Shown here: piece by piece, positions 1 through 64,000 of the stretch
Layout: the number at the start of each line of letters is the position of its first letter
How positions within the stretch are numbered: position 1 is the first letter of the stretch
From: Halorubrum sp. GN11_10-6_MGM
GTDB taxonomy: Archaea; Halobacteriota; Halobacteria; Halobacteriales; Haloferacaceae
NCBI RefSeq assembly: GCF_005435165.1
Contig: NZ_SGUC01000006.1
Coordinates: forward strand, 62,001-126,000
Direction: 5' to 3'
Length of the DNA stretch: 64,000 bases
Notes under the pieces: model-generated
Databases searched by the model: none
The model's input: only the letters and a program-made list of their open reading frames with translations
What the model was told of the DNA's origin: nothing
Translations under genes and position numbers: made by a program

Positions 1-426
1 CTCGACGTCGACGGGGTCGAGCGGCTCGCCCCACGGCGCGTCGACCGTCACGACCTCGCCGCCGGCGCGCTCGGCCATCGACTTCATCCGCCCGCCGAAG
101 TAGCCGTTCGTCGGCACCAGCATGGTGTCGCCCGGCTCGACGAGGTTTCCGATCGCGGCCTCCATCGACGCCGACCCGGTGCCCGAGACCGGGATCGTCC
201 ACTGGTTGTCCGTGCGGAACGTGTAGCGCAACAGCTCCTGTACCTCGTCCATGATCTCGACGAACGAGGGGTCGAGGTGACCGACCAGCGGCGTGCTCAT
301 CGCCTGAAGGACGCGGGGGTGAACGTCGCTCGGCCCCGGTCCCATCAGCGTGCGGTCCGGCGGTGTCAGCTCGCCGACCTCGGGCGCTTGCTCGTCGACG
401 CCGCGTTCGGCGTATCGCTCCGTCAT
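1..426 (-). CDS. PLP-dependent class V aminotransferase (AGXT-like), N-terminal part
   Basis: These are the first 142 codons of a reverse-strand gene that runs off the left edge. The protein starts [12 protein letters not shown] and carries [17 protein letters not shown], the opening signature of the serine-pyruvate / alanine-glyoxylate aminotransferase family. It continues with VGHLDPSF and the segment [13 protein letters not shown], which in this family helps hold the PLP phosphate. The catalytic lysine lies beyond the window, so substrate cannot be assigned. Family members move amino groups between alanine or serine and glyoxylate or pyruvate in the cytoplasm. The start is the first ATG, and a T-rich stretch about 25 bases upstream on this strand could be its TATA box. 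No partner gene is visible. Confidence 0.85.
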
Positions 427-668
427 ACGCTAAACTCCAGCAAGCGCCGACAAAAAGCCGACGGAACCCGAATCCCTCGCGCGGCCCGTCGGCGGACGAC
501 CCTCTCTGAGGCGATCGGCTAGGGAGTTTGGGGCGACCGGCTGGGGGTGACCGTCTCAGGGGTGACCGTCTTGGGGGACGACCGGCCGCGAACCGCCTCC
601 GTTTGGCCTCCGCCCATGTAAAATGGTAATCCACGTCACCTAAGAACCCGGGACGCGTATCTCGGAAC

Positions 669-2204
669 ATGAGCGACCGCCGCCGCAGCCCGAGCGCGGA
701 GCAGGACCTCCGGACCATCCTCGACCGGATGGCGGACGGGTTCTTCGCGCTCGACGCGGAGTGGCGCATCTCGTTCGCGAACGATCGGGGGCGAGAGATT
801 CTCCGCTCCGCGATGCGCGACGACGCGGTGGGGGCCGACGGCTCGGTCGAGGGGTGTCACCTCTGGGAGTCGATCCCCGGGTCCACCGAGACCGTCTTCC
901 ACGACGAGTACCACCGCGCCATGGAGACCCAAGAGCCGGTCTCGTTCGACTCGTACTACGAGCCGCTGGACACCTGGTTCGAGGCCCGCGCGTTCCCCTC
1001 TGACGAGGGACTCTCCGTCTACCTCCGGGACGTCACCGAGCGGCACGAACTGGAGCGACAACAGCGGGAGAGCCTCCGAGCCATCCAGCGGCTCTACGCT
1101 GTCTCGTCGGACAACGACCGGACGTTCGAGGCGAAGGTGGAGGCGATACTGGCGCTCGGCTGCGAGTACCTCGACGTCCCGAACGGGTTCCTCACCCGAA
1201 TCGACGACGAGACGCAACACGTCGAGGTGTCCCACGCCGAACACCCTCTGTTACAGGCGGGCGAGAGCTGTCCGCTCGACGAGGCGTACTGTAAGCGCAC
1301 CATCGAGCGCGAACAGCTCCTGACGGTCGTCGACGCGTCGGACGAGGGGTGGGTCGGCGACCCGGCCCACGAGACGTTCGGGCTCGAAACGTACATCGGC
1401 GGACGCGTCGAGGTCGACGGCGAGCGGTTCGGCACGCTGTGCTTCGCCGACACGGTCCCCCGAGGCGAGCCGTTCACCGAGACGCAGCAGACGTTCGTCG
1501 AGCTGTTGACCCGCTGGGTGAGCTACGAGCTGGAGCGGCAGCGCGCGGCCGACCGGCTGGAGCGCGAGCGCGACCGGCTCGACGAGTTCGCGAGCGTCGT
1601 GAGCCACGACCTCCGAAACCCGCTCACCACGGCGCGCGGACGGGTGGACCTCCTCGCCGACGACTGCGACAGCGAGCACGTCGAGCCGGTTCAGCGGGCG
1701 CTCTCACGCATGGAGACGCTCATCGAGAACCTCCTCATGCTGGCCCGCGAGGGCGGCGGCGTCGACGAGGTGGGGCGCGTCGACCTCGTGGCGCTCGCCG
1801 GGGACGCCTGGGAGACGACCGACAGCCGCGGCGGGGCGCTCCGCACGGCGGTCGACGAGTTCGAGCTCCGCGCCGACGAACCCCGGCTGCGACAGCTGTT
1901 GGAGAACCTGTTCCGGAACGCCGTCGAACACGGGGCCGCGGAAGCGGGCTCAGACGGCGTCACCGTGACCGTCGGCCCGCTCGCGGACGGCGACGGCTTC
2001 TATGTGGCCGACGACGGGCCGGGAATCCCCGAGGACGAGCGCGAGAAGGTGTTCGAAAGCGGCTACACGACGGCGAGCGGGGGCACGGGATTCGGGCTCG
2101 ACATCGTCTCGCAGATCGCCGACGGCCACGGCTGGGAGGTGCGCGCGACCGAGTCGGACGAGGGCGGCGCGCGGTTCGAGTTCACCGGGGTCGAGCGCCC
2201 CTGA
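669..2204 (+). CDS. PAS-GAF sensor histidine kinase
   Basis: A 511-residue soluble sensor kinase with no predicted membrane segment. Residues about 10-125 form a PAS domain (FFALDAEWRISFAN), and about 135-290 a GAF domain. A coiled linker leads to HisKA with H-box SVVSHDLRNPL (phospho-acceptor His313). The HATPase_c domain shows the N-box LFRNAVEHG (about 413-421), G1 DDGPGIP (448-454) and G2 GGTGFGL (471-477), so the kinase core looks intact. It should autophosphorylate in response to a cytoplasmic ligand or redox cue bound by PAS or GAF. No response regulator lies next to it, which is common for haloarchaeal orphan kinases. It ends 9 bases before the convergent thrS gene. The signal sensed is unknown. 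Confidence 0.93.
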   Translation: MSDRRRSPSAEQDLRTILDRMADGFFALDAEWRISFANDRGREILRSAMRDDAVGADGSVEGCHLWESIPGSTETVFHDEYHRAMETQEPVSFDSYYEPLDTWFEARAFPSDEGLSVYLRDVTERHELERQQRESLRAIQRLYAVSSDNDRTFEAKVEAILALGCEYLDVPNGFLTRIDDETQHVEVSHAEHPLLQAGESCPLDEAYCKRTIEREQLLTVVDASDEGWVGDPAHETFGLETYIGGRVEVDGERFGTLCFADTVPRGEPFTETQQTFVELLTRWVSYELERQRAADRLERERDRLDEFASVVSHDLRNPLTTARGRVDLLADDCDSEHVEPVQRALSRMETLIENLLMLAREGGGVDEVGRVDLVALAGDAWETTDSRGGALRTAVDEFELRADEPRLRQLLENLFRNAVEHGAAEAGSDGVTVTVGPLADGDGFYVADDGPGIPEDEREKVFESGYTTASGGTGFGLDIVSQIADGHGWEVRATESDEGGARFEFTGVERP

Positions 2205-2213
2205 GTCCCGTCC

Positions 2214-4163
2214 TCACTCCTCGTCGACGAAGTCCGGCTCCGTCCGCTTCTCCGAGCGCTCCGCGACGAGGTGGTCGACGAACGCGTCGAGGTCCACGTC
2301 GCCGCGCTGGTTCTCGAAGCGGTCGCGGACCGAGACGGTGCCCGCCTCCTGCTCGTCGTCGCCGACGATGACCATGTACGGGAGGCGGTCGTCGTGGCCC
2401 GCGCGGATCTTCCGGCCGACGGTCCAGTCGCGGTCCTCGACCTCGACGCGGAACCCCTCGCTCTCCAGCTCGTTTTTCACGCGGTGGGCGTACCCCAACG
2501 TCTCGTCGGAGACGGGGAGGATCCGGACCTGCTCCGGGGCGAGCCACAGCGGGAAGTTGCCGTCGAAGTGCTCGATCAGCACCATGAAGAAGCGCTCGTA
2601 GCTCCCGTACAGCGCCCGGTGGATCATCACGGGCTGGTGTTCCTCGTTGTCCTCGCCCGTGTAGGAGAGGTCGAACCGGTCGGGCATGTTGAAATCGAGC
2701 TGAACGGTCGGGCCGTCCCAGACGCGCCCCAGCGCGTCCTCGAACCCGAAGTCGATCTTCGGGCCGTAGAAGGCGCCGTCGCCGGGCTCGACGTCGTAGT
2801 CGTAGCCGCCGGACTCGAGCACGTCGCGGAGCTGTTCCTCGGCGGACTCCCAGATCTCGTCGCCGCCGACGGACTTGTCGGGGCGGGTCGCGAGCGCGAC
2901 CTCGACCTCCAGATCGAGCGTCTCGACGACCTCGAAGATCATCTCGATCACCGACTCGATCTCCTGCCGGATCTGGTCGGGGCGGACGAACAGGTGCCCG
3001 TCGTCGATGGTGAACGACCAGACGCGCGACAGGCCCGACAGCTCGCCGCGCTGCTCTTTCCGGTACACCTTCCCGTTCTCGAAGTAGCGCTGCGGGAGGT
3101 CGCGGTACGACCAGTTCTGCTGGTCGAAGATGGTCGCGTGGCCCGGGCAGTTCATCGGCTTCAGGCCGTACTCCTCGTCGTTGACGTCGAGGAGGAACAT
3201 GTCGTCCTTGTAGTTCTCGTAGTGGCCCGACTGCTTCCACAGCTCCGTCCGGAACACGTGGGGCGTCTCGACCTCCTCGTAGCCGTTCTCGCGGTTGAGC
3301 TCGTTCGCGAAGTCGGACAGCTCCCGCAGCACGGTCTTCCCCGGCGGGTGGTACAGCGGGAGGCCCGGGCCGGTCACCGTCGGGATCGAGAAGAGGTTCA
3401 TCTCCTGGCCGATCTTCCGGTGGTCGCGCTCTTGGGCCTGCTCGCGGAGTTCGAGGTACTCTTCGAGGTCGGACTCGCTCGCGAACGCCGTCCCGTACAC
3501 GCGCGTCAGCGTGTCGTTGTCTTCGTCGCCGCGCCAGTAGGCGGCCGACACCTCCAGCAGCGTCGCGGCGCCGATCTCGCCGGTCGACTCGACGTGCGGC
3601 CCCTGACAGAGGTCCTCCCAGTCGTCTTGGACGTAGAAGGTGACCTCCTCGCCGTCGGCCTCCTCGTCGAGGATCTGCCGCTTGTACTCGTTGTCGGCGT
3701 AGGTCTCCTTGGCCGCCTCGCGCGACCGGACCTCGCGCTCGATGTCGTAGTCGGCGGCGATGATCTCGTCCATCTCCGCCTCGATGGCGGCGAGGTCGTC
3801 CTCGTCGACGTCGACGTCGGCCACGTCGTAGTAGAAGCCGTCGTCTGTCGGGGGGCCGATCGTCAGCGTCGCCTCCGGGTGGAGCCGCTGGAGGGCCTGC
3901 GCGAACACGTGGGCCGCGGAGTGGCGCAACACCGTGAGGTACTCGTCCGACTGGTCGGTGACGATCTCGATCCGCGCGCCGTCGTGGACCTCGGCGTACT
4001 TCTCGACGAGTTCGCCGTCGATCTTCCCCGCGACGGTGTCGCGACCGAGCCCGGGGCCGATCTCGAAGGCGACGTCCTCGACTGTCGACCCCGCCGGAAC
4101 GGTCAGCTCTGATCCGTCCGGCAGGACGACCGTCACCTCGGCCTCCGCATCGGTCTCGCTCAT
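2214..4163 (-). CDS. thrS: Threonine--tRNA ligase
   Basis: A 649-residue threonyl-tRNA synthetase charging tRNA-Thr in the cytoplasm. It has the bacterial domain order: TGS domain (about 8-70), editing domain with [11 protein letters not shown] (about 88-98), class II core with [14 protein letters not shown] (motif 2 region) and [10 protein letters not shown], and a C-terminal anticodon-binding domain ([17 protein letters not shown]). The bacterial type is usual for haloarchaea. The start [10 protein letters not shown] is chosen over upstream in-frame codons because the TGS domain begins just after it and a TATA-like CTTATG sits 25-30 bases upstream. The upstream 222-bp spacer is shared with the divergent cysK and carries small hairpin repeats. 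Confidence 0.98.
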
Positions 4164-4187
4164 ACAGCATCGGAGCCGGACGACCGG

Positions 4188-4193
4188 CATAAG
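4188..4193 (-). promoter_or_regulatory. TATA-like element of thrS
   Basis: On the reverse strand this reads CTTATG, 25-30 bases before the thrS ATG. That is the spacing expected for a leaderless haloarchaeal transcript. Confidence 0.5.
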
Positions 4194-4232
4194 TGTGTTC
4201 GATCCGTGGCGGGGGGTCGCACGCGCGGCCGA

Positions 4233-4310
4233 CCGACTTCCCTGCGAGTCGGCTAAGAGTTCGACCCCTGCGGGTCGCAAGGACATCGACCCCTGCGAGT
4301 CGGCAAGGCC
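4233..4310. repeat. Three imperfect ~25-bp hairpin repeats in the thrS-cysK spacer
   Basis: Three related units sit almost head to tail, at about 4233-4257, 4261-4285 and 4286-4310. Each is built around CCTGCG(A/G)GTCG. Each can fold on itself: CCGACT/AGTCGG in unit 1, CGACCC/GGGTCG in unit 2, CGAC/GTCG in unit 3. They lie between two divergent promoters, so they could be regulator sites or transcribed hairpins. No known family is recognised. Confidence 0.6.
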
Positions 4311-4364
4311 TGCCGCGGCTCCGGACACCCGGAACCGGCGGAGTCGATGGCAACACACAAATCC

Positions 4365-4383
4365 CGCGGCAACCTTTGCCGCG
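4365..4383 (+). promoter_or_regulatory. Inverted repeat touching the cysK start codon
   Basis: CGCGGCAA-CCT-TTGCCGCG is a perfect 8-bp stem with a 3-base loop that ends two bases before the chosen cysK ATG. An A-rich TATA-like stretch (about 4352-4362) lies just upstream. In a leaderless transcript this would be an operator over the start site; in a leadered one it would occlude initiation. Either would regulate cysK, but this is inference. Confidence 0.5.
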
Positions 4384-4385
4384 CC

Positions 4386-5366
4386 ATGACCGATCATCGG
4401 GAGCCCCTGTCGTCGGTGTTGGAGACGATCGGGGAGACGCCGCTCGTCGAGGTCCACGACGCGCCGGAGGCGGTGCCCGTGTACGCCAAGCTGGAGTCGT
4501 TCAACCCCGGCGCGAGCATCAAGGACCGCATCGGGAAATACATGCTCGAACGGATGCTGGAGCGCGGCGACGTCGGCGAGGGCGGCACCGTGATCGAGCC
4601 GACCGCCGGCAACACCGGGATCGGGCTCGCCGTCGCGGCCAAGCAGCTGGGGCTGAACGCCGTCTTCGTGGTCCCCGAGCGCTTCTCCGTGGAGAAACAG
4701 CAGATCATGCGCGCGCTCGGCGCGGAGGTCGTCAACACGCCGAGCGACGACGGGATGGGATTCGCGATCGAGCGCGCCCACCAGATCGCCGACGAGCTCG
4801 ACGACGCCGTCGTCCCCCAGCAGTTCTCGAACCCACTCAACGCGGAGGCGCACTACGAGACGACCGCGCCGGAGATCGACGAGGCGCTCGACGGCGAGGT
4901 GGGCGCGGTCGTCGCCGGCTGCGGCACCGGCGGCACGCTGATGGGGATCGCCCGCTACTTCCGCGAGCGCGACCCGGACACCCACGTCACCGCGGTCGAG
5001 CCCGCGGGCTCCGCGTACCGCGAGTTCCTCGGCGAGGACGTCGACCACGAGGCGTACAAGACCGAGGGGATCGGCACGCACGACATCGACACCAACGAGC
5101 TGTTCGACCCCGACCTCGTCGACGACATCTGGGCGATCGACGACCGCGAGGTCCACGCGGAGATGGGCCGGCTCGCCGCCGAGGAGGGCCACCTCGCCGC
5201 CTCCTCGTCGGCCGCGAACGCGCTCGCGGCGAAGCGGGTCGCCCGCGGGATCCGCGACGGCGAGATCGACGCCCCGCACGACGCCGTCGTCACCGTCTTT
5301 CCGGATTCTTCCGAGCGATACCTCTCGAAGGGCGTCTACCGTAGCTTCGAGGAGTGGGAAGGGTAG
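4386..5366 (+). CDS. cysK: Cysteine synthase (PLP fold type II)
   Basis: A 326-residue O-acetylserine (or related) sulfhydrylase / cystathionine beta-synthase family enzyme, making cysteine by beta-replacement in the cytoplasm. Visible motifs are IGETPLVEV, the PLP lysine in [11 protein letters not shown] (Lys46), the substrate loop [10 protein letters not shown] (74-83) and the phosphate-binding GCGTGGT (about 178-184). Length matches the catalytic core only; there are no CBS domains. The start [10 protein letters not shown] is preferred over an in-frame ATG 39 bases upstream because family proteins begin close to the [11 protein letters not shown] motif. Divergent from thrS. Confidence 0.93.
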
Positions 5367-5380
5367 GGTGTCTATCGAGG

Positions 5381-5803
5381 TTAGCCCCGCAGACGACCGT
5401 GTTCGACCTTGAGACAGCGGTCTTGGACCACGTCGAGTCCGTCCGCTTCCGCGGCCGCGACCGCCTCGTCGTGAGTGATGCCGAGCTGGAGCCACACCGC
5501 GCCGGCGTCTCCCCGCTCGGCGTGGCGCTCGCGGACGGCGTCGACGATCTCCGGCACCTCCTCGCTGGGCCGGAAGACGTCCACGAGGTCGATCGCCTCC
5601 TCGACGTCGCCGATCGCGTCGTACGCCGGCTCGCCGAGCACCTCGTCCGCGAACGGGTTCACCGGAATCACGCGGTACCCCTGATTCTGGAGGTACGCGG
5701 GCACGTCGTGGGCGGCCTTCCCGGCCGTCGTCGAGCAGCCGACGACGGCGATCGTCTCCGCGTCGAGCAGGCGGTCGAGTCCGGCGTCGTCCGTGATGGG
5801 CAT
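5381..5803 (-). CDS. CoA-binding Rossmann-fold protein (YccU-like)
   Basis: A 140-residue single-domain protein. It begins with [27 protein letters not shown], of which [16 protein letters not shown] is the nucleotide-binding turn, followed by VIPVNP and [11 protein letters not shown], the signature of the small CoA-binding protein family related to succinyl-CoA synthetase alpha N-termini. The downstream [15 protein letters not shown] segment is also typical. The cellular role of stand-alone members is unsettled. It converges on cysK with 14 bases between stop codons. Confidence 0.88.
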
Positions 5804-5863
5804 AGCTCCCGATTCGGTCGCCGGCCGATTAAGCTGTAGGGTCGCTCGCCCGTGGGGCCCGGG

Positions 5864-6463
5864 TCAGGGGAGCCGGAGTTCGGGCTCGCCGTCCTCGGGG
5901 ACGGTGACGATCCCGTCGAACAGCTGCTTTAGCGTGTTCATCGCCTGATCGTCGTGGGCCGTCGAGTCGATGCTGTACAGCCCGAGCCCGTCGACGCTCT
6001 GGACTCGGCCGGTGAACACGTGGAGGAAGCGGAACACCGTCTGGAGGTCGGAGTACATCAACAGCGTCGACAGCGAGTGGACCATCACGCGGTTCCGGTC
6101 GATCCCGCGATCGCCGAACGCCTGGAGGAACTCGGAGAGCTTGATCCCGATACCGGTCATGTCCACCGGCGAGGAGGCGTACTTGATCCGGTCGGACTCG
6201 CGGGTCTCGCCGCCCTGCTGACGGGTGACGCAGTCGACGACCGCGACGGGTTTGCCCTCGTAGGGCGTCCGCTTCTCGTAGTCGCGGAGGACGCGATCGG
6301 CGCCGTCCTTCGTGGTGACGACGATGGCGCCCTCGTCGCGGTCGGTCCCCGCGGCGAGGACGTCCATCATGATCGACCGCTTCCCGCTGAGCGGGGGGCC
6401 GGTTAACAGGATGTTGGTCCCGGGATCGACCTCGGCGTCGAACTGCGGCGTCAACTCATACAT
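5864..6463 (-). CDS. HTR-like RecA-fold ATPase-like protein (DUF7504 type)
   Basis: A 199-residue protein with a Walker A-like loop LLTGPPLSGKRS (19-30) close to the N-terminus and the regular strand pattern of RecA/KaiC-like folds (VVDCVTRQQ, NRVMVHSLSTLLMYSD, GLGLYSIDSTAHDD). Haloarchaea have many such short proteins, often called HTR-like; some sit beside signalling genes, but none is assigned a function that I know of. The start MYELTPQFDA is chosen because the first strand follows directly. No TATA-like box sits 25-30 bases upstream. The nearest A/T block on this strand is about 100 bases upstream, so the message may have a leader. Confidence 0.75.
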   Translation of the reverse strand: MYELTPQFDAEVDPGTNILLTGPPLSGKRSIMMDVLAAGTDRDEGAIVVTTKDGADRVLRDYEKRTPYEGKPVAVVDCVTRQQGGETRESDRIKYASSPVDMTGIGIKLSEFLQAFGDRGIDRNRVMVHSLSTLLMYSDLQTVFRFLHVFTGRVQSVDGLGLYSIDSTAHDDQAMNTLKQLFDGIVTVPEDGEPELRLP

Positions 6464-6761
6464 GGACGCACCTCGGGGGCGACGACGTCGGCGCGGGCCA
6501 CTCGTTCGGCTGCGAGGCCGTGCGACCAGGACACATCTACTACCGAAACATGCCCGCTCCGAATAATATTCTTTTTGATCGCCCCTTGTGAGGCCGCGGT
6601 ACTCCTCCGCGCGGTCGCGGGCCGTTTCAGCCCGTGTATCCGCCACGGGATCGGCACCCCGCGACGTCGGAGCGGGAGAACGTGTCATACGGATAGATTG
6701 ATTGCGGCGGTGATTGGACGCGGAACGACGGACTGCGCGGCGGCGATTTCGAATCGCGGGA
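6464..6761. other. Spacer without recognisable gene
   Basis: About 300 bases between the HTR-like gene and the tRNA promoter. An A/T block (about 6561-6579, AATAATATTC followed by T-rich sequence) could be a promoter for the reverse-strand gene. I see no coding frame or repeat I can support. Confidence 0.5.
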
Positions 6762-6768
6762 CTTAACA
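6762..6768 (+). promoter_or_regulatory. TATA-like element of tRNA-Arg
   Basis: CTTAACA lies 26-32 bases before the mature 5' end of the tRNA, as expected for an archaeal tRNA promoter. Confidence 0.55.
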
Positions 6769-6793
6769 TCCTCTCGGAAGTACGTCGGAACAC

Positions 6794-6868
6794 GGGCGCT
6801 TAGCTCAGTTTGGACAGAGTGCTTGGCTTCGGACCAAGTTGCCACGGGTTCAAATCCTGTAGCGCCCA
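6794..6868 (+). tRNA. tRNA-Arg(TCG)
   Basis: Full cloverleaf. The acceptor stem GGGCGCT pairs with AGCGCCC (discriminator A at 6868). The D arm GCTC...GAGT is present. The anticodon stem CTTGG/CCAAG encloses the loop CTTCGGA with anticodon TCG (6829-6831). The T arm ACGGG-TTCAAAT-CCTGT is intact. No intron and no encoded CCA. Its last bases plus three following (6856-6871) recur 4.85 kb downstream, which makes this the likely anchor of the following island. Confidence 0.96.
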
Positions 6869-6964
6869 CTTACTCACCGACCGTCTCGGGACTAACAGCG
6901 AACGCGCCGTAGATGCTCCCTTCTCCGCGAACACGGCAGATACGCCGACTCGCGAGAAGCCGTC

Positions 6965-7023
6965 TCGAATCGGGTTGAGTACGCCACGGATCGCGGCCCC
7001 CTCACGTCGGGCGATCGGGTCCG
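6965..7023 (+). repeat. Diverged direct repeat, copy 1 (inside island left end)
   Basis: This 59-bp block, centred on GATCGCGGCCCC, matches 11812-11869 with about ten mismatches and one gap. Both copies begin nearly the same distance (about 93 bases) after their copy of the tRNA 3' end, so they are co-linear duplicates rather than chance matches. Confidence 0.7.
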
Positions 7024-7045
7024 CCAAGTTCGGGGTGATCCTCGG

Positions 7046-7240
7046 ATGATGGCGCTCCGGATCGACGCCGCGGACCCGGGCGTCTGCCGGGGGTGCGGCG
7101 CGCACGTCCCGAGCGACTTCCGTCGCGTTCACGGCGACGAGGATCAACTCGCGTACCGGTGCCCCGGGTGCGACTCGTGGGTCCGGATCTGCGAGGGGAG
7201 CGCGGCCGGGAAAGACGTCAAGAGGGGGGAGAGATTTTAG
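7046..7240 (+). CDS. Small zinc-ribbon protein (DUF7563-like)
   Basis: A 64-residue protein with two CxxC knuckles, CRGCGAHVPSDF and CPGCDSWVRIC, which should form one zinc ribbon. It looks like the short haloarchaeal zinc-ribbon family called DUF7563; role unknown. Two adjacent ATG codons (7046, 7049) are possible starts, and the second gives MALRIDAADPGVCRGCG. It is the first gene inside the island and reads toward the P-type ATPase remnant, which lies on the other strand. Confidence 0.65.
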   Translation: MMALRIDAADPGVCRGCGAHVPSDFRRVHGDEDQLAYRCPGCDSWVRICEGSAAGKDVKRGERF

Positions 7241-7260
7241 CGGAGGCGGCCGAGCAACTT

Positions 7261-7514
7261 CTAGTCGGAATCGGGCGTGTACCGACGGAACAGTGGATTG
7301 TTCGACAGTACCGACACGCTTGAGAACGCATCGCTCCGGCAGCGAGTAGCGGTTGGAGGAAGCCGAGCGGGGCCAGCGGGATCATAGCCGCGTTGTAGCG
7401 TAGTGCCCACAGGTGATTCCGCTCGATCTTCACGAGGGTCGCATCCGAGATGCGGATCGCCTTCGCGGCGTCCACCGGATCGTCGCGGGGCAGGATGCGG
7501 TCGGCGACCCCTGT
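7261..7514 (-). pseudogene. copA: 3' remnant of a copper-type P1B ATPase gene
   Basis: The reverse strand reads ...GVADRILPRDDPVDAAKAI, then IRISDATLVKIERNHLWAL and RYNAAMIPLAPLGFLQPLLA, ending AAGAM. This is the C-terminal end of a CopA-type heavy-metal ATPase, covering the last transmembrane helices. One base is then missing, and the next frame continues FSSVSVLSNNPLFRRYTPDSD to a TAG at 7261. That is the expected family tail (normally AFSSVSVL.NSLLFRRYTP). The 5' part of the gene, including the phosphorylation and metal-binding motifs, is absent. It is therefore an approximately 84-codon frameshifted fragment. The HTH-10 gene that follows on the other strand may have been its regulator. 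Confidence 0.85.
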
Positions 7515-7576
7515 ATCAGTATCAAATTCGCCGGCCCCTCGATTGCTCTGTCTACCGGTGACAGGCCGATTCCTTG

Positions 7577-7584
7577 TAGTTATC
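7577..7584 (+). promoter_or_regulatory. TATA-like element of the HTH-10 gene
   Basis: TAGTTATC lies 25-32 bases before the ATG at 7609 and supports that start instead of the in-frame codon 53 codons upstream. Confidence 0.45.
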
Positions 7585-7608
7585 CCGGCCGGACACGATA
7601 CTACGCAC

Positions 7609-8376
7609 ATGCGTGAGGTTGTGTTCACCGTCGAGTACGAGCGGGGGGCCGACGCGGTGATGGACCTCTTTATCGGGCATCCGGATTTGTCCGCCCGGTC
7701 GATGGAAGTGAACGCGACCAGCGAGACCGTCTGGGGCATCGAGAAGGTCGTCGGACCGACAGCCGTCCTCAATGAGTACGACGACCGTTTGGAACAGCTC
7801 GCCGACGATTCGACCCTGACCGGGATGTGTGGTGCTCCGATTACCGAGTATCAGTACGAGGTGCTGTCATCGAACCCGGAATCACGGAAGATCTACTCGC
7901 TCTGTCGGGAAGGCGACGGTCCGCGGTCGATTCCGATTGCGGCCGCCGAGCACCTCGGGGACGGGCTGGTTATGCGGTCCGGACGGCGAGGCGACCAGTT
8001 CCGCTGGCACCTTCTCACAGACGGTTCGATTGGTGACCTCCACGACGATATCCGTTCGAACCTCCGCGATGGGCTCTCACTCACGGTCGAACGACTGGGC
8101 GAGCCGCCGTGTCTACGCGAAGACGGGCGGGTACAGAATGCGCTGACGCCGGAGCAATCGTCGGCGCTGGAAGCTTCCCTCAAACACGGTTACTACGAGG
8201 AGCCGCGAGAGGCCTCAGTCGCCGAGATAGCCGACGAGATCGGCGTGCCGGGTTCGACGCTACAGTACCGGTTGAATCGCGCGGAGGCCTGGCTCGCCGA
8301 ACAGTTCGCCGCCGACTCGATGACCGTCGATATCGACACGCCACTCGACCTCGGAGACGTCGAGTTCATCCAATGA
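7609..8376 (+). CDS. HTH-10 (bacterio-opsin activator type) transcription regulator
   Basis: A 255-residue DNA-binding regulator. The N-terminal 180 residues form a ligand or signal domain of unknown specificity starting MREVVFTVEYERGADAVMD. The C-terminal domain has the HTH-10 signature LTPEQSSALEASLKHGYYEEPRE followed by SVAEIADEIGVPGSTLQYRLNRAEAWL; the glycine-tyrosine-tyrosine block and the recognition helix are intact. It sits beside the remnant of a copper ATPase gene, and haloarchaeal metal ATPases are often paired with such regulators, so metal response is a reasonable guess. The TnpB element begins directly after its stop codon. Confidence 0.88.
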   Translation: MREVVFTVEYERGADAVMDLFIGHPDLSARSMEVNATSETVWGIEKVVGPTAVLNEYDDRLEQLADDSTLTGMCGAPITEYQYEVLSSNPESRKIYSLCREGDGPRSIPIAAAEHLGDGLVMRSGRRGDQFRWHLLTDGSIGDLHDDIRSNLRDGLSLTVERLGEPPCLREDGRVQNALTPEQSSALEASLKHGYYEEPREASVAEIADEIGVPGSTLQYRLNRAEAWLAEQFAADSMTVDIDTPLDLGDVEFIQ

Positions 8377-8480
8377 CATCCTCCCCGGCGTGAACGCCGG
8401 GGTTTCCTCACGCTGGGGGTATCGCTTACCGGCCCACGGAGGCAACTTGCGGGTTCGTATGCTCCTCGTTGGGAACTGAG
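8377..8480 (-). ncRNA. Probable omega RNA / sense-overlapping RNA at the tnpB 3' end
   Basis: Reverse-strand RNA covering the last codons of tnpB and the trailing hairpin CCCCGGCG-TTCA-CGCCGGGG (8383-8402), followed by GGAGGATGTCA at the element edge. In this family an RNA from this place acts as the TnpB guide, and sense-overlapping RNAs from IS1341-type genes are known in haloarchaea. The guide would be the bases just past the edge, here the 3' end of the HTH-10 gene read in reverse (TTGGATGAACTCGACG). The 5' end of the RNA is not determinable from sequence. Confidence 0.6.
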
Positions 8481-9706
8481 CGTGGTGACTCTGACCAATT
8501 ATGGTCGTCCCACTTGAGGCATACAGGCCGTGCCATCGACCGTGTTACCGTCGTCTGCCGCCTCAGGAACGTTTCTGACGCCGTGAGGTCGGCGTGCCCC
8601 TCGAATCCACACGGACACGTTAGCGTGTCGTGGTGGCGCGTCGTATCCTCTGTTGAACCGCAGTTCGGACACTCCTGACTCGTCCACGCCTCAGACCGAA
8701 CCTCGACCGACATACCGTATTCTTCAGCAGTACACGCCAGTCGATTCACGAACGCCCGGAACGCCCAGAAATTGTGCGTCTTCGCGTTCGTCTCCACCGA
8801 CCAGTGCGTTTCCAGTACATCCGTCAACGCTCCAACGTACACTGTCGAAACACCCTCGTCGTACAGGCGTTCGATGAGGTCACGGGCGAGTGCGTCTTGA
8901 GCGTGATCACGTCGCTTGGTGCGCCGGTCGTACAGGCGTCGGATGCGGTGACTGCTGTATCGACCGTCTTCCAAGAGTGATTGGAGACGTGCTATTTCTC
9001 GCGTCGTCTCACGGAACCGCTCGAACAGGTCACGTCCTTCGTACAGGAGTTGTTGCCCGGTTGTGGTTGTACAGGCGACGAGGTTGTTCGCACCGATGTC
9101 CAGAGCGGCTTCTTCCGAAGCCAGTGGTTGTGCCAGCCGAGAATGGTCTTCACTGATTGTGACTGGCTGAAAGGCCCTGAATGATTGTGCTTGCTCGTCG
9201 TAGAACAACTCCAACCGGCCTTGCTTCTCGTACTCCTTCCAGTTTGGGTCACCACGGACTTCAAGTCGGAGGCGTTCGCGGTGTCCCAGCCCGTACTCAT
9301 CTTTCAGGTCTTTACCGACGAGGATTTCGAGGCGGGAGTATTCGCCCCACTCAACGGAGTACGACGTGTTGCGGATGTACGTGCGGAGTTCTCTCCCGTC
9401 TTCCGAGTTGCCCCAGAATCCGGGTTTGCCGTTCGCTTCTCCCTTCTTCTTGAGGCTGAAGAACGACTTCCACGCTTCGCGGTTCTTGCGCTCAATCTGC
9501 TGAACCGTGGACGCACCGAGAACACCGCTGTAGCGACCGCGATACTCGCTGATATCCCATACGTCTCCATCTGGGTCAGCATAGTTCTCGCGGCGCTCAT
9601 AGTTGATTTCGTTCCAGAGAGCGGCAGAAGCGTCCAACAGCCGCCGAAGCAACTCCTCGTCCTCTGGGGACTGCGGAATCACGTCGAACGTGTTGGCTCG
9701 CTTCAT
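8426..9706 (-). CDS. tnpB: TnpB-type RNA-guided nuclease / OrfB transposase
   Basis: A 426-residue IS1341-type OrfB. RuvC-like motifs are ALDIGANNL (Asp203) and HADLTAS (Asp373). The zinc finger is CPNCG...CPCG (Cys346, 349, 364, 366). The N-terminal helix-turn-helix and the basic middle region are present, so the protein looks full length. At the place of the usual glutamate (V-x-V-E-D-L) the sequence is [14 protein letters not shown], with glycine at 292. Glu299 nearby might take its role, or the motif is rearranged in this subfamily. An AT-rich 53-base spacer separates it from a divergent small gene. Confidence 0.93.
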
Positions 9707-9759
9707 CGACTACATAGTATATCATAACGCACATAATTATTCCGTTCATGTGATATTGT

Positions 9760-9897
9760 ATGGTTGCAATTCGCATCGAGTTTGACGACGACGAACAGTA
9801 CGAACGACTGAAGGAATTGAAGAAGCGCCGTGGATTGACGTGGAAGGGCTTACTCCTCGAAGGAGAGAAGAAAGTCAGAGAGGATACCCCTGAATAA
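9760..9897 (+). CDS. Small TnpB-associated protein (RHH-like)
   Basis: A 45-residue protein, MVAIRIEFDDDEQYERLKEL then KKRRGLTWKGLLLEGEKKV. A short strand followed by two helices with a KKRRGLTWK turn suggests a ribbon-helix-helix or similar DNA-binding fold. It is transcribed away from tnpB and both genes can use the same A/T block (about 9730-9740) as TATA box, so it could repress its own and the tnpB promoter. It lies inside the element, between tnpB and the left hairpin. The function is inferred from position only. Confidence 0.7.
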   Translation: MVAIRIEFDDDEQYERLKELKKRRGLTWKGLLLEGEKKVREDTPE

Positions 9898-9937
9898 GCG
9901 TCGAACGTGGTTTGTGCCGTGGAGTGTCGGATTCACG

Positions 9938-9955
9938 CCCGCCGTGAACGGCGGG
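9938..9955 (-). repeat. Left-end hairpin of the TnpB element
   Basis: CCCGCCG-TGAA-CGGCGGG, a perfect 7-bp stem with the same four-base loop as the right-end hairpin. It marks the tnpB 5' side terminus. Confidence 0.7.
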
Positions 9956-10053
9956 ACTCTCTCCTTGATTCAGGTAGTCTCCACCATACCGGGATGGCCG
10001 TTTGGAATATTTCGAAGTAAGTCGTAACCAGTCGACGCCCCAAGAACAGGTGT

Positions 10054-10815
10054 ATGACAAGCGACTCAGAGATTAGCGTACAACTCGTGCGAAACGCGAC
10101 CGTGCTTGCGACGGTCGATGACACCACGTTCCTCGTTGACCCGATGTTCACCCCGAAAGGCGAGCTGCCGACGGTGACAGAGAGTCCTGGAGTGCCGGAG
10201 TTCCTCACGACGGCCAACCAGAAGCGGAACCCGCTGGTGGAGCTGCCGGACGTCGAGATCGACTACGACGCCGTGGTCGTCACGCACCGCCACCCCGACC
10301 ACTGGGACCCGGCAGCCGTTGAGAAACTCGACGCGGAGGTTCCGCTGTTCTGCCAGCCCGAGGAAACAGACGGGTTTCGTGAGGAAGGATTCACCGACGT
10401 GCGGCCTGTCGAGGATGAAGCGTCCTTCGAAGGCGTGACGGTTCACCGGACGCCCGGCCAGCACGGCCACGGCGACCTCGCCGAAGGGATGGGACCGGTT
10501 TCCGGGTTCGTCTTCGAGGGTGACAGAACGCTGTACATCACCGGCGACACGATCTGGTACGACCCGGTCAAAGAGACGCTCGACCAGTTCGAACCGGATA
10601 TGGTCGTGCTCAACGGTGGCGAAGCACAGTTCGATCAGGGCGAACCCATCACGATGGGCGTCGAGGACATCACTGCCGTCCGCGAGGCGGCGGACGCGAT
10701 CGTCGCCGTCGTCCACATGGAAGCGATCAATCACTGTCTGCTCTCGCGGGAGGAATTGGAAGCAGAGACGGAGAATGTGCTCGTGCCCGAGGATGGAGAT
10801 CGTATCTCCCTGTAG
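10054..10815 (+). CDS. MBL-fold metal-dependent hydrolase (UlaG-like)
   Basis: A 253-residue metallo-beta-lactamase-fold hydrolase. Metal ligands are visible in VVVTHRHPDHW (His78, His80, Asp82, His83), in the later GQHGHGDL and in the ITGDTIWYDP aspartate. The arrangement resembles UlaG-like lactonases and RNase-Z-like stand-alone hydrolases rather than true beta-lactamases. Substrate unknown. It is island cargo, converging on the PIN toxin gene with 7 bases between them. Confidence 0.85.
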   Translation: MTSDSEISVQLVRNATVLATVDDTTFLVDPMFTPKGELPTVTESPGVPEFLTTANQKRNPLVELPDVEIDYDAVVVTHRHPDHWDPAAVEKLDAEVPLFCQPEETDGFREEGFTDVRPVEDEASFEGVTVHRTPGQHGHGDLAEGMGPVSGFVFEGDRTLYITGDTIWYDPVKETLDQFEPDMVVLNGGEAQFDQGEPITMGVEDITAVREAADAIVAVVHMEAINHCLLSREELEAETENVLVPEDGDRISL

Positions 10816-10822
10816 CGGGACT

Positions 10823-11353
10823 TCAGTTGTGTGCGGGTTTGGTAGCCTGTAGGCTGTAGTAATCAAACCTCACTCTCGGTGCAGCGACGTGCTGCATTCG
10901 CGGTCTGTACTTAGAAACTGAGGAGGGACCGACAGGCTGGAGCGTATCGAACGAGTCGATCACGTCGCTCGTCGAATACACCTCGACCAGGCGCTGTTCG
11001 TCGAAGTCAGTGTCGTCACTCCAGATGGCCGCATCTTGGGCAATCGCACACGCCAGGTAGAGCACATCGTCGGGGTCAGTGTCGCCGATTGCGTCGTCTG
11101 CGCGCTCGATAGCCGGGTAGAAATCGTCGGCTGGGACGATCTCGAGGTACTGGAAGAGGAGATCGATGAACTGTTCGACGCGGTCCAATTCCATCCCGGA
11201 CTTCTCCACGATCAGGTCCTCGTAGTTCTCGATTTCGTCGTAGACGAACGCGGGCGTCAGGAGGTCCGGTTCGAGTGTGACGATAAGTTCCCGTGTTTTC
11301 GAATCGGCGATAAGTGCGGAGATGACGACGTTGGCGTCGATGACCAGCTTCAT
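10823..11353 (-). CDS. PIN-domain toxin (VapC-like RNase)
   Basis: A 176-residue PIN-domain protein. The acidic residues expected to bind metal are present: Asp6 in MKLVIDANVV, Glu40 in VYDEIENY, the DTDPDDVLYLA cluster (about 91-101) and the WSDDTDF pair (about 111-117). Such proteins cut RNA (often tRNA or rRNA) when not bound by the antitoxin. The C-terminal tail of about 35 residues is longer than usual. The antitoxin gene ends 9 bases upstream, so the two form an operon with the antitoxin first, the common order. Confidence 0.85.
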   Translation of the reverse strand: MKLVIDANVVISALIADSKTRELIVTLEPDLLTPAFVYDEIENYEDLIVEKSGMELDRVEQFIDLLFQYLEIVPADDFYPAIERADDAIGDTDPDDVLYLACAIAQDAAIWSDDTDFDEQRLVEVYSTSDVIDSFDTLQPVGPSSVSKYRPRMQHVAAPRVRFDYYSLQATKPAHN

Positions 11354-11362
11354 TCGTCGTTT

Positions 11363-11593
11363 CTACGCCGACTCCTCGTCAACGCGCTTGCGTCCACTCT
11401 CGTTGATTTTGTCGGCGATCTCCTGCACGTCGCTTTCGGTAAGTTCGCTCTCGGCGGTGAGTTCGTCCAGCACTTCCAGCGTCTCAACCTTCTCTTGGAT
11501 AGCCTGCCGCGTAACCTCACTCCAGTTGATTTCGGGGTGGTTCTCCATGCGCTGTTTGAGGTCGTCGTCCACGTTGACCGTGATACTGGGCAT
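11363..11593 (-). CDS. Antitoxin of the PIN toxin (ribbon-helix-helix)
   Basis: A 76-residue protein starting MPSITVNVDDDLKQRMENHP, the strand and first helix of a ribbon-helix-helix DNA-binding fold, followed by INWSEVTRQAIQEKVETLE. The acidic C-terminal half should bind and neutralise the PIN toxin. The start at 11593 is chosen over an ATG six codons upstream because the RHH strand begins there. It probably represses the operon promoter. Confidence 0.82.
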   Translation of the reverse strand: MPSITVNVDDDLKQRMENHPEINWSEVTRQAIQEKVETLEVLDELTAESELTESDVQEIADKINESGRKRVDEESA

Positions 11594-11909
11594 ACATGAA
11601 TCTATGAGCACACAGATTACTGTGTCTTTCGGTGTGTCTGACAGCGTTCGAATTCGGCCGCCTCACACCCGAAAGGTCGATCCGTTCGACAGTCGAACCG
11701 GAGCCTGTAGTGCCCACTTCCCCATCGAGCATTTCACGACTCGGGGTATTCTACTGTATTGGCTCGCTACGGCGTGGAATCGGCGGGGTAGTTCGTCCCC
11801 GAGCGCGTCCCTGAAATCGGATTCAGTGCGTCATCGATCGCGGCCCCTTCGAGTCGGGCGATGGGTCCGACCGACTCGGGGGGAACCCCTGCTGTCCGCC
11901 TCCTGAACC
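11594..11909. other. Island right boundary, gene-free
   Basis: About 315 bases with no supportable coding frame. It holds the second copy of the tRNA 3' end (11704-11719) and the second copy of the diverged flank repeat (11812-11869), and ends at the amidohydrolase promoter. It is the original chromosomal side of the integration site if the island reading is right. Confidence 0.6.
11812..11869 (+). repeat. Diverged direct repeat, copy 2 (beyond island right end)
   Basis: Pairs with 6965-7023 at about 83 percent identity. It shares GATCGCGGCCCC and GTCGGGCGAT and has the same offset from the tRNA-end copy. Confidence 0.7.
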
Positions 11910-11917
11910 GTTTAATA
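11910..11917 (+). promoter_or_regulatory. TATA-like element of the amidohydrolase gene
   Basis: GTTTAATA lies 23-30 bases before the ATG and fits a leaderless transcript. Confidence 0.55.
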
Positions 11918-11939
11918 CCTCGCAGGCGAACGCCGTTTC

Positions 11940-13130
11940 ATGTACGCGCTCGTCGGCGGGACCGTCCACACGGCAACGGAGCGGGGAACGATCGACGCGA
12001 CCGTCGTCATCGACGACGGCGAAATCGTCTCCGTCGAGGACGGTGACCCGCCCGAGGAGGCGACCGTGATCGACGTCTCGGGCCACCACGTCACGCCGGG
12101 GCTCGTCGACGCCCACAGCCACGCCGGCATGGCGGAGTGGGGCGAGCCGGAGGACGGCGACGTCAACGAGGGCACCTCGGCGGTCACGCCGCACGTCAAC
12201 GCCCTCGACGGGTTCCACCCGCGCGACGAGGAGCTGAAACACGCGTTCCAGAACGGCGTGACGTCCGTCTCGGCGCGGATGGGGTCCGGAAACGTGATCG
12301 GCGGGATCATCTGCTCGATGAAGACCCACGGGCTGACCGCCGACGACATGCTGATCCGCGAAGACGGGATGAAGGCCGCGATGGGCGAGAACCCGAAGCG
12401 CTTCCACGGCGAGGAGCAGGGGCGCCAGCCCTCGACGCGTCCCGGCGTCGCGGCCACGCTCCGGTCGGCGCTGATGGAGGCCGAAGACTACGTCGACCGG
12501 CGCGAACACGCCCGCAACGAGGGCGAACCGTTCGAGCGCGACCTCGGCATGGAGAACCTCTCTCGCGTCCTCACCGAGGGGCTTCCGCTCCGCGTTCACG
12601 CGCACCGCTCGGACGACATCATGACCGTCTTTCGGATCGCCGAGGAGTTCGGGATCGAGTCGCTCTCTATCGAACACGCGACGGAGGGACACCTGATAGC
12701 CGAGGAGTTCGCGGAGCGGGACGTGCCCGCGATCGTCGGCCCGTCGCTGTACTCGGGCGCCAAGTACGAGCTCCGCAACATCACCTTCGAGACGCCGGCG
12801 ATCCTCCGCGAGGCCGGCGTGAAGGTCGCGATCCAGACGGACGCCCCCGTGCTCCCGCAACAGCACCTCGACGTCTGCGTCGGGCTCGCGGTCCGCGAGG
12901 GGTTCCCCGAGTCGGAGGCGCTGGAGGCGGTCACGAGGTACCCGGCCGAGATCCTCGGCATCGACGACCGCGTCGGCACGCTGGCGGTCGGCACGGACGC
13001 CGACGTGGCGGTCTGGGACGGGGTCTTCTACGAGAACGACAGTCGGACGCGACACGTCTTCGTCGACGGCGAGCACGTCTTTGACCGCGAGCGCGACGCG
13101 GTCGATCCCCGCGACGAGTACGACTGGTAG
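11940..13130 (+). CDS. Amidohydrolase (imidazolonepropionase-like metal hydrolase)
   Basis: A 396-residue cytoplasmic amidohydrolase-superfamily enzyme. The N-terminal beta sandwich is followed by the metal motif GLVDAHSHAG (His59, His61), then LRVHAHRSDD (His220, His222), IEHATEGH (His246) and IQTDAPV (Asp301). The C-terminal GTLAVGTDADVAVWDG closes the composite sandwich. These match the HxH, H, H, D ligand set of the imidazolonepropionase-like branch. Substrate cannot be read from sequence. It stands alone as the first gene outside the tRNA-anchored island. Confidence 0.9.
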   Translation: MYALVGGTVHTATERGTIDATVVIDDGEIVSVEDGDPPEEATVIDVSGHHVTPGLVDAHSHAGMAEWGEPEDGDVNEGTSAVTPHVNALDGFHPRDEELKHAFQNGVTSVSARMGSGNVIGGIICSMKTHGLTADDMLIREDGMKAAMGENPKRFHGEEQGRQPSTRPGVAATLRSALMEAEDYVDRREHARNEGEPFERDLGMENLSRVLTEGLPLRVHAHRSDDIMTVFRIAEEFGIESLSIEHATEGHLIAEEFAERDVPAIVGPSLYSGAKYELRNITFETPAILREAGVKVAIQTDAPVLPQQHLDVCVGLAVREGFPESEALEAVTRYPAEILGIDDRVGTLAVGTDADVAVWDGVFYENDSRTRHVFVDGEHVFDRERDAVDPRDEYDW

Positions 13131-13220
13131 CCGGCGCGTCGGCGACTGCGGTCGGTTCTCCGAGCCGGCCGAGCGCCCGCCCCGCTATCTTTTAGTCGCT
13201 CGTCCGTATCTCGCGTAGTC

Positions 13221-15803
13221 GTGCCCATTCGCCGCGCGAAAGCCGTCGACTCGCTCTACGCGGAGGTCGCGGAGTACGACCTCGTCGTGACCCCCGACGC
13301 CGCGCTCGCGAGCGCGATCAACCGCCGTCTCGATCGCCCGCAGTTCGGGACGTTCGCGACCACGCCGCGCCGCCTCGCCGCCGGCCGGCGCGAGCAGGCC
13401 GAGGACCGCCTCGCCTTCCTCGAACTCGTCGAACGGACGGACCACGACTGGACGGCGGTCGCGTACGCCGTCGGGAACGTCCTCCAGTGTTGGGAACACC
13501 GCGGGAGCCTCGACGCGATCCTGTCGTACGACGCCTACGTCGACGACGTGACCCGCGACGTCGTCGAGCGCATGCGGACGCTCCGGACGACCTCGAAGCG
13601 CCTCTCCGAGTACGCGATCGACGACGACCGGTCGGTCGCCGTCGTCGGCTACGACCAACTGACCGCCCTAGAGCGGAGCGTCCTCCCGGACGCGTTCGAC
13701 CGCGTCGACCCCTTCGCCGACGACGCGTTCGATCACCCGCCGTTTCACGTCTTCGAGTCGACGACCGACATCGTGGGCGCGCTCCTCGACGCGGTCTCGG
13801 CCGGCGACGCCGACCGCGTCGCCGTCGTCCTCGACGCCGGAAGCCGGTACTCCTCGCTCGTCGAGTCCGCGCTCGAAGCGGCGGACGTCCCCTTCTACGG
13901 CGGTCCGGGCTTCGCCGACGACCCGCACCACCGGGCGTTCGTGCGACTCCTCCGGCTCTGCTTCCGGGGGCCCGAAACGACCGTCGGCGACGCCGCCTCG
14001 ATCCTCACGCGGGCGGGGTTCGACGCGCCGATAGCCGACCGGGATCGGCATCTCGCGGCCGCCGACGGACCCGGTCCGGAGTGGCTGCGGGCGTTCCGCG
14101 ACGCCGTCGAGGACCGGAGCTTCGCGGAGGCGCTCGGGGCGTACGAGCGCGAGGCCGGCGTCGACCTGACTCGCTTCGACGAGGAGCTGCGGCGCCTCGG
14201 GATCGCCGACGACCCCGTGACGGCCGAGGGGGTCGACCGCCTCGCATTCTACCTCCGGACCTACGAGGTCCCGGTCGACAGGGAGAACGAGGGCGTCCTG
14301 CTCGCCGACGCGAAGTCCTCTGCCTACGTGGACCGCCCCGTCGTCTTCCACCTCGGCATGGACGAGGCGTGGACGCACTCGGCGCCGCAGCGGCCGTGGG
14401 TGGACACCGAGGCGCAGTTCGAGCGCTACGTCGGGGGCTTCCAGCGCCTGCTCCAGAGCGGCGACAGCCGGTACTACCTCGTTCGTGACGCCGCCGGCGG
14501 GGAGCCGATCACCCCGTGTCTGTACCTCGGCGACCTCCTCGACGAGGAGTTCGAGCGCTTCAGCGACCTCGACTCGGTCGTACACCGCCGGCGACCGCGG
14601 TCGACGGGCACCGGCTTCGACCGCCGACCGACCGGGACGGACCCCGAGCCGGTCGAGTCGGTCAGCCAGTCCGCCCTGAACAGCTACGTCAACAGCCCGC
14701 GGGACTACCTCTTCGGCAGGCTCCTCGACGCTCCGGACCAAGAACGGTTCGTCGAGGGGAACCTCTTCCACGACTTCGCGGAGTTCTACGTGAACCATCC
14801 CGACGCCGTCGCGGCGGCCGACACCGACGAGCTCGTCGACGCCATGCTCGCCGAGGCCGAGGCGTTCTTCTCGGCCGCCGACGAGCCGCTCCGACGCCGG
14901 ACGTACCGCATCGGGCTGGAGCTGATCGCCGAGTACCTCGACGCGGAGGGCCCGGAGTCCGACGACTTCCTCACGGCGGCGTCGGGGTGGGGGACCAACT
15001 TCTTCGCGGAGCACTTCGACGAGCCGGTCGACTCGCCGCTCACCGAGCGCTGGTTCGAGGACGACGCCCTCGGCCTCAAGGGGAAAATCGACCTCGTGCG
15101 GGCGCCGACACACCTGCTCGATTACAAGAGCGGGCGGAAGAAGCGAGCGTCGCAGGTCGTCGGCGGTGCGGCGGTCGATCCGCCGGCCGACGCGCCGAAC
15201 TTCCAGGCGGCGCTGTACCTCACCTACTACCGGACGGTCCGGCCGGACGAGCGGTTGGAGTTCACGTTCTTCCACTTCCTCGAACCGATGGACGACGTCA
15301 TCGCGGGCGACGCCGACATCGACGACGCGCTCACGACGGTCACTTACCACCCGTGCTCGTTCGACGAGTACGTCGGCTCGCGGGAGGCGTACGACCGGCT
15401 GCTCGACGGCTACACCGACTGTCGGGAGACGTTCGACGACCTCGGCTTCGCCGCCTACGAGGCGATCGTCTCCCCGCTGACGTTCCCCGAAACGACCGAC
15501 AGAGACGAGCTACGTGACTCGGCGTTCGCCGAGTCGTTCACCGCCGCCGTCGACGCGGAGACCGCCGCGGACGTCGACGCGGAGAAGGGGGCGGACCAAG
15601 CGATCCGCGAGCTCAACGGCGCTCGAAAGCGGGCCTTCTTCCGCGAGGACCTGGACGCCTTCGAGTCGTTCGTCGACGAGCGCCTCGACGAACTCGACGC
15701 CCGACGGGCGGGCGAGGAGCGATTCCCGGTCGACGGACTCGCGGGCGAGCCGAACTACCGGCGCGTGGACAACCGCGACCTGCTGTTGGAGGGCGACCGA
15801 TGA
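13221..15803 (+). CDS. AddB/AdnA-like nuclease subunit of a helicase-nuclease
   Basis: An 860-residue protein starting at a GTG (MPIRRAKAVDSLYAEVAEYD). The N-terminal two thirds look like a helicase fold without a Walker A lysine motif (for example GDADRVAVVLDAGSRYSSL), as in AddB. The C-terminal third has the RecB-type nuclease: SQSALNSYVNSPRDYLFGRL, GNLFHDFAEFY, then LKGKIDLV and LLDYKSGRKK (about 616-638), giving the D and DxK residues. Its ATGA overlap with the next gene implies one complex. Expected role: resecting DNA double-strand ends before recombination. Cysteines for an AddB-type Fe-S cluster are not obvious. Confidence 0.85.
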   Translation: MPIRRAKAVDSLYAEVAEYDLVVTPDAALASAINRRLDRPQFGTFATTPRRLAAGRREQAEDRLAFLELVERTDHDWTAVAYAVGNVLQCWEHRGSLDAILSYDAYVDDVTRDVVERMRTLRTTSKRLSEYAIDDDRSVAVVGYDQLTALERSVLPDAFDRVDPFADDAFDHPPFHVFESTTDIVGALLDAVSAGDADRVAVVLDAGSRYSSLVESALEAADVPFYGGPGFADDPHHRAFVRLLRLCFRGPETTVGDAASILTRAGFDAPIADRDRHLAAADGPGPEWLRAFRDAVEDRSFAEALGAYEREAGVDLTRFDEELRRLGIADDPVTAEGVDRLAFYLRTYEVPVDRENEGVLLADAKSSAYVDRPVVFHLGMDEAWTHSAPQRPWVDTEAQFERYVGGFQRLLQSGDSRYYLVRDAAGGEPITPCLYLGDLLDEEFERFSDLDSVVHRRRPRSTGTGFDRRPTGTDPEPVESVSQSALNSYVNSPRDYLFGRLLDAPDQERFVEGNLFHDFAEFYVNHPDAVAAADTDELVDAMLAEAEAFFSAADEPLRRRTYRIGLELIAEYLDAEGPESDDFLTAASGWGTNFFAEHFDEPVDSPLTERWFEDDALGLKGKIDLVRAPTHLLDYKSGRKKRASQVVGGAAVDPPADAPNFQAALYLTYYRTVRPDERLEFTFFHFLEPMDDVIAGDADIDDALTTVTYHPCSFDEYVGSREAYDRLLDGYTDCRETFDDLGFAAYEAIVSPLTFPETTDRDELRDSAFAESFTAAVDAETAADVDAEKGADQAIRELNGARKRAFFREDLDAFESFVDERLDELDARRAGEERFPVDGLAGEPNYRRVDNRDLLLEGDR

Positions 15804-18709
15804 GCGGGCCGACGCCGAACGACGCGCAGCGGGAACTCATCGAGAGCACGGAAGGGACGTACCTCGTCGACGCCGGGCCCGGAACGGGGAAGACGTTCGC
15901 CGTCACCCGCCGCTACGGGCGGATCGTCGACCGGCAGGACGTGGAACCGGACGACGTGCTGCTGGCGACGTTCACGCGGAACGCCGCGACCGAAATGAAA
16001 GAGCGGATCGTCGACCACAGCGCCTACGGGCTGCGGGAGCTGGCCGACGCCCCGATCCGGACGTTCCACTCGCACTGCCACGCGCTGCTCGAAGAACACG
16101 GGTACGCCGCCCCGACGCACCTCGGCCTCGACGAGCGGATCACGGGATCCACCCGTATCGTCGAGGACGAGCTGGTCGAGGCCGAGCGGTTCCGCGAGTT
16201 CTTCGACGGGTTCCGCGACGACCACCCGGAACACGCCGACTTCTACCGTGCGCTCTCCGGGCCGGACGAGCTGCTCGATCTCATCGAGGAGCTCGCGTCG
16301 AAGGGGATCTTCCCGACGACGGACGGCTGGTACCGGAACGGCGAAGCGCACCTCGACGGCGACTTCGAGGCGTTCGAATCGCGGTTCGACGAGGCGAATC
16401 GGCCGCGGAACGACGGCCGGAAGCAGTCGAAGCTGCGCGAGGACCTGAGCCGCTTCGGCCGGGACAAATCGTACCGTCCGGACGCGCCGTCGAAGTCGAC
16501 GCTCCGGGGCGGCCGCGGGACGAAGCGGCTCGACGACGACGTGGCGCGGCAGGTGTTCTACGAGGACCGCGAGTCGCTCAAGGCGTTCGTCCACGACGTG
16601 TACGTCGAGTACCTCCGGTTCGCGCTGCGGCGCAACTACCTCTCCTTCAGCTTTCTCCAGCTGTTCGCGTTCGTCCTCCTCTGCGAGGACGAGCGCGTGC
16701 GCGAGGCGGCCGAGTTCGAGTACGTGATGGTCGACGAGTTCCAGGACACCAGCGAGGTCCAGTTCAAGCTCGCGCTGCTGTTGTCCGAGGCGGACAACGT
16801 CTGTGTCGTCGGCGACTGGAAGCAGAGCATCTACTCGTTCCAGTACGCGGACGTGCGAAACATCACGGCATTCGAGGAGCGACTGGAACGGTTCGCCGCC
16901 GACCTCAACGACGACGCGGACCGGGTCGCGCTCGACGTGGCCGACCCGACCCGGATCGAACTGCGGGAGAACTACCGGTCGACGGCGTCGGTCATCGACC
17001 TCTCCGAGCGGGCGATCCTGACGCCGGCGACGAGCGGCGACGCCGTCGACACCGATCCCGACGACGTCGTCGAGCTCTCCTCGAACGCCGCCTTCGACAA
17101 CACGGTCGTCGAGGGGGTCCGCCACGAGGACGAACACGCGGCCGTCCTCTCGAAGGTCCAGCAGATCGTCGGCGACGACGACTACGCCGTCGAGGGCGAG
17201 GACGGCGAGCCGCGCCCGCCGGAGTACGGGGACGTCGCGGTGTTCACCCGGACCCGCGACTACGGCCGGGAGCTGCTCGACGTCGCCGACGAGTACGACT
17301 TTCCGATGGCCTACGACGGCGGGATCGAGCTGTTCCGGACCGACCCGGCGAAGCTGCTGCTCGCGTGGCTCCGGATCCTCGAATCCGACGCCGACCGCGG
17401 CTGGGCGGTGGTACTCGAACGAGCCGGGTACGCCCTCGACGAGATCGATCACGCGCTACAGACGGGGTCGTATCCGACCGAGCCGGCGGCGTTCCGCGAC
17501 GAGCTCCGCGAGTTGGCGTCGGTGGGGGCGGTGGCGCGTCGCGTCCTCGACCGCTACGGGTTCGCGGGCGACGTCGCGGACGTCCTCCTCCACACGGTCC
17601 AGTCCGTCCACGACTCGACGACGGCCACGCGCGGCGACGTGATCCGACACATCGAGCGGGGGATCGAGACCGGCAGCACGGTCGACGTCACCGCGTCCGC
17701 CGGCGAGGACGCGGTGACCGTTCAGACGATTCACACCGCGAAGGGGCTGGAGTATCCGATCGTCGTCGTGGCGAACATGAACGAGGGGCGCTTCCCGCCG
17801 CGCGCCGGCGGGTCGAGCGTGATCCAGTACCGCGACCCCGTGGGGCTCCGACGGCGGAAGATCTACTCGACGGAGCGAGCCCACCCACACGTGTACGACA
17901 ACTGGCGCCACGACGTCATCAGGCGCTGTCTGCCGCGAGCGTACGACGAGGAGCGGCGGCTGCTCTACGTCGCGGTCACGCGCGCGGAGAATCACGTCGT
18001 GTTCGCGGCCGGCGAGGACCCGAACGCGTTCCTCGACGGACTGCCGGTCGCCGTCGAGGAGACCGAGCCGGCGGTCGAGCCGGTCGACCGCGGCGAATCC
18101 GCCGACGCGGAGCTGCCGTTCTCGGTGACGGCGCGGGACGGCCCGATCGGACACACCCCGCACTCGCTGATGGACGAGTCGGTGTTCGAGGAGACCGGCG
18201 AACGGCCGGAGGCCGGCCCCGAGGTCGAATCGGAGCCGGAGACGCGGGGGATGGAGTTCGGCTCGCAGGTCCACGACTTCGCGGAGGCGTACGCGCTCGA
18301 CGAGGACGGCGACGTGACGCCGTCGAACGACCGCGTGCGTCCCCATGCGCGACGGATCGCCGATCTGATCGACGGGCTGTCGGGCGAGAAGTACGTCGAG
18401 GAGCCGGTGACGCTCCCGATCGAGGTCGACGGTCGCCGCGTCACCGTCTCGGGGATCGTCGACCTGGTCCACGTGACGACCGACCGGGTCGAGGTGATCG
18501 ACTACAAGACGGACTCGACGCGGCGCGCGCAGCCGGAGTACAGAAAGCAGCTCAGCGTCTACTACCACGTCCTCGACGAGTGGTTCCCCGAGAAGGCGGT
18601 CGAGGCGAGCCTGTTCTACACGAGCGACGGGACGCGCGAACGGGTCGAGCCGCACTCGATCGAGGAGCTCCGCGGGCTCGTCCGGGCGGCCGAGTCGGAC
18701 GCCGAGTGA
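15800..18709 (+). CDS. UvrD/AddA-like helicase with RecB nuclease domain
   Basis: A 969-residue superfamily 1 helicase. Motifs: Q-motif NDAQRELI, Walker A DAGPGTGKTF (24-33), LATFTRNAATEMKER, Walker B MVDEFQDTSEVQ (about 310-321), GDWKQSIYSFQ, VQTIHTAKGLEYPIV and RRLLYVAVTRAEN. A C-terminal RecB-type nuclease has SGIVDLV and VEVIDYKTDSTR (about 883-905). It is the motor and second nuclease of the AddAB/AdnAB-like pair, with start and stop overlapping the upstream gene by four bases. Two nuclease-bearing subunits would cut both strands during end resection. Confidence 0.93.
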   Translation: MSGPTPNDAQRELIESTEGTYLVDAGPGTGKTFAVTRRYGRIVDRQDVEPDDVLLATFTRNAATEMKERIVDHSAYGLRELADAPIRTFHSHCHALLEEHGYAAPTHLGLDERITGSTRIVEDELVEAERFREFFDGFRDDHPEHADFYRALSGPDELLDLIEELASKGIFPTTDGWYRNGEAHLDGDFEAFESRFDEANRPRNDGRKQSKLREDLSRFGRDKSYRPDAPSKSTLRGGRGTKRLDDDVARQVFYEDRESLKAFVHDVYVEYLRFALRRNYLSFSFLQLFAFVLLCEDERVREAAEFEYVMVDEFQDTSEVQFKLALLLSEADNVCVVGDWKQSIYSFQYADVRNITAFEERLERFAADLNDDADRVALDVADPTRIELRENYRSTASVIDLSERAILTPATSGDAVDTDPDDVVELSSNAAFDNTVVEGVRHEDEHAAVLSKVQQIVGDDDYAVEGEDGEPRPPEYGDVAVFTRTRDYGRELLDVADEYDFPMAYDGGIELFRTDPAKLLLAWLRILESDADRGWAVVLERAGYALDEIDHALQTGSYPTEPAAFRDELRELASVGAVARRVLDRYGFAGDVADVLLHTVQSVHDSTTATRGDVIRHIERGIETGSTVDVTASAGEDAVTVQTIHTAKGLEYPIVVVANMNEGRFPPRAGGSSVIQYRDPVGLRRRKIYSTERAHPHVYDNWRHDVIRRCLPRAYDEERRLLYVAVTRAENHVVFAAGEDPNAFLDGLPVAVEETEPAVEPVDRGESADAELPFSVTARDGPIGHTPHSLMDESVFEETGERPEAGPEVESEPETRGMEFGSQVHDFAEAYALDEDGDVTPSNDRVRPHARRIADLIDGLSGEKYVEEPVTLPIEVDGRRVTVSGIVDLVHVTTDRVEVIDYKTDSTRRAQPEYRKQLSVYYHVLDEWFPEKAVEASLFYTSDGTRERVEPHSIEELRGLVRAAESDAE

Positions 18710-18748
18710 CGGGGTCGGATTTTTGACGGCTCGAACTGGAGGACGGGT

Positions 18749-18829
18749 ATGATCGCCGCCCTCGCACCGCCGGCCCGGATCGGAGCCGACGACCGCGACC
18801 GCCTCGCGACGCGGGGGGACGGCGCGTGA
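18749..18829 (+). other. Possible 26-codon upstream ORF coupled to the MFS gene
   Basis: ATG...TGA frame encoding MIAALAPPARIGADDRDRLA and six more residues, with its TGA overlapping the GTG start of the MFS gene (GTGA). It may be a leader peptide for translational coupling, or the overlap may be chance in G+C-rich sequence. Confidence 0.25.
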
Positions 18830-20187
18830 GCGACCGCGGCGCGGCCGAGGAGAGTGAGTCGGGGGCGCTCGACGCGTTCCGGCGGTTCTTCGCGTTAGAG
18901 CGGGACATCCTCGTCTTGTCGCTCGCGATGTTCGCGTTCAGCCTCGGCTTCCAGATGACGAGCCGGTACCTCCCGGAGTACATGGTCGCGCTCGGGGCCT
19001 CGGGGTTCGTCGTCGGCCTGTTCGGGACGTTCGGCAACGTCATCTCGGCGATCTACCCGTATCCCGGCGGCGCCGTCTCCGACCGGATCGGGTCGCGGTA
19101 CGCGCTGACGGTGTTCGGGCTGCTGTCGACGCTCGGCTTCCTCGTCTGGCTCGTCGCGCCCGGCATCGGCCCGATCACCGTCGCCGCGGTCACCGTCGAG
19201 CCGTGGATCTGGATATTCGTCGGGCTGGTCCTCGCGCAGGCGTGGAAGTCGTTCGGGCTGGGCGCGACGTTCGCCGTCGTCAAACAGGCGACCGACCCGT
19301 CGCGGCTGGCCGCGGGGTTCGCCAGCACGGAGACGTTCCGGCGGACGGCGTTCCTCGTCGGCCCGGTGGTGGCCGCCGTCCTCATCGGGCTCCGCGCGGA
19401 GTTCACCGAGAGCTTCCGGTTCGTCCTCGCGGTCGCGGTGGTCTTCGGGGCCCTCGGCACGCTCGTTCAACACGTCCGCTACGACGCGAGCGGCGACTCC
19501 CTCGGCGGTTCGTTCGCGGGGCTCGACGAGATTCGGCGGGACCTCCGCGAGATGCCCGAACCGCTCCGGCCGCTGCTCGTCGGCGACACGCTCGTGCGGT
19601 TCGCGAACGGGATGGTGTACGTGTTCTTCGTCCTCGTCGTCACCCAGTTCTTCGAGGTCGGCCTCGAAACGACCGTCGCGCTCGGCGGCTTCTCGTACGG
19701 CGTCGACCTCTCGCCGCAGGCCTTCTTCGGCTACCTCCTCGGGGTCGAGATGCTCGTCGCGCTGCTGATCATGGCCCCCGCCTCGAAGCTCGCCGAACGG
19801 GTCGGGCTCAAACCCGTCGTCGCGGTCGGCTTCGCCGTCTACGCGGTGTTCCCCGTCGTGTTGATCTACGCGCCGGCGCTCGCGGGCTCCGCGCTCCCGC
19901 TCTGGGCCGTGATGGTCGCCGTATTCGCGTTCTCGGGGCTGCGGTTCGCGGGGCTCCCGTCGCACAAGGCGCTGATCGTCGGGCCGGCCGAGCGGGGCGC
20001 CGGAGGGCGCGTCACCGGCACGTACTACCTGATCCGGAACGCGGTCGTGATCCCGAGCGCCGCCGTCGGGGGATACCTGTGGGAGTTCGTCAGCCCCGAA
20101 CTCGCGTTCACCGTCGCGGCGGTCATCGGCGTCGTCGGCACCGGCTACTTCCTCGCGTTCGGCGAGGAGTTCGAGGCGTACGCCTGA
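18826..20187 (+). CDS. MFS transporter
   Basis: A 453-residue polytopic membrane protein with about 12 hydrophobic segments. The cytoplasmic loop motif YPGGAVSDRIGSRYAL after helix 2 is the MFS signature (G...DR.G.R). A second such loop, SKLAERVGLKPVV, follows helix 8. The start is a GTG, and the acidic N-terminus lies before the first helix. Substrate is unknown; the fold fits drug or metabolite efflux or uptake. No operon partner other than the preceding helicase genes, 116 bases upstream. Confidence 0.88.
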   Translation: MSDRGAAEESESGALDAFRRFFALERDILVLSLAMFAFSLGFQMTSRYLPEYMVALGASGFVVGLFGTFGNVISAIYPYPGGAVSDRIGSRYALTVFGLLSTLGFLVWLVAPGIGPITVAAVTVEPWIWIFVGLVLAQAWKSFGLGATFAVVKQATDPSRLAAGFASTETFRRTAFLVGPVVAAVLIGLRAEFTESFRFVLAVAVVFGALGTLVQHVRYDASGDSLGGSFAGLDEIRRDLREMPEPLRPLLVGDTLVRFANGMVYVFFVLVVTQFFEVGLETTVALGGFSYGVDLSPQAFFGYLLGVEMLVALLIMAPASKLAERVGLKPVVAVGFAVYAVFPVVLIYAPALAGSALPLWAVMVAVFAFSGLRFAGLPSHKALIVGPAERGAGGRVTGTYYLIRNAVVIPSAAVGGYLWEFVSPELAFTVAAVIGVVGTGYFLAFGEEFEAYA

Positions 20188-20198
20188 CGTTCAGTTCC

Positions 20199-21308
20199 TC
20201 AGTCCGCCGCCTCGGAGCGCTCGCCGTCGTCGCCCGCGCCCCGCTGTCGCTCCGGGAGCGGGCCCTCGTACCCCTCGGGGACGTACGGGCACAGCGGGTC
20301 GCTGCCGGTCGGATCGCCCGTCGCGGCGTACGCGCGCGACCGGCTTCCCCCGCAGACGTGACGGTACTCGCAGGCGCCGCACTTCCCCGAGAAGCCGTCC
20401 GGGTCGCGGAGCGACTCGAAGAGGTCGGCGTTCCGGTAGGCGTCGACGACGGACCGCTCGCGGACGTTTCCGGCCGATTCGGGGAGGAAGCCGGACGGGT
20501 ACACCTCGCCGGTGTGGCTGACGAACGCGAACCCGCGCCCGGCCGTGATCCCGCCCCGCCGTCGGGCCGCGCCGTCAGGTGCTCCCTCCTCGGCGCGCTG
20601 GATACCCACCCGGCGGTAGAACGGCGCCTCGGTGGTCTTGACGCCGAACCGCTCCTCGTCGGACACCTCGTGAAGCCACGCCATCACGTCCTCGGCGCGC
20701 TCGGGCGAGACCGGGTCGAGCACGCGGCCGCGGCCCACCGGAACGAGGAAGAAGACGCTCCACAGCACCGCGCCCAGCTCGCGGACGCGGTCGCGGATCG
20801 CGGGGAGGTCGTCGACCGTGTCCGCGCAGACCGTGGTGTTGACCTGAAGCGGGATGCCGGCGTCGCGGGCGGCGCGCGCGGCCGCGACCGTGTCCGCGTA
20901 GCTCTCCTCGCCGCGGAAGGCGTCGTGGCGCTCGCGGGTCGAGCCGTCGAGGCTGAGCGCCATCCGCGCGATCCCCGCGTCGCCGAGGTCGCGGACGCGC
21001 TCCGGCGTGAGCGAGCGGGTCCCGCTCGGCGTGATCGTCATCCGGAGGCCGCGGTCGTCGCCGCGCGCGACCAGCTCTGCGAGGTCGTCGCGGGCGAGCG
21101 GGTCGCCCCCGGAGAGGACCACCAGCTGGCCGTCGCCGAACGCGGCGGCCTCCTCCAGCAGTCGCTTCCCCTCCGCCGTCGTCAGCTCGTCGGGGTGTCG
21201 CCGCGGCCGCGCGTCGGCCCGGCAGTGCCGGCACGCGAGCCCGCAGGCCTGCGTGACCTCCCAGACGAGGACCAGCGGCCGCCGGTCCGTGTCGAGGTCG
21301 TCGAACAT
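20199..21308 (-). CDS. Radical SAM/SPASM protein (TIGR04053-like)
   Basis: A 369-residue radical SAM enzyme. The cluster motif is TQACGLACRHCRADA (Cys22, Cys26, Cys29), followed by VVLSGGDPLARDDL and SLDGSTRERHDAFRG. A C-terminal SPASM-like region has CGACEYRHVCGGSRSRA and a last cysteine in DPLCPYVP, likely binding an auxiliary Fe-S cluster. It resembles the family called TIGR04053, close to heme-pathway radical SAM proteins (AhbC/AhbD, NirJ); which reaction it does is not certain. A copy of the denitrification-region operator lies 44-55 bases upstream, suggesting anaerobic or nitrogen-oxide control. Confidence 0.85.
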   Translation of the reverse strand: MFDDLDTDRRPLVLVWEVTQACGLACRHCRADARPRRHPDELTTAEGKRLLEEAAAFGDGQLVVLSGGDPLARDDLAELVARGDDRGLRMTITPSGTRSLTPERVRDLGDAGIARMALSLDGSTRERHDAFRGEESYADTVAAARAARDAGIPLQVNTTVCADTVDDLPAIRDRVRELGAVLWSVFFLVPVGRGRVLDPVSPERAEDVMAWLHEVSDEERFGVKTTEAPFYRRVGIQRAEEGAPDGAARRRGGITAGRGFAFVSHTGEVYPSGFLPESAGNVRERSVVDAYRNADLFESLRDPDGFSGKCGACEYRHVCGGSRSRAYAATGDPTGSDPLCPYVPEGYEGPLPERQRGAGDDGERSEAAD

Positions 21309-21351
21309 CGCTCGCGCGATGCTACGATCCCGATCCGTTTGGGGTCGTCCC

Positions 21352-21363
21352 CGAACGTGTTCC
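21352..21363 (-). promoter_or_regulatory. CGAAC-N2-GTTCG-type operator, radical SAM promoter
   Basis: CGAACGTGTTCC, 11 of 12 positions matching the inverted repeat seen before nosZ, halocyanin and the cupin gene. It is 44-55 bases from the radical SAM start codon. Confidence 0.55.
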
Positions 21364-21435
21364 CCGGCGGGTGCGGTGCGCGGCGGCCGAGGCGGTTCGA
21401 CGGGTACTTCGTCGGCGGCGGCGACCTCCCCGTGA

Positions 21436-22326
21436 ATGAGTCGCTACCGGACGGCCGGCCGCTTCCTGCTGCTGTGTGCGGTCTGGGGAACGGCGTTCAT
21501 GGCGACGGACGTCGGCCTCGCGGACCTCCCCGCGGTGCCGTTCGCGGCCGTGCGATTCGACGTCGCCGCAGTACTGCTGTTCGGCGCCGTCCTCGCCACC
21601 GGTACGGACGTCCGTCCCCGGACTCGGGACGACTACGTCTACGTGCTGGTCGGCGGCGCCCTCATCATCGGCGCCCACCACGCGTTCCTCTTCGCCGGCC
21701 AGCGGTACGTCACGGGGGGCGTCGCCGCCGTGCTGTTGGGGCTCGTCCCCGTTGTGACGCCCGCGCTCACGCGGCTCGTCTCCACCGACGAGGAGTTCAC
21801 CGCCGCCACCGCGCTCGGCGTCGCGCTCGGGTTCGTCGGCGTCGTCGTCATCGCCGACCCCGACCCCTTGAACCTCGCAGACAGCGTCCTCGGTGTCGCG
21901 CTCGTGCTCGCGTCCGCGCTCGCATTCGCCGTCGCCGCGGTCGTCGCCCACAGCCGCTCGCCGTCGATGCCGTTCCTCTCCACGCAGGCGTGGATGATGG
22001 CGGTCGGCGCGGCCGTACTTCACATCGCCGTGCTCGCGCTCCCCGGCCAGTCGTTCGCGACCGCCGCGTGGACCCCGTCCGCGCTCGGCGCCGTCGCGTA
22101 CCTCTCCGCGGTCGCCGGCGTCGGCGGCTTCCTGCTGTACTTCACGCTCTTAGACGATCTCGGTCCCATCGAGATGAGCTTCATCGAGTACGTGATTCCC
22201 GTGTTCGCGGCGCTGGCGGGCTGGCTCGTGCTCGGACAGGAAGTGACGCCCGCGACCGTCGGGGGGTTCGCCTTCATTCTGGCCGGCTTCGTCGCAGCGA
22301 AGTGGCGGACGCTGCGTGGAGCATAG
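21436..22326 (+). CDS. DMT-family (EamA) transporter
   Basis: A 296-residue membrane protein with about ten hydrophobic helices in two homologous halves. The first EamA repeat starts FLLLCAVWGTAFMATDVGL with PFAAVRFDVAAVLL, and the second ends with EMSFIEYVIPVFAALAGWLV and TPATVGGFAFILAGFV, the standard EamA signatures. It probably exports a metabolite or amino acid; substrate unknown. Divergent from the radical SAM gene across a 127-base spacer. Confidence 0.92.
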   Translation: MSRYRTAGRFLLLCAVWGTAFMATDVGLADLPAVPFAAVRFDVAAVLLFGAVLATGTDVRPRTRDDYVYVLVGGALIIGAHHAFLFAGQRYVTGGVAAVLLGLVPVVTPALTRLVSTDEEFTAATALGVALGFVGVVVIADPDPLNLADSVLGVALVLASALAFAVAAVVAHSRSPSMPFLSTQAWMMAVGAAVLHIAVLALPGQSFATAAWTPSALGAVAYLSAVAGVGGFLLYFTLLDDLGPIEMSFIEYVIPVFAALAGWLVLGQEVTPATVGGFAFILAGFVAAKWRTLRGA

Positions 22327-22343
22327 TTCGTGTCGTAGCCCTG

Positions 22344-23501
22344 CTACCGTCGTACCGGTCGTTCGAGAATGTCGAAGATATCGATTGCTTTGTACTCCCG
22401 ATTTCGCTGTTGGCCAGTCGCTTCGACAACGAGGCCATCCGATTCGAGTTCCCCAATCGCATTGTAGGCGGTCTGTCGACTCACGTCGAATCGGTCCGCG
22501 ATATCGTCCGCGGTGAAGTACGGTAGTTCGAACAGTTCCCGGGCGAGTTTGTGACTCGTCTTTCGGTTCGGATATCGCGCTTCGTACTCTCGCCGGAGTT
22601 CGAGTAATTCGAACGTTCGCTCGTAGGAGTCCTTCGCTTGTTCCTCGATACCCTCGATAAAGAACGCGATCCAATCGCGCCAGCGGCCTTCTTCGCTAAC
22701 CGCACGCATCGTCTCGACGTACTCCCGTTTGTTTCGATTAAAGTAGGCACTCGGATAGAGGTACGGATCTGACAGATAGCCGGCCTCGTGTAGCTGGAGA
22801 ACGATTAAGATGCGTCCGAGACGACCGTTACCGTCCGAGCAGGGGTGAACCGTTTCAAACTGATAGTGAGTGATCGCAAGGTCGACCAGTGGATGATACT
22901 CACCGTCCATCTGAATATATGCTTCAAGCGAATCCATGAGTTCCGGGACGCGGTCTGCCGGTGGTGGAACAAACGGGGACTGCCCCCGACGCGGCGACGG
23001 AATATGAACGTCATCATCTCGCCACTCACCAACGTCGTCGCCCTCGTTCCGAACTCCTTCGAGTAGTATTTCGTGGAGCGATTTGAGCAACCCGACCGAA
23101 ATTGATCCACCTGTTTTAATCGCGTCAAATCCGTCCCTGAGTGCGCGCTCGGCGTTGAGAACTTCCTGTAAGTCGCGGCTCACGCCCCCGGAATCGCCGG
23201 ATTTCTGGCGTGTGTGATATGCGTAGACTTCGTCCATTTCGACGTCTGCGCCCTCAATTTCCGCCGTTTCGACTGCTTCGAGTCGAAGGAGGGACGTATA
23301 CAGTACCGGTGCGAAATCGACCGTCGGGCTAATCCCGTCGATACGTCCGAGTTGGAACATCGCATCCGATATCGTCGACGCGAGATCCTCGTCGATCTCG
23401 ATCGGCGACGACAGGGGCAGCTTCTCTGGAATATAGTAGGGGTGTGGATGCGACTGTTGGTAGTGCCCTGGCGCATCTGGTGGTAAATCCTCTACTCTCA
23501 T
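22344..23501 (-). CDS. Fic-domain protein with inhibitory motif and winged helix
   Basis: A 385-residue Fic protein. The catalytic loop is HPCSDGNGRLGR (219-230), an intact HxFx(D/E)GNGRxxR except for Cys in place of Phe. The inhibitory helix motif TAEIEG (79-84) matches (S/T)xxxE(G/N), so regulation is built in (class II). A C-terminal winged helix (FTADDIADRFDVSRQTAYNA) could bind DNA. Such enzymes AMPylate proteins, possibly their own partner or a host target. The gene is clearly richer in A+T than its neighbours, suggesting transfer. A TATA-like GGTTAAGG lies 25-32 bases upstream. Confidence 0.93.
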   Translation of the reverse strand: MRVEDLPPDAPGHYQQSHPHPYYIPEKLPLSSPIEIDEDLASTISDAMFQLGRIDGISPTVDFAPVLYTSLLRLEAVETAEIEGADVEMDEVYAYHTRQKSGDSGGVSRDLQEVLNAERALRDGFDAIKTGGSISVGLLKSLHEILLEGVRNEGDDVGEWRDDDVHIPSPRRGQSPFVPPPADRVPELMDSLEAYIQMDGEYHPLVDLAITHYQFETVHPCSDGNGRLGRILIVLQLHEAGYLSDPYLYPSAYFNRNKREYVETMRAVSEEGRWRDWIAFFIEGIEEQAKDSYERTFELLELRREYEARYPNRKTSHKLARELFELPYFTADDIADRFDVSRQTAYNAIGELESDGLVVEATGQQRNREYKAIDIFDILERPVRR

Positions 23502-23595
23502 TTTGAATTAGTTGGTGTCTACCGCGCCTTAACCATATTGGATATAAACAGATTTGGACACTGAGGGTTAAAGAGCGTTCTAAATCAAATTCTAC

Positions 23596-23961
23596 TCAGG
23601 TCGCGGGCACGTCGCCCGCGGTCGGCTCACCCTCGCCGGTCCGCTCGTCCGAAACGGCCGTTTCGCCGTCGGCCGGCCAGATCGCCGTCACGACCGCGTC
23701 GGTCGCGTCGGTCTCGACGGTCGCGTACGCGTACCCGCGGTCGTCGAGCCGCGGGAAGAGGAACTGGGGTGTCCGATCGTTGTACTGGATCAACACGTCG
23801 TCGTCGCCGAGCGCTTCGACGCGTTCGAGCGTCTCGCGAAGCGGCTTCGGCGGGCCGAGGTTTCGCACGTCGAGGGAGACGGTCTCCCCGTCCGTCGGCG
23901 CATCCGTCCGCTCGGCCACCGCCCGTTCGACCGCCGTCGGATCGCCGGGTTCGGAGCTCAT
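23596..23961 (-). CDS. DUF2249 protein
   Basis: A 121-residue protein with one DUF2249 domain: SLDVRNLGPPKPLRETLERV, then DVLIQYNDRTPQFLFPRLDD and RGYAYATVETD. DUF2249 proteins cluster with nitrogen-oxide and terminal-oxidase genes and are thought to help with metal or electron-transfer steps; no reaction is assigned. It is divergent from an HTH-10 regulator, and the 103-base spacer carries the region's operator. A second DUF2249 domain occurs in the cupin fusion near halocyanin. Confidence 0.85.
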   Translation of the reverse strand: MSSEPGDPTAVERAVAERTDAPTDGETVSLDVRNLGPPKPLRETLERVEALGDDDVLIQYNDRTPQFLFPRLDDRGYAYATVETDATDAVVTAIWPADGETAVSDERTGEGEPTAGDVPAT

Positions 23962-23999
23962 ACCCGACGGTACGGGCCCGGTCCCCGGGTCGTTTGTGA

Positions 24000-24011
24000 C
24001 GAACATGTTCT
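24000..24011. promoter_or_regulatory. CGAAC-N2-GTTCG-type operator between DUF2249 and HTH-10 genes
   Basis: CGAACATGTTCT, 11 of 12 matches to the perfect palindrome near halocyanin. It is 39 bases from the DUF2249 start and 54 bases from the regulator start, so it could act on both, including autoregulation. Confidence 0.6.
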
Positions 24012-24064
24012 GGCGGCTCGTGCCGAGCCGAAGGTACTTCCACCCCCGCGCCGAACGGGCGCGC

Positions 24065-24748
24065 ATGGCACAGGCACGCCTCCGCGTGGAGATCCCGGAC
24101 GGCCCGTGGGTCGGCGACGTCTCGCGGGAGTTCCCGGACGCGCGGTTCCAGGTACTGACCGCGACGCCCGACGACGGCGCGGGGTTCGCGCTGGTCCGGA
24201 TCACCGCGGACGACACGGACCCGATCCTCGACGCGATCGACGACCACGACACGATCACCCACTCCTCGGTGATGGCCGAGGACGATGGGATGATAACCGT
24301 TCAGGTCGAGGCGCTCGTCCCGCTGTTACAGACGGTCGCGCGCCGGGCGGGCGTCCCGATCGAGATGCCCGTCGAGATCCGCGACGGCGTCGCGCGCGTC
24401 GACGTCACGGGCGACCACGGGCGCGTCGCGGAGTTCGGCGACGCCCTCCGAGACGTGGGGGCCGACTTCGAGGTCGAGTACGTCCAGCAGCGCATCAATC
24501 CCGGCGGGTCGCTCACCGAGCGCCAGCGCGAGGTCCTCTTCGAGGCGGTCGACCGCGGCTACTACGACGTGCCCCGGGAGACCACGCTCACCGAGGTGGC
24601 CGACCACGTCGGCATCGCGAAGTCCACGTGTAGCGAGGTGCTCCAGCGCGTCGAGCGCACCATCGTCCGGGAGTTCGTCGACGACCTCCCGCGCCGCCCC
24701 GTCGACTTCGAGTCGCCCGAGGACGACGGGATCGAGCGGATTCAGTGA
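24065..24748 (+). CDS. HTH-10 transcription regulator of the denitrification region
   Basis: A 227-residue bacterio-opsin-activator-type regulator. The N-terminal 150 residues hold a tandem strand-helix ligand domain (MAQARLRVEIPDGPWVGDVS). The C-terminal HTH-10 domain begins LTERQREVLFEAVDRGYYDV and continues TLTEVADHVGIAKSTCSEVLQRVE. It has only one cysteine, so it is not the cysteine-rich oxygen-sensing type described for haloarchaeal NarO. Position, next to DUF2249 and upstream of the nos genes, and an operator in its own promoter make it the best candidate for the regulon's controller. The ATG at 24065 is preferred because the protein fold starts there. Confidence 0.88.
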   Translation: MAQARLRVEIPDGPWVGDVSREFPDARFQVLTATPDDGAGFALVRITADDTDPILDAIDDHDTITHSSVMAEDDGMITVQVEALVPLLQTVARRAGVPIEMPVEIRDGVARVDVTGDHGRVAEFGDALRDVGADFEVEYVQQRINPGGSLTERQREVLFEAVDRGYYDVPRETTLTEVADHVGIAKSTCSEVLQRVERTIVREFVDDLPRRPVDFESPEDDGIERIQ

Positions 24749-24773
24749 CCGGCTGACTTCGGATTCTTCCTGG

Positions 24774-25004
24774 TCACTCGGCCTCCTCCGGCTCGGTCCG
24801 GAATCGCCCGGAGAAGAGCTGTACGCTGACCGCGATCACACCCACGATTCCGGTCGCGCGGGCGACGGTCGGTATCAGGGTCTCGTAGCCGCGGACCGCC
24901 ACGGCGATGTCGCCGAGCGCCGCGACTCCGACTCCGAGCAGCAACACGACGGTCTGTAGGAGACGGCGGATCGATTCGAGTCGTTCGTCCGTTTCGGAGG
25001 GCAT
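24774..25004 (-). CDS. Small two-helix membrane protein
   Basis: A 76-residue protein with two hydrophobic segments (VVLLLGVGVAALGDIAVAV and GIVGVIAVSVQLF) separated by a short basic loop, and an acidic C-terminus. No family recognised. It follows nosY by 67 bases on the same strand and occupies the place where other nos clusters often have nosL, but it has no NosL lipobox or copper-binding motif. Confidence 0.55.
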   Translation of the reverse strand: MPSETDERLESIRRLLQTVVLLLGVGVAALGDIAVAVRGYETLIPTVARATGIVGVIAVSVQLFSGRFRTEPEEAE

Positions 25005-25071
25005 CGCCGTCAGTTCCGGCCGTTAGTCCCATAGTTCCCACGGAGTCGAAACCGGAAGCGCCCGGAGGCGA

Positions 25072-26061
25072 TCAGAGCCGACGGCGACGCACGAGCACCC
25101 CCGCGACCGCGACGGGGACGAGACACCACGCGACGAGCGCGAGCGACAGCGAGCCCGCCGAGAGCCCGCTCCCGGCGAGGACCGCGGTGAACCCGCCGCC
25201 CGCGGTGGTGCCGAGCCCGCTCAGGACGAGCACGCGGAACGCGCTCACCGGGTTCGCGTACACCAGCGCCGACAGCGCGGCGTCCGGCAGCTCGAACGCC
25301 GCGACGACGCCGAGCGCGAGGAGGTCGTGGACGAGCACGAACCACACCCACGCGAGCAGCGCCGCGCCCAGCGCGTGAGTCTTCTCGCGCGCGACCGTCG
25401 ACAGCAGCAGCGCGACCCCGAGGAATGCGGCGCCGACCGCGACGGTTCCGCCGAGGAACCCGAGGAAGGCGGACAGCGAGCCGACGCCGAACTCGCGGAC
25501 GATCAGGGCGCCGCTGAAGCCGAACCCGAGCAGCGTCGCGCCCGCGAGCACCGCCAGCCGGCCGAGGTACGTCCCGACGACGACCTCGCTCCGGCGGACC
25601 GGCAGCGAGAACACGACCGCGAGCCACCCCTCGTCCTCGCGGCCGACGATCGCGTCGTAGCCGAGCGCGAGCGCCGCCAGTGGAACGAGGTAGGCGGCGA
25701 GGCTCGTCAGCGACGCGACGACGCGCTCGGCGCCACCCGGACCGACCGCGGAGCCGCTGAACGTCAGCATCACCCCGCCGAAGACGACGAACAGCCCAGT
25801 CAGCGCGAGCGCCCACCGGCTCCGAACCGCGAGCCGGTACTCCGTGACGGCGACGACGAAGACCTGGCGGAGTGCGTCGCGGGCGCCGTCGTTCGTCTCG
25901 GTCTCGACCGCGTCGGCGGTCGCCGCCGTCGCCGTCGACTCGGCCGGCCCGCCGTCCGGCTCCCGGTCGAGCGTCCCGACCGCGGCCGCGGCGTCCGGGT
26001 GTCCCCCGTCGGGGCGGGTGTTCCCCGCCTCCTTCCCGGACCGCTCGCTCGGGTCGCTCAT
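25072..26061 (-). CDS. nosY: ABC transporter permease for N2O reductase maturation
   Basis: A 329-residue ABC-2-type permease. An extended acidic N-terminus (about 60 residues) precedes six hydrophobic segments; the cytoplasmic motif YDAIVGREDEGWLAVVFSLP with VRRSEVVVGTYLGR is typical of NosY and related permeases. With NosF it forms the ABC transporter that, with NosD, supplies sulfur or another factor for the CuZ cluster of NosZ. Its ATG overlaps the nosF stop codon (ATGA), so the genes are co-translated. Confidence 0.88.
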   Translation of the reverse strand: MSDPSERSGKEAGNTRPDGGHPDAAAAVGTLDREPDGGPAESTATAATADAVETETNDGARDALRQVFVVAVTEYRLAVRSRWALALTGLFVVFGGVMLTFSGSAVGPGGAERVVASLTSLAAYLVPLAALALGYDAIVGREDEGWLAVVFSLPVRRSEVVVGTYLGRLAVLAGATLLGFGFSGALIVREFGVGSLSAFLGFLGGTVAVGAAFLGVALLLSTVAREKTHALGAALLAWVWFVLVHDLLALGVVAAFELPDAALSALVYANPVSAFRVLVLSGLGTTAGGGFTAVLAGSGLSAGSLSLALVAWCLVPVAVAGVLVRRRRL

Positions 26062-26864
26062 GGCGCCACCTCCTCGGCGTCGACCTCGCCGCGGCGCGCG
26101 GCGTCGTCGCCGACCGCCTCGCGGAACGCCGCGCGCAGCCCGTCGCGCTCGCGGCCGGACCCGGTCGCCGCTTCCCCGTCCCGGCCGGCGAGGGGATCGG
26201 CGGCGGCGAGCTCGTCGACGGGGCCCGCCGCGCGCACCCGCCCGTCGTGGAGGACGGCCGCGCGGTCGCAGAGGCGCTCAACCTCCCCGAGCACGTGCGA
26301 GCAGAACACCACTGTCGCGTCGGTCTCGGCCGCGATCTCCTCCACGATGGCGTGGAACTCGTCGACGCCGCGGGGGTCGAGCCCGGCGGTCGGCTCGTCC
26401 AAGACGAGCACGTCGGGATCGGGCAACAGGACGGTCGCCAGCCCGAGCCGCCGCCCCATCCCGTTCGAGTAGCCCGAGACGCGGCGGTCCGCCTCGGCCG
26501 GAGTCAGGCCCACTCGCTCGATCGCGTCGGCGATCCGCCCGTCAGTCGGGAGGCCGCGGATCGCGCGGTGAACGCCGAGGACTTCCCACCCGGTGAGCCC
26601 GTCGGGGAAGCCGACGTGTTCCGGGAGGTAGCCGACGCGCTCGCGGACCCGGCGCCCGTCCTCCGTCACGTCGGTCCCGCCGACGCTGACGGACCCGGCG
26701 TCCGGCCGGTCGTGGCCGACGAGCAGCCGGAACAGCGTCGACTTGCCGGCCCCGTTGGTGCCGATGATCCCGAACGTCGAGCCGCTCGGGACGGACAGCG
26801 AGAGCCCGTCGAGGGCGGTCACGTCCCCGTACGTCTTCCGCACGTCGGTCGCGTCGATTCTCAT
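26058..26864 (-). CDS. nosF: ABC transporter ATPase for N2O reductase maturation
   Basis: A 268-residue ATPase. Walker A IGTNGAGKST (34-43), signature region VSGYSNGMGRRLGLA and Walker B VLVLDEPTAGLD are intact, and the H-loop is in VVFCSHVLGEVERL. It energises the NosFY transporter on the cytoplasmic face. The start overlaps the nosD stop, and its own end overlaps the nosY start. A C-terminal extension of about 60 residues rich in Asp, Glu and Arg follows the ATPase core. Confidence 0.93.
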   Translation of the reverse strand: MRIDATDVRKTYGDVTALDGLSLSVPSGSTFGIIGTNGAGKSTLFRLLVGHDRPDAGSVSVGGTDVTEDGRRVRERVGYLPEHVGFPDGLTGWEVLGVHRAIRGLPTDGRIADAIERVGLTPAEADRRVSGYSNGMGRRLGLATVLLPDPDVLVLDEPTAGLDPRGVDEFHAIVEEIAAETDATVVFCSHVLGEVERLCDRAAVLHDGRVRAAGPVDELAAADPLAGRDGEAATGSGRERDGLRAAFREAVGDDAARRGEVDAEEVAP

Positions 26865-28348
26865 GGTGTGTCCTCCGTGTCCGCGGTTCGGTTCGCGGCG
26901 CCCGGGCGGGTCGCGGCCGCCTCGTACGCGCGCCAGTCGTGGTTCGGCTCGACGAGCGGGCGGCGGTCGACGACGCCCGGCGTCTCGACCACCGGGAAGG
27001 AGCTCTCGGCGAGCCGCACCGCCTCGAACGCCGGGCTGTTCGCGAACGCCGCAGCCTGCGGGTGCTCGGCGACGAGGTTCTCGACGATCCCGATCGGCCG
27101 GTGGCGGATCTCGCTCACGCCGTCGCCGTCGCGGTCGGCCACCCGCGCGCCGGACCAGTAGTTGCCGCGGTCGCTGCCGTTCCACGCGACGAGCGAGTTC
27201 CGCGCCGTCTTGGCGGCCCGCCCGTTCCGGACGAAGCTGTTCCCGGCGACGGCCGCGTTGTTGCTTTCGGCGGCGCTGTGGACCCCGATCCCGTTGCGGT
27301 AGATCAGGTTGTCGACGAGCCGGTTCCCCTGCGCGTTGTAGAGGTAGAGCCCGTTGCGGTTCGCGACGAGGTGATTGCCGGCGATCGTCGACTCCTCGAT
27401 GTCCTTCGCCAAGATCCCATGGCCGCTCGTGCCGCCGTTGCGGAGGGCGGTGTTGTTCCGGACCGTCAGCCCCTCGCTCACCATCAGCGCGTAGCCGACG
27501 CCGTTGTCGGCCGCGACGTTGTCGACGAGGCGGTTGTCGTCCGAGTACATGTAGTGGACGCCGTACCGCGCGTTGCGTATCGTGTTGTTCTCGGCGAGCA
27601 CGTCCGTCGCCCACGAGAAGTAGATCCCGTCGCGGGTGTTCGCGATCTCGCTGTCGCGGACGACGGTCCCGCTCGTCTCGAACAGGTGGATCCCGTTGCC
27701 GCGGTCGGTCCGGGGGTACACGTCCTCTCGACCGTCGATCCGTACGTCCGCGATCGCGGCGTCGTCGACGCCGTCGACCCAGATCCCGTACGCGGTGTCG
27801 GTGATCCGGACCGTCTCGATCCGCGCGCCCGCGCCGTCCACGAACACCCCCGCGTCCTCGGCGCCGAGGTCGCTGCCGGAGCCGCGGACCCACACGCCGG
27901 AGACGGTGACGTTCTCCCCGGAGATCGTGAGCACGCGACCCTCGCCGCCGCCGTCGATCACCGCGCCGTCCTCGCCCGCGACGAGCCGCAGACCGTCGAC
28001 GCTGGCGTTCACGCGCTCGTCGAACCGGCCGTCGAGGACGACCGTCCCGCCGGGCTCGGCGGCGTCGACCGCGGCCTGCGCCGACGCGAACGACTCCCCG
28101 TCGACGGTGGCGGTCCCGTCGCGCTCCGGCGCGGTGACGCCCGTCGCCGCGAAGTCGGTCGGGATATCGACCCCGGAAGCGGCCGGGGCGCCACCCGTCG
28201 CGTCGCTGCCCGTCGCAGCGACGTTCGCGGCGTCGGCGCTCGCGGCGCCGGACCCGGCGACCGGGAGCGCGACGCCGAGCGCGACCGCGACGGCCGCAGC
28301 GACGCAGGCGGCCGCGAGGAAGCCGGCTTCGAGGCGGTCATCCGACAT
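26861..28348 (-). CDS. nosD: NosD, right-handed beta-helix copper-site maturation protein
   Basis: A 495-residue exported protein. The N-terminal hydrophobic stretch (about residues 8-30, AACVAAAVAVALGVALPVAG) is a signal or anchor. The rest is a run of parallel beta-helix (CASH) repeats full of N-x-x-x-N-x-[IV] turns, for example GNHLVANRNGLYLYNAQGNR and NNTIRNARYGVHYMYSDDNR. NosD acts outside the membrane with NosFY to build the CuZ centre. Start MSDDRLEAG is chosen; an ATG two codons earlier is also possible. It overlaps the preceding gene by 11 bases. Confidence 0.93.
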   Translation of the reverse strand: MSDDRLEAGFLAAACVAAAVAVALGVALPVAGSGAASADAANVAATGSDATGGAPAASGVDIPTDFAATGVTAPERDGTATVDGESFASAQAAVDAAEPGGTVVLDGRFDERVNASVDGLRLVAGEDGAVIDGGGEGRVLTISGENVTVSGVWVRGSGSDLGAEDAGVFVDGAGARIETVRITDTAYGIWVDGVDDAAIADVRIDGREDVYPRTDRGNGIHLFETSGTVVRDSEIANTRDGIYFSWATDVLAENNTIRNARYGVHYMYSDDNRLVDNVAADNGVGYALMVSEGLTVRNNTALRNGGTSGHGILAKDIEESTIAGNHLVANRNGLYLYNAQGNRLVDNLIYRNGIGVHSAAESNNAAVAGNSFVRNGRAAKTARNSLVAWNGSDRGNYWSGARVADRDGDGVSEIRHRPIGIVENLVAEHPQAAAFANSPAFEAVRLAESSFPVVETPGVVDRRPLVEPNHDWRAYEAAATRPGAANRTADTEDTP

Positions 28349-29090
28349 GGTCATCCCCTCCGAGATCGCGGTCTCCGTCGGCGCCGTCGTCGCCGGCGAC
28401 GCGCTCGCGGATCTCGCCGGGCAGGGCGCGGGCCAGTCTCGGGAGCTCGTCGACGGTCGCTTCGAGATCGCGGGCGAGGTACGCGGTCGCGAGCAGCAGG
28501 ACCGCGACGACGGTCATGTACCCGCCGGGACCGAACCACGCGAACCCGCTTATGTTGGCGACCTCGTACGGACCGAGCAGCGGCGGCGTGAACGACTCGA
28601 TACCGCGGAGCGGCGCGTCCGGGTCCAGCGAGTGGCCGGCCTGGTGGAGCCGGTACTGGATGAACGCGAACATCCCCACGAAGACGGTGATCGTCCCGAC
28701 GAGCTGCGCCGTGAGGCCGGCCTTCAGCTTGCGGGCCGTGGGCGCGAACGCGACGAACGCGCCCGTCAGGGCGAGCCCAGCGAACACGACCGGGCCGAGC
28801 AGCCACTCGGGGACGTCGATCGCGGCCTCGCTGACGGCGTAGTTCGGATCGACGAACACCGGGTCGGGGTAGTGGAACCCGGCGTACTTGTTGAGCCCCT
28901 GTACCTCGGCGAAGTCGCCGCCCAGACGCGGGTAGGCGTACAGCTCGATGAGCAGCTCCTGACCGGGGTACTGCGGCGCCGTCAGGGTGATCTTCCACAT
29001 CGGGACCAGCAGCGCCCCGACGAGCAGCGCCGCCGCTGCCAGCGGGAGCGCGCGTCGGATCTCGGTCAGCCGCGTGAGCGACGAGGACAT
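28338..29090 (-). CDS. NosB-like membrane protein of the nos operon
   Basis: A 250-residue membrane protein with about five hydrophobic segments, lying directly after nosZ (4-base gap). The motif PMWKITLTAPQYPGQELLIE with GLNKYAGFHYPDP right after the first helix resembles the membrane protein NosB found next to nosZ in clade II (atypical) nos clusters. NosB is needed in some bacteria but its chemistry is unsettled. The extracellular loop is rich in aromatic residues. Assignment to NosB is by motif memory and position, not by a search. Confidence 0.7.
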   Translation of the reverse strand: MSSSLTRLTEIRRALPLAAAALLVGALLVPMWKITLTAPQYPGQELLIELYAYPRLGGDFAEVQGLNKYAGFHYPDPVFVDPNYAVSEAAIDVPEWLLGPVVFAGLALTGAFVAFAPTARKLKAGLTAQLVGTITVFVGMFAFIQYRLHQAGHSLDPDAPLRGIESFTPPLLGPYEVANISGFAWFGPGGYMTVVAVLLLATAYLARDLEATVDELPRLARALPGEIRERVAGDDGADGDRDLGGDDHVG

Positions 29091-29094
29091 GGCG

Positions 29095-31017
29095 TTACTC
29101 CTCCGGTTTGACGATGAGCCGCGAGCGCATTTCCAAGTGCAGCGCGCTACAGAAGTGCGCGCAGTAGATCCAGTAGACGCCCGGCTCGTCGGCGGTGAAC
29201 GTCGCCTTGCGCGTCTCCTGCGGCGCGACCCGCATGTGGACGTCGTGGTCCGGGATCGCCACCGAGTGGAGCATGTCGCTCGTGGTCTCGATGTTCGTCA
29301 CCTGCATCTCGATCTCGTCGCCCTCCTGGACGACCATCTCCTGGAACCCGTAGTGGTTCCGGGTCGAGTACATCTCGATCTCGACGCGGTCGTCGGCGAC
29401 CCGCTCCATCGTCTCCTCGCCCTCGGCGGTGTAGTCGAGTTCGAGATCCTCGGGGTCGTACGTCTTCGCCGGGTCGATCTTCGACTTGTGGCAGATCGAG
29501 GCGTCGTGCGGCTCCGCCTGCGCGGGCGAGTCCTTCACCAGCTCCATCCCGTTCTCGTCGTCGCCGATGTAGATCAGCTGGTCGTTCTCCGGGTGCTGCG
29601 GGCCGACCGGGAGGAACCGGTCCTTCGAGAGCTTGTTGAGCGAGACGAGCCAGTCGCCGGCCGGGTCCTCCGTGTACGACTCCGCGGCGATGAGGTGGCC
29701 GGGGTTGTAGTGGACGTCGATCTTCTCGATCACCGGGCTCTCGGAGCGCGCGTCGGCCTCGACCGCCTCCTCGATGTCCCACTTGACGACCTGCGAGTCG
29801 ATGAACAGCGTCGTGTACGCGTGGCCGCGGCCGTCGTACGCCGTGTGGAGCGGGCCGAGCCCGAGCTTCGGCTGGCCGACGATGGCGTCGGCGGGGTCGT
29901 CGACCTCGTCGATCGCGTCGATGTCGATCACCGACGCGGTCGGGTCGAGCTTCCCGCTGACGATCACGTACTCGTTGTCCGGGGTGACGCTGACCCCGTG
30001 CGGGCTCTTCGGCGTCGGGATGTAGTGGACGATCGGCTCGTCGCCCTGGTTGAGCGGGCTGTCCTTCCGCCCGTCGACGACCGGGACCTCGTTTATCGTC
30101 TCGTAGTTGCCGGCCTCGACGGCCGCCTCGATGCGCGGGATGTCGAACGCCTTCACGTCGTCACGGTCGGCGCGCGTCATCCCGGACTCCGTCGCGGCCT
30201 CCTCGGAGTTGTAGGCGCTGGTGAAGAAGTACCGGCCCTCCTTGCTCCCGTCGCCGTTGTCCATGTTCCCGTCGATGAGGACCTCCCACTCGACGTTCAT
30301 CGTCTCGGGGTTGATCGCGGCGAGGACGGAGCCGTACTCGTCGGGGTCTTCGAGGTTCCCGGTCCCGTTGTTGGGGATCGGCGTCCGGAACTCGCCGACG
30401 CCGAAGATGAGGTCGGTGTCGGGCAGCTGCGCGCAGGCGCCGTGAGTCCCCTGCTGGTTGGGGATGTCGACGATCGCGTCCGTCTCGAAGTACGTCAGGT
30501 CGATCCGGGCCATCCGCCCGTTCGCCTTGTCGTTGACGTACGCGAACCGGCCGTCGTAGTCGCCGTCGGTCTGACTGATCCGCGGGTGGTGGGTGTCGCC
30601 CCACGTGTAGCCGCCGGCGTCTTCGAGCATCTGCTTGCTCTCGTCGTCGAACCCGTACCCCCGGCTGGCGTCGTAGTTGAACACCGGGATCCGGATGAGT
30701 TCCCGCATCGACGGGAGCCCGTACACGCGGACGTCGCCCGCCTGCCCGCCGGAGAGGAGCGCGTAGTACTCGTCGTGTTCGCCCGGGGGAACGGAGTTGT
30801 CGACCCCGCTCGCCGAGGCCGTCCCCTGGACCCCGTCGTCCTCGCTCAGCAGGCTGGTACAGCCCGCCAGCCCGCTGAGGCCCCCGGCGGCCGCGCCGGC
30901 CTTCATGAAGTCGCGGCGACGGACGCCGGGGAGCAGCGAGTCGAAGCCGTCCGTCGAGCCGGTCGTCTGGTCGCCCGATTCTCCCGCGTCCGTCTGCCGC
31001 TGTGTGTCGTTCGACAT
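29095..31017 (-). CDS. nosZ: Nitrous-oxide reductase
   Basis: A 640-residue multicopper enzyme reducing N2O to N2. The N-terminus has a twin-arginine motif RRRDFMK (33-39) and a lipobox LAGC (50-53), so it is exported folded by Tat and lipid-anchored outside. The beta-propeller supplies CuZ histidines in DTHHPRIS, SPHGVSVTP, GPLHTAYDGRGHAYTT, NPGHLIAA and EPHDASI. The C-terminal cupredoxin domain holds CuA: YCAHFCSALHLEM gives Cys619, Cys623, His627 and Met630. First gene of nosZ-nosB-like-nosD-nosF-nosY. It has its own TATA box and an upstream regulon operator. Confidence 0.98.
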   Translation of the reverse strand: MSNDTQRQTDAGESGDQTTGSTDGFDSLLPGVRRRDFMKAGAAAGGLSGLAGCTSLLSEDDGVQGTASASGVDNSVPPGEHDEYYALLSGGQAGDVRVYGLPSMRELIRIPVFNYDASRGYGFDDESKQMLEDAGGYTWGDTHHPRISQTDGDYDGRFAYVNDKANGRMARIDLTYFETDAIVDIPNQQGTHGACAQLPDTDLIFGVGEFRTPIPNNGTGNLEDPDEYGSVLAAINPETMNVEWEVLIDGNMDNGDGSKEGRYFFTSAYNSEEAATESGMTRADRDDVKAFDIPRIEAAVEAGNYETINEVPVVDGRKDSPLNQGDEPIVHYIPTPKSPHGVSVTPDNEYVIVSGKLDPTASVIDIDAIDEVDDPADAIVGQPKLGLGPLHTAYDGRGHAYTTLFIDSQVVKWDIEEAVEADARSESPVIEKIDVHYNPGHLIAAESYTEDPAGDWLVSLNKLSKDRFLPVGPQHPENDQLIYIGDDENGMELVKDSPAQAEPHDASICHKSKIDPAKTYDPEDLELDYTAEGEETMERVADDRVEIEMYSTRNHYGFQEMVVQEGDEIEMQVTNIETTSDMLHSVAIPDHDVHMRVAPQETRKATFTADEPGVYWIYCAHFCSALHLEMRSRLIVKPEE

Positions 31018-31071
31018 GGGTGGATCCGCGAGCGGCGGTTCTCTCGCGACATGTGGCGGTTGCGGGCTGCC

Positions 31072-31079
31072 GTATATAT
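31072..31079 (-). promoter_or_regulatory. TATA box of the nos operon
   Basis: The reverse strand reads ATATATAC, about 55-62 bases before the nosZ ATG, giving a short 5' leader of roughly 30 bases. Confidence 0.65.
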
Positions 31080-31114
31080 CCCCTCAAGCGGCTTGCTGTG
31101 CGGCTAGAAGCGCG

Positions 31115-31126
31115 CGAACACGTTCG
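31115..31126 (-). promoter_or_regulatory. CGAAC-N2-GTTCG operator upstream of nosZ
   Basis: CGAACACGTTCG; both five-base half sites are perfect. It starts 36 bases beyond the TATA box, almost the same offset as at the halocyanin promoter, which suggests an activator binding a fixed distance upstream. Confidence 0.7.
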
Positions 31127-31227
31127 GACATCGGCCCCCGCGTTTCAGGGACGTGAGAACGCGGTCCGTTCCCTGTTCGAAGAATCCGCCCGAAAAGAGT
31201 CAGTCTCGCCGGGCCAGCGTCCCGGGT

Positions 31228-31352
31228 GCGGTTCAGCCGATCTCGCGTCGTCGCCGCGGTTCAGCCGATCTCGCGTCGTCGCCGCGGTTCAACCGGTCTC
31301 TCGTCGTCGCCGCGGTTCAACCGGTCTCTCGTCGTCGCGGTTCAGCCGCGTC
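31228..31352. repeat. 28-bp tandem repeat, about 4.5 copies
   Basis: Three full 28-bp units (31228-31255, 31256-31283, 31284-31311), a 25-bp unit (31312-31336) and a partial unit (31337-31352). Each starts GCGGTTCA and most end CGTCGTCGCC. Units 1-2 and units 3-4 form two identical pairs that differ at three or four positions, so the array grew by duplication. No spacers, hence not CRISPR. It fills the space between the halocyanin stop codon and the nosZ promoter. Confidence 0.85.
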
Positions 31353-31358
31353 GCGGCG

Positions 31359-31910
31359 TCATCGAACGACGACGGCGCCCTTCATGCCGACCGAGGAGTG
31401 GGGCGTACAGGCGTACTCGTGGACTCCCGTCTCCTCGAACGTGTACTCGAAGGTGTGGCCGCCCTCGGTGACCGTCTCGCTCTCGAAGTCGCCCGACTCG
31501 GCCGAGACGTTGTGGCCGCCGCCCTCGCCGGTCCACTCCCAGACGACGGTCGTCCCGGAACTCACCGCCACCGCGGCCGGGCCGAACGAGAGGCCGTCGC
31601 CGGCCCCCACCGAGACCGTCACCTCGTCCTGTCCGGTGGCGTCGACCGTCTGTTCGTAGTTGTTCGCGCCCTCCAGCCAGCCGCCGTAGTCCGGCTCCTC
31701 GCTGAGGTACTGGGTGTCGCCGCCGCTCCCGCCGTCGCCGCCGTCTGAACCGTCCGATCCGCCGCCGTCGCTTCCGTCGCTTCCGTCCGAGCCGTCTCCG
31801 CCGCTTCCGCCGTCGCCGCCCCCGGAACAGCCGGCGAGCAGGAGCGTCGCGCCCGCGGCGGTCGTCGCCTGTACGAATCGTCGCCGATCGAGTGTCGTGT
31901 CGTCCGTCAT
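31359..31910 (-). CDS. Halocyanin (type 1 copper lipoprotein)
   Basis: A 183-residue exported blue copper protein. The N-terminal RRRFVQAT is a Tat motif and LAGC (25-28) the lipobox. A glycine, aspartate and serine-rich linker (29-65) tethers the cupredoxin domain. Copper ligands are His133 (GGGHNV), Cys168, His171 and Met176 (CTPHSSVGM). Halocyanin is the small membrane-bound electron carrier that can feed nitrogen-oxide reductases such as NosZ, which is encoded next door on the same strand. It has its own TATA-like box (GTTACAAC, about 31936-31943) and a perfect operator upstream. Confidence 0.95.
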   Translation of the reverse strand: MTDDTTLDRRRFVQATTAAGATLLLAGCSGGGDGGSGGDGSDGSDGSDGGGSDGSDGGDGGSGGDTQYLSEEPDYGGWLEGANNYEQTVDATGQDEVTVSVGAGDGLSFGPAAVAVSSGTTVVWEWTGEGGGHNVSAESGDFESETVTEGGHTFEYTFEETGVHEYACTPHSSVGMKGAVVVR

Positions 31911-31977
31911 GTGGTCGGTCGTTGGTGGGTGGTAGTTGTAACGCCCTGCGCGCCGCCCAGTCGCACGGGAATCCCGA

Positions 31978-31989
31978 CGAACATGTTCG
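31978..31989 (-). promoter_or_regulatory. CGAACATGTTCG operator upstream of halocyanin
   Basis: A perfect 12-bp palindrome, 68-79 bases before the halocyanin ATG and 35 bases beyond its TATA-like box. It is the best copy of the shared motif. Confidence 0.7.
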
Positions 31990-32052
31990 GCGATCGCGAC
32001 CGCCGAGCGCCGCCGGTCGCCCGCGCGACACCGCCCTCACGGCCCCGGACGC

Positions 32053-32595
32053 CTACGCTTCTCTCCGCGGTGCCAACACGATCAGCGCGGTCGCGTCCTC
32101 GCGCGCGGTCGGTTCCACGGTCCGCTCGCCGTCGAAGCGGAGCAGCTCGCCCGCCTCGACGCGGTGGGTCTCGCCGTCGAGCGCGACGTCGAAGGTGCCC
32201 TCCAGCGCGTGGAACAGGACCGTCCTGTCCGGGTGGTCGTGTTCGGCGACGCTCTCGCCCGCGGCCAGCGAGAGCCGGACCGTCTTCGGCTCAGCGCCCG
32301 GGAACGCCGACGCGTGCGGCTCGCCGTCGAGGTCGTCGAGCCGGACGGTCTCCGGCCCGGACCCGGACTCCGCCTTCGGCAGCTCGGCGACGAACCGCTC
32401 GGGGCCCTCGCGCTCGACGGCGTAGTTCTCGTCGTCGAACGCGGGCACCTCCGCCGACAGCTCGTAGTAGAGCGGCTTCGGGTCGTGGTCGTTGACGATC
32501 GTGAGCGACTCGCCCGGATCGAGGTCGGCGAACGCGTCGTGTATCCGGTCGTGTCGCTCGTTCGGCGGGATCTCTCTGACGTCGAGTTCGGACAT
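32053..32595 (-). CDS. DUF2249-cupin fusion protein
   Basis: A 180-residue protein. Residues about 1-75 are a DUF2249 domain (MSELDVREIPPNERHDRIHD, SLTIVNDHDPKPLYYEL). Residues about 100-175 are a single cupin barrel (SVAEHDHPDRTVLFHALEGT, then ELLRFDG) with histidines placed to bind a metal. DUF2249 proteins accompany denitrification genes; the cupin half suggests metal or small-molecule binding. A regulon operator lies 40 bases upstream, so it is probably induced with nosZ and halocyanin. Confidence 0.85.
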   Translation of the reverse strand: MSELDVREIPPNERHDRIHDAFADLDPGESLTIVNDHDPKPLYYELSAEVPAFDDENYAVEREGPERFVAELPKAESGSGPETVRLDDLDGEPHASAFPGAEPKTVRLSLAAGESVAEHDHPDRTVLFHALEGTFDVALDGETHRVEAGELLRFDGERTVEPTAREDATALIVLAPRREA

Positions 32596-32634
32596 CGCGT
32601 GCCCATCGACGCCGCGCCCGCATGTCGAGCGGCG

Positions 32635-32646
32635 CGAACACGTTCG
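32635..32646 (-). promoter_or_regulatory. CGAAC-N2-GTTCG operator upstream of the DUF2249-cupin gene
   Basis: CGAACACGTTCG, identical to the site before nosZ, 40-51 bases from the start codon. Confidence 0.65.
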
Positions 32647-32688
32647 GGACCGACGCCGTCGGACGGAGCCACCGGGGGTGACTGAGCG

Positions 32689-33381
32689 TCAGCCGTCGTC
32701 GAGCAGTGCCTCGATCCGCTCGCCGATCCGCCCGATCGTCGCGTCGGAGAGCCCGTGGCCGTCGCCCGGATCGACCCGGCACTCGACCGCGGCGCCGGCG
32801 CGCTCGAAGACGCTCGCGGTCGCCCGGACGCGCTCGACCGGCACGTACGGGTCGGTCTCGCTGCTGTCGAGCGCGACGGGCGTCCCGGCGAGGACCCCCT
32901 CGTCGCTCTCCGGTCCCTCCGCTCCCTCGATGTTGCGGGCGTCGAGGTCCTCGCCCGGCAGCGCGGCGGAGACGACGAACGCGCCGCCCAACCGCCGCGG
33001 CCGGCGCCGGAGGAACTCGGCGACGACCGCGCCGCCCTGCGAGACGCCGACGAGGACGACGCGCTCGGGCGGGACCCCGGCGTCGCGCGCGACGTCGACC
33101 GCGGCGGCGACGCAGTCGACCGCCGAACTCAGGTCGGGCTCGTTGGCCGACAGCGGCGCGTCGTGCGGGGCGGGGAACCACGTCGACCGGACCGCGCCGG
33201 GCGCGAGCAGGGTCGCCCCCGACCGGTAGAACTCGTCCGCGAGCCGCACCAGCCCCTCGGCCGTCCCGCCGCGGCCGTGAACCAGCACGACCGCGACCTC
33301 GGCGGCCGCGACCGGGGCGCCCGCGGTCACGAGCGTCGCCTCCGCGTGCGGGCCGGAGACCCCGGTGATCCGCCGGCTCAT
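32689..33381 (-). CDS. Alpha/beta hydrolase (phospholipase/carboxylesterase, MhqD-like)
   Basis: A 230-residue serine hydrolase. The nucleophile elbow is LVGVSQGGAVVAEF (GxSxGG), with an early oxyanion region VVLVHGRGGTAEGL, a later Asp region and His in DPGDGHGLSDATI. This is the small phospholipase/carboxylesterase family. It overlaps the upstream VOC dioxygenase gene by four bases (ATGA). The pair resembles Bacillus mhqO/mhqD, which deal with quinones; that parallel is inference. Confidence 0.88.
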   Translation of the reverse strand: MSRRITGVSGPHAEATLVTAGAPVAAAEVAVVLVHGRGGTAEGLVRLADEFYRSGATLLAPGAVRSTWFPAPHDAPLSANEPDLSSAVDCVAAAVDVARDAGVPPERVVLVGVSQGGAVVAEFLRRRPRRLGGAFVVSAALPGEDLDARNIEGAEGPESDEGVLAGTPVALDSSETDPYVPVERVRATASVFERAGAAVECRVDPGDGHGLSDATIGRIGERIEALLDDG

Positions 33382-34409
33382 CTAGGGCGCTCCGACTCGT
33401 CCCGGTCGCCCGCGTCCGGCGGTCCGGACTCCGGCCCGTCGAACGCGGGCAGCTGCGACTCGATCAGCTCGCGGTCGTCCTCGAACCGGGGCGGGAGGTA
33501 AAGATCCGCGGCGTGGCCGGTCGCCTCCGGGTCGGCGAGCCCCGGGCCGGGCGGGCCGTCGGGGGTCGACGACTCGGTCGCGAGCTCGACGAGGAGCCCG
33601 CCCGGGCCGCGGACGTACAGCGAGTGGAAGAAGTGGCGGTCCTTCACGCGCGAGACGTCGTACCCCCGCTCGCGGAACAGCGAGTGCCACTCCAGCAGCG
33701 TCTCGCGGTCCGCGACGCGCACCGCGGCGTGGTGGAGCGTCCCCGGTCCCTCACGGAGGTACGCGGCGTCGCGGTCCAAAATATCGACGACCGTCGCGCG
33801 GTCGCCCGGCGCGCGGTACCGCACCCGGTCGCCCGACTCGGCCGCGTACTCGAAGCCGAGCGTCTCCAGCACGCTCGCGGTCCCGTACGGGTCGGCGGGG
33901 AGGGCGGTCACTCCGTACAGCCCCCGGATCGCGTGGGCGGTCGGGACGGGGCCCTCGGTCCACGGGTCGCGCCCGCCGCCCTCGGCCGCCTCGTCGCCGC
34001 CCGTCGGTTCCTCGACCAGTTCGACCCGCGTTCCGGACGGGTCCGCGAGCGTGAGGCCGCGGTCGCCGAAGCGCGCGTCGGGGTCGAGCGGCGCCGCCTC
34101 GACGCCAAGGTCGGCGAGCCGGTCGCGCCAGTAGTCGAGCGAGTCTGGCGGCACCGCGAACGCGACCGCCTCGTACCCCGGTTTCCCGGCTCGTCCGGGG
34201 TCGGCGTTCGGGTCGGGGAAGGCGGTGAACACGGAGCCCGGCGAGCCGGTCGCGTCGCCGAAGTAGAGGTGGTACTGGAGCCGGTCCTCGTAGTTCACCG
34301 TCCGGCGGAGCAGCCGGAGCCCGAGCGTCCCGCCGTAGAAGGCGGCGTGGGCCTCGGGGTCGCCGACGATCCCCGTCACGTGGTGGAGGCCGGGGGTGTC
34401 AGAGAGCAT
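33378..34409 (-). CDS. VOC-family ring-cleaving dioxygenase (MhqO-like)
   Basis: A 343-residue protein with two vicinal-oxygen-chelate modules. The N-terminal module starts PGLHHVTGIVGDPEAHAAFY and the second around IRGLYGVTAL, with RVKDRHFFHSLYVRGPGGLL near the end providing further metal ligands. The family opens aromatic diols such as hydroquinones. It is upstream of, and translationally coupled to, an esterase gene. Regulation is not visible here, but a quinone-type HxlR regulator and another VOC gene are 12 kb away. Confidence 0.9.
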   Translation of the reverse strand: MLSDTPGLHHVTGIVGDPEAHAAFYGGTLGLRLLRRTVNYEDRLQYHLYFGDATGSPGSVFTAFPDPNADPGRAGKPGYEAVAFAVPPDSLDYWRDRLADLGVEAAPLDPDARFGDRGLTLADPSGTRVELVEEPTGGDEAAEGGGRDPWTEGPVPTAHAIRGLYGVTALPADPYGTASVLETLGFEYAAESGDRVRYRAPGDRATVVDILDRDAAYLREGPGTLHHAAVRVADRETLLEWHSLFRERGYDVSRVKDRHFFHSLYVRGPGGLLVELATESSTPDGPPGPGLADPEATGHAADLYLPPRFEDDRELIESQLPAFDGPESGPPDAGDRDESERPR

Positions 34410-34479
34410 GGGGTAGATCGGCGCCGCGCGCGAAAGTCGGTGTCGGTCGGGGCGATCGCCGAATCCCGGGAGCAGGTCC

Positions 34480-34845
34480 CTAAGAGAGCCACAGCAGCCG
34501 GACGTTGCTCGCGGTGAGGTACGTCCCCGTCGCCGTGAGCAGCACCGGCGGGAAGTAGTACAGCAGGCCGTCCCCCTCGCGCGCGCCCTCGACGCTGATC
34601 CAGAGCATGACGAGGTAGACGGCGATCTTCAGGGCGACGAGCCCGGAGAGCCCGAACGACTCCAGCGCGAACCGCACGACCGGGTTCGCCTCCTCGATCG
34701 TCGGGACGTATCGGAGGAACGCGATCGTGGAGACGACGTCGCCGACGCCGTACGTCGCGGTCGCCGCGATCCAGAGCCAGTAGAACTCGTTCGGCCGGCG
34801 GCGGTAGGCGGGGCGTCGACGGGACTGGTCTCGGGAGCGAACCAC
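34480..34845 (-). CDS. Small membrane protein (DUF5658-like)
   Basis: A 121-residue protein with a basic N-terminus (MVRSRDQSRRRPAYRRR) and three to four hydrophobic helices. The segment YGVGDVVSTIAFLR followed by EEANPVVRFALESFG matches the haloarchaeal DUF5658 pattern (D..ST... NP...). Function unknown. Divergent from the DUF5830 gene. Confidence 0.7.
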   Translation of the reverse strand: MVRSRDQSRRRPAYRRRPNEFYWLWIAATATYGVGDVVSTIAFLRYVPTIEEANPVVRFALESFGLSGLVALKIAVYLVMLWISVEGAREGDGLLYYFPPVLLTATGTYLTASNVRLLWLS

Positions 34846-34970
34846 GACAGAAGGTGTCGGCTGAAAGACCTGAATCTGCCGGTCTGCGGGAGACGGCCGC
34901 CCGAATCCTCACCCGGGAGCGCCGGGCGTCGTCCGGCCGACTTAAGAGGGAACGCGCCGTCTCGCCGGCC

Positions 34971-35357
34971 GTGACGGAGCCGTCGACCCGCGAGGAGAAG
35001 CTGGAGCTCGGCGTCGAGCTGCTCGCGCACCTCGAACGCGAGGAGCTCGACCTCGCGGCCGCGGTCGACCGCATCGAGACTATCACGACCAGTCCGGCGC
35101 TCACCCGCGACATCCTCGACGCCGCCGAGAAGCGCGGCGTCATCGACCGCGACGGCGCCCGGTTGCGGGTTCGCACGGGCGGGACGTACGTCGAGTACGA
35201 CAGTCAGGTCGTCGCTCGCGAGGGCGACTTCGACTGCCGCCGGTGCGGCACATCGATCTCGACGGGACACTTCGTCGAGCTCGACGCCGGCGAGCTCGGC
35301 CCGTTCGGCTCCTCGTGTATCCGGAAGGTGACCGGACGGGAGTCCGAGTCGGAGTGA
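34971..35357 (+). CDS. DUF5830 zinc-site protein
   Basis: A 128-residue soluble protein. The N-terminal helical part (KLELGVELLAHLEREELDLA) is followed by a C-terminal putative zinc site, DCRRCGTSISTGHFVELDAG and FGSSCIRKVTGR. This matches the haloarchaeal DUF5830 family, which has no known function. The GTG start is chosen over an in-frame ATG 39 codons upstream because a TATA-like CTTAAGAG (34941-34948) lies 23-30 bases before it and family proteins start near TREEKLELG. Confidence 0.75.
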   Translation: MTEPSTREEKLELGVELLAHLEREELDLAAAVDRIETITTSPALTRDILDAAEKRGVIDRDGARLRVRTGGTYVEYDSQVVAREGDFDCRRCGTSISTGHFVELDAGELGPFGSSCIRKVTGRESESE

Positions 35358-35382
35358 GAGGGCTCTGTTGTTATCCCATTGT

Positions 35383-35409
35383 CCAGACATGTCCCCCGGA
35401 AATGTCTGG
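35383..35409. repeat. 8-bp inverted repeat in AT-rich spacer
   Basis: CCAGACAT and ATGTCTGG separated by 11 bases. It lies 25 bases after the DUF5830 stop and 107 bases from the convergent AT-rich gene. It could be a terminator-like hairpin or the edge of the inserted AT-rich segment. Confidence 0.45.
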
Positions 35410-35516
35410 GTGATGTAGGAGCGTACTTTGTATGAGTCATTTGGTCAGGAACTGCTGGCAATCAAATTTATAATTATTCTAAGGGCAGTGACAGAAGTTT
35501 GACTGTTCACATACTA

Positions 35517-36212
35517 TTATTCTTCAATGAATCTGTAGGCAGGTCGTCCGTAGAGTGCGTCGTATAGGTGATTGACGATATGAATGATATCCCATAGGTC
35601 GTTAATGCTTTCCAACATTTTCAGGTCAAATCGCCGTTCTACATCGTGAACGAGGTCCCTCCGGTTTTCCCTGATGTGAGCAATATCGCTCAGATATGAG
35701 TTGTCGATAAGGTCAAAGTGGTCAAGTAATTGGGCGCGAGTCTGATATTTTCCTATTTGATTCTGTAGTTGCCGTTTTCCCATCTCCGTGGCTATATCTT
35801 CATCAAGAATTTCGAGGAGTAGGTCCCCCATGAGGTCTTTCACGAGTTCATATCCGAGAGTGTAGATGACCATCACATTGTTGCCAACGGTGTACCGACC
35901 AACTCTGTCAGCCATTTCCTGCGCAGCTTCTGGAGTGACCTCATCATCCTTTAGAAATTCGTCACGAGACCTTTCGCCTTGTTTCTGGTATATCTCACCG
36001 CACTTTTTGATGAGGGTGTAAATTCGGACGGTGGTGATGTACCTGTATTCGTAGTCTTGGATTTCGTCTTCTTCTCTATGGATGACGTACGTCGCGAGAA
36101 GGTCTTCAAGTTCTCTTACAGAGGAATCGTGAGTTGGTTCTGTTTCGAGGCCTTCAATGCCATTGTCATTGAGATAATCGAAGACATCAGGACGGTCTCG
36201 CTCATCAAACAT
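35517..36212 (-). CDS. HEPN-like protein of unknown function (AT-rich orphan)
   Basis: A 231-residue, largely helical protein I do not recognise as a whole. Near the C-terminus, IAHIRENRRDLVHDVERRF (about 183-201) matches the R-x4-6-H motif of HEPN ribonucleases, with the polar residue after Arg being Arg instead of Asn. The gene is far richer in A+T than both neighbours, uses A/T-ending codons and has a TATA-like CCTTTTTAGG 24-33 bases upstream, so it was probably acquired horizontally. HEPN proteins are often toxins or antiviral effectors, but no partner nucleotidyltransferase or antitoxin is encoded here. Function therefore stays open. Confidence 0.75.
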   Translation of the reverse strand: MFDERDRPDVFDYLNDNGIEGLETEPTHDSSVRELEDLLATYVIHREEDEIQDYEYRYITTVRIYTLIKKCGEIYQKQGERSRDEFLKDDEVTPEAAQEMADRVGRYTVGNNVMVIYTLGYELVKDLMGDLLLEILDEDIATEMGKRQLQNQIGKYQTRAQLLDHFDLIDNSYLSDIAHIRENRRDLVHDVERRFDLKMLESINDLWDIIHIVNHLYDALYGRPAYRFIEE

Positions 36213-36415
36213 GGTTGATAGCTACTTTGGAGTATCCTAAAAAGGTAGTCCGGGTACGAGCCAGTATCCCGATTTCTTGGAGATTTTCTCTGTACTGACC
36301 GATCGATGCCATAAAACTAGCAATGATGGAGAATTTCGACAAAGCCAGTGAGGTCGTCCTCGACCACTCGCGGGGGTGCCGCCGATCCGTCGCCGCGCGG
36401 TCGAACCCGCCGGAG

Positions 36416-36423
36416 TATTTAGG
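36416..36423 (+). promoter_or_regulatory. TATA-like element of menD
   Basis: TATTTAGG, 22-29 bases before the menD ATG at 36445. It supports that start over an in-frame ATG 69 bases upstream. Confidence 0.55.
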
Positions 36424-36444
36424 TCGGCGCCCGAAGCGGCGGTA

Positions 36445-38346
36445 ATGACCGCGCCGAACCGGAACGTCCTGTGGGCGAACGCGCTCGTCGACGAGCTCGT
36501 CGCCGCGGGCGTCGACGCCGTCGTCGTTTCGCCGGGGAGCCGCTCGACGCCGCTGACCGTCGCCGCCGCGGGCCACGAGGAACTCCGCGTGTTCTCGCAG
36601 CTCGACGAGCGCTCGGCCGCGTACTTCGCGCTCGGGCGGGCCCGACGGACCGGCCGCGTGACGCCGCTGATCTGTACCTCCGGCACCGCCGCCGCCAACT
36701 ACCATCCGGCCGTGATGGAGGCGAGCGAGGCCCGGGTCCCGCTGCTGGCGCTCACCGCGGACCGACCGCCCGAGCTGCGGGACTCCGGCGCCAACCAGAC
36801 CGCCGATCAGGAGAAGCTGTACGGCGACGCCGTCCGGTTTTATAAAGACCTCCCGGAGCCGGCCGCGAACGACCGGGCGCTCCGGTCGCTCCGAACCACC
36901 GTCGCCCGCGCCGTCGCGGCCGCCGAGGGCGCCGATCAGGGGCCGGTCCATCTCAACGTGCCGTTTAAGAAGCCGCTGGAGCCGACGCCGGTCCCGGGCG
37001 ACGTGCCCGACGACCTTCCAGAGGCGGCGGAGCGCGGGCGAGACGGGCCGTACGTCGACGTGACGCACGGCGCGCCCGAGCCGGGCGACGACGAGCTGCG
37101 CGCGCTCGCGATCGAGCTGGGCGAGGCGGACCGCGGGCTGATCGTCGCCGGCCCCGCCGACCCGCCGGGGATCGACCCGGAGGCGGTCACGGCGCTCGCG
37201 CACGCGACCGGGTTCCCCGTGCTGGCCGACCCGCTCTCCGGGCTCCGGTACGGCGGTCACACTCGCGTCGCGCCCGTGATCGGGAGCTACGACGCGTACC
37301 TCTCGGCCGACCTCGCGGGCGGCGGGGCGGGCGGGGGCGACGGCGATCCCGGAGCGGGCGCGGCCGACGGGTGGACCGACCCCGAACTCGTCGTCCGCCT
37401 CGGCGCCTCGCCGACCTCGAAGCGGCTCCGGAAGTACCTCGCCGGGACGGGCGCCGACCAGTACCAGGTCGACCCCGCGGGGCGCTGGCGCGAGGCCGAG
37501 TTCGCCGCGACCGACCTCGTCGTCGCCGAGCCGACCCGGCTCTGCGCCCGCCTCTCACGGCTCGTCGCGGGGGGAAGCGGCGACCCCGACTGGCGAGCCC
37601 AGTGGGAGGAGGCGGACCGGGTCGCCGAGGCGGTTCACGCGAGGGAGAGCGACGCCGTCCGCGACGGGGACGCGGACGAACACGGCTTCCACGAGGGCGA
37701 CGCCGTCCGCGCGGTCGCCGACGGGCTTCCCGACCCGGCGACGCTGTTCGTCTCCAACTCGATGCCCGTCCGCGACCTCAACCGCTTCGTCGGGCCGTCG
37801 ACCGCGAACGTCACCGCGCTCGGCAACCGCGGCGTCTCCGGCATCGACGGCATCGTCTCCAGCGCGCTCGGCGCGGGGTCCGGTACGACCGACGACCTCA
37901 CGCTCGTCGTCGGCGACCTGGCGCTGTACCACGATTCGAACGGGCTGCTCGCGGTCGAGCGCTGCGACGCCGACGCGACGATCGTCGCGGTGAACAACGA
38001 CGGCGGCGGGATATTCCACGAGCTCCCGATCGAGGAGTTCGAGCCGCCGTTCACCGAGTCGTTCGTGACCCCGCACGGGCTCGATTTCGAGCCGCTCGCG
38101 GACCTCCACGGGCTCGACTACGCGCGGATCGACGCGCGGCCGGACGCGCTCGCCGACCGCGGCGAGACCCCGGCGGAGCGCTCGGGAGCGGTCGCGGACG
38201 AGGTCGCCGCCGCCGTCTCGCGGGCGCACGAGACCGCGGGGTCGCACCTGATCGATATCGAGACGGACGCCGGGGCGAGCCACCGCTCGCGGGAGCGGCT
38301 GGCGGCGGCGGTCGGCCGCGCGGTCCACGGCGACGCCGACAAGTAG
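36445..38346 (+). CDS. menD: SEPHCHC synthase, menaquinone biosynthesis
   Basis: A 633-residue thiamine-diphosphate enzyme joining isochorismate and 2-oxoglutarate in the menaquinone pathway. The N-terminal Pyr domain has VVVSPGSRSTPL and the catalytic Glu55 in QLDERSAAYFALG, then ICTSGTAAANYHPAVMEA and TADRPPELRDSGANQT. The C-terminal PP domain has GNRGVSGIDGIVSSALG and LVVGDLALYHDSNGLL with NNDGGGIFHELP, which bind ThDP. A glycine-rich insert (about residues 292-310) lies between the domains. Menaquinone is the respiratory quinone that also feeds N2O reduction. No other men gene is in the window. Confidence 0.97.
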   Translation: MTAPNRNVLWANALVDELVAAGVDAVVVSPGSRSTPLTVAAAGHEELRVFSQLDERSAAYFALGRARRTGRVTPLICTSGTAAANYHPAVMEASEARVPLLALTADRPPELRDSGANQTADQEKLYGDAVRFYKDLPEPAANDRALRSLRTTVARAVAAAEGADQGPVHLNVPFKKPLEPTPVPGDVPDDLPEAAERGRDGPYVDVTHGAPEPGDDELRALAIELGEADRGLIVAGPADPPGIDPEAVTALAHATGFPVLADPLSGLRYGGHTRVAPVIGSYDAYLSADLAGGGAGGGDGDPGAGAADGWTDPELVVRLGASPTSKRLRKYLAGTGADQYQVDPAGRWREAEFAATDLVVAEPTRLCARLSRLVAGGSGDPDWRAQWEEADRVAEAVHARESDAVRDGDADEHGFHEGDAVRAVADGLPDPATLFVSNSMPVRDLNRFVGPSTANVTALGNRGVSGIDGIVSSALGAGSGTTDDLTLVVGDLALYHDSNGLLAVERCDADATIVAVNNDGGGIFHELPIEEFEPPFTESFVTPHGLDFEPLADLHGLDYARIDARPDALADRGETPAERSGAVADEVAAAVSRAHETAGSHLIDIETDAGASHRSRERLAAAVGRAVHGDADK

Positions 38347-38350
38347 GCGG

Positions 38351-38800
38351 TCAGGGGAGGCTCGGACTCGACTCCTCGCGGCGGCTCTCGCCGATCGCGA
38401 CGCCCGCGTACGCGACGACGGCGAACTGGACCCCGACGCCGAGGCTCGCGCCGAGCGCGAAGACGGCGGTGGCGATCGGCCCGCGGTCCGGACCGAGGTA
38501 CCAGAGGACGGCCGCCGACCCGACGAGGAACGCGGCGGTCGCGCTCGCGCCCGTCGCCAGCGCGGTCGACGCCGCGGCGGCGTCGGCGTCCCGCAGCCCC
38601 GTGAACAGCGCGACCCCGAACAGCAGGCCGTAGACCAGCAGGAACGCCGTGAACCGGGCGCTCAGGAGGTACGTCGAGAGCGTCTCGGCCGACGGGAGCG
38701 AGACGGACGACTGGAGCAGGATCGGGGAGAGCCGTCTGATGCCGCTGACCGCGAGCGCGACGATCGCGGCGACGACCGGCGGGAGGGCTGCCGTGCGCAT
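38351..38800 (-). CDS. Four-helix membrane protein, unknown
   Basis: A 149-residue protein with four hydrophobic segments and a short basic/acidic tail (GESRREESSPSLP). No family recognised. It converges on menD with a 4-base gap. The reverse strand has TTTATAAG (about 38824-38832) 24-32 bases before the ATG, a good TATA box for a leaderless message. Confidence 0.65.
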   Translation of the reverse strand: MRTAALPPVVAAIVALAVSGIRRLSPILLQSSVSLPSAETLSTYLLSARFTAFLLVYGLLFGVALFTGLRDADAAAASTALATGASATAAFLVGSAAVLWYLGPDRGPIATAVFALGASLGVGVQFAVVAYAGVAIGESRREESSPSLP

Positions 38801-38871
38801 GCCCGAGTGCCGACGCGGAACCTACTTATAAATCTCGGTCGGCGCGGACGGTGGCGTGACTGCCGACGACG

Positions 38872-38879
38872 CTTATATA
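38872..38879 (+). promoter_or_regulatory. TATA box of the DUF2797 gene
   Basis: CTTATATA, 25-32 bases before the GTG at 38904. It sits inside the frame that an upstream GTG (38856) would open, so it argues for the later start. Confidence 0.6.
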
Positions 38880-38903
38880 CCCACCCTCCTCGTATCCCGC
38901 GTC

Positions 38904-39746
38904 GTGCAGGTCGTCGGCTACGAGACGGACGCCGCGAGCGACTCGGCGGCGTCGGAGGGAGACGCGGCGTCCGACGTCGACGGAGACGCCCCGATCGACG
39001 GAGCGACCGGACCGATCGGGGGCGGACTCTACGTCGCGAGCGGCGGGAGCGTCGACTTCGTGGACGCGAGCCCGGGCACCGAGCTCGCCTTCGGGCTCGG
39101 CGAGCGGCGCTGCGCGGGGACGGTCCACGAGGGGAGTCACGTCGCCTGCGACGCCGCGGACGCGCCGTACTGCGACGACCACTCCCACGTGTGGGTGTGC
39201 GCCCGGTGTACCGGGACGTGCCTGAAAGACGAGATGGACTGCCACGAGACGCACGCGATGTACCTCGCCGCGTTCGCGCCCGACGTGCTGAAGGTCGGCG
39301 TCACTAGGGAGTGGCGGCTCGGGACGCGCCTCCGCGAGCAGGGCGCCGACCGGGCGGCGCATATCCGGACGTTCCCGAACGGGCGGATCGCCCGGGAGGT
39401 CGAGGCCGAACTGGCCGCCGGCGACGACCTCGTCGACCGCGTCCGCGTCCCGACGAAGCTCGACGGGTTCGGGCGCGCGGTCGACGAGGCGGCGTGGGCG
39501 GCGCTCCTCGACCGATTCGACCCGATCGAGCGGTTCGACTTCGACTACGGGCTCGACCTCGACGACCGACCGGTCGCCGAGACGATGGCCGCGGGGACCG
39601 TCCGCGGCTGGAAGGGCCGCGTCCTCGTGCTCGATCGCGGCGGCTCGACGTACGCGGTCGACGCGCGCGACCTCGTGGGGTACGAACTGACCGACGCGGT
39701 GCCGGAGCGCGAACTCCAGTCGAGCCTCGGCGCGTTCGGCCGATGA
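38904..39746 (+). CDS. DUF2797 zinc-binding protein
   Basis: A 280-residue cytoplasmic protein. An acidic variable insert (DTAASDS-like, residues 8-45) precedes the DUF2797 core: RRCAGTVHEG, a Cys/His cluster CDDHSHVWVCARCTGTC with CHETH, then YLAAFAPDVLKVGVTREWRL and RLREQGADRAAHIRTFPNG. The KVGVT...W...R..QGA block resembles a GIY-YIG-like fold, but function is unknown. The GTG start is set by the TATA box. The stop overlaps the next gene's ATG (ATGA), so the two are co-expressed. Confidence 0.8.
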   Translation: MQVVGYETDAASDSAASEGDAASDVDGDAPIDGATGPIGGGLYVASGGSVDFVDASPGTELAFGLGERRCAGTVHEGSHVACDAADAPYCDDHSHVWVCARCTGTCLKDEMDCHETHAMYLAAFAPDVLKVGVTREWRLGTRLREQGADRAAHIRTFPNGRIAREVEAELAAGDDLVDRVRVPTKLDGFGRAVDEAAWAALLDRFDPIERFDFDYGLDLDDRPVAETMAAGTVRGWKGRVLVLDRGGSTYAVDARDLVGYELTDAVPERELQSSLGAFGR

Positions 39747-40402
39747 CGGGGGGCGTTCTGGAGGTCCTCTTCGGCGACCCCTTCGCCGTCATGAACACGG
39801 TCGGGCTCGTCGCGTTCGCGCTGGTCGGCGCGAGCAAGGCGGTCCGCGAGGGGTTCGATCTGTTCGGCGTCGCGGTCGTCGGACTGGCGATGGCGTTCGC
39901 CGGCGGGGTCACCCGCGACCTCCTCGTCGCGCGCGTCCCCCTCGCGCTGCGCTCGCCGGTCGAGATCCTCCTCGGCCTCGTCGGCGTCGGCCTCGCGGTG
40001 GGGCTGAGCGCGTGGCTCGCCTCGCCGGACGAACACCCGGTGACGCTCGTCGCCGACGCCGTCGGGCTCGCGGCGTTCGCGACCACCGGCGCCATCGTCG
40101 CGACGGACGCGGGAGTGTCCGCGTTCGGCGTCGTCGCCGTCGCGACGATCAACGCCGTCGGCGGCGGCGCGCTCGCCGACATCCTCCTCGACCGGTCGCC
40201 GTTCATCCTCTTCGAGGACTTCTACGCGAGCTGCGCCGTGCTGGGCGGCGTCGCCTACTGGCTCGTCGGGACGCTCGGCGGCCCGTCTGGGATCGCGGCC
40301 GCGACGTGCGCCGCGGTGACGGTCGGCCTCCGGCTCGTCGCCGTCGCTCGCGGGTGGCGGCTCCCGACCGCGAAGGGGTTCGGCGACCGCTTCGGCGACT
40401 GA
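39743..40402 (+). CDS. TRIC/UPF0126-family membrane channel
   Basis: A 219-residue protein with seven hydrophobic helices in two repeats of three. Each repeat carries the glycine-rich signature: FALVGASKAVREGFDLFGV with FAGGVTRDLL, and FATTGAIVATDAG with NAVGGGALADILLDR. Prokaryotic members form trimeric cation channels (K+). Translationally coupled to the DUF2797 gene. Confidence 0.9.
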   Translation: MTGGVLEVLFGDPFAVMNTVGLVAFALVGASKAVREGFDLFGVAVVGLAMAFAGGVTRDLLVARVPLALRSPVEILLGLVGVGLAVGLSAWLASPDEHPVTLVADAVGLAAFATTGAIVATDAGVSAFGVVAVATINAVGGGALADILLDRSPFILFEDFYASCAVLGGVAYWLVGTLGGPSGIAAATCAAVTVGLRLVAVARGWRLPTAKGFGDRFGD

Positions 40403-40434
40403 GCCGCGCAGGGGAGTCGGTCCGGAACCGCCCC

Positions 40435-41481
40435 TCAGCGACCGAATCCCTCGACGGCGACGACGCGCCGGACGCCGAGGTACGCGGCCGCGGCGATACC
40501 GACGTACGCGACCACCAGAAGGCCAGTCGTCGCGTCGGCGCTGTCGATGGCGAGGCGGGCCACCGCGTTCGCGGGTCCGCCCGCCATCGCCGTCGCGCCG
40601 CCGAACAGCACGAGGACGGCGACCGAGTAGAGCAGCTGCGCCGCCCGGCGGTCGGGCGCGACCGCCGCGATGCCGACCGCGACGGCGACGACGAGCGTCG
40701 TCAGCGCGGTCATCAGCGCCAGTATCGGGCCGACGTTCGCGACGTTGGTCCCGTTGGCCTCCAGAAGGAGGAGCCACAGCAGGGCCTGCGCGGGGGCGAT
40801 CCCGACCGCGGCGGCGGCCTTCCCGTCGACGATCTCGCCGACCGTGACGGGCGCGACCCGGAGCAGCTCCATGGTTCCGCGGTCCAGCTCCTCGGTGATC
40901 GAGTCGACGACGAGCGAGCCCGAGATGAACACAGGGAGGAACACGAGCACGGGGATCAACACGGTGTAGGTGAACGCGAAGTACGGGCTCGTCTCCCCCC
41001 GGTCGGGCAGCGGCAGCGGCGACTCCTCCAAGAACGAGGCGCGCGCGTCGCGCTCGTTCAGCTCGTACGTCCGCAACAGCTCGCGCAGCTGGACCACGAT
41101 CACCGTCGTCTCCACGGTGGAGTCGGGGGCGGTGACGGCGGCCGACACCCGCCCCGACTCGGTGCGGGTCGCGACCACCACCGCGTCGGCCGCGTTCCGC
41201 TCGAAGGCGCTCCGCGCCGCGTCAGGGTCGTCGTACGGCGTGACGGAGGCGCCGGGGACCTCGCCGGCGGCGCGCTCCAGATCGTCGACGGCGTCGCCAG
41301 CGGCCGCGACCTCGATCTCCGCGCCGTCGAGCGCGCCCGGGTCGTACATCGAGACGAGCCCGACGACGAGGAACGACGAGAAGGCGGCGATGAACAGCTG
41401 AATCCCGATCGCCAGCAGGATCGTCTTCTCGGCGCGGAGCCCCGCGAGCTCCCGCCCGGCGATCGTCAGCCGGCTATCCAA
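40435..41481 (-). CDS. ABC-2 type export permease
   Basis: A 348-residue permease with one N-terminal helix, a large outward domain (about 45-165) and five or six helices in the C-terminal half; the motif ITEELDRGTMELLRVAPVTV is the ABC-2 signature. It is the last of three overlapping genes (ATPase, permease-protease fusion, permease). Similar to NatB/CcmB-like sodium or peptide exporters, substrate unknown. The N-terminus overlaps the preceding gene by 8 bases. Confidence 0.87.
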   Translation of the reverse strand: MDSRLTIAGRELAGLRAEKTILLAIGIQLFIAAFSSFLVVGLVSMYDPGALDGAEIEVAAAGDAVDDLERAAGEVPGASVTPYDDPDAARSAFERNAADAVVVATRTESGRVSAAVTAPDSTVETTVIVVQLRELLRTYELNERDARASFLEESPLPLPDRGETSPYFAFTYTVLIPVLVFLPVFISGSLVVDSITEELDRGTMELLRVAPVTVGEIVDGKAAAAVGIAPAQALLWLLLLEANGTNVANVGPILALMTALTTLVVAVAVGIAAVAPDRRAAQLLYSVAVLVLFGGATAMAGGPANAVARLAIDSADATTGLLVVAYVGIAAAAYLGVRRVVAVEGFGR

Positions 41482-43540
41482 GGCTCACCACCCCGACGTT
41501 GTACGCGGCGTGTCCCAGCGTCGCGAGGGTCAGCGCCACGGCGTAGGCGGTCCGGCCGCGGCTCGCGCCGACGCTCGCGACGCTCGTCGTCGCGACGTGG
41601 AGGGCGAGCGGCGCGAAGAACAGCGCGGCGAGCGCGAGCGGCGGCAGCCCGGAGAGCCCGGCCACGTCCGCGAACGCGGCGCGGCCGAGGAACAGATCGG
41701 TGAGCCCGACCGCCTGAACGACCGCGGTGACCTTCTCCGCGACGAAGAACCCGGTCCCCGAGGCGATGCCGACCGCGAGCGCGACGCGAAGCGTTCCGCC
41801 GTCTCCCCCACGCCCTTCCCCGGCGTCGACGCCGTCGGTCCGCCCGAAGACGCCGCGCTCGAACCCGGCGTACAGGGCGATGCTCTTCGCGACCTCCTCG
41901 ATGAACGCGATGCTCACGAGCAGCACCGGGATCGACACCGTGACCGGCAGCGCGAACAACACCGCGACGGCCAAAAGCTCCGCGACGAAGACGAACGGGA
42001 TCGTACAGGCGGTGAGGAGCGCGACGGCGCCGAGCGCGCGAAGCAGGCCGCGGTCGAGGAGTCCGCTACCGACCGACACGGGCGACAGCCGAACCGCGAG
42101 CGCGTCGAGGAACTTCCGGGTCACCGGTTTCTGTGAGAACATGTCCTCCTCGCGGTAGACGCCGAGGCCGAGTCCGAAGAGGAGGGCGGCCCCGACCGCC
42201 ATCGGCGCGGTCGAGAAGAGGGCCTCGCCCGCCGACACCGCCTCTCCCTGGAGGTCGAAGACGACGAGCGTCAGCGGCGAGACGAGCGCGACCGGCGTCA
42301 CGTTCGTGAAGATGGCCGGCACGAACGCGTAGGTGGTCAGCAGGACGCTCACGCCGACCGTGACGAAGGTGAGCTCCTTGAACGAGCGCGCGAACATCGC
42401 GCCGACGAAGGTGGCCCCGAGGAACGCCGCGGCCACGGGCGCCACCGCGATCACCGAGAGCGCCCCGCCGCCGACGAGGGCAGCGATGAGCGTCGTGACG
42501 ACCGCGGCGGTCGCCGCGTACGGCAGCGTCTTGCCGGCGACGATCTCGCCCGGCGACAGCGGCGTGACGAGCAGTGGCTCCCCGCGGCGGTTCGTCCGCT
42601 CGTCGAGGATCGACGACCCGTACGCCTGAATCAGGAAGTTCATGGGGACGAGGAAGACGAACGCGAGAAGCAGCGAGGTGAACGGGAACGGCGGCGTGAT
42701 CGAGCCGGGAGACCCGACCGTGTCCGCGCCGAAGGCGGCGCCGCCGATCGAGGGGACGCCGAGGAGGCCGTCGCTCCCGTCCGATTCGGCGGCGCCGTCG
42801 CCCGAGTCGGTACCGCCGGCGTCGGCGCCGTCGCTCTCCCCGTCGCCGGTCCCGCCGTCGGCGACGCCGCTCTCGTCGTCGCTCCCCCCGTCGCCGGAGC
42901 CGTCCCCGCCGGTTCCGTCGGCAGACCCGTCCGTCGAACCCCCCGTCGAACCGCCGTCGCTGCCGCCGAGCGTCGCGCCGTCGTCGAAGCCGGTCGTCCG
43001 GCCGACGTACCGGAGCGTGACGGTGACCGGGAACGCCGCCGTCCGGTTGGGTTCGGCGCGCATCAGCCGCTCGTTGTGCGCCTCGACCGCCTCGCGGACC
43101 GCCGCGGCCGCCGCCTCGCCCTTCCGGGTGTCGCTCGCGCGGACGATCACGTCCTCCACGTCCGCGGCGTCGACCGTCTCGTCGTCGACGGAACCGGGCC
43201 GCACCACCGTCACCACGACCGCGTCGGCGGAGTCGCCGAGCGACGACGTCCCGGCCGGGACCGCGCGCAGTGACGGCTCCGCCTCGATCGCGTCCGCGTA
43301 CGGCGACTCGGCGTCGACGCCGACGCGGTACACGTCGCGGTCGACGTCGAGTCCCGCGACGCCCGTCGCCACGCCGACGCCGACCACGCCGCCGGCGACG
43401 AGGAGCAGGGCCACCCCGGCGGCGAGCGTTCGGCGGTCGACCCCGCCGGACGCGCGGGCCGACTCCCACCTCGCGACCCGGAGGACGCGCCGGACGCTGA
43501 CCGCGAGCCGACGAGCGGCGCGGCGGAGCCGGTCGGTCAC
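41474..43540 (-). CDS. ABC-2 permease fused to a PrsW-type protease domain
   Basis: A 688-residue membrane protein with two parts. Residues about 1-450 are an ABC-2 export permease with an outward domain containing a serine/glycine/aspartate linker (about 190-255) and the motif ILDERTNRRGEPLLVTPLSP. Residues about 500-688 look like a PrsW/CPBP-like intramembrane protease: VSIAFIEEVAKSIAL (EExxK, about 545-559), GTGFFVAEKV (FxxxE), LALHVATTSV and LGHAAYNVGV (His motifs). The stop and start overlap the flanking genes. The fusion suggests that exported or membrane-inserted substrate is also cleaved by the same machine; this is inference. Confidence 0.85.
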   Translation of the reverse strand: MTDRLRRAARRLAVSVRRVLRVARWESARASGGVDRRTLAAGVALLLVAGGVVGVGVATGVAGLDVDRDVYRVGVDAESPYADAIEAEPSLRAVPAGTSSLGDSADAVVVTVVRPGSVDDETVDAADVEDVIVRASDTRKGEAAAAAVREAVEAHNERLMRAEPNRTAAFPVTVTLRYVGRTTGFDDGATLGGSDGGSTGGSTDGSADGTGGDGSGDGGSDDESGVADGGTGDGESDGADAGGTDSGDGAAESDGSDGLLGVPSIGGAAFGADTVGSPGSITPPFPFTSLLLAFVFLVPMNFLIQAYGSSILDERTNRRGEPLLVTPLSPGEIVAGKTLPYAATAAVVTTLIAALVGGGALSVIAVAPVAAAFLGATFVGAMFARSFKELTFVTVGVSVLLTTYAFVPAIFTNVTPVALVSPLTLVVFDLQGEAVSAGEALFSTAPMAVGAALLFGLGLGVYREEDMFSQKPVTRKFLDALAVRLSPVSVGSGLLDRGLLRALGAVALLTACTIPFVFVAELLAVAVLFALPVTVSIPVLLVSIAFIEEVAKSIALYAGFERGVFGRTDGVDAGEGRGGDGGTLRVALAVGIASGTGFFVAEKVTAVVQAVGLTDLFLGRAAFADVAGLSGLPPLALAALFFAPLALHVATTSVASVGASRGRTAYAVALTLATLGHAAYNVGVVSLG

Positions 43541-44562
43541 TCGGTCGCCTCCGTCGCGGTCGCGCTCGTCTCGTCGCCCTCGTCGCCCTCGTCGCTCTCA
43601 TCGCTGTCGGAGTTACGCTCGACTCCGAGGCTATCACCGCCGCGGTCGCCGGTGTACCGCCCGGGCATCGGGCGGCCGACGATGTCTAAGAAGACGTCTT
43701 CGAGGCTCGGCTCGCGGCTCCGGATGTCGACGACCTCGCCGCCGGCGTCGGCGACCGCCTCGCGGACGGCCGCGACCGCGTCCATGCTCGGGACCGCGGT
43801 CCGGAACCGGTCGCCGACCGCCTCCGTCGTCGCGTCGAGGTCGGCGAGCGCGGCCGTCGCGGTCGGCTCGACATCGGTGAACACGCGGTAGGTGGTCTCG
43901 CCGTGGCGCTCGCGGATCTCGTCGACGCTGCCGCGGGCGACGATCCGCCCCTCGTTCATCACGGCGACGCGGTCGCAGACGGACTCGACGTGGTAGAGGT
44001 TGTGCGCCGAGAAGACGACCGTCTTGCCCGTCTCGCGGAGCTCGCGGGTGAACGCCAGCACGGAGTTCGTCGTCACGGGGTCGAGCCCGGAGGCCGGCTC
44101 GTCGTACACCAGCACGTCTGGGTCGTTGACCAGCGAGCGCGCGATGGCGACCTTGCGTTTCATGCCCTTCGAGACGTCGCCGAGGCGGCGCTCGCGGTGG
44201 TCGAGTTCGAGGCGGTCGAGCGCGGCGCCGATCCGTTCGTCGGCGACCTCGCGGGGCACGTCGTAGAGGTCGGCGAAGAAGCGGAGGTACGACAGCGCGG
44301 TCATCTCCTCGTACAGCGGCGACTCCTCGGGCAGGAACCCGAGGTGCCGGCGCATCTCCGAGTCCCCGGCGTCGAACCCGGCGACGGTCACTTCTCCGTC
44401 CGTCGGCTCGACGAGCCCGGCGATCACCTTGAGCGTCGTCGTCTTGCCGGCGCCGTTCGGGCCGACGATCCCGAACACCTCGCCGTCGTCGACGGCGAAA
44501 TCGCTGTCGACCACGGCGGCGAAGTCGCCGTAGGTCTTCCGTAGCCCCGACACCTCGATCAT
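43537..44562 (-). CDS. ABC transporter ATPase
   Basis: A 341-residue ATPase with Walker A GIVGPNGAGKTTT (about 32-44), signature DVSKGMKRKVAIA, Walker B VLVYDEPASGLD and an H-loop histidine in VFSAHNLYHVES. After the nucleotide-binding domain a regulatory region ends in an acidic tail of repeated SDESDEGDEGDE type. It drives the two downstream permeases, to which it is linked by ATGA overlaps. Confidence 0.95.
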   Translation of the reverse strand: MIEVSGLRKTYGDFAAVVDSDFAVDDGEVFGIVGPNGAGKTTTLKVIAGLVEPTDGEVTVAGFDAGDSEMRRHLGFLPEESPLYEEMTALSYLRFFADLYDVPREVADERIGAALDRLELDHRERRLGDVSKGMKRKVAIARSLVNDPDVLVYDEPASGLDPVTTNSVLAFTRELRETGKTVVFSAHNLYHVESVCDRVAVMNEGRIVARGSVDEIRERHGETTYRVFTDVEPTATAALADLDATTEAVGDRFRTAVPSMDAVAAVREAVADAGGEVVDIRSREPSLEDVFLDIVGRPMPGRYTGDRGGDSLGVERNSDSDESDEGDEGDETSATATEATE

Positions 44563-44634
44563 GCGCCCGACTCCGCGGGCGTCCGGGTTAAACCCACGCC
44601 CGCGGGTATCAGCCGCGAGAACGGTCCCGAAACC

Positions 44635-45150
44635 TCAGTCCGTGTACGGCTTCTCGATGTTCGCGTCGCCGCTGACGTACGCGTTTATGCGGCGAGTGAT
44701 CCCGTCGAACAGGGTGATGAGTGGCGAGAGTACGCGCTCGACCAGCCGGACCGGCGACGCGATCCGCAGCGACCACGTCTCCGCGTTCCCGAGGCCGAAC
44801 GCCTTGGGAACGATCTCGCCGAACACGAGGACGAGGAAGCTCGTACACAGCGTCGTCGCCGCGATAGCTGCCCCGGGAGGGAGGTGGCTCGCGATCAGCA
44901 CGGTGACGATGCTCGATATCGCGATGTTGACGACGTTGTTCCCGACGAGCAGCGTCACGAGGAGCCGGTGCGGGTCGTCGTGGAGCTCCTTCAGGACGGC
45001 CCCTCGCGGGTCGCCGGTCGCCGCCTGCCGCTCGAACCACTCTGCCGGCAGCGAGAAGATCGCGGTCTCCGAGCTGGAGAAGAACGCGCTGAACGCCAGC
45101 AACACGATCACCGCTCCGATCCCCGCCACGCCGAGTGCGACTCCGACCAT
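44635..45150 (-). CDS. CNNM-type (DUF21) membrane protein without CBS domains
   Basis: A 171-residue protein made only of the CNNM/DUF21 transmembrane domain: SAFFSSSETAIFSLPAEWFE, LLVTLLVGNNVVNIAISSIV and SFLVLVFGEIVPKAFGLGN are the family signatures. The usual CBS pair and CorC domain are missing. Family members are linked to Mg2+ or other divalent cation export. The ATG at 45150 is annotated, but a strong A/T box (GTTTTTAAATAC, 45156-45167) lies only 6-17 bases upstream, so a leaderless start at the GTG 45129 is a real alternative. Confidence 0.82.
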   Translation of the reverse strand: MVGVALGVAGIGAVIVLLAFSAFFSSSETAIFSLPAEWFERQAATGDPRGAVLKELHDDPHRLLVTLLVGNNVVNIAISSIVTVLIASHLPPGAAIAATTLCTSFLVLVFGEIVPKAFGLGNAETWSLRIASPVRLVERVLSPLITLFDGITRRINAYVSGDANIEKPYTD

Positions 45151-45259
45151 GCGGCGTATTTAAAAACGACGTCAAAGAGGGTGTCGGCGAGGCGCCGGCC
45201 GCGTCGACCGTGCGCGGGGCTGCTCGTCGGTGAGGCGATGTCGCAGGAAAGGACGCGCG

Positions 45260-45376
45260 TTACTCCTCTTCTTCTTCCTCGACCGGTCCCCGTCCTCGTT
45301 CCCAGACGGCCTCCGCGGATGTGTCGTTCGGTGCGGTGTGCGAGACATCTTTCATCGTGTCACGGTCGCTTGCCAT
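45260..45376 (-). CDS. Tiny acidic protein (38 residues)
   Basis: MASDRDTMKDVSHTAPNDTS followed by AEAVWERGRGPVEEEEEE. TMKDVSHTAPN resembles short haloarchaeal proteins with a TMKDVDHTPP motif that I recall as conserved but uncharacterised. A TATA-like GTTAATAC (45403-45410) sits 27-34 bases upstream, consistent with a leaderless gene. No function can be given. Confidence 0.6.
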   Translation of the reverse strand: MASDRDTMKDVSHTAPNDTSAEAVWERGRGPVEEEEEE

Positions 45377-45565
45377 ATTGGCTCCCGATAGCTCGGACCC
45401 CCGTATTAACGCTTCGTGGAAAGAGATAATGAGTCCTGATACCATATAAGGAATTAATATACCCGAGCGTATTCGACGGCCTAGATTCGGACGGACCGTG
45501 AGATATCGCGCGCGCTCGCCTCCGAAACCGATCGGGCGTCCGGAACTGTCGGCGGTGAGCGGCCG

Positions 45566-46018
45566 ATGAGACGCGGCGATCGCTCCCGAGCCAACGACCG
45601 CTCCCGAGCCGACGATCGCTTCCGAGTGGTTCGAGAGGGATCGCTGCTGGCGGTCGGCCGTGAGATCGACGCGCCGCCCGAGGTGACCGCGGAGGCGCTC
45701 CGCGACACCCGGAGATGGCCCGACTGGAGCCCGTCGGTCGGCGGCGTCGAGAGCGCGGACCGCTACGTCGAGACGGGGACGACCGGACGGGTCCGAGTCG
45801 CGGGCGTCTGGGTCCCCTTCCGGGTGACGAGTGCGACGCGGCTCCGCTGGGACTGGCGGGTCGCCGGGATTCCCGCCACCGGCCACCGGGTGGAGCGGTA
45901 CGCCGGGGAGCCGAACCGGTGTCGGGCGGTGATCGAGGTCCCGCTGCTCGCCGCGGCGTACGCGCCCGTCTGTCGGCGCGCGCTCGACCGGTTCGCGGCG
46001 CTCGTCGAGACCGATTGA
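45566..46018 (+). CDS. SRPBCC-family (polyketide cyclase/START-like) protein
   Basis: A 150-residue protein. After a low-complexity, arginine-rich N-terminus (residues 1-20, built from repeated DRSRA-type units) comes an SRPBCC fold: VGREIDAPPEVTAEALRDTR and RWPDWSPSVGGVE, then RVRVAGVWVPFRV and ATRLRWDWRV. Such proteins bind hydrophobic ligands. The true start may lie after the repeat at a downstream codon. Confidence 0.7.
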   Translation: MRRGDRSRANDRSRADDRFRVVREGSLLAVGREIDAPPEVTAEALRDTRRWPDWSPSVGGVESADRYVETGTTGRVRVAGVWVPFRVTSATRLRWDWRVAGIPATGHRVERYAGEPNRCRAVIEVPLLAAAYAPVCRRALDRFAALVETD

Positions 46019-46049
46019 GACCGGCGAGTGCGGCGGTCGCTCCTCCCAG

Positions 46050-46532
46050 TCAGTTCTCGTAGCCCTCCTCGAACGGGTCGATGACCGCGCTGCCGGGCTC
46101 GTCCTCGTCGCGGGTGAAGCCGGGCCCCTGCGTCGCCAGCTCGAAGACGAGCCCGTCGGGGTCGGTGAAGTAGACGCTCTTGAAGTAGGTGCGGTCTTTC
46201 ACCTCGGAGACCTCGACGTCGTGCCCTTCGAGGTGGTCCCGCCACTCGCGGAGCGTCGCCTCGTCGTCGACGCCGAACGCGAAGTGGTGGCTCGCGCCCG
46301 GGCCGGGCGTCCCCCGCGAGTCGGGGTACTCGAAGTAGGTGACGTTGGTCCCCGGCTCTCCCTCCGGCGTCGGCGAGAAGTAGTAGTGCGGCGTCCCGGG
46401 GTCGTCGTAGTTCTGGGTCCGCTTGACCGTGTGCCAGCCGAGGACGTCCTCGTAGAACGCGACGGTCTCGTCCATGTCGGTACAGATGTTCGTGACGTGG
46501 TGAAGCCCGGTCGTCGGCGGCGCGTCGGTCAT
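46050..46532 (-). CDS. VOC-family protein (glyoxalase/ring-cleaving dioxygenase type)
   Basis: A 160-residue single VOC unit: TTGLHHVTNICTDMDETVAF and YEDVLGWHTVKRTQNYDD, then HYYFSPTPEGEPGTNVTYFE, HHFAFGVDD and SVYFTDPDGLVFELAT with Glu as a metal ligand. It is a half-length relative of the MhqO-like protein at 33.4 kb. It lies near doxX and an HxlR regulator, a common quinone or electrophile-stress grouping. A stretch AGTTAGTCGTAC 29 bases upstream partly matches the operator-like motif near doxX. Confidence 0.88.
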   Translation of the reverse strand: MTDAPPTTGLHHVTNICTDMDETVAFYEDVLGWHTVKRTQNYDDPGTPHYYFSPTPEGEPGTNVTYFEYPDSRGTPGPGASHHFAFGVDDEATLREWRDHLEGHDVEVSEVKDRTYFKSVYFTDPDGLVFELATQGPGFTRDEDEPGSAVIDPFEEGYEN

Positions 46533-46685
46533 GGTGTGTGGAAACGGTTGTCGGGAAGGTAGTTAGTCGTACTGGCGGCCCGGACGATGGGCCGAACGGC
46601 GACTCGAAGGACGAGTCGAACGGCGGCTCGAAGACGGGTTCCGTGGCGTGCGCGCGCCGGGCTCGGAGCGTTGCGTGGGGGGGGC

Positions 46686-47135
46686 TCAGAACAGGCCGAT
46701 ACCGATCGCGTAGGGCCACGCGCTGCCGCCGACGGCGAGCAGCGCGAGCGCGGCGCCGGCGCCGTAGACGTTCTTTAAGAAGCTCGTCATCTCGTTCTGC
46801 TTCTCCTCCGGGTCGTCCATCGACCAGAAGTCGTGCATCGTCACGGCGGAGGCGAGGAGGAAGAACGCGAGCGCGCCGGCGGAGAGGACGGGGAACGCGC
46901 CCGCGGCGACGCCGAGTCCGCCGAGGACGAGGACGACACCCGAGGCGATCACCGAGAACTGCGGCGCCGGGAGCCCCTTGAACTCGGCGTAGCCGGCCAT
47001 CGTTTCGAGGTCCATGAAGTGGTTGAGTCCCATGAACGCGAGCGTCGCGCCGAAGATGATCCGGCCGAGCAGGAATAGCTCGTCCGCGAGCGGGGCGTCG
47101 AACTGGAGCGGTAGCGTCGTGAATTCAGCTAACAT
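46686..47135 (-). CDS. DoxX-family membrane protein
   Basis: A 149-residue protein with four hydrophobic helices: LLGRIIFGATLAFMGLNHFM (DoxX signature), VIASGVVLVLGGLGVAAGAF, LAFFLLASAVTMHDFW and ALALLAVGGSAW. DoxX proteins are linked to quinone or thiol redox. Divergent from the HxlR regulator. A TATA-like GATAAATAGG lies 27-36 bases upstream on this strand and overlaps one of the operator copies. Confidence 0.9.
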   Translation of the reverse strand: MLAEFTTLPLQFDAPLADELFLLGRIIFGATLAFMGLNHFMDLETMAGYAEFKGLPAPQFSVIASGVVLVLGGLGVAAGAFPVLSAGALAFFLLASAVTMHDFWSMDDPEEKQNEMTSFLKNVYGAGAALALLAVGGSAWPYAIGIGLF

Positions 47136-47138
47136 CGT

Positions 47139-47200
47139 GTAACCTGCTATACGGTCGTAACCTATTTATCGCTTCCCGGACAATACAGTTAGTAGGTAAC
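47139..47200. promoter_or_regulatory. Three copies of a GTAACCT-type operator between doxX and hxlR-type genes
   Basis: GTAACCTGCTAT (47139-47150), GTAACCTATTTA (47157-47168, 18 bases later) and the inverted copy GTTACCTACTAA read on the reverse strand (47200 to 47189). The outer copies form an inverted repeat. They abut both start codons and overlap the doxX TATA box, as expected of a repressor controlling both genes. Confidence 0.65.
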
Positions 47201-47204
47201 ACCG

Positions 47205-47633
47205 ATGTCATCGCAGGACCTCACCGGCGCCGACCCGGTGGACACGGCGGACGCAGACGTGGACGCGGAAGCGGCCGCAGACGCGGAAGCGGCTGTAGAC
47301 GCGGCGACCGAGGCGACGACGCCCGAGACGCCCTGCCCGGTCGTCGACTCGATAGAGCAGATCGGCTCGAAGTGGCGACTCGTCGTCCTCCACGAGCTGT
47401 TGAGCGGCGAGGCGCGCTTCAACGAGTTGAAACGCGAGACCGACGCCAACGCCCGGACTCTCTCGCGCGTGCTCGACGACCTCCAGGAGACCGGCTTCGT
47501 CGATCGGCGGCTGGAGGAGGACTCGCCGGTGGCGACGTACTACAGTTTGACCGACAAAGGCGAGTCGCTCGCGCCCGTCTTCGAGGAGATCGACGACTGG
47601 GCCCACGAGTGGCTCGCCGAGTGTAACGCGTAA
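47205..47633 (+). CDS. HxlR-family transcription regulator
   Basis: A 142-residue winged-helix regulator. The N-terminal 38 residues are a low-complexity acidic/alanine stretch (DADVDAEAAADAEAAVDAA). The HxlR core follows: ETPCPVVDSIEQIGSKWRLV, EARFNELKRETDANARTLSR and FVDRRLEEDSPVATYYSLTD. Cys44 in the TPCPV position is where related HypR/YodB-type repressors sense quinones or disulfide stress. It probably represses itself and doxX through the operators in the shared spacer, and perhaps the VOC gene. Confidence 0.92.
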   Translation: MSSQDLTGADPVDTADADVDAEAAADAEAAVDAATEATTPETPCPVVDSIEQIGSKWRLVVLHELLSGEARFNELKRETDANARTLSRVLDDLQETGFVDRRLEEDSPVATYYSLTDKGESLAPVFEEIDDWAHEWLAECNA

Positions 47634-47639
47634 GAGTGC

Positions 47640-48080
47640 GGTAGTGAGGCCTTCTGCGGTTTATAAGTAGATCTCGGGCCCGCGTCTCGCCGTTTATAAA
47701 TAGCTGCTGGCGGAGCGACCGAGAACACCCCCGAAGCCCAGCCGCTCGGCGATACGTGGTCGCTGCCGCGGAGAACACCCCCCAAAGCCCCAGCCACGAG
47801 GAGCCCGTACGCTCGCTGCGCTCCTCGCTCAGTCACTCCGTTCCTTCGCTGTGGTGCTTGCGTCGCCTACGGGCTCCTCGCGGCTGCCCCTTTGATTCCC
47901 ACCCCGCACAGCACCTCACGCCTCCCCAGCCTCGTCGGTGGTCCTCCGCTTCGCTCCGGACCACCGACTCCCTCGCGCGGTGCCGCTCACGCCCGCCACG
48001 GGCGGCCGTTCGCGGGCACGCGCCACCGCATCGGTTATTTATAAATGAGCACCACAAACGCTCGTGTCAATTTATAAACC
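47640..48080. repeat. Gene-free structured repeat region
   Basis: About 440 bases with no supportable gene. It holds TTTATAA(A/G) boxes at 47660-47667, 47692-47699, 48038-48045 (within TATTTATAAATG) and 48071-48078. There are two copies of GAGAACACCCCC 50 bases apart (47721, 47771). A 13-bp inverted repeat, CGAGGAGCCCGTA/TACGGGCTCCTCG, sits at 47797-47809 and 47868-47880. A 10-bp inverted repeat, TCGGTGGTCC/GGACCACCGA, sits at 47935-47944 and 47958-47967. I recall similar G+C-rich spacer sequences from Halorubrum genomes, but cannot name a family. Confidence 0.6.
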
Positions 48081-48143
48081 GTCCCGGCGCGAACGCGTTC
48101 CGCCGCCGAAACGCACACACTTCTCCGGCGCGTACGGATCTGC

Positions 48144-48626
48144 GTGTACGCCGGACTGAAGAACACCCCCTGTTGTCTATGCGGCCGGGACGACACCCAC
48201 ACCCGGATCGCCGTGCCGCCGCGCGCGCTCCGGCTCATGGAGAACGGCGAGCCGATCGCGTGGCGCGACGTGGTGGGCACGGTGACGCTCCGGTTTTGCG
48301 CCGACGACTGGGACCTCGTGAGCGACCTCGCGATCGAGATGGACGCGCACCCGCTCTCGCGGTGTAACGCGGCCTACGTCTCGCTGGACCTCCGCGAGGA
48401 CCACGAGGCGCTGCTGTCGGCGACGAAGGCCGAGACGGACCAGACCGAACTGGAGGCGCGGCTGGCCGACGAGGCCGAGGCGACCCTCGACGCGGTCGAC
48501 GACCCCTACACCGAGGCGCGCGACGTGGTCGAGGCGATCGTCGTGCTGCGCGCGCTGGAGGAACTCGGCGTCCGGGACGGACCCGACGGCGCCGCCGAAG
48601 CGACGGCGACCGCGGACGACGACTGA
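48144..48626 (+). CDS. Uncharacterised protein with N-terminal cysteine cluster
   Basis: A 160-residue acidic protein read from a GTG (MYAGLKNTPCCLCGRDDTHT). The CCLCG cluster and FCADDWD may supply a metal site. The C-terminal half (about 85-145) is an acidic alanine-rich helix. Family not recognised. A TATTTATAAATG and a TTTATAAA element lie 66-108 bases upstream, so a leader is possible. It is followed by the convergent acylphosphatase gene. Confidence 0.65.
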   Translation: MYAGLKNTPCCLCGRDDTHTRIAVPPRALRLMENGEPIAWRDVVGTVTLRFCADDWDLVSDLAIEMDAHPLSRCNAAYVSLDLREDHEALLSATKAETDQTELEARLADEAEATLDAVDDPYTEARDVVEAIVVLRALEELGVRDGPDGAAEATATADDD

Positions 48627-48665
48627 CCGCCCCCGCGCTCGCCGTCGCCCCTCCCGGACGGCGGC

Positions 48666-48944
48666 CTACCACCTGACCTCGAATCCGTCCTCGTCCTCCG
48701 GCTCGCCGTACTCGACGTCGACGTCGTCGACCTCGGCGGCCTCGCTTCCGGTCTCGCACCACGCCACCATGTCGCGGACGTCGCCCTCTGGACCCTCGAA
48801 GACGGCCTCGACCCGGCCGTCGTCGAGGTTCCGCACCCAGCCGTCGACGCCCTTCTCGCGGGCCGTGTCGCGGGTGCTCGCCCGGTAGTAGACGCCTTGG
48901 ACGCGACCCGAGACGAACACGTGCGCGCGAACGCGGTCGGTCAT
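48666..48944 (-). CDS. acyP: Acylphosphatase
   Basis: A 92-residue enzyme hydrolysing acyl phosphates in the cytoplasm. The signature VFVSGRVQGVYYRASTRDTA provides the phosphate-binding loop and Arg21; VDGWVRNLDDGRVEAVFEG provides Asn39. Both catalytic residues are present and the length is normal. Confidence 0.95.
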   Translation of the reverse strand: MTDRVRAHVFVSGRVQGVYYRASTRDTAREKGVDGWVRNLDDGRVEAVFEGPEGDVRDMVAWCETGSEAAEVDDVDVEYGEPEDEDGFEVRW

Positions 48945-49061
48945 CGCTCGGTTGTGCGACGCCCGGCCTGTTAAACGCCCCGCCCCCGAGCGGCCGATCG
49001 CCGACCGACCCACGCGCCCGCAACCGACGCCTACTAACTGCCGGGCGCCGAGGGAGTCGAC

Positions 49062-50594
49062 ATGGACCTGTTCGGAACCGCCGGGATCCGCGGCGGCGTC
49101 GAAGACCGCGTCACGCCGGCGCTCGCGCTCGCAGTCGGGCGAGCCGTGGGCGCCGAGATCCGGAGCCGAGCCGACGAGACGAACGCCGAGTCGACCCCCG
49201 AACCGACGGTCGTCCTCGCCCGCGACGGACGGGTGACGGGGTCGGCGCTCGCCGCCGCGACCGAGGCCGGGCTGTCGGCGGGGGGCGTCGAGGTACGCCG
49301 CGCGGGACAGCTTCCCACGCCGACGCTCGCGCACGCCTCGCGGGGGCGCTACGGCGTGATGCTCACGGCCTCGCACAACCCGCCGACCGACAACGGGATC
49401 AAGCTGTTCCGCGACGGGACGGAGTTCGACCGCGACGCCGAGCGCGCGGTCGAGTCGCGGGTGGGCGACGAGGAGCCGGTCGCGCCGTGGGACGAGTGGA
49501 CCGAGGCGGCTCGGGTCGATCCCCTCGACGACTACCTCGTCGACGTGCGCGAGTACGCGTCGGGGTTCGGCGCGCCGCTCGACGGCCTCCGGGTCGCAGT
49601 CGACTGCGGCAACGGGATGAGCGCGCCCGCGACGCCGGCCGTTCTCCGCGAACTCGGCGCCGACGTCGTCACGCTCAACGGGAACGTCGACGGCCACTTC
49701 CCCGGCCGCGGGAGCAAGCCGACCCCGGAGACGCTCGCCGACCTGCGCGCGTTCGTCGCCGACGCCAACGAGGGGGTCGCGGACCCGGGTCGTCCCGGAG
49801 CGGGCGGCGAGGGAGGAGACGGCGGGGCGGACGAGACCGAGGGATTCGCCTTCGGCATCGGTCACGACGGCGACGCCGACCGAATCGTGATCGTCGACGC
49901 GGACGGCGAAGTCGTCCACGAGGACACGGTCCTCGCGGTCCTCGCGGAGCGGTACACCCGCGCGAGCGACGCGGCGGACCCGGTCGTCGTGACGACGCCG
50001 AACGCCTCCGGTCGGATCGACGAGCGCGTCCGCGACGCCGGCGGCCGCGTCGAGCGCGTGCGACTCGGCGCGCTCCACGAGGGGATCGCCGCCGTGCGGG
50101 CGGACGCCACCGACGCCGGCGCCCTCGGCGAGGCCGGCGCGGTCGGCGAGGCGGGCGCGGCCGGCGAGGTGGGCGCCGACACGCGCGTCGTCTTCGCCGC
50201 CGAGCCGTGGAAACACATCCACGTCGCCTTCGGCGGCTGGATCGACGGCGTCACCTCGGCGGCGGTGCTCGCGCGCCTCGTCGCCGACGAGGGGTTGGAG
50301 GCGCTCCGCGAGCCGGTGACCGAGCGCCCGTACCGGAAGGTGAGCGTCGACTGTCCCGATGACGCGAAGGAGCCGGCCATGGCGCGGCTGGAGACGGCGC
50401 TGCCGGAGGAGTTCCCCGAGGCCGCCGTCGACACGGACCACGGGGTCCGGCTGGAGTTCGACGACACCTCGTGGACGCTCGTGCGACCCTCCGGCACGGA
50501 GCCGTACGTCCGGGTGTACGCGGAGAGCGACGACGTCGACGCGCTTGTCGCGGAGGTCGAGGCCGTGGTCGAGGGCGCGGTCGCGGCGGCGTAG
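49062..50594 (+). CDS. glmM: Phosphohexomutase (GlmM-type phosphoglucosamine mutase)
   Basis: A 510-residue alpha-D-phosphohexomutase. It starts MDLFGTAGIRG (substrate loop), then LPTPTLAHASRGRYGVMLTA and the phosphoserine loop TASHNPPTDNG (Ser104), the metal loop GHDGDADRIV (about 267-276), and the C-terminal phosphate loop VRPSGTEPYVRVY. The start GTAGIRG and archaeal type point to GlmM, but a GlcNAc- or mannose-phosphate mutase is possible. A low-complexity insert of four to five GEAGA-like repeats (about 348-368) interrupts domain 3. Confidence 0.9.
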   Translation: MDLFGTAGIRGGVEDRVTPALALAVGRAVGAEIRSRADETNAESTPEPTVVLARDGRVTGSALAAATEAGLSAGGVEVRRAGQLPTPTLAHASRGRYGVMLTASHNPPTDNGIKLFRDGTEFDRDAERAVESRVGDEEPVAPWDEWTEAARVDPLDDYLVDVREYASGFGAPLDGLRVAVDCGNGMSAPATPAVLRELGADVVTLNGNVDGHFPGRGSKPTPETLADLRAFVADANEGVADPGRPGAGGEGGDGGADETEGFAFGIGHDGDADRIVIVDADGEVVHEDTVLAVLAERYTRASDAADPVVVTTPNASGRIDERVRDAGGRVERVRLGALHEGIAAVRADATDAGALGEAGAVGEAGAAGEVGADTRVVFAAEPWKHIHVAFGGWIDGVTSAAVLARLVADEGLEALREPVTERPYRKVSVDCPDDAKEPAMARLETALPEEFPEAAVDTDHGVRLEFDDTSWTLVRPSGTEPYVRVYAESDDVDALVAEVEAVVEGAVAAA

Positions 50595-50676
50595 GAGACC
50601 GGTCCGCCCGCCGACGCCGCGACCCCGTTGGCTGTCACGTCCACAACCGTGAGAAATCCGGGTTCGTGGATCGGAG

Positions 50677-50693
50677 CGCCGGATCGTCCGGCG
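50677..50693. terminator. Perfect hairpin between the mutase and BMP lipoprotein genes
   Basis: CGCCGGA-TCG-TCCGGCG, a 7-bp perfect inverted repeat 83 bases after the mutase stop. There is no strong T run after it, so it could be an operator for the transporter genes rather than a terminator. Confidence 0.35.
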
Positions 50694-50782
50694 TTTCACC
50701 CCTAATTCGGCCGCCTCTTTTCACGAACGTGCCACGTCGCCACCGCGAGAACGACGAATTTATGCCGCGCTCCGACGGGGGT

Positions 50783-51877
50783 ATGAGTGAGATGGCATCC
50801 GACTTCGATCGGCGGCGGTTCATCAAGGCGGCAAGCGCAGCTGGCCTCGTCGGCCTCGCCGGGTGTAGCGGCGGCCCGAGCGGCGACGGAGGGGACGGCG
50901 GGGACGGCGACGTGCCGGCGCGGGTCGGCATCGTCTACTCCGACGGCGGGCTCGGCGACAACTCGTTCAACGACGCGGCCCAGCAGGGTATCTTCCAAGC
51001 GGAAGAGGAGTTCGGCATCGCGTACGACGAGTCAGAGCCCGAAGGCGCCGGCGAGTTTGAGCAGTACCAGCAGCAGTACGCCGGCTCGACGGACCCGGCC
51101 TACGACCTCGTCTGTACCATCGGGTTCAATCAGGGCGACGCGCTCTCGCAGACCGCGCCCGAGTACCCCGATCAGGACTTCATGATCGTCGACACCACGG
51201 TCGACGAGCCGAACGTCGCCAACTACCTGTTCCGCGAGCACGAGGGCTCGTTCCTGATGGGCGTGCTCGCCGGTCACCTGACTGAGACCGACTTCTCCGC
51301 CGGCGCCGGCGAGACCGACCCCGACTCGACGAACGTCGGCTTCGTCGGCGGCGTCGACAGCCCGGTCATCCGCCGGTTCCAAGCCGGATTCGAGGCCGGC
51401 GTCGACTACGCGACCGACGACGTCGACGTCACCACGAGCTACGTCGGCAGCTACGCCGACCCCACGGGCGGACAGGAGGCGGCGCTGTCGATGTACCAGA
51501 GCGGGGCCGACATCGTCTATCACGCCTCGGGCGCGACGGGCGTCGGCGTGTTCCAGGCCGCGCAGGAGGAGGGGCGGTTCGCCTTCGGCGTCGACCAGGA
51601 CCAGTCGGTCTCCAACGAGTCGTTCGCGGACGTCATCCTGGCGTCGATGGTGAAGCGCGTCGACACCGCGGTGTACGAGTCGATCTCGAACGTCATCGAC
51701 GACGACCACCAGGGCGGGTCGACGACGGCGCTCGGGCTGGAATCCAACGGCGTCGAGTGCGTCTACGGCCAGGAGATCGGCGGTCAGGTGCCCGACGAGA
51801 TCACGACTGCGGTGGCGGACGCGCGCGACGAGATCATCGCCGGGAACATCGAGGTCCCGGAGACGACGAGCAACTGA
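50783..51877 (+). CDS. BMP-family substrate-binding lipoprotein
   Basis: A 364-residue exported binding protein. RRRFIKAASAAGLVGLAGCS gives a Tat motif and a lipobox (LAGC), then an acidic linker. The BMP/Med fold follows: RVGIVYSDGGLGDNSFNDAA, CTIGFNQGDALSQTAPEYPD, VGFVGGVDSPVIRRFQAGFE and VYHASGATGVGVFQAAQEEG. Such proteins bind purine or other nucleosides (PnrA-like). A TATA-like AATTTATG (50757-50764) supports the ATG at 50783. It heads a complete importer operon. Confidence 0.92.
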   Translation: MSEMASDFDRRRFIKAASAAGLVGLAGCSGGPSGDGGDGGDGDVPARVGIVYSDGGLGDNSFNDAAQQGIFQAEEEFGIAYDESEPEGAGEFEQYQQQYAGSTDPAYDLVCTIGFNQGDALSQTAPEYPDQDFMIVDTTVDEPNVANYLFREHEGSFLMGVLAGHLTETDFSAGAGETDPDSTNVGFVGGVDSPVIRRFQAGFEAGVDYATDDVDVTTSYVGSYADPTGGQEAALSMYQSGADIVYHASGATGVGVFQAAQEEGRFAFGVDQDQSVSNESFADVILASMVKRVDTAVYESISNVIDDDHQGGSTTALGLESNGVECVYGQEIGGQVPDEITTAVADARDEIIAGNIEVPETTSN

Positions 51878-52001
51878 ACGCGGGACGAGAGCGCCGAACC
51901 GCGGCGGATCGCGGTCTCTGACCCAAAGCCGGTGACGAGGCCCGTTACCCGTCGAGTCGGACGACAGACGGGATCGAGCGCAGTAGCTCGGAATCCGCGC
52001 G

Positions 52002-52008
52002 TTTTTAG
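52002..52008 (+). promoter_or_regulatory. TATA-like element of the BMP-importer ATPase gene
   Basis: TTTTTAG, 25-31 bases before the ATG. A separate promoter for ATPase and permeases allows the binding protein to be expressed at a different level. Confidence 0.5.
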
Positions 52009-52032
52009 GCTCCGACGCGGAGTTACGGGTGA

Positions 52033-53667
52033 ATGAACCCGGCGGTCCACTTGGACGGTATCACGAAGCGATTCCCCGGGGTCGTCGCGAACGACGACGT
52101 TGATCTCGCGGTGGAGCGCGGGAGCGTCCACGCCCTGCTCGGCGAGAACGGGGCGGGCAAGACCACGCTGATGAACGTGCTGTACGGTCTCTACCGGCCG
52201 ACCGAGGGGACCGTCCGTCTCGACGGAGAGGCGAAGTCGTTCGACTCACCGAGGGACGCGATCGACGCGGGCATCGGCATGATCCACCAGCACTTCATGC
52301 TGGTCGACCCGATGACGGTGTGGGAGAACGTCGTCTTGGGCAACGAACCGAAGACCTGGGGCGGACTGCGCGTCGACCGAGAGGCGGCCCGCGAGGCCGT
52401 CGTCGAACTCAGCGAGCGGTACGGGTTCGACGTGGACCCGGACGCGACGATCGCGGAGATCTCGGTCGGCGAACAGCAGCGCGTCGAGATCCTGAAGGCG
52501 CTGTACCGCGGCGCCGACGTGCTCATCATGGACGAGCCGACCGCGGTGTTGACCCCGCAGGAGGTCGAGGAGCTGTACGGCGTCTTCGAGGAACTCACCG
52601 AACAGGGGAAGACGATCATCTTCATCTCGCACAAGCTCGGCGAGGCGCTGTCCGCGGCGGACGACATCACCGTCCTCCGCGACGGCGTCAACGTCGGCAC
52701 CGTCGCCGCCGACGGCGTGACGCGGGAGGAGCTCGCGGAGATGATGGTCGGTCGGGAGGTGCTGATGGAGCCCGCGACGTCGCCGCAGGAGGCCGGCGAG
52801 CGCGTGCTGGAGGTGACCGGCCTGAGCGTCGAGGACGACCGCGGCGTCGAGGCGGTCTCGGACCTCTCGTTCGAACTCCGCGGCGGCGAGATACTGGGGG
52901 TCGCGGGCGTCGACGGCAACGGCCAGTCGCAGCTCGTCGAGGCGATCACGGGCCTGCGCGAGGCGGCGTCCGGTGAGGTCCGCTACCGCGGCGAATCGAT
53001 GCGTGGGAAGAGCCGACGCGACCGGATCGATCGCGGGATGGCGTTCATCCCCGAGGACCGTCAGGAGCGCGGGCTGGTGATGTCGTACGACCTCACCGAA
53101 AACGGAATCCTCGGGAGCCAACACGACCCGCCGTTCGCGCGCGTCGGCCGGCTCGACTGGGGCGCGGCGCGCGACCACGCCGAGTCGGTGATCGAGCAGT
53201 ACGACGTCCGGCCGCCGGACGCCGAGGCGGAGGCCGAGTCGCTGTCGGGGGGGAACCAGCAGAAGTTCATCGTCGGGCGGGAGTTCGAGCGCGACCCGGA
53301 GCTGGTCGTCGCTACCCACCCGACTCGGGGCGTCGACATCGGATCGACGGAGTTCCTCCACGACCGGCTGCTCGACCTGCGCGCCGAGGGGAAGGCCGTC
53401 CTGCTCGTCTCCTCGAAGCTCGACGAGGTCCAGGGGCTCTCCGACCGGCTCGCGGTGATTCACGAAGGGGAGTTCACGGGCGTCGTCGACCCCGCGACCG
53501 TGACCGAAGAGGAGATCGGCCTGCTGATGGCGGGCGAGTCGCTCGACGACGACTCCGTCGAGGGGGCGGCGCTCCACGACGCCGCGGATGACGGCGCAGA
53601 CGCTGGAATCGGCGGCGTGGGTGCCGACGACGAGGAGCGCGCCGGCGACGAGGAGGTGGACGCGTGA
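52033..53667 (+). CDS. Tandem ABC ATPase of a BMP-type importer
   Basis: A 544-residue protein with two nucleotide-binding domains, as in RbsA/YufO-like importers. Domain 1 has Walker A LGENGAGKTTL, signature ISVGEQQRVEIL and Walker B VLIMDEPTAVLT. Domain 2 is degenerate: GVDGNGQSQLVE in the Walker A place (no Lys), signature SLSGGNQQKFIVGRE and VVATHPTRGVD in the Walker B place. One site should therefore hydrolyse ATP and the other mainly bind. An acidic tail follows. The stop overlaps the next gene's GTG start. Confidence 0.95.
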   Translation: MNPAVHLDGITKRFPGVVANDDVDLAVERGSVHALLGENGAGKTTLMNVLYGLYRPTEGTVRLDGEAKSFDSPRDAIDAGIGMIHQHFMLVDPMTVWENVVLGNEPKTWGGLRVDREAAREAVVELSERYGFDVDPDATIAEISVGEQQRVEILKALYRGADVLIMDEPTAVLTPQEVEELYGVFEELTEQGKTIIFISHKLGEALSAADDITVLRDGVNVGTVAADGVTREELAEMMVGREVLMEPATSPQEAGERVLEVTGLSVEDDRGVEAVSDLSFELRGGEILGVAGVDGNGQSQLVEAITGLREAASGEVRYRGESMRGKSRRDRIDRGMAFIPEDRQERGLVMSYDLTENGILGSQHDPPFARVGRLDWGAARDHAESVIEQYDVRPPDAEAEAESLSGGNQQKFIVGREFERDPELVVATHPTRGVDIGSTEFLHDRLLDLRAEGKAVLLVSSKLDEVQGLSDRLAVIHEGEFTGVVDPATVTEEEIGLLMAGESLDDDSVEGAALHDAADDGADAGIGGVGADDEERAGDEEVDA

Positions 53668-54983
53668 GCGACTCGGACTCCGAGGGGGGACGGGGCGAGT
53701 CCGTCCTCGCCCGCGTGGTCGCGCCGTTCGTCGACCGGAGCGTCGCGGAGCGGCTCCTCATCAGCGTCGCCGCGATCCTCCTTTCGATCGTCGTCGGCTT
53801 CGCGCTCGTGCTGGTCTCCGGCCGGATCGCCGATTGCTCGACCGCGGCGTGGACGCTGCCGTTCACGGGTATCGGCTTCTGTTACGACCCCGTCGAGGTG
53901 TACGTCGTGCTGTTCAACGGCGCGCTCGGCTACCCGTTCGCCGTCGGTGACCCCGGGCTGTTCAACCCCGAGTGGACGCCGTTTAACCTCTCGTTCGGCC
54001 TGACGCTCTCGGAGACGACGCTCCTGATATTCACCGGCCTCTCCGTCGCCGTCGCCTTCCGCGCCGGCCTGTTCAACATCGGGACGCAGGGACAGCTCGT
54101 CGTCGGCGCGCTCTCGACCGCGCTCACCGTCCTGGCGCTCGCCCCCTTGCTCCCGGCCGGTCCCGTCGCGGGCGTCGTCCTGATCGTCGTCGGAACCGCG
54201 GCCGGGGCGGTCGGCGGCGGGCTCTGGGGCGCGATACCCGGCGCGCTCAAGGCGTACGCCGACGCCAACGAGGTGATCACGACGATCATGCTCAACTTCG
54301 TCGCCGCGAACGTCGCGTACGTGCTCGTGTTGGAGGTGTTCCGCGCCGAGGGGTCGTCCGTCGTCGCCACGCGGTACGTCCCCGAGTACGCGCAGTTCCG
54401 TCCGTGGCTGTTCCCCGCGTCCAGCGACTTCGCGCTGCTCGCACTGCTCGGCGGGATCGCCTTCATCGGCGCGCTCTACTACTTCGTCGAGCACACGCCG
54501 CTCGGCTACGACCTCCGGACGAGCGGCGTTCAGGCCGCCGCGGCGGAGTACGGCGGCGTCAACGCGAAGCTCACGACCGTGCGGGCGATGACGCTGTCCG
54601 GCGCGCTCGGCGGCATCGGCGGCTCGGTGTGGGTGCTGATGTCCGAGGGGCGGTGGATGGCCTCGATCCCGGACCTCGGCTTCGACGGGATCACGGTCTC
54701 GATTCTGGCCGGAAACAACCCGCTCGGCGTGCTGCCGGCGGCGTTCCTCTTCGGGGTCCTGAAGGGCGGGGCCCTGGAGATCGGGTTCCGCACCGACGTC
54801 CCGACGGAGCTCGTCGCCGTGCTGCGCGGGCTCATCATCCTGTTCGTCGCGATGCCGGAGTTCTTCCGGATGATCGGTCGATACACCGGGGTCACCGGCG
54901 GCGGTCTCGGCGGCGCCGATACCGTGAGCACGACGGAGCCGGACGAGACCGCCGGCGGCGACGGAGGTGAGACCGATGCGTAA
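53664..54983 (+). CDS. BMP-type ABC importer permease 1
   Basis: A 439-residue permease with about ten hydrophobic helices. It carries the BPD_transp_2 signatures GLSVAVAFRAGLFNIGTQGQ and YADANEVITTIMLNFVAANV, with ALGGIGGSVWVLMSEGRW near the end. It begins with a GTG overlapping the ATPase stop. It should form a heterodimer with the next permease and import a nucleoside-like substrate. Confidence 0.93.
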   Translation: MSDSDSEGGRGESVLARVVAPFVDRSVAERLLISVAAILLSIVVGFALVLVSGRIADCSTAAWTLPFTGIGFCYDPVEVYVVLFNGALGYPFAVGDPGLFNPEWTPFNLSFGLTLSETTLLIFTGLSVAVAFRAGLFNIGTQGQLVVGALSTALTVLALAPLLPAGPVAGVVLIVVGTAAGAVGGGLWGAIPGALKAYADANEVITTIMLNFVAANVAYVLVLEVFRAEGSSVVATRYVPEYAQFRPWLFPASSDFALLALLGGIAFIGALYYFVEHTPLGYDLRTSGVQAAAAEYGGVNAKLTTVRAMTLSGALGGIGGSVWVLMSEGRWMASIPDLGFDGITVSILAGNNPLGVLPAAFLFGVLKGGALEIGFRTDVPTELVAVLRGLIILFVAMPEFFRMIGRYTGVTGGGLGGADTVSTTEPDETAGGDGGETDA

Positions 54984-56022
54984 CCCCCTCTCGCCGGCGG
55001 CGCTCCTCGAGGGACTGACCGGATCGAGCTACGTGCGCTCGCTCATCGCCGGCACCGTCGGCGTCCTCGGGCTGCTCGGCGTCCTCGGGTTCGCGTTCCC
55101 CGAGTCGATCGCGGGCGACCTCGCCGGCATCGTCTTCTCGGCGAGCACCGGAGCCTCGACGGCGCGGCTCGCGGCACCGATCGTGCTCGCCGGGCTCGGC
55201 GGCATCTTCGCCGAGAAGTCGGGCGTCATCAACATCGGACTGGAGGGCCTGCTCATCATCTCGGCGTTCGTCTCGGTGTACGCCGCGTCGGTCGTCGGGG
55301 TCGGTAACGCCGTCCTCGGGGTCCCGGCGCTCGGGATCGCGTTCCTCGCCGGCATCGCCGCGTCGACGTTCCTGTCGGCGGTGTTCGCCGTCGTCTGTAT
55401 CGAGTTCAAGGCCGACCAGATCATCGCTGGGCTCGCGGTCTGGCTCATCGCCCTGGGGCTCGCGCCGTTCATGTCGACCGTGTTCTTCGGCGGCGTCAAC
55501 ACGCCGAACCTCGGCGTGAGCGTCGGGTGGCAGTACTCCGCGACGATGGTCGTCCTCGCGACCGTCGGCTCGTGGTGGCTGCTGAACCGGACCGCGTTCG
55601 GCAAGCACCTCCGAGCGGCGGGCGAGAACCCGAAGGCGCTCGACACGGTCGGCGTCTCCGTCTCGAAGGTTCGATACGCCGGCGTGCTGCTCTCCGGCGT
55701 CCTCTCCGGCGTGGGCGGCTCGGCGCTCGCGCTGTCGATCGGCCAGTTCATCGGCACCGGCGAGACGATGGTCCAGGGTAAGGGGTTCATCGCCATCGTC
55801 GCGTACCTGTTCGGCAACTACAACCCGGTCGGGACGCTCGGCGCGGGGGCGCTGTTCGCCGGCCTCGACGCCATGCAGATCCGCCTCCAGCAGCTCGGCT
55901 ACGCGGTCCCGGACACGCTCGTCCAGACCATCCCGTACGTCGTCGTGATCGTCGTCCTCGCCCTCGTCGGTCGGACGCAGATCCCCGAGGCCGCCGGGGA
56001 ACACTACGAGACCGAGGAGTGA
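54976..56022 (+). CDS. BMP-type ABC importer permease 2
   Basis: A 348-residue permease with about nine helices: IVLAGLGGIFAEKSGVINIG then LEGLLI, FKADQIIAGLAVWLIALGLA and VLSGVGGSALALSIGQF. Paralogous to the preceding gene, which it overlaps by 8 bases. The ATG at 54976 is chosen over a GTG three codons upstream. It completes the importer with the BMP lipoprotein and tandem ATPase. Confidence 0.92.
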   Translation: MRNPLSPAALLEGLTGSSYVRSLIAGTVGVLGLLGVLGFAFPESIAGDLAGIVFSASTGASTARLAAPIVLAGLGGIFAEKSGVINIGLEGLLIISAFVSVYAASVVGVGNAVLGVPALGIAFLAGIAASTFLSAVFAVVCIEFKADQIIAGLAVWLIALGLAPFMSTVFFGGVNTPNLGVSVGWQYSATMVVLATVGSWWLLNRTAFGKHLRAAGENPKALDTVGVSVSKVRYAGVLLSGVLSGVGGSALALSIGQFIGTGETMVQGKGFIAIVAYLFGNYNPVGTLGAGALFAGLDAMQIRLQQLGYAVPDTLVQTIPYVVVIVVLALVGRTQIPEAAGEHYETEE

Positions 56023-56076
56023 GTCGCGGTCGCTGAGCGCGGCGACCCGTCCGGTCGAGTCGGCCGTGGCGGGAAC

Positions 56077-56116
56077 CGTCTCGCCGGGGCGTTGACCGCC
56101 TCACCGGGGCGTTAAC
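56077..56116. repeat. Two-copy 20-bp tandem repeat upstream of the geranylgeranyl reductase gene
   Basis: CCGTCTCGCCGGGGCGTTGA followed at once by a copy differing at three positions. It lies in the 223-base spacer between the importer and the reductase gene; no further structure is seen there. Confidence 0.6.
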
Positions 56117-56245
56117 CGACGCGTCTGAACGGGGAGACGCCGCACGCGAAGCGGCCGAGGGGTCGCCCGCCGCCAAAATCCGTCGGCAAGAATCCGACCG
56201 AAACGGGAGCAAAGAGTTTTGCCGGGGGCACGACACGGTCCGGTA

Positions 56246-57616
56246 ATGGATATCGACGAGTACGACGTCGTCGTGGCGGGCGCCGGGACCGCCGGCTGCT
56301 ACGCCGCCGCGACGATCGCGAACGAGGGGCTCGACGTCGTCATCGTCGAGCGGAAAGACGCGGAGGAGGCCGGTCACATCGCCTGCGGCGACGCCCTGAA
56401 GGGGGCCGACGCCTTCCCCGAGGCGATCCCCAAAGACCGGCTCGAACCCGCGTTCACGAACACCGGCGTCGACCACGGCCGCTTCGAGATCCCGCAGGAG
56501 GACACGGTTCTGGAGATCCCCGTCCCCGGCGAGCTCGCCGTCATCGACCGCTGGGAGTACGGCCGACAGATCATCGCCGGCGCCGAGGACGCGGGCGTCG
56601 ACTTCCACTACGACACCGTGATCAACGACGTGGTCCAAGACGAAACCGGCCGCGTCAGGGGGCTCAAGGCGGTCCGAAAGGGCGAGCCGCGGACGTACGC
56701 GTCGGACATCGTGATCGACGGCGCCGGGTCGCTCTCGCTGCTCCAGGACAAGGCGGACTTCGAGGGGACGACCTTCGACACGAACGTCCGGTACTCCCAG
56801 TTCTGCTCGGCGTACCGCGAGATCGTCGACGTCCCGGAGCCGGTGGAGTGGGACGACGCCCTCGTGTTCAAGGCGACCGACCGCGCGGCGGGGTACCTCT
56901 GGTACTTCCCGCGGACGGCGACGGAGATCAACGCCGGGCTCGGCTTCCAGATGACCGAGGAGCCGATGCAGCTCGTCGAGTCGCTGAAGAAGGACCTCCG
57001 GGACCGACCGGAGTTCGAGGGCGCGGAGGTGCGCGACAAGCTCGGCGCCGCGCTGCCGACGCGACGCCCCTACGACTCGGCCGTCGCGCCGGGGTACATG
57101 GCGGTCGGCGACGCCGCCGGCCACGTGAACCCGACGACCGGGGGCGGCATCGCCGGCGCGGCGTACGCGGGCAAATACGCCGGCGAGCAGGCGGTGAAGG
57201 CGATCTCGGACGGCGACGTCAGCGAGGAGAACCTCTGGCGGTACAACACCCGCGTGATGGACCACTTCGGCGGGCGCTACGCCGGCCTCGACGTGTACAA
57301 CGTCCTCTCGACCGCGGTCGACGTCGACGACCTGATGGGCCTGCTGGCGTCGCTCCCGGGCGAGAAGCTCGCGGAGGCGTTATACGAGGGGTCGACCTCG
57401 ATGTCGTTCGGCCTGAAAGTGAAGGCCGCGATCAAGAGCTTCGGCTACTGGGGGACGATCCGGAACTTCTACCAGACGAAGTCGCTGGCCGACGAGCTGA
57501 TCGGCCACTACGACGAGTACCCGACGAGCCCCGCCGCGATGGCGAACTGGACCCGCGAGCGCGACGCGATCATGGACCGCGTGTACGAGACGACCGGGGC
57601 CGACGCGAAGTACTGA
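56246..57616 (+). CDS. Geranylgeranyl reductase family protein (archaeal lipid saturation)
   Basis: A 456-residue FAD enzyme. The dinucleotide fold opens DVVVAGAGTAGCYAAATIAN (GxGxxG at 12-17), followed by VIVERK, the cysteine-bearing HIACGDALKGAD (C-x-G-D/A, typical of GGR) and GYMAVGDAAGHVNPTTGGGI, which closes the FAD site. Haloarchaeal GGR reduces the double bonds of geranylgeranyl chains in membrane lipids, and the length fits. A T-rich element lies about 26-35 bases upstream. A Rieske-type protein follows 30 bases downstream and might pass electrons to it. Confidence 0.92.
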   Translation: MDIDEYDVVVAGAGTAGCYAAATIANEGLDVVIVERKDAEEAGHIACGDALKGADAFPEAIPKDRLEPAFTNTGVDHGRFEIPQEDTVLEIPVPGELAVIDRWEYGRQIIAGAEDAGVDFHYDTVINDVVQDETGRVRGLKAVRKGEPRTYASDIVIDGAGSLSLLQDKADFEGTTFDTNVRYSQFCSAYREIVDVPEPVEWDDALVFKATDRAAGYLWYFPRTATEINAGLGFQMTEEPMQLVESLKKDLRDRPEFEGAEVRDKLGAALPTRRPYDSAVAPGYMAVGDAAGHVNPTTGGGIAGAAYAGKYAGEQAVKAISDGDVSEENLWRYNTRVMDHFGGRYAGLDVYNVLSTAVDVDDLMGLLASLPGEKLAEALYEGSTSMSFGLKVKAAIKSFGYWGTIRNFYQTKSLADELIGHYDEYPTSPAAMANWTRERDAIMDRVYETTGADAKY

Positions 57617-57646
57617 GGCCGTGACCGACTACCGGAATCTGATCCG

Positions 57647-58105
57647 ATGACCGACTACCGACTGACTACCGTCGAGACCGTGCGCGAGCAGGGGTCGTGG
57701 GCGTTCACGGCCCGCGAAGGCGACGCCGACCGCGAGGTGTTCCTCGTCCCGTGTGCGGACGAGCCCGGCGAGGAGACGGAGGGCAGCGCCGGCGACGGCC
57801 CGCCGGTCCGCGCGTGGATCAACCGCTGTACCCACGAGGACCAGCGCCTCCACCGCGAGGGGGTCGGCGCCGTCACGCGCGGCGGCTCGGTGGTCTGCCC
57901 GAAGCACGGGTCGGCGTTCGACGCCTGCGACGGCTCCTGTGACAACGGCGACGCCGCGGGGACGACGTTGCGGGAGATTGACGTGGCCGTCCGCGACGGC
58001 GCGGTGTTCCTCACCGACGACGATCTCACGTATCTCTACGAGGGTTTGCCGGACGACGACGGCGACGACGACGGGCCGGCGTCGAGTTCGCACCTGACGT
58101 TCTGA
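57647..58105 (+). CDS. Rieske [2Fe-2S] protein
   Basis: A 152-residue soluble Rieske-type ferredoxin. Cluster ligands are CTHEDQRLH (Cys61, His63) and CPKHGSAFD (Cys84, His87); the second box is followed by CDGSC, and an acidic tail ends the protein. No transmembrane segment. Just upstream, GTGACCGACTACCG (57620) repeats the bases of its own start ATGACCGACTACCG (57647), a local duplication that offers a false alternative start. Co-directional with the geranylgeranyl reductase gene, 30 bases apart. Confidence 0.92.
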   Translation: MTDYRLTTVETVREQGSWAFTAREGDADREVFLVPCADEPGEETEGSAGDGPPVRAWINRCTHEDQRLHREGVGAVTRGGSVVCPKHGSAFDACDGSCDNGDAAGTTLREIDVAVRDGAVFLTDDDLTYLYEGLPDDDGDDDGPASSSHLTF

Positions 58106-58216
58106 GCGCCCACCCGTCCGATGGCGGTGTTGTCGAACCGTTCGGTCGGCCGCGGCCGACGTCCCTGAGACGCTTCACGGGGGCGGCCGTCGCGTCCGCG
58201 AGCGCCTCCGGAGCGC

Positions 58217-59338
58217 TCAGACGCTCGCGAGGAACAGCTGTACCGCCTTCGGGACGGCCACGCTGAGGAGGAGCTGGCTCCAGATGTTGAACGTCGCCGG
58301 ATACTCACGGGTCGCGCTCACGGTCTCGATGCGCTCTCGGATCTTCTCGACTTGATCGGTCGCGTCCTCGGGGACGTCGTACTCCCTGACGTTCCACGGG
58401 TTCTCGATGTGCGACCGCAGTTCGGCCTCCAAGCGTTCGAGTTCGTCTCGCTTCTCCCGGTGGAGGAACCGGTGGAGCACGAACACCGCGAACGCGACCG
58501 TCGTGATGCTCGCCGCCCACACGGCGGTGAAGATGGCGGCGGCCGTGGCCGAAACCGACGCGACCGGCAGTCCCGGCGCGTAGATGAGGAAGGCGTAGGC
58601 GACGAGGCCGGCGACAACGTAGTAATATGCCTTCTTCACGAGTTCGCCGAAGGGGCGGAGTCCGCCGACGCCGTGGGGATCGAGGAAGTGTATCCCGACG
58701 TCGGACTCGTACAGACGCCACGGGGTGACGAACTCGATCTCCACGTAGACGACGAGAAACTGGACGAGGATCGGGGCGTACACGAAGGGGAAGACGACCC
58801 CGTTCGCGACGAGGCCCGTCGACGTGAACGTGCCGAGGTCGGCGTAGGTCCGGAGCAGTTGGAGCGTGGCGGCAGTCCCGAACAGCAGCCACGGGAACCA
58901 CGGCGGAATTAGGTCTCGAAACTGATCGATGTCGTCCGTGCGCTCTTCGAGTTTCATCTCCTCGACCGCGGCCTCGTAGGAGCGTCGCAGCGAGCGGGAC
59001 CCGTACACGCTGCCGAGAAGCGCGATCGGCTGAAGCAGGAAGTACGGGTTCCGGACGTAGATGGGGTCCGTCCCGAAGTACAGGAGGTCCAGTCCGGTGG
59101 AGACCGCCGCCCAGCCGACGACCGTGACGACCGCGTAGAGGTACGCCGGCGGGAGCGAGAGATCGAAGAGGCGTCCGATCCGACCGAACCCGAGGTACCG
59201 GGCGAACGAATCCAACCAGAGATCTGCGTCGGGATCCGAGTTATCGGCGTGCTCGCCGGACTCAGGCGTCGCCGAGTCGGCGGACACTTCGCTTCGACGC
59301 TCGGTCGATCGGTCTCTCCGCTTCGTCACGTTCGACAC
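58217..59338 (-). CDS. Multi-pass membrane protein, unknown
   Basis: A 373-residue protein with an acidic N-terminus (about 45 residues) and about six hydrophobic helices (for example YLYAVVTVVGWAAVSTGL, WLLFGTAATLQLL, AYYYVVAGLVAYAFLIYAPG). A long charged coiled region (HREKRDELERLEAELRSHIE) near residues 300-345 precedes a last helix. No family recognised. It converges on the Rieske gene. Confidence 0.7.
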   Translation of the reverse strand: MSNVTKRRDRSTERRSEVSADSATPESGEHADNSDPDADLWLDSFARYLGFGRIGRLFDLSLPPAYLYAVVTVVGWAAVSTGLDLLYFGTDPIYVRNPYFLLQPIALLGSVYGSRSLRRSYEAAVEEMKLEERTDDIDQFRDLIPPWFPWLLFGTAATLQLLRTYADLGTFTSTGLVANGVVFPFVYAPILVQFLVVYVEIEFVTPWRLYESDVGIHFLDPHGVGGLRPFGELVKKAYYYVVAGLVAYAFLIYAPGLPVASVSATAAAIFTAVWAASITTVAFAVFVLHRFLHREKRDELERLEAELRSHIENPWNVREYDVPEDATDQVEKIRERIETVSATREYPATFNIWSQLLLSVAVPKAVQLFLASV

Positions 59339-59485
59339 GTGACACGAGGAGCGAACAATAATGTACTGGTGTACCGGGACCCGTTTGGACGCATGCTGGT
59401 CTCCCGCCAGTCCACCGCCGGCTTCGGGCGTCCGTTGGTCGAGCGCGATTCGGTGCCGATCCCGTGACCCGTTTTTCCCGCCGCG

Positions 59486-60766
59486 CTACGGCCGCGTCTC
59501 GGCGACGCGACGGATCGCGCCGGCGATCACGTCGATGCCGACCGCGAGGTCGTCCTCGACGACGTCGAAGTTAGTCGTGTGGTGGCCGCCAGGGTGATCG
59601 GTGCCGACGCCGAGGTAGCAGGCGAGGCCGCCCTGCTCTTGGACGCGGTTCATCAGGAACGTGGCGTCCTCGGAGCCGCCGAGCTCGTCGCTGTCGACGA
59701 TGTTCGTGACGCCCGCGACGTCGCCCGCGGACTCCCCGACGAGCGCCGCGAGCGCGTCGTCACTCGTCGCGCTGGGCGCCTCGCCGAGCGTCGACACCTC
59801 GACCTCGCAGTCGTGCATGTCGGCCGCCGAGTCGAGGATGCGGTCGGCGTGGTCCGACATGTAGTCGGCGAGCTCGGTCGTCGCGCCGCGCAGCTCGCCC
59901 TCGATGTGCGACTCCTCGGGGATGATGTTCGTCGCGGTGCCGCCGCCGACGAGCCCGGCGTTCACGCGCGTCGGGCCGTCCGCGTGCCGCGGGATGGCGT
60001 AGAGGTTCTGGATCGCCGCCGCCATCGCCTGTACCGAGTTCCGTCCCTGCTCGGGCCGCGCGCCGGCGTGTGCGGGCTCGCCCGAGAACTCCGCGAGGAA
60101 GTGCCGCACCGCGAGGAACCCCTCGACGCCGCAGACCACCTCGCCGGACGGGTGGTCGAGACCGACGTGGACCGCGTAGAGGTAGTCGACGTCGTCGAGG
60201 TGTCCCGACTCCGCCATCGGCTTGCCGCCGGCGACCTGCTCTTCGCCCGGCTGGAAGAACACCTTCAGCGTCCCGGAGAAGTCGGAGTCGAGGACGGCGT
60301 CGAGCGCGCCGAGGCCCATCGTCGCGTGGGCGTCGTGACCGCAGGCGTGCATGAACCCCTCGTGCTCGGAGCGGAACCCCTCGGCGGCCGGGACGTGGTC
60401 GCCCGACTCGGACTCCGTGATCGGAAGCGCGTCGATGTCGACGCGGAGGCCGACGACGGGCCCGTCGCCGCGCTCGACGACCGCGACGCAGCCGGTGTAC
60501 CCCCCGGAGAGCTCGTCGAGGATCTCGGGGTCGGCGCCCGCCTCGCGGGCTCGGTCCTCCCACTCCGCCAGCTCCTCGTCGGCAGGGACGTTCAGTCGCT
60601 CGTCGGTCGCCAGCGCGTCGGGGCCGACGTGAAGCGCCGTCAGGTCCCGCTCGCGGAGGGCCTCGACGATGCGGGCGGTGGTGTAGAACTCGCGCCACGC
60701 GGGCTCGGGGTGGCGGTGGAGGTCGCGGCGAAACGCGCGGTACTCGTCGTTGTCGAGAGCGCTCAT
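59486..60766 (-). CDS. M20-family amidohydrolase (aminoacylase/IAA-amino-acid hydrolase type)
   Basis: A 426-residue metallopeptidase-like hydrolase. VDIDALPITE, the metal motif HACGHDAHATMGLGALDAV (Cys142, His144, His147) and FFQPGEEQVAGG (Glu pair) are the M20D signatures. A dimerisation domain (GFLAVRHFLAEFSGEPAHAG) follows. Cys142 binds metal in this subfamily. It removes an acyl group from an amino acid or related amide; natural substrate unknown. Confidence 0.9.
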   Translation of the reverse strand: MSALDNDEYRAFRRDLHRHPEPAWREFYTTARIVEALRERDLTALHVGPDALATDERLNVPADEELAEWEDRAREAGADPEILDELSGGYTGCVAVVERGDGPVVGLRVDIDALPITESESGDHVPAAEGFRSEHEGFMHACGHDAHATMGLGALDAVLDSDFSGTLKVFFQPGEEQVAGGKPMAESGHLDDVDYLYAVHVGLDHPSGEVVCGVEGFLAVRHFLAEFSGEPAHAGARPEQGRNSVQAMAAAIQNLYAIPRHADGPTRVNAGLVGGGTATNIIPEESHIEGELRGATTELADYMSDHADRILDSAADMHDCEVEVSTLGEAPSATSDDALAALVGESAGDVAGVTNIVDSDELGGSEDATFLMNRVQEQGGLACYLGVGTDHPGGHHTTNFDVVEDDLAVGIDVIAGAIRRVAETRP

Positions 60767-60853
60767 ACCCGTTGGTGACCCGGCGACCGCTTAAACGATC
60801 GCCTCGCGGAGAGCGGCGCGGACCGCTCCGAAACCGCCCGCCCGCGTTCGGGT

Positions 60854-60927
60854 CACTCGCACGAGAGTCACATTCGCTTCGTACGCGGGCCACACGATTC
60901 GTGCGAAAGTCACATGCGCTCCGTGTA
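60854..60927. repeat. Imperfect duplication at the 3' end of the PNPOx-like gene
   Basis: Two related blocks, about 60854-60885 and 60895-60927, share (A/G)AGTCACAT.CGCT.CGT and the surrounding GCACGA/GTGCGA bases. The second covers the PNPOx-like stop codon and last codons; the first lies past it. It looks like a local duplication of the gene's 3' end. Confidence 0.5.
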
Positions 60928-61374
60928 ATCCCACGTGTGGAGCCGCTCGGGCTCGATCCGGATCTCGACCTCGTCGCGCTCGGGGCGGAGCAGGCGGTCG
61001 GCGGTCCGGTTGTCGGTCCCGCCGAGGTACTTCGTCAGGAGCGACCGGAGGAGCCGCTTCTCCTCGTCCGGGACGACCGTCGCGCGGCCGCGACCGCGAA
61101 CACCCTTGTACGGCGGGTCGTTCGTCGACACGTCGAAGGAGACCTCCGGGTCGTGGTCGACGAACTCGACGAGGTCCGCGTTCGCGCTCGTCGCGCAGCG
61201 GATCGCGCCGGGCGCGTCCACGGAGGCGCTCTCCGCGTCCGGGTCCCACGCGAACCACAGCGAGACGATCCACGGGTGGTCGCCCGGCGTGCGACAGCCG
61301 AGGCGAACCGGGACGCGCGCGGCACCGAGGTACTCGTCGACGCGGTCGCAGTCCCACGGGCCGGTCGGGTCCAT
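60910..61374 (-). CDS. Pyridoxamine 5'-phosphate oxidase-like (FMN-binding split barrel) protein
   Basis: A 154-residue protein with the split-barrel pattern PVRLGCRTPGDHPWIVSLWF and IRCATSANADLVEFVDHDPE, then VSFDVSTNDPPYKGVRGRGR and LLTKYLGGTDNRT. It may bind FMN or F420 and reduce a small molecule. It is not a biosynthetic PdxH. No operon partner. Confidence 0.85.
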   Translation of the reverse strand: MDPTGPWDCDRVDEYLGAARVPVRLGCRTPGDHPWIVSLWFAWDPDAESASVDAPGAIRCATSANADLVEFVDHDPEVSFDVSTNDPPYKGVRGRGRATVVPDEEKRLLRSLLTKYLGGTDNRTADRLLRPERDEVEIRIEPERLHTWDYTERM

Positions 61375-61492
61375 ACCGATCCCTCGGCCGCGCTCCGCCT
61401 AACAGTTCCGGCGGGTCCTGTCCGCCCGACTCTCGGCCGGCCGCGCGGTCGCGGAACACAAGAGAATTGACCGTCCCCGCGCGAGTGGTGGT

Positions 61493-63301
61493 ATGACCGA
61501 CTACTTCGAGGTCCACGAACGGGACGGCGCCGCCCGCCTCGGGGAGGTCCGCCTCGCCGACCCCGTCACGACGCCGGCGCTCGCGGACCCGTTCCTCGAC
61601 GACGCCGGGAGCCTCTGGGCCGGCGACCGCGAGGTGCCGGACGGCGACGAAACCGCGCTGACGGTGCTGCCACACCGGGCGTTTCCGGCCGGTACGCGCG
61701 AGGAAGTCCGCGAGTCGTTCGCGGTCGACCACCCCGGCGTCGACTTCCCCTCGGCCGCGGTCGTCGACAGCCGGAGCGCCCGCGACCTCGGCGTCGACGC
61801 GTACCTCCTCGCCGACGCGGGGGGGTTCGTCGGCCACGGCGAGGCGTTCCGCGACGCCGTGATCCGGGCGAAGGGCTCTCTCCCACCGGACGCCGCGATC
61901 GGCCTCTCCGGCGTCGCCACGCCGCGGAACGTCGCGCTGCTCGCGTACGCGGGCGTCGACCTCGTCGACGCGACGCTCGCCCGGACGAAGGGGACGCAGG
62001 GGATGTATCTCACCGCGGACGCCGAGCACTTCCTCGAAGACCTCGACGAGCTGCCGTGCGCCTGTCCGGCCTGCGCGAAACCCCGGAGCGAGTTCACGCG
62101 CGCCGACTGCGCCGAGCACAACGTCAACGCGCTCCGCGCCGAGCTCCGCCGCGTCCGCGAGCGGATCCGGAGCGGTCGCCTGCGCGACTACGTCGAGGGG
62201 CAGGCCCGCCACGAGGGGTGGCTCACGGCCGCGTTCCGCGAGTTCGACGACCATTGGGGGTACCTCGAAGAACGGACGCCGCTCATGCGCGACGCGGAGG
62301 TGACGGCGGCGTCGGCGGAGACGCTCGACCGCGTCGAGATCCGCCGGTTCGCCGACCGCGTCACGAGCCGCTACCGGAACCGATTCACGGACCAGCCGCT
62401 CGTTCTGGTGCCCTGCTCGGCGACGAAGCCGTACAGCGACTCCCAGAGCCACCGGCAGTTCCACGACGCGATCAAGTGGCGCGGCCACACCGTCTCGATG
62501 ACCTCGCCGATCGGCGTGGTGCCCCAGGAGCTGGAGACGACCTACCCCGCGCAACACTACGACTCGGTCGTCACCGGCGACTGGAGCGAAGACGAGATCG
62601 AGTTCGTCGCGGAGGTGCTGCGCCGGTACCTGACGCGCAACGACTACTCCCGCGTGGTCGCGCACGTCCCCGAGGACGGCTACCGCGAGATCTGCGAGCG
62701 AGTCGAGGCCGATCCCGAGATCGAGGTCCCCTTCGAGTACACCTGCGTCGACCACCCGACGACCGACGAGTCGCTCGGCGAACTGAACGCCGCGCTTCAG
62801 GGCGAGCCCGCCTACAGCAAGCGCGAGCGCGAGCACAACACGGTCCGCGCCATCGCGGACTACCTGCTCGGCGACGGCGCGGGCGACGACCTGTTCGGCG
62901 GCGACGCCGGGGCCAGCGGCGACATCCGAACCACCGGACGGTACCCGAAGCTCCAGGTGTGGGGCGACGACCCCGACGCCGGCCGGGAGGGCGAGCCGGG
63001 CGAACAGCTGGCGACGATGGTCCCGCAGTACGGCACCCTATCCTTCACCCTCGCCGGCGCGCGGCGCTGGGTGGAGAGCGACGCGCCGACGAAACGGGTC
63101 GAGATCGACGCGTTCGTCCCGCACGGGTCCGTTCTCGCGCCCGGGGTCGTCGACGCGGACGACGATATCCGCGTCGGCGACGAGGTCGTCGTCGAGGGGC
63201 CGAAGGCGTTCGCGGTCGGTCGCGCGGCGATGTCCGGCCCGGAGATGGCCGGGTCGACCCGCGGGGTCGCCGTCGAGGTTCGTCACGCCGACGAGACGTG
63301 A
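61493..63301 (+). CDS. arcS: Archaeosine synthase, alpha subunit
   Basis: A 602-residue TGT-like protein that turns preQ0 at tRNA position 15 into the archaeosine precursor. The N-terminal TIM-barrel half lacks TGT exchange chemistry but keeps VVDSRSARDLGVDAYLLADA and GLSGVATPRNVALLAYAGVD. The ArcS-specific motif LVPCSATKPYSDSQSHRQFH (about 305-324) carries the lysine that attacks preQ0. The C-terminal PUA domain has KRVEIDAFVPHGSVLAPGVV and AVGRAAMSGPEM. Acidic insertions are typical for haloarchaea. Length matches full ArcS. Confidence 0.96.
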   Translation: MTDYFEVHERDGAARLGEVRLADPVTTPALADPFLDDAGSLWAGDREVPDGDETALTVLPHRAFPAGTREEVRESFAVDHPGVDFPSAAVVDSRSARDLGVDAYLLADAGGFVGHGEAFRDAVIRAKGSLPPDAAIGLSGVATPRNVALLAYAGVDLVDATLARTKGTQGMYLTADAEHFLEDLDELPCACPACAKPRSEFTRADCAEHNVNALRAELRRVRERIRSGRLRDYVEGQARHEGWLTAAFREFDDHWGYLEERTPLMRDAEVTAASAETLDRVEIRRFADRVTSRYRNRFTDQPLVLVPCSATKPYSDSQSHRQFHDAIKWRGHTVSMTSPIGVVPQELETTYPAQHYDSVVTGDWSEDEIEFVAEVLRRYLTRNDYSRVVAHVPEDGYREICERVEADPEIEVPFEYTCVDHPTTDESLGELNAALQGEPAYSKREREHNTVRAIADYLLGDGAGDDLFGGDAGASGDIRTTGRYPKLQVWGDDPDAGREGEPGEQLATMVPQYGTLSFTLAGARRWVESDAPTKRVEIDAFVPHGSVLAPGVVDADDDIRVGDEVVVEGPKAFAVGRAAMSGPEMAGSTRGVAVEVRHADET

Positions 63302-63405
63302 CCGAGTCCGAGAGCGCGGTCGAGCACGGGGAACGCAGCGCGTATCGCGTCGGCACCGAAACGCATGTTACCGCCGAGGTACCAGTTCCGCTTAAGTAGA
63401 TCTCG

Positions 63406-64000
63406 ATGATATTGGTACTCAATAACGCGGTCGACGGCGGCTACATGGCCGACGAGATCGTCCACTTCCTCCCCGACGCCCGCGCGTACGACTACCCGCA
63501 CGAGGACGGCGACCCGAGCCTCGAAGACGTGGACGGCGTCGTCATCGGCGGGAGCGAGGTCGGCGTGTACGACGAGCCCGACCAGCCGTGGATCGCGGCC
63601 CAGAAGCGGTTCGCGCGCCGCCTCGTCGAGGAGGGCGTCCCGACGCTCGGCATCTGTTTCGGGCATCAGATTCTGAACGCCGCCCTCGGCGGCGAGGTCG
63701 TCGACAGCGGGACGTCCCGCCTCCGGCTCCACGACGCCGATCTCGACGCCGACGAGCCGCTGTTCGACGGCGTCGAACCCACGGTGCCCGTCCTTCACTC
63801 CGACGTCGTGACCGAACTCGGCGACGGGATGGAGGTTATCGGGCGTGCGGACTACTACGAGTACTTCGCCACGCGACACCGCGACCGCCCGGTCTGGTCG
63901 GTACAGTATCACCCCGAATTCACCCCTCGGATCGCCGACGAGTACGACGGCTGGGACGCGGCCGACGGCTCCTTCGAGGACTCCACCGCCACCCGGACGC
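63406..64000 (+). CDS. Class I glutamine amidotransferase (GMP-synthase-like), partial
   Basis: The first 198 codons of a gene that leaves the window. It starts MILVLNNAVDGGYMADEIVH. The nucleophile Cys84 is in TLGICFGHQILNAALGG and the His of the triad in SVQYHPEFTPRIADEY, with VIGGSEVGVYDE upstream. This is a GATase1 domain that releases ammonia from glutamine. It resembles archaeal GuaA small subunits but starts NNAV instead of the usual NGGQ, so it may be a separate stand-alone amidotransferase. The ATG is set by the first strand of the fold. Confidence 0.85.
   Translation, partial: MILVLNNAVDGGYMADEIVHFLPDARAYDYPHEDGDPSLEDVDGVVIGGSEVGVYDEPDQPWIAAQKRFARRLVEEGVPTLGICFGHQILNAALGGEVVDSGTSRLRLHDADLDADEPLFDGVEPTVPVLHSDVVTELGDGMEVIGRADYYEYFATRHRDRPVWSVQYHPEFTPRIADEYDGWDAADGSFEDSTATRT

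Follow-up and report, generated by a model that had tools for sequence, protein, structure and literature searches.

An HTH-10 protein distinct from NarO as candidate activator of a haloarchaeal NO/N2O regulon that may include a modified-peptide system

The denitrification motif CGAAYATDKTYG is known from Haloferax mediterranei (PMC10062603, PMC11218638). According to PMC10062603, it is needed there for full activity of the nos and nor promoters; the nos promoter carries the version CGAACATGTTCG, in which most mutations reduce anaerobic activity. Published RNA-seq data, beside the mutagenesis, also favour a regulon. Denitrification in Haloferax volcanii depends genetically on the HTH-10 protein NarO, and the NarO study found a similar motif in the promoters of denitrification genes from several genera, Halorubrum among them (both cited in PMC10062603). 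Haloferax mediterranei, by contrast, reportedly has no NarO homologue, yet the motif works there (PMC10062603). In the available parts of the literature on the motif, the regulator that acts at it is still unnamed.

The present analysis concerns a stretch of 64 000 nucleotides from Halorubrum sp. GN11_10-6_MGM (the window) and its 3.32 Mb host genome, which was covered by pattern and family searches and by the stretches around the matches. The original prediction was that five inverted repeats, CGAAC-N2-GTTCG, form a shared operator of a denitrification regulon. All five were found at the predicted coordinates, each between genes, and they precede the predicted halocyanin gene, nosZ, DUF2249-cupin gene, DUF2249/HTH-10 pair and radical SAM gene (table 1). 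The repeats are genuine and have the look of functional elements. The site at 31978 is a full match to the published motif, those at 31115 and 32635 deviate from it at the centre only, and the one at 24000, with one mismatch, lies between the starts of the DUF2249 gene (23961) and the HTH-10 gene (24065). Since the motif had already been published with promoter mutagenesis, the core of the prediction is not new; what is added here is the intergenic counts over 139 loci, the fixed spacing, the DUF2249/HTH-10 promoter and the membership of TIGR04053 and TIGR03995.

Table 1. Sites, promoter elements and genes of the nos region in the window.
Feature	Position	Strand	Remark or basis
Operator, perfect palindrome CGAACATGTTCG	31978..31989	-	67 bp before halocyanin start
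Operator CGAACACGTTCG/CGAACGTGTTCG	31115..31126	-	97 bp before nosZ start
Operator CGAACACGTTCG/CGAACGTGTTCG	32635..32646	-	39 bp before DUF2249-cupin gene
Operator CGAACATGTTCT, divergent promoter	24000..24011	no strand	38 bp before DUF2249, 53 bp before HTH-10
Operator CGAACGTGTTCC, one mismatch	21352..21363	-	43 bp before radical SAM gene
TATA box GATATATAC, nosZ promoter	31072..31080	-	sequence; position conserved
Probable TATA box GTTACAAC, halocyanin promoter	31935..31942	-	sequence; position conserved in orthologues
Second palindrome TTCTAG-N5-CAGCAA (10/12), operator–TATA gap of nosZ	31093..31109	-	
Degenerate second-palindrome match (9/12), halocyanin promoter	31955..31971	-	
Halocyanin	31359..31910	-	TIGR03102 above cut-off
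nosZ, TAT-dependent nitrous-oxide reductase	29095..31017	-	TIGR04244 above cut-off
Conserved membrane protein after nosZ	28338..29090	-	same place in annotated nos clusters
nosD	26861..28354	-	TIGR04247 above cut-off
ABC transporter ATPase, NosF position	26058..26864	-	nos-cluster gene order; ABC ATPase motifs in translation
ABC permease, NosY position	25072..26061	-	gene order matches annotated nos clusters
DUF2249-cupin fusion protein	32053..32595	-	PF10006 + PF07883
DUF2249 protein	23596..23961	-	PF10006
HTH-10 regulator with BAT domain, candidate regulator	24065..24748	+	PF04967 + PF15915
TIGR04053 radical SAM/SPASM protein	20199..21308	-	479.8 bits against a cut-off of 395

The exact pattern (CGAACNNGTTCG) occurs 50 times in the whole genome, and the reversed control pattern is absent. 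The seven sites with an AT, AC or GT centre are all intergenic, three of them lying inside 1.6 kb of the window, whereas only 11 of the 32 examined sites with other centres are intergenic, most being found within genes. Only the AT, AC and GT centres thus behave like an operator, and the freely variable two-base spacer of the original prediction was dropped. Matches with one mismatch (25 in the window against 8.8 expected from shuffled sequences) were dropped as stand-alone evidence because many are located in coding DNA. The motif varies hardly at all among its targets.

Such genic matches, together with the high frequency of CGAAC and GTTCG in coding DNA, are what would favour an origin of the sites by chance, promoted by the base composition and codon usage of haloarchaea. 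This explanation is nevertheless highly improbable in view of the exclusively intergenic sites with the three preferred centres, their fixed distances, their retention in orthologues, the zero counts of the reversed control in two locus sets and the published mutagenesis; for the three perfect sites it is already refuted.

The two locus sets comprise 79 named loci around HTH-10 homologues, with 172 sites (162 intergenic), and 60 further, held-out loci, with 135 sites (121 intergenic). Pooled, 283 of the 307 sites are intergenic, and the reversed control is found in neither set. The commonest distance from site to start codon is 38 bp, with additional peaks at 66–71 and 96–99 bp. Individual sites keep their positions: 96–100 bp before nosZ in Halorubrum and relatives, 39–41 bp upstream of the DUF2249-cupin orthologues, 42–44 bp before TIGR04053 in nine orthologues and 50–53 bp before the HTH-10 gene in seven of nine close Halorubrum orthologues (24000 site).

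There are two promoter layouts. In one, the operator precedes the start codon by about 38 bp; in the other, it does so by 66–99 bp, with a TATA box 35 bp further on. The predicted spacing of 35–36 bases between site and TATA box holds for nosZ and halocyanin (about 35 bases after the site) but not for the other three sites, which lie 38 (DUF2249), 39 (DUF2249-cupin) and 43 bp (radical SAM) from the start codon; no clear TATA box was found in the DUF2249-cupin promoter. The 35-base spacing is therefore one layout of two and no general rule. The activator role that had been deduced from it is supported by the reduced anaerobic activity of most CGAACATGTTCG mutants of the H. mediterranei nos promoter (PMC10062603).

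In the longer layout, the gap between operator and TATA box is often filled by a second palindrome, TTCYYR-N5-YRRGAA. A general information profile gives no clear sign of a second element in these promoters; the palindrome emerged only from scoring at fixed offsets, after which it was checked on the held-out loci. Both matches in the window are imperfect, and nosZ orthologues carry TTCCTA-N5-CAGCAA at this position.

Genome-wide, the targets of sites with an AT, AC or GT centre include nosZ, halocyanin, DUF2249 genes, norZ and TIGR03995, and an operator precedes each of the genome's three DUF2249 genes if the 24000 site is counted. The proposal of a shared operator and a regulon with denitrification genes is thus borne out. 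Among the nar, nir, nor and nos targets expected, nosZ and norZ were recovered with the operator, but neither narG nor nirK scores above its family cut-off in the genome, so that the regulon here corresponds to the NO/N2O half of the pathway. In the nos cluster itself, profile searches gave no family match for the membrane protein encoded after nosZ.

The radical SAM gene of the window and its candidate peptide partner TIGR03995 (C124:159151–159396, 136.4 bits) appear from their upstream sites to belong to the regulon: of 30 genomes, 28 have a site upstream of TIGR03995 (0.09 expected per gene). DUF2249 and TIGR03995 are both present in 72 of 119 genomes, each alone in four and three, respectively, and both absent from 40, and HTH-10 also co-occurs with them; these are raw counts that ignore kinship.

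The HTH-10 protein encoded at 24065 had been put forward as the obvious local regulator, and this proposal is strengthened by the retention of the site in the divergent DUF2249 promoter and by the co-occurrence of HTH-10 with regulon genes. An exact site is found within 200 bp upstream of the HTH-10 gene itself in 27 of the 79 loci (0.02 expected per locus); counting against this candidate, the gene's own promoter lacks a site in several Halorubrum clades of this family. The protein matches PF04967 (66.9 bits) and PF15915 (29.4 bits, cut-off 25.8), a family search gave no PAS or GAF match, and its sole cysteine, C189, is inside the HTH. NarO is said to carry the N-terminal cysteine motif CXnCXCX7C, a description attributed to Hattori et al. 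2016. As this motif is absent from the 24065 protein, it is of the HTH-10/BAT but not of the NarO type, and the NarO identity hinted at originally is ruled out.

Two other HTH-10 proteins of the genome, encoded at C190:101623 and C135:62799, do have the cysteine motif. The operator might accordingly be bound by a NarO/DmsR-type protein with this oxygen-sensing motif, the 24065 protein being only a target or modulator, as the requirement for NarO in H. volcanii and the similar motif in several genera (cited in PMC10062603) would suggest. We regard this as unlikely, though deserving consideration: the operator is absent from the upstream sequence examined for both genes, the C190 gene directly precedes a DMSO-reductase-like gene, which suggests DmsR, and the motif functions in H. 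mediterranei despite the reported lack of a NarO homologue (PMC10062603).

Rather less probable is a regulator from outside the HTH-10 family, such as a small winged-helix HTH_20 protein, with the HTH-10 gene as an ordinary regulon member. In many held-out loci the site is indeed followed by an HTH_20 gene, and a promoter site marks plain targets as well as autoregulated regulators; but no HTH_20 gene was seen beside the site in this genome, and it is the HTH-10 family that tracks the regulon genes across genomes and recurs as the regulator gene of the divergent DUF2249 promoter.

The explanation that we somewhat favour is that CGAAC-(AT/AC/GT)-GTTCG is the site of a dimeric activator which, presumably in response to low oxygen, switches on a NO/N2O regulon in haloarchaea, and that this activator is most likely the HTH-10/BAT protein of 24065, or the orthologue of that protein where other genomes are concerned. 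In the shorter layout (DUF2249 genes, radical SAM gene and the gene divergent from norZ), it would bind directly upstream of the TATA box of presumably leaderless genes; before nosZ and halocyanin, it would bind at a greater distance, with about 35 bp between site and TATA box, and the second palindrome is probably occupied by another protein or by a second dimer. The regulator gene shares the divergent DUF2249 promoter and the same site and is therefore probably autoregulated. Beyond Nor, Nos and electron-transfer genes, the regulon would comprise TIGR03995, a putative peptide modified by a radical SAM enzyme, together with TIGR04053 as the likely maturase. The whole of this picture, with a NarO-independent autoregulated HTH-10 activator, composite promoters and a NO/N2O regulon including the modified-peptide system, we consider about evenly balanced between right and wrong. 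If it is true, that system is thereby linked to denitrification or to the handling of NO. The comparative data narrow the regulator of the motif to one testable protein, distinct from NarO, and the grouping of the candidate modified peptide and the DUF2249 proteins with Nor and Nos gives both functions a concrete context of low oxygen, NO and N2O.

NarO of H. volcanii and the 24065 protein belong to the same HTH-10 family. NarO regulates anaerobic denitrification genes, as the 24065 protein would too. The latter differs in having a single cysteine in place of the CXnCXCX7C motif and a gene that is not beside nar genes. Neither the second palindrome nor the TIGR03995/TIGR04053 targets appear in the passages of PMC10062603 and PMC11218638 that were covered. 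The H. mediterranei motif is the same 12-bp semi-palindrome, the 31978 site being identical to its nos and nor sites, and nos, nor, halocyanin, DUF2249 and a Bat-like HTH-10 gene are target kinds common to both organisms. The distance to the start codon is 66–79 bp in H. mediterranei, and 67 (halocyanin) and 97 bp (nosZ) here. Unlike in H. mediterranei, AC and GT centres are here as common as AT, nar and nir genes are missing and most DUF2249-type targets have the site 38–43 bp from the start. A close counterpart of the 24065 protein is E6P09_00735, the Bat-like HTH-10 protein of H. mediterranei, which likewise combines HTH_10 with a BAT-associated domain and has no PAS or GAF domain; its gene lies in the denitrification cluster, carries the motif in its own promoter and has been proposed as a regulator. 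The two are alike in domain content, gene context and own-promoter motif (with one mismatch in Halorubrum), but their neighbours differ, being nirK and nor at E6P09_00735 and nos at 24065.

All five inverted repeats CGAAC-N2-GTTCG attributed to the window in the original prediction are present at their positions, and the families of the window genes were confirmed with NCBIfam and Pfam. With one mismatch allowed, the window holds 25 matches, compared with 8.8 in shuffled sequences, and many of them sit inside genes. There are 50 exact CGAACNNGTTCG sites in the host genome and none for the reversed motif pattern, used as a control. The two central bases had been left free; only exact sites with an AT, AC or GT centre are uniformly intergenic (7/7 versus 11/32 of the examined sites with other centres). 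The operator is therefore CGAAC-(AT/AC/GT)-GTTCG, and exact matches with other centres are largely background. Genes outside the window were called with a simple codon model of our own.

Operator sites and associated features in the window and on other contigs of the host genome (C numbers; L numbers are fetched loci).
Feature	Location	Strand	Context
Operator	window 21352		43 bp before TIGR04053 radical SAM gene
Operator	window 24000		divergent promoter; 38 bp to DUF2249, 53 bp to HTH-10
Operator, AT/AC/GT centre	window 31115		97 bp before nosZ
Operator, AT/AC/GT centre	window 31978		67 bp before halocyanin
Operator, AT/AC/GT centre	window 32635		39 bp before DUF2249-cupin gene
Operator, AT/AC/GT centre	C117:33626		between ThiS-like gene and norZ
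Operator, AT/AC/GT centre	C124:159501		between DUF2249 and TIGR03995 genes
Operator, AT/AC/GT centre	C117:6769		between 2Fe-2S ferredoxin and cheF
Operator, AT/AC/GT centre	C98:48383		before small winged-helix gene
Operator-like site	C120:1792		before methyl-accepting chemotaxis protein gene
TIGR03995 CGCGG candidate peptide	C124:159151-159396 (L004:9149-9415)	-	divergent from DUF2249 gene
TIGR04347 pseudo-SAM/SPASM protein and Htur_1727 family candidate peptide	C117 (L002:4361-6042)		adjoin HTH-10 gene, near C117:6769 operator
Fic/DOC gene, AT-richer stretch	window 22344-23501		between EamA transporter gene and DUF2249/HTH-10 pair

The sites near cheF and ferredoxin and on contig C120 hint that taxis genes may answer to the same switch. 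Neither NirK nor NarG was found above the cut-offs in the host assembly of 200 contigs, reflecting either a truncated pathway or genes missing from the assembly.

An alignment of 23 HTH-10 homologues, used as query, yielded 79 named loci, many from Halorubrum, a result that also assigns the window to this genus. These contain 172 CGAAYRYRTTCG sites, 162 of them intergenic; 60 further loci from other genomes contain 135 (121 intergenic), and the reversed control gives 0 in both sets. Many of the 60 were picked for carrying the exact palindrome, so their count is inflated, but the intergenic share and spacing are not. Recurrent targets are DUF2249, HTH-10 itself, ThiS-like and norZ, halocyanin, multicopper oxidases, nosZ, a COX1-like membrane protein, a copper P-type ATPase, heme o synthase and iron-sulfur proteins.

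Distances from site to start codon peak at 38, 66-71 and 96-99 bp. The 38-bp class has AT-rich positions 5-12 bases past the site, where a leaderless gene would be expected to have its TATA box. Promoters of the longer class have this box about 35 bases past the site, the spacing correctly predicted for nosZ and halocyanin, and a second palindrome, TTCYYR-N5-YRRGAA, often begins 5 or 6 bases beyond the operator. At these offsets, 28 flanks match it at 11/12 or better (0.013 per offset in shuffles). After removal of flanks resembling the first set, 18 held-out flanks match at 9/12 or better at offsets 5-6 versus about 1.8 expected; by class, the palindrome occurs in 17/51 longer and 6/65 short held-out promoters. 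The nosZ (10/12) and halocyanin (9/12) promoters of the window carry it at the expected position. Other genera repeatedly have a gene for a small HTH_20 winged-helix protein downstream of an operator site (L222, L223, L227, L233, L254-L259, L262 and others); this protein may be a second regulator and is a candidate for binding the second palindrome.

From a search of 119 genomes for the putative radical-SAM-modified peptide TIGR03995, the 30 best loci were taken regardless of motif. Within 260 bp upstream, 19 carry an exact site (0.04 expected per gene), rising to 28 when up to one mismatch is allowed (0.09 expected). TIGR04053 has its own site in 16/30 cases; of the remaining 14, 12 come immediately after TIGR03995 on the same strand and two immediately after a DUF2249 gene. 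The TIGR04053 site is kept at 42-44 bp in nine orthologues. The operator between the host TIGR03995 and DUF2249 genes is perfect, and the window TIGR04053 protein, encoded on another contig, is likely the maturase of this peptide. A literature search returned no paper joining the two families. The shorter distance from radical SAM to HTH-10 gene in close relatives suggests that the Fic/DOC stretch is an insertion.

The candidate regulator, encoded at 24065, combines HTH_10 and BAT domains and gives no PAS or GAF match. It contains a single cysteine and is not NarO, because the CXnCXCX7C motif is absent. That motif occurs in two other host HTH-10 proteins, C190:101623 (by pattern) and C135:62799 (by cysteine spacing), and no operator lies near either gene. 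An exact site lies within 200 bp upstream of HTH-10 homologues in 27/79 loci (37/79 with one mismatch); on the HTH-10 tree, site presence needs only five changes, and some Halorubrum clades are without it. Natrinema HTH-10 promoters (L183, L186, L187, L191, L200, L201, L204, L205) have three sites resembling the operator, located 84, 38 and 1 bp upstream of the start; the site at 1 bp overlaps the start region, an arrangement that would be consistent with autorepression at high levels. Among 119 genomes, uncorrected for shared ancestry, the exact palindrome occurs in 59/91 with an HTH-10 homologue (E below about 1e-30) versus 6/28 without, and the homologues co-occur with DUF2249 and with TIGR03995.

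The operator is already of a known kind, since the same motif has been published for Haloferax mediterranei. Its nar, nir, nor and nos promoters carry the motif in the form CGAAYATDKTYG, the nos site being identical to that at 31978; most mutations in that site lowered anaerobic activity, and nor promoter activity likewise dropped (PMC10062603). RNA-seq ties the motif to genes for DUF2249 proteins, to a cluster containing halocyanin and to the Bat-like gene E6P09_00735, in a study that describes the regulator binding the motif as unknown (PMC11218638). E6P09_00735 is described with HTH_10 and BAT and without PAS or GAF domains, an architecture that the 24065 protein shares.

Follow-up and report, generated by a model that had tools for sequence, protein, structure and literature searches.

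We describe an ABC exporter from haloarchaea and methanogen relatives in which one of two permeases ends in a PrsW-type intramembrane protease domain. In Halorubrum sp. GN11_10-6_MGM, three overlapping genes encode the ATPase, the fused permease, and a second permease, in that order. The catalytic-type motifs of the domain are fixed, and the fused gene is conserved across the phylum. By analogy with known exporters, we tentatively propose that the domain is an active protease and that this machine would cut peptides that are embedded in the membrane and then extract them; we rate the chance that this is correct as a little below even. By the window, we mean the whole stretch of DNA that we analysed, which is 64,000 nucleotides long. 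Residue numbers are those of the 688-residue fused protein, and papers identified by PMC number are cited from excerpts.

Results

The operon

The three genes occupy 44562-40435 on the minus strand of the window (Table 1). The ATPase gene and the fused gene overlap by 4 nt, and the fused gene and the second permease gene overlap by 8 nt. A preliminary description of this locus had reported three overlapping genes, with a fused middle gene that carries EExxK, FxxxE, and histidine motifs, and we found all of these where it had placed them.

Table 1. Features of the operon and of the fused protein, with positions in the window
Feature	Positions	Strand	Remarks
ABC ATPase (NBD), DrrA/GldA-like, with DrrA1-3 C-terminal domain, 341 aa	43537..44562	-	PF00005, PF13732
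Fused ABC-2 permease and PrsW-type intramembrane protease domain, 688 aa, GTG start	41474..43540	-	
ABC-2 permease part, residues 1-462: elbow helix, TM1, extracellular alpha/beta domain (~60-180), more TMs	42155..43540	-	
Gly/Ser/Asp-rich disordered linker, predicted outside the cell, residues 181-283 (~100)	42692..43000	-	low pLDDT
PrsW-type protease domain, residues 466-688; four TM helices with one motif each	41477..42145	-	
Motif 1, EEVAK, residues 548-552	41885..41899	-	E548, E549, K552 invariant
Motif 2, FFVAEK, residues 598-603, catalytic-type E602	41732..41749	-	E602, K603 invariant
Motif 3, H648	41597..41599	-	invariant
Motif 4, HAAYN, residues 677-681	41498..41512	-	H677 invariant; N681 in 81/82
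Second ABC-2 permease, no protease domain, 348 aa, TTG start	40435..41481	-	PF12698

The ATPase matches its two Pfam families with E = 1.2e-28 (PF00005) and E = 1e-09 (PF13732). It also matches TIGR01188 from NCBIfam (E = 3.3e-73), at a score that is under the curated cut-off for that family. The 348-residue permease matches PF12698 with 45.9 bits, against a cut-off of 31.6. The same family matches residues 289-411 of the fused protein with 20.1 bits (E = 0.00037), which is under the cut-off. We scanned 27 relatives of the fused protein, and 24 of them match this family as well (E up to 1), the best at E = 4.8e-09.

At all 115 loci that we compared, the second permease gene adjoins the fused gene on the same strand. 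An ATPase gene was located at 106 of these loci, on the same strand as the fused gene at 76 and on the opposite strand at 30. As for the nine loci without an ATPase, the fused gene is truncated by the contig start at four of them, and the flank extends for only about 1.1-1.5 kb at the other five. Divergent ATPase genes are found at Methanomicrobiales loci. More broadly, methanogen relatives (L075-L081 and many of L104-L131) have an ATPase gene that diverges from the permease pair, and in haloarchaea the ATPase gene heads the operon.

The linker of the fused protein has the highest dN of the four regions that we compared, in 6 of 6 pairs, and pLDDT is below 50 over residues 180-284 of the full-length structural model. 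The PrsW domain is under purifying selection, with a dN/dS of 0.23-0.41 by simple Nei-Gojobori estimates. For the permease helices, dN/dS is 0.07-0.31 and falls below the value for the domain in 5 of 6 pairs, so in those pairs selection is weaker on the domain. The linker is inserted within the permease part, and the overall length of the relatives varies from 600 to 742 residues.

The C-terminal domain

The motifs of the C-terminal domain are conserved far beyond Halorubrum. We aligned the window protein with the sequences of 81 loci. All 82 rows are identical at E548, E549, K552, E602, K603, H648, and H677, and also at F598. This alignment is redundant, in that the same species can enter it from two collections and one locus (L001) is the window itself. 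Another 35 frames (loci L098-L132) all keep EExxK, EK, and both histidines, and one of them (L121) has tyrosine in place of F598. Five of the 35 repeat earlier genomes, and L122 and L132 are one gene. These frames came from 29 genomes that were chosen for their spread across families out of the 202 matching genomes of the phylum, and all 29 matched.

We also built two smaller alignments: A1, a script-made subset of 27 rows with under 85% identity, and A2, with 54 rows. Identities to the window protein fall to 25% in A2, and just eight of its columns are invariant (E548, E549, K552, E602, K603, P644, H648, and H677). Six of these eight are the EExxK residues, the motif-2 glutamate, and the two histidines. 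If kinship among the sequences is ignored, the probability that random placement would put all six motif residues among the eight invariant columns is about 5e-10. Two loci (L129 and L131) were excluded from A2 by the profile cut-off and yet bear the motifs, and a third (L030) was excluded for an insertion. That the motif residues are kept as identity drops to 25% points to catalysis.

To which family of proteases does the domain belong? When the A2 profile was compared by hhalign with 11 standalone PrsW proteins from haloarchaea, it matched at 94.8% (E = 5.5e-08) with the motifs in register. Against a CPBP profile it reached 0.8%, which is a weak control as there were only 4 CPBP sequences. 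The CPBP/type II CAAX motif, EExxxR, is absent; all 54 rows of A2 have EExxK. The window protein alone has no PrsW match in Pfam (E up to 1) or in NCBIfam. The Pfam family for PrsW, PF13367, was matched by 1 of 27 relatives in a per-protein scan, and in whole-genome scans its cut-off was exceeded by the fused-gene frames of two genomes (G007 and G008). It was also exceeded by a 607-residue frame of a third genome (G009), which adjoins a permease match and is probably orthologous. On the basis of these sequence comparisons, we file the C-terminal domain as a probable divergent member of the PrsW branch of the CAAX/PrsW/APH-1 superfamily, with the window protein falling under the Pfam score. The genome that contains the window encodes a separate and ordinary PrsW as well (G000:C31). 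The glutamate of motif 2 is followed by an invariant lysine (EK) in the fused family versus asparagine (EN) in haloarchaeal PrsW, and this may be a signature of the fused branch.

Other families fit less well. The NCBIfam model NF041647, for an ABC transporter permease subunit fused to a CPBP intramembrane protease, does not cover these proteins: 0 of 20 relatives scored over its 435-bit cut-off, and the fused window protein had no match. The 348-residue permease did match the permease part of that model, with 27.7 bits. Pfam includes a family for EcsB, and neither the window proteins nor 27 relatives of the fused protein match it (E up to 1). Pfam also found no C39 peptidase domain in the window proteins.

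Predicted structure and topology

A model of the full-length fused protein, built from 27 sequences, has a mean pLDDT of 76.2. In it, the extra helices come after an ABC-2-like permease that has an alpha/beta domain outside the cell. A model of the C-terminal domain by itself, built from 54 sequences, has a pLDDT of 90.5 and a pTM of 0.88, and each motif is predicted to sit in the middle of a helix. Foldseek found nothing at E up to 0.001 with either model. Among the matches for the whole model were exporters (a mycobacterial efflux pump, NosFY, ABCA4, and ABCG5/8). When the Foldseek candidates for the domain were realigned, the top match was chain C of gamma-secretase (Z = 11.1, rmsd 5.5, 173 residues aligned), and the tool describes Z values of this size as common among helical bundles. 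The next matches had Z of 10.3 and 10.2, several ABC permeases had Z of 5 to 9, and SpdC had 5.4. Rce1 (PDB 4CAD) was not among the chains listed for the domain, an absence that excludes nothing. Searching the PDB by sequence turned up no more than four matches, at E = 0.5, which we read as chance.

Chain C is APH-1, as the excerpts of the ECOD paper state for 5a63; the same excerpts group APH-1 with the CAAX proteases and give ABCG and ABCA permeases the same topology as APH-1 (PMC6588880). Because ABC-2 permeases and APH-1 have a common topology, the structural matches are weak evidence, and a protease cannot be separated from a permease by structure alone. It is the motifs that separate them. 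Also, APH-1 is not known as the subunit that catalyses cleavage in gamma-secretase, so the fold alone is no proof of catalysis.

The charges of the loops agree with a predicted topology in which the domain starts in the cytoplasm and both the 613-634 loop and the C-terminus are outside. Specifically, the mean number of lysines and arginines in the haloarchaeal rows and in the other rows, respectively, is 5.0 and 3.8 before TM1, 2.3 and 1.2 after TM2, 0.6 and 0.06 after TM3, and 2.5 and 2.1 after TM4. Judging from the positions of the helices in the models, the motifs would lie in the middle of the membrane.

Taken with the invariant motifs and the match to PrsW by hhalign, the confident model of the domain (pLDDT 90.5) bears out the PrsW-type fusion that the preliminary description had proposed. 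That description had also named the finding that would undo its proposal, namely a C-terminal region of normal permease helices that lacks a conserved EExxK. EExxK is invariant, and the fusion stands.

Occurrence across genomes

The preliminary description had suggested a survey of other archaea. We found the fused gene in 202 of the 392 genomes of the phylum (E up to 1e-10) and in 164 of the 243 genomes of the order (E up to 0.001). Since there was no match in the other 79 genomes of the order, the system is dispensable or replaceable. There were 51 loci on named genome contigs, and identity over the C-terminal domain is up to 86% for named relatives.

For 17 loci, we had longer flanking sequences, of several kb. 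Only the three genes of the operon, and frames that are antisense to them, are common to all 17. Other neighbours recur only in subsets of these loci, mostly in Halorubrum and its near kin. Different genera thus retain the set of three genes but not its wider surroundings. At the 17 loci, no gene for a small peptide recurs next to the operon, among open reading frames of at least 40 amino acids (shorter peptides would be missed), and no regulator gene is conserved there either. The preliminary description had offered the export of a peptide as one branch of its idea, and the search for small genes gave that branch no conserved neighbour at these loci.

We note two unusual copies. On a 540-kb plasmid of Haladaptatus salinisoli, the operon is at 3514-8441 (L133) and is followed by a DUF4112 gene and then by a gene annotated as "20S proteasome subunit A/B." And a metagenome-assembled genome that is titled Bacteroidetes (G564) includes a haloarchaeal-type copy at the end of a contig (L069/G564:C24), with 51-58% identity to the window and a GC content of 52%. 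Among 148 genomes from the phylum of G564, the fused C-terminus is found in G564 only; the other 3 matches are to short stretches of the permease (E of about 5e-7). The contig may be misbinned archaeal DNA, or it may reflect a transfer.

Discussion

If the protease domain is active, how might the exporter work? We suggest that it would be a type V (ABC-2) exporter whose simplest make-up would be two copies of the ATPase with one 688-residue permease and one 348-residue permease. The 688-residue subunit would hold an active PrsW-type protease within the membrane, adjacent to the translocation path. The protease would clip short peptides that are embedded in the membrane (signal-peptide remnants, membrane stubs, or small proteins with a single helix), and the exporter, driven by ATP, would pull the clipped product from the bilayer. 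This would be analogous to EcsAB or PptAB acting after an intramembrane protease, with the difference that the cutter and the extractor would be in one chain. We infer the proteolytic activity, the stoichiometry, the direction of transport, and the substrate, and likewise the coupling of membrane cleavage to export. Given that the operon has no dedicated partner gene and is widespread, we expect a general substrate rather than a dedicated one. Several results count against the proposal: the window protein has no PrsW match in Pfam (E up to 1) and just 1 of 27 relatives has one in the per-protein scan, dN/dS is higher for the domain than for the permease helices in 5 of 6 pairs, and 79 of the 243 genomes of the order gave no match to the fused gene.

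A more detailed version of this proposal seems rather doubtful to us. In it, the PrsW domain would take in transmembrane helices laterally, cut them in the bilayer, and pass the product to the ABC-2 cleft of its own chain, and the whole would be an archaeal system for the disposal of membrane peptides that is old in the phylum. The 688-residue protein might pack as two halves of similar fold, one transporting and one cutting, because ABC-2 permeases and the APH-1/CAAX proteins share a six-helix topology according to excerpts of the ECOD paper (PMC6588880).

It might be argued that the exporter is of an ordinary kind, for lipids, drugs, or ions, and that the PrsW-like domain is structural or regulatory, as APH-1 is in gamma-secretase. 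APH-1 is the best match to the domain in the PDB (Z = 11.1, rmsd 5.5, 173 residues aligned), and the permease part is similar to general exporters. However, we would expect a scaffold to lose some of the catalytic-type residues, and all six, including both glutamates of EExxK and E602, are invariant in 54 diverse sequences, so we consider this unlikely. We find it very hard to believe that the C-terminal region is just surplus permease helices whose motifs are coincidental. The lack of a Pfam PrsW match for the window protein alone and the ABC permeases in the domain's structural list (Z of 5 to 9) fit with this, but the invariant motifs are in register with PrsW, and orthologues are over the cut-off for PF13367.

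Other readings accept an active protease and give it a narrower task. The protease could mature a single signalling or antimicrobial peptide that the ABC part secretes, as in PCAT or RiPP systems. There is precedent for cutting and then exporting in the TMcin pathway, from the excerpts of a preprint (PMC13252029), and in the export of pheromones by PptAB. Nevertheless, no peptide gene (among reading frames of at least 40 amino acids) is common to the 17 loci, and the phylum-wide spread of the operon is unlike that of a bacteriocin cluster, so a dedicated peptide exporter strikes us as quite unlikely. Alternatively, the operon could be a sensor, in which a regulator bound to the membrane would receive a site-1-like cut depending on the state of the exporter. 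A cut of this kind is made by PrsW itself in Bacillus subtilis, where it is the site-1 protease of the anti-sigma factor RsiW (excerpts of PMC4602095 and PMC3482391). We give the sensor little credence, as no conserved regulator gene adjoins the operon and the ordinary PrsW is present separately in the same genome.

Our preferred reading, an exporter that would cut and then extract peptides, matters for several reasons. A fused protease-exporter in haloarchaea and methanogen relatives with fixed catalytic-type residues, would be a single genetic target for asking whether cleavage and export are mechanically coupled. The reading also suggests a role for a gene about which RefSeq, in its record of the Haladaptatus salinisoli plasmid, says no more than "ABC transporter permease subunit." Little is known about the fate of membrane-embedded peptide remnants in archaea. 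In its excerpts, a review of membrane proteases lists one PrsW-like protein in Haloferax volcanii and describes its function there as unknown (PMC9263693).

Comparison with known systems

The C-terminal domain shares EExxK, the motif-2 glutamate, two histidines, and the core transmembrane helices with PrsW (PF13367). It differs in being fused to an ABC permease and in having EK rather than EN at motif 2. PCAT transporters also have a protease and an exporter in one chain, but theirs is a soluble cysteine protease with a different type of ABC exporter. The C39 domain of PCAT is not found in the window proteins. APH-1 resembles the C-terminal domain in its fold and, according to excerpts, in its membership in the CAAX/PrsW superfamily (PMC6588880); in contrast, it has QExxR instead of EExxK and is part of another complex.

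EcsAB and PptAB with RasP and Eep are comparable in proposed function. There too, an ABC exporter is associated with an intramembrane protease, and membrane-derived peptides are processed and exported (excerpts of PMC7157817 and PMC2996298), but the protease is of a different type and is a protein in its own right. In Staphylococcus aureus, Eep and EcsAB are described as one pathway that makes and exports several peptides (PMC7157817), and Ecs has been proposed to clear peptides out of the membrane (PMC2996298). Similarly, the TMcin preprint states in its excerpts that the secretion of a transmembrane-helix peptide requires an ABC transporter after the cut by an intramembrane protease (PMC13252029).

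A literature search that covered few subscription papers found, in titles, abstract openings, and excerpts, no description of an exporter with two permeases of which one is fused to PrsW. The preliminary description had suggested a distinct way to process or clear membrane proteins or to export a peptide. The PrsW-type fusion holds up, but the system is less distinct than was suggested, as NCBIfam already has NF041647 and PrsW and CPBP share one superfamily according to excerpts (PMC6588880, PMC4602095). In NF041647, as in the window protein, a single chain begins with an ABC-2 permease and continues into an intramembrane protease domain. The protease of NF041647 is of the CPBP type, whereas the window protein's is of the PrsW type, and the window's operon family differs again in having a protease-free permease gene beside the fused gene at 115 of 115 loci. 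Thus, the joining of a permease to an intramembrane protease is an architecture that curators already know, and the PrsW fusion, which is conserved through an archaeal phylum, is a new version of it.
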